Source: SAR202 cluster bacterium (GTDB lineage: Bacteria; Chloroflexota; Dehalococcoidia; UBA3495). From it: 9,786 nt of DNA. The notes under the pieces are model-generated. The model did not search any database. It had not been told where the DNA came from and saw nothing but the letters and a program-made list of their open reading frames with translations. The translations under genes were made by a program, and so were the position numbers. The stretch covers positions 1 to 9,786 of the forward strand of contig VFHG01000195.1 in assembly GCA_009392075.1 (NCBI GenBank), in the 5' to 3' direction. Shown piece by piece: positions 1 to 9,786 of this stretch (position 1 is the first letter of the stretch; each line of letters opens with the position of its first letter).

Positions 1-65
1 CAGGGGCAGCCGATTATTTGTGGTTGCCAAGGCGTCTCCAGTAGTTGCGTTTGGATTGAGGTTGG

Positions 66-860
66 CTAGGCGTCGAGGAAAGGTAGCAGCGCATCCAGGA
101 AAGCTTCGGGGTCTTCCACCTGAGGGAAATGCCCCAGACCGGGCAAGACAACCTTCTGGGCATTGACGATGTTGTTGTGCAGGAGCTCTTCGCCCTCCCG
201 CAGCCGGTCGATCTCTCCGTAAATCACCATGGTGGCGGAGGCTTTTATTCGCGGCAAACGGGACATGAGGTCGTAGTGCGCCAGAGCATCCATCAACTTG
301 CCGTACCAGGTTCCCGCCTTGGCCCGGCTCTGGTTGTTTGCTTCCAGCCATTCTTGCCTTGGATTGGCGAAGATCCCAGCCTCTTTCAGGCTTTTCATAG
401 TCCGCGGCTTTGGCATACCCTTCGAATCGAAGCCGCTGGCAGACTCCTTCAACCGCTCTTTAGCGGTGAATGGACTCCAGACCGGGCATCCCACCAGCGC
501 CAGCTTGTCCACACGCTCGGGGAAGCTAGCTGCCGTTTCAATCGCCAAGACCGCGCCGACTGAGTTTCCGACGATGTGCGCCCGGTGAATGTTCAGCACC
601 TGGCAGGCGTGGTCGAGGGCCTGGGCGTAATCCGGAATATTGAAGTGCCGGGTCGGCTTGTCCGAATCGCCGTGCCCCAGCATGTCGAACGCGTAGCAGG
701 TATAGCTCTGGGCCAGGGAGTCTATAACGCCTTCCCAGCTCCAAACGGACGTGCCCAAAGGGTGGAGCAAGACAACTGGATAACCGCTTCCCTTCTTAAC
801 GAAGCGCATGTTTCCGGAAGGGGTGGGGACGGTATCGGTCAGGTCGCGGCGTACGAACAT
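66..860 (-). CDS. Alpha/beta-fold hydrolase
   Basis: A 264-residue cytoplasmic alpha/beta hydrolase with no signal peptide or membrane segment. The fold's landmarks appear in order: the HPLG oxyanion-hole turn (residues 33-36), a DMLGHGDSD strand/loop (59-67), the nucleophile elbow GNSVG with Ser100, the acid Asp218 in YGEID, and the base His244 in GLGHFPQVEDP. The catalytic triad is therefore intact and the length is normal for the family. The cap region (about 125-200) is charged and gives no substrate clue. Related families include haloalkane dehalogenases, epoxide hydrolases, meta-cleavage product hydrolases and lipases. A Ser rather than Asp nucleophile argues against the first two and favours an esterase or C-C hydrolase. 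The ATG at 860-858 is preceded by GGAGAAGGG, a good ribosome binding site. The gene stands alone, divergent from otsA; substrate unknown. Confidence 0.9.
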   Translation of the reverse strand: MFVRRDLTDTVPTPSGNMRFVKKGSGYPVVLLHPLGTSVWSWEGVIDSLAQSYTCYAFDMLGHGDSDKPTRHFNIPDYAQALDHACQVLNIHRAHIVGNSVGAVLAIETAASFPERVDKLALVGCPVWSPFTAKERLKESASGFDSKGMPKPRTMKSLKEAGIFANPRQEWLEANNQSRAKAGTWYGKLMDALAHYDLMSRLPRIKASATMVIYGEIDRLREGEELLHNNIVNAQKVVLPGLGHFPQVEDPEAFLDALLPFLDA

Positions 861-907
861 GGAGCCCTTCTCCTAAATCGCGTTGCGGAACCGGCTTGCA
901 GCCCTAC

Positions 908-958
908 ATAATAGGCGTGTCAGGCGCGTATGGTACCCACCGTCACGCTCCCTGTCAA
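908..958 (-). promoter_or_regulatory. Probable sigma70-type promoter of the alpha/beta hydrolase gene
   Basis: Reading the minus strand there is a consensus -35 TTGACA (958-953), a 17-base spacer, and TACCAT (935-930) as a 4/6 -10 box. A second -10-like hexamer, TATTAT, lies at 913-908, nearer the gene, but its -35 match is poor. The start codon is 48-70 bases further on. Supported by motif match only. Confidence 0.45.
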
Positions 959-970
959 TTTGGTTGGGAT

Positions 971-1011
971 ACCGGTTTCCGGTTGACCTTTTACGCCTGT
1001 TGTGGAAGAAT
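971..1011 (+). promoter_or_regulatory. Candidate otsAB promoter with overlapping inverted repeat
   Basis: TTGACC (983-988), a 17-base spacer and AAGAAT (1006-1011) form a plausible -35/-10 pair for the otsAB operon. They leave an untranslated leader of about 130 bases. The inverted repeat ACCGG-TTT-CCGGT (971-983) abuts and overlaps the -35 box, a position where a regulator could act. Nothing else clear is visible between 1012 and the ribosome binding site. Confidence 0.35.
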
Positions 1012-1148
1012 TCAACCCAGAGCAGGCGTGCCTCAACCGGGCTTTATTGTAACGAAGACGCATCTCGGGCCTCAGTTTAACCCTTGAATAGAACCCAGAA
1101 ACCGCGACACCGGCCCGCGACATCCAAAGGGCCATAGGGGGTATGGTG

Positions 1149-2657
1149 ATGGGTGAACCCACTTGGACACGGGAAAAACTTCAACTCCTGGTCCACCGGG
1201 AGATCGGGGACTACAAGTTGATCGTTGTCTCCAACCGCCAACCGTACGTCCACGACTTGATCGGCGGAGAGCTTAGCTACGCCTCCCCGGCCGGCGGTGT
1301 AACGACCGCTATAGACCCTCTCATGCAGGAGTGCGGCGGCACCTGGGTTGCCTTTGGCGGCGGCCGAGGTGATTGGCTGGCGGTGGATGAGAAGAACCGC
1401 ATCCAAGTCCCCCCTGACGATCCCTCCTATACCCTCAAGCTGGTCTGGCTCTCCGACCATCAACAGCAGGGATACTACTACGGTTTCTCCAACGAAGGCC
1501 TATGGCCACTGTGCCATAACGCGTTCATAGAGCCCACCTTCAAGACATCCGACTGGGAGATGTACCAAGAGGTGAATCGCGAATTCGCCACTCAGGTGCT
1601 TGATGAGATCGACGGACGCCCAGCCGCGGTTTTCACTCAGGACTATCATCTAGCCCTGTTGCCTCGGTTATTGCGGGAGGCCGACCCGGACATCATCACC
1701 GGCCAGTTCTGGCACATCCCCTGGCCCACTTACGAGATTTTCCGCATCTGCCCTTGGGGCGATGAATTGTTAGACGGCCTGCTGGGCAACGACCTCCTTG
1801 GTTTCCACATCGGGGATCACTGCGACAACTTCATGGAGGCCGCTGCCCGGGTGTTGGGCTCCCAGGTCCACGACGAGTATAACTTGGTCTATCACAAAGA
1901 AGAGCCAACGCTAGTTCGGCAATTCCCCATCAGTGTCGACTTCGAAAGGATATCTCTGGAGTCTCAAAGCCTTGAAGTAGCTGCTGAAGCTGAAAGTTTG
2001 ATCGAAAAGATGGGACTGGAAGGTAAGATTATCGGTCTCGGTATCGACCGTATTGACTACACCAAGGGAATCCCCCACCGGATACGGGCCTTCGGCCGCT
2101 TCTTGGAAAAATATCCCCAATACATCGGAAAAGTTGTTTTCATTCAAGCCGGGGTTATGAGCCGCACCGATATCGGCGCCTACCAACTACTTGCGGAGCA
2201 GGTAGACGAAGAGCTGGAAAAAGTTAACAGCCGCTTCGGGACGGGCGATTGGGCGCCCATTATGTACCTGCCCGATGATCTCCCAGCAGTCACGTTGGCT
2301 GCTTTCAGGCGGATGGCCAATTTCTGTGTGGTCAGCTCACTCCACGATGGAATGAACCTGGTGGCCAAGGAATACGTGGCCAGCCGGTTTGATGAGGACG
2401 GCGTGCTGATCCTAAGCCCGTTTACTGGGGCCGCCAGCGAGTTGACCGATGCCGTGATCGTGAACCCTTATGCCACCGGTGATTTCGCCGATGCCATCTG
2501 CGAGGCTGTAGAGATGCCCTACGAGATGCGCCACGAGCGGATGGTGCGCATGCGCAGCGTGGTCGAAGAGAACAACATCTACAATTGGGCCGCCCGGCTT
2601 TTCGTTGATCTGATGCAGGGCACCCGCCGCTCGCGCCGCCCCATCCGCAGCTTCTAG
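1149..2657 (+). CDS. otsA: Alpha,alpha-trehalose-6-phosphate synthase (GT20), OtsA-like
   Basis: Retaining GT-B glycosyltransferase of family GT20 that joins glucose from a nucleotide sugar to glucose-6-phosphate, giving trehalose-6-phosphate. Numbered from ATG 1149 (502 aa), it shows VVSNRQPY (26-33), the FSN..LWPLCHN acceptor-side segment with Trp119, QDYHL (164-168), FWHIPWP (187-193), GIDRIDYTKGI with Arg301 and Lys306 of the donor phosphate site, and LHDGMNLVAKEYV with Asp400 and Glu408. All the usual catalytic positions seem present and the length is normal. The frame also opens at ATG 1143, but AGGGGG (1136-1141) sits only 1 base from that ATG and 7 bases from 1149, so 1149 is preferred. 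otsB follows 11 bases after the stop, giving a synthase-phosphatase operon. Caveat: the SNRQPY start recalls the YHR.PY of glucosylglycerol-phosphate synthases, so donor and acceptor specificity is inferred. Confidence 0.9.
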   Translation: MGEPTWTREKLQLLVHREIGDYKLIVVSNRQPYVHDLIGGELSYASPAGGVTTAIDPLMQECGGTWVAFGGGRGDWLAVDEKNRIQVPPDDPSYTLKLVWLSDHQQQGYYYGFSNEGLWPLCHNAFIEPTFKTSDWEMYQEVNREFATQVLDEIDGRPAAVFTQDYHLALLPRLLREADPDIITGQFWHIPWPTYEIFRICPWGDELLDGLLGNDLLGFHIGDHCDNFMEAAARVLGSQVHDEYNLVYHKEEPTLVRQFPISVDFERISLESQSLEVAAEAESLIEKMGLEGKIIGLGIDRIDYTKGIPHRIRAFGRFLEKYPQYIGKVVFIQAGVMSRTDIGAYQLLAEQVDEELEKVNSRFGTGDWAPIMYLPDDLPAVTLAAFRRMANFCVVSSLHDGMNLVAKEYVASRFDEDGVLILSPFTGAASELTDAVIVNPYATGDFADAICEAVEMPYEMRHERMVRMRSVVEENNIYNWAARLFVDLMQGTRRSRRPIRSF

Positions 2658-2668
2658 TCCCAGATACG

Positions 2669-3469
2669 ATGCCCCATCTGCTAAATGTCTGGCCATTTGT
2701 GCGCGACCGATTGGCACGCTCTCCTAGGGCGCTATTGCTGTTCGATTACGACGGTACCCTCACTCCCATCGCCGCCCGACCTGAGATCGCAACCCTGCCC
2801 GAAAAAACACGCCATTCGTTGGCGGCCTTGAACGAGATGGACCGGTTCGTAGTTGGCGTGGTCAGTGGCCGGGGTCTTAATGACCTGGTGGCCATGGTCG
2901 GCATCCCAGGTCTCGTCTACGCGGGCAATCACGGATTGGAGATCAGTGGCGGGAGTATGCATTTCGTGCACCCGGAAGCCCCAGATTTCGAGTCGGACCT
3001 GGCTGGGGTTTCCCGGTTGCTGGAGCAGGAGCTGGCCGGAGTACCCGGTATTTTGGTGGACAACAAACGGTTGACTCTTACCGTCCATTTCCGGGCCTCT
3101 CCCGAAAGTTATGCCACCCAGGTGAACGAAACGGTCGTGGCCACCGCCGCGCCGTACGTGGCTGCGGGAAAGATGAAAATCACCAGGGGCAAAAAAGTGG
3201 TGGAGGTGCGGCCCAACCTGGACTGGGGGAAGGGTAATGCCATCGATAAGATTTTGGAGGACTGCGGCGATAACCCGTTACCCATGTTCTTCGGAGACGA
3301 CGAGACTGATGAAGACGGGTTTGTTGCGGTCCAAAATGCCGGCGGTCTGGCCGTCTATGTCGGCCCACCCCGGCAGAACACTAAGGCGCTACATCAGTTG
3401 GAATCGCCTGCTGAAGTTGGTCAGACGCTGGCGCTGTTGATCCGGTTGGCCGAGCCAGACGAGCAGTGA
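2669..3469 (+). CDS. otsB: Trehalose-6-phosphate phosphatase (HAD superfamily), OtsB-like
   Basis: Removes phosphate from trehalose-6-phosphate, the second step after OtsA. The 266-residue protein has all HAD motifs: LLFDYDGTLTP with nucleophile Asp26 and acid/base Asp28, VVSGR with Ser66 (motif II), WGKG with Lys188 (motif III), and FFGDDETDEDG with metal-binding Asp210, Asp211 and Asp214 (motif IV). GNHGLE (87-91 region) and the VEVRPNLDWGKG segment are typical of the OtsB subfamily and its C2B cap. Only 11 bases separate it from the otsA stop and no strong Shine-Dalgarno is visible, so translation is probably coupled to otsA. It ends in TGA at 3467-3469, showing that TGA works as a stop in this genome. 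The gene converges on rpiB with a 7-base gap. Confidence 0.93.
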   Translation: MPHLLNVWPFVRDRLARSPRALLLFDYDGTLTPIAARPEIATLPEKTRHSLAALNEMDRFVVGVVSGRGLNDLVAMVGIPGLVYAGNHGLEISGGSMHFVHPEAPDFESDLAGVSRLLEQELAGVPGILVDNKRLTLTVHFRASPESYATQVNETVVATAAPYVAAGKMKITRGKKVVEVRPNLDWGKGNAIDKILEDCGDNPLPMFFGDDETDEDGFVAVQNAGGLAVYVGPPRQNTKALHQLESPAEVGQTLALLIRLAEPDEQ

Positions 3470-3476
3470 CGATTCG

Positions 3477-3932
3477 TTAGGGCAGCCCGGTCTCTTCCAC
3501 CTTCATCAGCTTATCCAAGCGCCGCTGGAAACGAGGCTCGGGGATGAAGTTGGCGTCCAAAAAGGCTTCTAGCACAACCTTGGCCAGCTCGATGCCGATG
3601 ATTTGGCCACCGATGCAGACCACGTTCATGTTGTCGTGTTCCACGCCCTGACGGGCTGAGTAGGTGTCGTGACAGAGGCAGGCCCTGATGCCCTTCACCT
3701 TATTGGCCGTGATGCTGGCGCCGACTCCGCTGCCGCAGATGACGATGCCTCTCTCCGAATCCCCTGAGCACAGGGAGTTTGCCACGGCTGAGGCGAAGTC
3801 GGGGTAATCGTCGTCGGGGTCATAATTGTGGGCGCCGGTGTCATTGACCTGGTGTCCTTCCGACTTCAGCCATCTGACAATCTCCCCTTTCAATTCGAAC
3901 CCTGCGTGGTCCGCGCCGATGGCCACTTTCAT
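3477..3932 (-). CDS. rpiB: Ribose-5-phosphate isomerase B / RpiB-LacAB family sugar-phosphate isomerase
   Basis: Interconverts ribose-5-phosphate and ribulose-5-phosphate in the non-oxidative pentose phosphate pathway; some relatives act on allose- or galactose-6-phosphate. From the ATG at 3932 it is 151 residues and its key residues fall at the numbers used for E. coli RpiB: Asp8-His9 in IGADHAGF, catalytic Cys66 in ICGSGVG, and His99 in VEHDNMN. HDTYSARQG (89-97) and the CIGGQIIG strand follow. The frame can be extended by one codon to a TTG at 3935, but GGAG lies 7 bases before the ATG, which therefore is the better start. It stands alone on the minus strand, divergent from the HAD gene. 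Substrate within the family cannot be fixed by sequence alone; ribose-5-phosphate is the default. Confidence 0.92.
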   Translation of the reverse strand: MKVAIGADHAGFELKGEIVRWLKSEGHQVNDTGAHNYDPDDDYPDFASAVANSLCSGDSERGIVICGSGVGASITANKVKGIRACLCHDTYSARQGVEHDNMNVVCIGGQIIGIELAKVVLEAFLDANFIPEPRFQRRLDKLMKVEETGLP

Positions 3933-3960
3933 CAAGTCACTCCGTCCGGACAGTTACCTC

Positions 3961-3989
3961 AGCATACTCACTGGGCTTACCACGCGCAA
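3961..3989 (-). promoter_or_regulatory. Candidate rpiB promoter
   Basis: On the minus strand TTGCGC (3989-3984), a 17-base spacer and TATGCT (3966-3961) lie just upstream of rpiB. The -10 matches at 4 of 6 positions and the -35 at 3. The distance to the ATG (about 30 bases) is suitable. Motif match only. Confidence 0.3.
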
Positions 3990-4088
3990 GGTATCGGGAA
4001 GAATTTTATGCCTGAACAATTTGTAGATCGCCCATGAGAGTTAAATAGAGCGCAGTCCAGAGTATTTAGTCCCCACGGTCAGAATCGA

Positions 4089-4117
4089 TTTCCAACAGGC
4101 TCGGCTTATGCTAGAAT
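4089..4117 (+). promoter_or_regulatory. Probable promoter of the HAD hydrolase gene (extended -10)
   Basis: TTTCCA (4089-4094), a 17-base spacer and TAGAAT (4112-4117) preceded by TGC (4109-4111) make a good sigma70-type promoter with an extended -10. Predicted transcription begins near 4124, about 50 bases before the ATG. The rest of the 3933-4173 intergenic region shows no other clear structure. Confidence 0.5.
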
Positions 4118-4173
4118 GGCGCGGATTTGGGTCTAGCCTCCTGTTTTGAAACTCGAAAGCGAATGGCGTACTA

Positions 4174-4887
4174 ATGATCAAAGCGGTCTCGTTCGACTTC
4201 TACAACACCCTGGTCCGGTTCTGGCCCCCACTGGAAGAGATACAACAGGCCGCCTGCCATGAATTGGGGTTGACCGTTGAGGAGGACGCCATCACCCACG
4301 GATACGCCGTCGCCGACGTGCTTTTCAACCGTGAGAACGAAGAGCGCCCCCTCTCCAAACGCTCCGAAGAAGACCGGCTGGAATTCTTTGGACGATACGA
4401 GCAATTGATCCTAAAAACAGCCGGAATCCCGGTCACCATAGACCTGGCCCAAAGGGTCTGGAAGATGGCCATGGCAGTACCGAAAGACTTTGTCCCTTTC
4501 AATGACACTGTGCCTGCTTTAAAGCAACTTAGAGAAGCGGGATACAAGGTCGGCATCATCACCAACCTGCGCCGCAACCTGGACGAACTTTGCGAACAGG
4601 TTGGACTGGCGCCCTACCTGGATTTCGCAGTGGGTTCGGAAGAGGTAGGAATGGAAAAACCTCACCCACCGATCTTCATGGCTGCCCTGGAGCGGGTAAA
4701 CGTGGCCCCCGGGGAAGTCGTTCACGTGGGTGACCAACTCCGTTCAGATGTTATCGGAGCACAGGGCGTTGGCATGCACGGAGTCTTGCTCAACCGGAGC
4801 GGATACGGCCCAGAATCTGGAGATTGTCCCACCATTTCGAGCCTCTCAGAGTTGGGCAAACTCATCGAAAGCTTGAACCAGACTTAA
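4174..4887 (+). CDS. HAD-superfamily hydrolase, subfamily IA, with atypical motif I
   Basis: A 237-residue HAD enzyme with an N-terminal helical cap (about 18-105), the pattern of subfamily IA. Motif I is FDFYNTL: nucleophile Asp8 is present but the usual second Asp, the general acid/base of phosphatases, is Tyr10. Motif II is IITN with Thr130, motif III is MEKPHPPIF with Lys162, and motif IV is HVGDQLRSDVIGA with Asp187 and Asp192. Tyr at the +2 position is typical of L-2-haloacid dehalogenases (FD.YGTL), yet motif IV is the phosphatase/phosphonatase form rather than the dehalogenase SSN form. Substrate is therefore uncertain: phosphate monoester hydrolase or dehalogenase-like. The upstream region lacks a strong Shine-Dalgarno; an ATG-GCG-TAC-TAA minicistron at 4162-4173 ends immediately before the ATG, which could allow coupled initiation. 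No known pathway partner is adjacent. Confidence 0.85.
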   Translation: MIKAVSFDFYNTLVRFWPPLEEIQQAACHELGLTVEEDAITHGYAVADVLFNRENEERPLSKRSEEDRLEFFGRYEQLILKTAGIPVTIDLAQRVWKMAMAVPKDFVPFNDTVPALKQLREAGYKVGIITNLRRNLDELCEQVGLAPYLDFAVGSEEVGMEKPHPPIFMAALERVNVAPGEVVHVGDQLRSDVIGAQGVGMHGVLLNRSGYGPESGDCPTISSLSELGKLIESLNQT

Positions 4888-4901
4888 CCGTCAACTTATG
4901 G

Positions 4902-4929
4902 TTGGCGTCCCTGGCCCGTGGTCCATAGT
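4902..4929 (+). promoter_or_regulatory. Weak candidate promoter of the selenoprotein gene
   Basis: TTGGCG (4902-4907), a 16-base spacer and CATAGT (4924-4929; 4/6) lie between the HAD stop and the next gene. If used, transcription would begin within the palindrome at 4935-4951, so that palindrome would act as an operator. Read-through from the HAD gene is the alternative. Confidence 0.25.
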
Positions 4930-4934
4930 TGGTG

Positions 4935-4951
4935 ATACCCTGTCAGGGTAT
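4935..4951. promoter_or_regulatory. Perfect 17-bp palindrome, candidate operator
   Basis: ATACCCTGTCAGGGTAT is an exact inverted repeat: two 8-base arms around one central T. It lies in the 95-base gap between the HAD gene and the DsbA-family gene, 31 bases before the latter's ATG. It has no following T-run, so it is not a typical terminator. The ATACCC...GGGTAT form resembles operators of CsoR-type copper/persulfide/formaldehyde regulators, a resemblance only. Confidence 0.45.
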
Positions 4952-4970
4952 TCAAACGATCTCGCCCAGC

Positions 4971-4976
4971 AGGAGG
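4971..4976 (+). promoter_or_regulatory. Ribosome binding site that fixes the selenoprotein start
   Basis: A perfect AGGAGG sits 6 bases before the ATG at 4983. It decides that translation starts at 4983, upstream of the in-frame TGA at 5055. The alternative TTG at 5094 has no comparable site. Confidence 0.85.
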
Positions 4977-4982
4977 GTCCAG

Positions 4983-5645
4983 ATGGCCCAAGCAACCCAC
5001 ACCCACAGGCAGGACAACGAACCGGTCCATATTGCCGTTTGGTACGACTATATTTGACCCTGGTGCTACGTCGGCCTGGAGCGGGTCGACAAGTTGGCCA
5101 ACGAGTACGAGATCGCTGTTGAAGGCCGGGCATATCTGCTGCGGCCCGACACCCCCAAAGAGGGCGCAGAGCGGCCACCACGCCCTGGTGAAACCGCCGA
5201 TGAATTGTCCGAGCCCCTGCGCGGCCAGGCCAAAGACTCAGGACTGATTATGAAGCCGCCGGGCCGGACTCCCAACACGCTATACGCCCTAGAGGCCACG
5301 GAGTACGCCCAGCAGCACGGCAAGTTCCTTGATTTCCACCATGCCGCCTATAAGGCTTTCTGGGAAGACCGGCAGGACCTGGGCGAGCTTGAAGTCCTCC
5401 ACAAGGTGGCCCACGAGGTTGGCCTGGATGCCGACGAAATGGTGAAAAGCCTGGAAGAAAAGACTTACGCTGAGACGGTCATGGCCCAGTACCAGGAAGC
5501 GCTGAAGTACGGGATCAGCGGAATCCCAACCTTCTTGGTGGGCAACCTGATCTTCACTGGCGCCCAGCCCTACAACATCTTCAAGACAGCCATGGAGCGA
5601 TACCTCGCCGAAGGAGTGCCTCCAGCTGAAGAAGGCGAAGGGTAG
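4983..5645 (+). CDS. DsbA/FrnE-family thiol oxidoreductase, predicted selenoprotein (UPWC active site)
   Basis: A 220-residue protein when the TGA at 5055-5057 is read as selenocysteine (residue 25). It has a thioredoxin fold with a helical insert, as in FrnE-like members of the DsbA family. Beta1 is VHIAVWYDYI, then U25-P-W-C28-YVG as the redox motif, RAYLLRPDTP (about 55-64), a helical domain (about 100-165), and the cis-proline loop GISGIPTFLV with the GAQPY segment near the C-terminus. There is no signal peptide, so it is cytoplasmic, unlike periplasmic DsbA. Cys28 is the only cysteine in the protein, which makes a resolving partner at position 25 functionally necessary. Coding potential and family similarity run in one frame on both sides of the TGA, and AGGAGG precedes the ATG. 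Likely role: dithiol/disulfide or peroxide-linked redox chemistry; substrate unknown. Alternatives are a nonsense-mutated pseudogene or a sequencing error. A standard call would start at TTG 5094 and lose the active site. Confidence 0.85.
5055..5057 (+). other. In-frame TGA, predicted selenocysteine codon
   Basis: The TGA replaces the codon for the first cysteine of the CPWC motif: flanking codons give YDYI before it and PWCYVG after it. The frame is open for 24 codons upstream and 195 downstream. It is followed by C, a weak termination context in E. coli. Genes nearby use TGA as a true stop, so this is local recoding rather than a changed genetic code. Confidence 0.82.
5070..5090 (+). promoter_or_regulatory. 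Bacterial SECIS-like hairpin inside the coding region
   Basis: The arms GTCGGCCT (5070-5077) and GGGTCGAC (5083-5090) pair over 8 base pairs, six Watson-Crick and two G-U, closing a five-base loop GGAGC (5078-5082). The stem starts 12 bases after the TGA and the loop 20 bases after it. The first loop base is G. This matches what is known of bacterial SECIS elements: immediately downstream of UGA, apical loop about 16-37 nt away, and a G in the first two loop positions that SelB recognises. Pairing was done by hand; no energy was computed. Confidence 0.65.
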
Positions 5646-5676
5646 AGCAAAAAACTGGCCTAACAATGACGGCAAC

Positions 5677-5707
5677 AAAAAGACCCGCTTGATAGCGGGC
5701 CTTTTTT
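5677..5707. terminator. Bidirectional rho-independent terminator
   Basis: CCCGCT (5684-5689), loop TGAT, AGCGGG (5694-5699) form a GC stem. The A-run at 5677-5681 and T-run at 5702-5707 extend it through an A/C mismatch. Each strand has a U-tract after the stem, so it can end both the selenoprotein gene (+, stop at 5645) and the ABC operon (-, stop at 5729), which converge here. Confidence 0.9.
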
Positions 5708-5728
5708 AATTCTGTTTTGGGTTCCCGG

Positions 5729-7651
5729 TCAGTCGTCGGCTGGGGCCGGCGCCAAAGAGGGGCCGCCTTGTACCGATTCTTCATCGTCGTCGATGGGTAG
5801 ACCGTAGTTGACCGCGTAAAGGCGGGCGTACACGCCACCTTTCCGGGCCAGCAGTTCTTCATGGTTGCCCATCTCCACCAACCTGCCCTGGTCCAACACC
5901 ACAATGTTATCGGCGTTCCTCACAGTTGAAAGCCGGTGAGCGATGACTATGGACGTCCGGCCAGCCAAAACCTTCTGCAAAGCCTGTTGAATCAACACCT
6001 CAGTATGGGTGTCGATGTTGGCCGTCGCCTCGTCCAGGATGATGACCCGAGGGTTGCCGACCACAGCACGGGCGAAGCTTAGCAACTGCCGCTGGCCTAC
6101 GCTTAAGTTGACGCCGCGTTCGGCCAGGACTGTGTCGTAGCCGTCGTCCAGGGACAGGATGAACCCATGAGCGCCCACGGTCTTGGCGGCGGCCACCACG
6201 TCATCTTTGGTGACGTTCTCATTGTTATAGCGAATGTTGTCGGCTACGGTACCCGAGAACAGGTAGGGCTCCTGAAGCACCATGCTCATCTGGCTGACCA
6301 ACGAATGCCGGGTAACATCGCGGATGTCGTGGCCGTCTACGGTGATTCGGCCGTGGGTCACGTCGGCGAACCGGTGAATCAGGGTGACTAAGGTGCTCTT
6401 GCCAGCCCCGGTGGAGCCGACCAAAGCCACGTTCTCACCGGGCTTGATGTGTAGGTTTACTTCCTTCAATACGTCGACATTCTCGACGTATTGGAAGCTC
6501 ACGTCTTCAAACTTGATTTCGCCCTTTATCTCGGGAAGGGTGATGGCGTCGGGTTTGTCCACCACCTCAGGCTTCAGGTCCAAAACCTCGAAGATACGTA
6601 CGCCAGCGGCCATGGCCCGTTGCAGTTGGCTGTATTGCATGGTCAGGTGGCGGACCGGCTCGAAGAAACGCTGGATCCAGAGTGCAAATGCCACCAGGAC
6701 CGCCCAGTCAAGGTTCCCGCCTTTGACCATGATGCCGCCGACCAAGACCACGCCAAAGCCCATTCCGATGCCCATCAATGATTCCACGAAGGGCTGGAGT
6801 GCGCCGGAATACCGGCTGGCTTCCAGGTTGGCGTTCAGGTGCTCGCTGTTCAGGTCGTCGAAGTGCTTCATATTGGCTTCCTGCCGGTTGAAGCTCTCGA
6901 CTACACGGACACCGGTGATGTTCTGGTTGTACTCGCCGTTGATCATGGCGATTGCGCGGCGGATGCGCATGAATGAATGCCGGGCAAACTTCTGCCAATA
7001 GCCCAGTATGAAGAAAAGGACCGGCAGGATGCTCATGCTGATCAGGGCCAATCGCCAGTCGACCACCATCATTATGATGATGATGCCAACCAGGCTGAGT
7101 ATGTCAGAAAGGCTCTGGACGATTAGCTCGAAAGTCTCTTGTAGCTGAAGGACATCGCTCTGGCTCCGCGACATAATGCGGCCAACCGGAGTACGGTGAA
7201 AGAAGGCGGGCGCTAGCTCCTGCAGGTGGTTGAACATACCGGTACGCAGGGAAAAGAGAATACCCTGTCCCACCTTGGGGATATACACAAACTGGACTAG
7301 ATTCGCCCCGAAATGGACCACAGTGGCCCCGGCGAAAAGGACACCGACGATGTGCAGATTGTTGACGTTACCGGCGTTGACGGCCCACTTGATGCCGATC
7401 AGCATCAGCAGCGGAATGGTTACGTTGCCGAGGGTGTACATCAACACGGCCGCGATGGCGATGAGGGCGTCCCTCTTGTAGGGCCAGATGTAGGTCATCA
7501 ACCGCACCACAACTTTGTGGTCGTATGCCGAGCCGACGATACTGTCGTCGGTCAGGTTGTCCATGTTGGCGACGTTCATTCCGTGAGCGCCCATGCCCCG
7601 CATCCCACCCATCATGCCGCCGACTCCGCCTCCTGGTCCTGCTGCTCTCAT
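5729..7651 (-). CDS. ABC exporter half-transporter (TMD-NBD), consensus-Walker-B subunit
   Basis: A 640-residue type IV (B-family) exporter half: six predicted membrane helices (about 60-340) followed by a nucleotide-binding domain. The NBD has Walker A GSTGAGKST (412-420), Q-loop Gln460, a variant signature LSVGQ (516-520; normally LSGGQ), Walker B VIILD with catalytic Glu541, and H-loop His572. It is the second gene of an operon: its ATG overlaps the stop of the upstream ABC gene in a TGATG junction, with GGAG 10 bases before, implying coupled translation and equal production. The two should form one heterodimer exporting lipids, drugs or peptides; the substrate cannot be read from sequence. 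The first 30 residues are an unusual Gly/Met-rich tail (GGVGGMMGGMRGMGAHGM). The C-terminus is acidic and Pro/Ala-rich. It ends in a TGA stop. Confidence 0.95.
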   Translation of the reverse strand: MRAAGPGGGVGGMMGGMRGMGAHGMNVANMDNLTDDSIVGSAYDHKVVVRLMTYIWPYKRDALIAIAAVLMYTLGNVTIPLLMLIGIKWAVNAGNVNNLHIVGVLFAGATVVHFGANLVQFVYIPKVGQGILFSLRTGMFNHLQELAPAFFHRTPVGRIMSRSQSDVLQLQETFELIVQSLSDILSLVGIIIIMMVVDWRLALISMSILPVLFFILGYWQKFARHSFMRIRRAIAMINGEYNQNITGVRVVESFNRQEANMKHFDDLNSEHLNANLEASRYSGALQPFVESLMGIGMGFGVVLVGGIMVKGGNLDWAVLVAFALWIQRFFEPVRHLTMQYSQLQRAMAAGVRIFEVLDLKPEVVDKPDAITLPEIKGEIKFEDVSFQYVENVDVLKEVNLHIKPGENVALVGSTGAGKSTLVTLIHRFADVTHGRITVDGHDIRDVTRHSLVSQMSMVLQEPYLFSGTVADNIRYNNENVTKDDVVAAAKTVGAHGFILSLDDGYDTVLAERGVNLSVGQRQLLSFARAVVGNPRVIILDEATANIDTHTEVLIQQALQKVLAGRTSIVIAHRLSTVRNADNIVVLDQGRLVEMGNHEELLARKGGVYARLYAVNYGLPIDDDEESVQGGPSLAPAPADD

Positions 7652-9495
7652 CAGTCGCCGTCTCCAGTCTCTGCAGCTAAGCGCGAAACCCCAAGGGTAC
7701 CGGCCCCGTTATCCGTGGTTAATGAGGCGTCCAACAACAGCTCTTCCTGAGGCTGTAATTGAAGGTCGTAGATGTCTTGGTAGATGCCATTGGCCGCCAG
7801 GAGTTCTTCGTGGGTCCCCTGCTCTGCTATCTGCCCATCTTTCAATACTATGATCAAATCCGCTTCTCGAACTGTGCTGAGGCGGTGGGCGATGACGAAC
7901 GTGGTCCGGTCTTTCATCACGTTGACCATAGCCTGGTGGATCATCCGTTCGGTCTGCACGTCAACGCTGGATGTGGAGTCATCCAGGATCAATACCGGAG
8001 GGTCAATCAGGATGCTGCGGGCGATTGACAGCCGTTGGCGCTGGCCACCGGAAAGGGTAGACCCGCGCTCTCCGACCCAGGTGTCGTAACCGTCTTCCAG
8101 AGAATCGATATGGCCGTGAAGCTGGGCAACCTTGGCGGCGTGAATCACATCTTCACGGGTGGCGTCTTTGACCCCATAGGCGATGTTGTCATGGATGGTA
8201 GCGCTAAACAGAAAAACGTCCTGCTGCACGATACCGACGCTGTGGCGCAGCGAGTCTAGAGTGAAATCCCGGACATCCACGCCGTCGATGGTGATTCGGC
8301 CTTCTGAAACGTCGTAGAACCGGGGGAGCAAGTTAACGATGGTGCTCTTGCCGCTGCCGGGAGCGCCCAAGATGGCGGTAATCTGGTTGGGCTTGGCCGA
8401 GATGCTTACGTGTTGCAGCGCCGGCAACCGCCCCTCATAGGCAAAGGAAATGTGCTCGAACTCCACTAGTCCCTGCGCCCGTTCCAGGACCTGGGCGTTT
8501 GGTTTTTCAACTACCGGAGACTCGGCGTCCAGTACGTCGAACAGGCGTGTCCCTGAGGATATGGCCCTGGAGAAGGAGTTGATGATGAAGGACGACATTC
8601 GAATCGGGAACGTCAACTGGTTCAGGTAAAGGATGAATTTAGTCAACCCGCCGGCGGTCAGGTCGCCCCGGATAACCTCCCAGCCTCCGTACCAGATGAT
8701 CAGGCCCAGTCCCGCCGTGAAAAAGAAGGTCATCCAGGCGCTATTGGTGCCCTGTAACCGCTCGGACTGGTAGTACTCTTCCCGGAGTTCTTGGGCTTTC
8801 CTGGCGAATTTTTCCTTTTCGAATTCTTCGGACGCGAAGGCCTTCACCACGTGGATACCAACCAGGTTCTCTTGGAGGATGGTGACTGCTTCACCCATCC
8901 GTTGTTGGACCCTGGTCCACATCGCGCGGAGCCGGCCCATCACCATTGAAGAACGAATGACGATGAATGGCACGAAGACCAGACTGATGAGGGTGAGCTC
9001 CCAGTTCATCAAGCTCAGTATTGCGACGAGGGCGATGGTTCGGACCACCACTTCCAACGCCCGGACCAGGCCCATGTTTACGAACCGGCGGATCGCCTCA
9101 ACGTCGGCCGTGGCCTTGGACATCAAGTCGCCGGTATGTTCCTTGTCATGGTAGGCGAAGCTCAGGTGTTGTAGTTTGTCGTAGAAGCGGTTCCGGATGT
9201 CGTAGGACACCTTTTGGGACAGTGAGTCAGTGCAGTAGGTGCGGGCAAAATCTAAGAAGCCGCGCAAGATACTGGCGCCCAGGATGGCCAGGGCCAAATA
9301 AAGAAGGGTGTCGGTTTCAATCACTTTCCCGACTACGGTGCCTTTATCTACTTCAACTAGTAGATCAATGGCTTCGCCGAACAGTTGGGGTATGAGGAGG
9401 GACACGCCGACCGCGGCGAGGAAGCTAAGGTAAGCAAAGATTAAGCTGGCGCGAAATTGCCACGCAATCTTAGTTATTCGGACGAGGATCTGCAT
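7651..9495 (-). CDS. ABC exporter half-transporter (TMD-NBD), degenerate-Walker-B subunit
   Basis: First gene of the exporter operon, 614 residues: six predicted membrane helices (about 15-310), then an NBD with Walker A GAPGSGKST (377-385), Q-loop Gln425, a canonical LSGGQ (481-485), Walker B VLILD, and H-loop His537. The residue after Walker B is Asp506 where Glu is normally the catalytic base. In heterodimeric exporters (TM287/288, BmrCD, LmrCD) such an Asp marks the degenerate nucleotide site. That site is completed by the partner's signature, here the altered LSVGQ. The opposite site uses Glu541 of the partner with this subunit's LSGGQ and should hydrolyse ATP. The ATG at 9495 has no strong Shine-Dalgarno, but the MQILVRITKIAWQFR start fits the family. 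The last ~40 residues form an Asp/Glu-rich non-conserved tail. It ends in TGA. Substrate unknown. Confidence 0.95.
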   Translation of the reverse strand: MQILVRITKIAWQFRASLIFAYLSFLAAVGVSLLIPQLFGEAIDLLVEVDKGTVVGKVIETDTLLYLALAILGASILRGFLDFARTYCTDSLSQKVSYDIRNRFYDKLQHLSFAYHDKEHTGDLMSKATADVEAIRRFVNMGLVRALEVVVRTIALVAILSLMNWELTLISLVFVPFIVIRSSMVMGRLRAMWTRVQQRMGEAVTILQENLVGIHVVKAFASEEFEKEKFARKAQELREEYYQSERLQGTNSAWMTFFFTAGLGLIIWYGGWEVIRGDLTAGGLTKFILYLNQLTFPIRMSSFIINSFSRAISSGTRLFDVLDAESPVVEKPNAQVLERAQGLVEFEHISFAYEGRLPALQHVSISAKPNQITAILGAPGSGKSTIVNLLPRFYDVSEGRITIDGVDVRDFTLDSLRHSVGIVQQDVFLFSATIHDNIAYGVKDATREDVIHAAKVAQLHGHIDSLEDGYDTWVGERGSTLSGGQRQRLSIARSILIDPPVLILDDSTSSVDVQTERMIHQAMVNVMKDRTTFVIAHRLSTVREADLIIVLKDGQIAEQGTHEELLAANGIYQDIYDLQLQPQEELLLDASLTTDNGAGTLGVSRLAAETGDGD

Positions 9496-9613
9496 CGTTT
9501 CGCTTGCGCCTGTTCCACCTACCGCAAAAGAAAATCACGTTGCGGCCGTCGAAAATCAACGCGCCGTTCTTTAAGGTTGATTGCGGGAAGGAAATTTAGG
9601 TAGCCAAATCATT

Positions 9614-9630
9614 GAATCGTTAAACGGTTC
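9614..9630. promoter_or_regulatory. Near-perfect palindrome upstream of the ABC operon
   Basis: GAATCGTTAAACGGTTC pairs as two 8-base arms around a central A, with one G-T pair. It sits just downstream of the predicted transcription start of the ABC operon, a usual place for a repressor operator. No regulator gene is in the window. Confidence 0.35.
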
Positions 9631-9649
9631 TTCACCTGGCTGCCAACCA

Positions 9650-9679
9650 ATGATACGCCCAAAGAGCGGGCTAATTCAA
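9650..9679 (-). promoter_or_regulatory. Probable promoter of the ABC exporter operon
   Basis: On the minus strand TTGAAT (9679-9674), an 18-base spacer and TATCAT (9655-9650; 5/6 match) form a sigma70-type promoter. The -35 overlaps a perfect inverted repeat AATTCA-AGC-TGAATT (9673-9687), and the spacer holds GCCC...GGGC (9657-9671). The implied leader is about 150 bases, in which I see no riboswitch or other clear structure apart from the palindrome at 9614-9630. Confidence 0.45.
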
Positions 9680-9722
9680 GCTGAATTGCGGTAAGGCGGG
9701 CCCAGTTCGCCGGTTCGGGTTG

Positions 9723-9757
9723 AAAATAAAAATCCGGCCTTGGGGTGAGCAAGGCCG
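9723..9757 (-). terminator. Rho-independent terminator of a minus-strand gene beyond the right edge
   Basis: CGGCCTT (9735-9741) pairs with AAGGCCG (9751-9757) around a nine-base loop. On the minus strand the stem is followed by a T-rich run (complement of AAAATAAAAAT, 9723-9733). It therefore ends a transcript entering from beyond 9786, which isolates the ABC operon from that gene. A TAG at 9783-9781 on the minus strand could be that gene's stop, but too little sequence is present to tell. Confidence 0.75.
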
Positions 9758-9786
9758 AATACGGTGCGCGATCGGAGGGGCTAGGA

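Follow-up and report, generated by a model that had tools for sequence, protein, structure and literature searches.

A gene of the DsbA family in a SAR202 cluster bacterium is interrupted by a TGA codon precisely at the first position of the CPWC active-site motif, raising the question of whether this codon is read as selenocysteine (Sec) or belongs to a damaged, misannotated or differently decoded gene. We analyzed the whole 9,786-nt stretch containing the gene (hereafter, the window), together with related loci and genomes. We infer Sec incorporation itself, with a probability of about 0.96 that the internal TGA is read as Sec and that the gene encodes a bacterial selenoprotein, because the codon is conserved, homologs carry Cys opposite it, the relatives' genomes contain sel genes, a predicted SECIS hairpin follows the codon, and synonymous variation there is low. 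The same evidence supports the original prediction, in which the selenoprotein reading was proposed.

A DsbA-family gene with a TGA at its active site

The gene occupies positions 4983–5645 of the forward strand and forms one frame from an ATG at 4983 to a TAG at 5643–5645, encoding 220 residues with putative Sec at residue 25. Translation confirms that this frame is broken only at the first Cys of the CPWC motif, as originally described: the sole internal stop, TGA at 5055–5057 (codon 25), is followed by CCC TGG TGC, giving U-P-W-C, in which Sec25 would be the attacking residue and Cys28 (5064–5066) the resolving one. The product contains no Cys other than Cys28, again in agreement with the original prediction, and 25 of the 33 near relatives described below also have just one.

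A Shine-Dalgarno sequence, AGGAGG, is present at 4971–4976, 6 nt upstream of the ATG. All 33 relatives have an upstream ATG about 24 codons 5' of the TGA, and GGAG occurs just 5' of it in 32 of them, the exception being L025. The claim of an intact ribosome site holds; the terminator claimed along with it is weak on its own: a terminator-like hairpin with a T run lies at 5684–5699, and a terminator search returned two overlapping sites compared to 1.0 expected in shuffled sequences. ARAGORN detected no tRNA in the window.

The product matches the Pfam family DSBA (PF01323; 4.5e-34, 118.3 bits, cut-off 25.6) with UPWC at the active site, and its best PDB match is FrnE of Deinococcus radiodurans (5cp1, 9.1e-18), the CPWC of which aligns with residues 25–28. 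Together with the conservation of the TGA, these matches underlie our designation of the gene as a putative FrnE-like selenoprotein gene of the DsbA family.

Near relatives were collected by scanning genome contigs for two exact peptide patterns located away from the motif, a scan that covers copies matching those patterns rather than more distant ones; 59 stretches matched, of which 33 were relatives, all in metagenome-assembled genomes (MAGs) titled SAR202, Chloroflexi/Chloroflexota or Dehalococcoidia (L020 was excluded from set A2). Identity to the window protein goes down to 56%, and the nearest relative found, SAR202 isolate OSU_TB47, shows 96% identity and the same gene order. Codon 25 is TGA in all 33 loci, each time followed by CCN TGG TGY, and none of the 33 has a further stop inside the gene (a second stop in L014 is the gene end); the true stop is TAG in 17, TAA in 11 and TGA in 5. 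For codons -11 to -1, pN/pS is 0.18 among 13 close genes and 0.20 among 34 genes, and past the TGA it is 0.13 for codons +13 to +60 (13 close genes) and 0.24 for +13 to +30 (34 genes). Purifying selection acts on both sides of the TGA, and because the same codon is TGA in every near locus as well, the pattern goes beyond chance. An ordinary CPWC gene hit by a nonsense mutation or a sequencing error would equally show a frame interrupted by a single TGA, but this explanation has a negligible probability and is refuted by the conservation of that TGA in all 33 loci, which stem from other assemblies, have no other internal stop, retain the ATG and ribosome site, and show low pN/pS before and after the codon (0.18 and 0.13 in the close genes). 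The original prediction had argued against a random nonsense mutation and had suggested looking for related genomes with TGA at the same codon; such genomes were found, and the argument is borne out.

Sec and Cys forms across Chloroflexota

Searching 400 Chloroflexota genomes with the window protein produced matches in at least 234. Among the matches listed, down to an E value of 6e-21, codon 25 is TGA in 69 and TGC or TGT in 20 of 89 loci, and it is TAA or TAG in none of these 89; the expected alignment of the TGA with Cys in homologs was thus observed. We regard this as the fairer count; of the matches listed down to 6e-21, it lacks just two, the one in G076 and a second copy in G038. One of the 89, L054, duplicates the L014 gene, and without it, 68 of 88 listed loci carry TGA. 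Within these 88, TGA occurs in 66 of the 74 listed copies with at least 30% identity, and in 2 of the 14 below 30%, the other 12 having Cys; the canonical FrnE signature IWSD..CPWCYIGKRRFE prevails in the latter group. With 16 lower-scoring loci added, the listed matches comprise 78 TGA and 27 Cys copies out of 105, a count in which the loci below 6e-21 were chosen largely for a TGA flag and many stop-free matches in that range were left out. These 105 loci were retained from 109 that were read (L054–L163 without L162), after dropping L118 and L124, in which the match starts past the motif, L155, which belongs to another family, and L163, which is the L072 gene; L122, L157, L158 and L159 were called TGA by eye and were seen again in the tree set. 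A first motif regular expression matched only 1 of 30 distant loci and was replaced by another method. The Sec motifs in the wider set are UPWC, UPFC and UPYC.

A quickly built tree with 136 rows requires 10 changes of the Sec/Cys label (8 of them forced by starred branches) compared to 25.1 for shuffled labels. Of its 133 inner branches, 46 are open, and several long branches meet, so that neither the deep joins nor the count of switches is certain. The window belongs to a starred group whose 35 rows are all Sec. The tree counts, like the hairpin counts below, rest on the larger, partly TGA-selected set; L054 was left out of both, and L117 and L161 were also omitted from the tree for length. 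We lean towards the view that, in Chloroflexota, the FrnE-like branch near the window usually attacks with Sec, with repeated Sec/Cys switches, whereas the canonical FrnE type is mostly Cys, and that the database copies are N-terminally cut.

Several individual loci deserve mention. The genome that carries L014 also contains a second, distant TGA copy with the motif UPFC (L084, G014:C1:3438700-3440000), so that paralogous Sec FrnE-like proteins seem to co-occur in one genome. L154, from G381, is of the canonical FrnE type (IWSDIV-U-PWCYIGKRRFE) and has TGA amid Cys kin, possibly reflecting a recent change from Cys to Sec. More distant DsbA-like groups (L157, L158, L159, L160 and L161) have TGA at the same place, for example, EYY-U-PWCYVAAVRL, and are perhaps separate Sec families.

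A candidate SECIS hairpin and the selenium machinery

A predicted SECIS hairpin lies at 5070–5090 of the forward strand, with a stem formed by 5070–5076 and 5084–5090 and the loop UGGAGCG at 5077–5083. Its most stable form, with 9 bp, a 3-nt loop GAG, -12.4 kcal/mol and a spacing of 21, fits the bacterial SECIS (bSECIS) model, given in a passage of a 2026 review as a loop of 3–9 nt, a stem of 4–16 bp, G in the first two loop positions, a spacing of 16–37 nt and MFE of at most -7.5 (PMC13188914). Applied in a strict form with contiguous stems only, the model is matched by 24 of 34 near sequences (2.6 expected from recoding), the other 10 near hairpins failing this form, and by 60 of 73 far Sec sequences (8.8 expected). 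A stem at nucleotides 16–22/30–36 with at least 6 of 7 pairs is found in 34/34 near, 48/73 far Sec and 2/27 Cys genes, compared to 0–6 sequences for each of 13 other registers tested, and GG occupies loop nucleotides 24–25 in 53/73 far Sec genes versus 2/27 Cys genes; raw pairing counts are confounded by amino-acid differences between the Sec and Cys sets, but the recoding test is unaffected. In that test, stability relative to synonymous recodings had a mean z of -1.78 for the near (34), -1.17 for the far Sec (73) and -0.27 for the far Cys sequences (27), with p = 5e-5 for far Sec against Cys.

Synonymous sites behave in the same region as follows: synonymous codon identity is 0.826 at codons +1 to +12 versus 0.487 elsewhere, the highest of 179 codon windows, and pS among the 13 close genes is 0.125 at these codons, compared to 0.480 before and 0.571 after them. 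The SECIS signal emerged with a shorter stretch, the synonymous-recoding control and a fixed register. The 71 nt after the TGA, taken from the window alone, have no excess stability (z = 0.36), RNAalifold applied to the near set returned a different fold with no compensatory change, and Rfam gave no window match above the gathering score, only four weaker ones. Separately, 7 of the 27 far Cys genes have a SECIS-like hairpin versus 2.3 expected from recoding, and these hairpins may be remnants after the loss of Sec.

The protein database offers a different picture of the gene start. It yielded 651 relatives, and among the 120 matches listed, 119 start downstream of the TGA, whereas one, P0044, reads the codon as W; residues 1–95 used as the query gave 204 matches, and among the 120 listed, only P0044 covers more than 67% of the query, with no full-length Cys form. 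Such starts would be expected if the TGA were a true stop, ending a 24-residue open reading frame that is followed by an independent protein roughly 180 residues long, and the window indeed has a frame of 183 aa beginning with TTG at 5094. However, the called starts vary among relatives (MANEY.., MEGRAY.., MRPDT..), as in forced calls; strand 1 and the active site would be lost, yet both are conserved; the SECIS hairpin occupies the gap; and the ribosome site precedes the upstream ATG. On these grounds, we reject a downstream start as very improbable. Judging from the sequences, the starts past the TGA and the Trp reading in these entries (P0002–P0121) are a systematic annotation error; truncation at TGA is a known route to the discovery of selenoproteins, described by Haft et al. 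as told in a passage of PMC13188914.

If the TGA is read as Sec, the relatives should possess the decoding machinery, and the search for sel genes that the original prediction called for, run on the genomes of the 33 near loci, recovered most of it. SelA was detected in 27 of the 33 (1 of 14 controls), SelB, above the cut-off, in 26 (2 of 14 controls), and SelD in 29 (2 of 14 controls). All 29 SelD genes, one of them in two pieces, have an in-frame TGA of their own somewhere along the gene; SelD is a putative selenoprotein of the same genomes that would depend on the same decoding machinery, but it is an unrelated enzyme. A tRNA-Sec scoring 62 bits or more was present in 25 of the 33 genomes. 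The Rfam gathering score is not specific for these genomes, as 5 of 14 controls passed it along with 29 of 33 near genomes. The scores form two classes, one of 62–70 bits and one of 52.6 bits or less, and only the upper class was counted, the lower matches being taken as other tRNAs. The original prediction had named the absence of selB/selC from a complete genome as refuting; the relative G014, which consists of a single contig (4,000,658 bases, titled chromosome 1), carries SelA, SelB, SelD and tRNA-Sec, whereas G004 and G008 have SelD only.

In the 400-genome Chloroflexota sample, of which 399 were tallied (G014 and G034–G431), SelB was found in 307 genomes. Considering the matches listed down to 6e-21, SelB is present in 66/68 genomes with a TGA copy versus 241/331 others (Fisher, 1.2e-6), and with the TGA-selected tail of listed matches included, in 70/72 versus 237/327 (3.7e-7). 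At the gene level, the link between TGA and SelB among the listed matches is weak (67/2 versus 16/4; p = 0.021 for 89 copies, 0.037 for 105), because SelB occurs in most of the sample. Two genomes with a TGA copy, G128 and G250, had neither SelB nor SelA in our search; gaps in MAGs likely explain sel genes missing from TGA-carrying genomes.

The machinery also bears on a change in the meaning of UGA, by reassignment or readthrough, to Trp or some other residue, a possibility for which the W of P0044 (IWPWC) could be cited. That entry, however, would fit gene calling under code 4; 5 of the 33 relatives terminate this very gene with TGA; the residue opposite the codon in the non-TGA homologs (20 of the 89 loci, among the matches listed) is always Cys and never Trp; and the sel genes are present, with SelD also interrupted somewhere by an in-frame TGA. 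Reassignment is accordingly rejected as highly improbable.

Proposed chemistry and earlier records

The best AlphaFold2 model of the window protein has a mean pLDDT of 77.7 (55.7–61.0 for the other four), and we are moderately sure of its fold. In this model, Sec25 is placed just before a helix (26–41) and Pro182 just before a strand (183–186), a predicted layout that is the arrangement expected for a thioredoxin fold. Pro182 is part of a GIPT segment (residues 180–183, positions 5520–5531), in which G180, I181 and P182 are invariant in set A3 and T183 is nearly so, and it is presumably the cis-Pro of the fold.

We propose that the protein would be a soluble, FrnE-like thiol-disulfide oxidoreductase of the DsbA fold with the active site Sec25-Pro-Trp-Cys28. 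The UGA would be decoded by SelB and Sec-tRNA-Sec, guided by the SECIS hairpin that starts 12 nt past it. Sec25, sitting opposite Pro182 where the helix that follows strand 1 begins, would attack substrate disulfides (or oxidized thiols) through its selenolate; by analogy with the family, Cys28 would resolve the mixed selenenyl-sulfide, and a thioredoxin or thiol system of the cell would afterwards reduce the bond between Sec and Cys. An outside reductant is likely because the window protein does not have a C-terminal CXXXXC. The location would be cytosolic, with no signal peptide apparent by eye, and we infer the catalytic direction, substrates and electron donor as proposed here. Judged by analogy, this disulfide chemistry, with Sec25 attacking, Cys28 resolving and the cell thiol system reducing, is probable; on the same basis, the protein could conceivably act under oxidative or metal stress.

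It is unlikely that the Sec protein works outside disulfide chemistry, for instance as a reductase acting on other substrates or as an isomerase belonging to the HCCA-isomerase branch. One of the PDB matches, 3fz5 (1e-10), is a possible 2-hydroxychromene-2-carboxylate isomerase, but FrnE scores better (9.1e-18). Furthermore, to our knowledge, the HCCA-isomerase branch is without CxxC, whereas both redox positions are kept here.

Among the known counterparts of the putative disulfide enzyme is FrnE of D. radiodurans (PDB 5cnw/5cp1), which shares the DsbA-like thioredoxin domain and has CPWC opposite UPWC, being the Cys form where the window protein would be the Sec form. Passages of PMC8945050 assign this FrnE to cd03024 and describe it as a cytoplasmic disulfide reductase, the mutant of which shows sensitivity to diamide and to cadmium. 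In these passages, its C-terminal CXXXXC, a feature of many, but not all, FrnE members, is proposed to regenerate the active site. This CXXXXC is absent from the window protein, in which Cys28 is the sole Cys; on sequence grounds, the protein is strictly FrnE-like, without the C-terminal Cys pair of FrnE. The Chloroflexota Cys proteins that share the signature IWSD..CPWCYIGKRRFE with this FrnE branch separately from the window in the tree, which does not include the Deinococcus protein. The only matching NCBIfam selenoprotein model is NF041057 (Rcas_1661 family thioredoxin-like (seleno)lipoprotein), which aligns with residues 98–206 in 34/34 members of A3, leaving the motif half unmatched, and scores 56.6 bits on the window, below its cut-off of 190; a passage of PMC13188914 lists the Rcas_1661 family as DsbG-like.

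DsbA-like selenoproteins with UxxC are already known from ocean surveys, and the window gene adds a member. We take COG2761 to be FrnE. Nine DsbA-like sequences with UXXC were filed under COG2761 from the Sargasso Sea in 2005, and the GOS survey recorded a 'DsbA 1' selenoprotein, according to passages of PMC1088965 and PMC2398784, respectively. The statement, in the original prediction, that Sec DsbA-like proteins had been predicted in metagenomes was right (PMC1088965, PMC2398784), and the FrnE-like form, the prior description of which it left open, had been filed in 2005 under that COG (PMC1088965) and is less new than hoped. The 2026 review lists 'DsbA-like protein form 1' (PF01323, UxxC; PMC13188914), and other passages give 4 DsbA-like selenoproteins and, without naming them, 3 selenoproteins in Chloroflexi (PMC1794560), and DsbA-like in 41 organisms (PMC5029168). 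Form 1 of the Sargasso and GOS data resembles the window gene in its PF01323 domain, Sec as the leading residue of UxxC, marine metagenomic origin and bacterial SECIS, a likeness drawn from descriptions in passages that name no host phylum (PMC1088965, PMC2398784, PMC13188914).

A literature search, with most subscription papers beyond its reach, found no report of a Sec FrnE-like protein in SAR202, Chloroflexota or Dehalococcoidia. The passages of PMC4959059 and PMC5736913 concern formate dehydrogenases rather than proteins of this type, and terms for such proteins are absent from PMC12013277. Within the same search, we did not find in print the SAR202 form with Sec in each copy read, the dominance of Sec in the nearest FrnE-like branch of the phylum with repeated Sec/Cys switches, or the database entries (119 of 120 listed) starting past the TGA. 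The gene would add to a disulfide enzyme a Sec branch that is well supported and comes from marine bacteria that are abundant and uncultured; in the listed members of the family, gene callers remove the active site. If Sec is indeed usual in this branch, abundant deep-ocean bacteria would use selenium on a large scale in the disulfide chemistry of their cytosol. The phylum, with its many natural Sec/Cys pairs, provides a setting to ask why disulfide chemistry retains Sec.

The genomic neighborhood offers a further lead. The window also encodes an alpha/beta hydrolase (minus strand), OtsA, OtsB, RpiB (minus strand), a HAD-family hydrolase and two ABC transporter genes (minus strand), and the HAD hydrolase gene (4174–4887, plus strand) is located directly upstream of the putative selenoprotein gene. 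Among the 33 related loci, 27 have a HAD homolog whose end lies no more than 300 nt upstream of the gene, and 3 have one farther upstream. Of the three loci without one, L033 is a true miss, and L025 and L031 are situated close to the end of a contig. It is possible that the two genes are co-transcribed, and a functional link between the HAD hydrolase and the selenoprotein is likewise possible.
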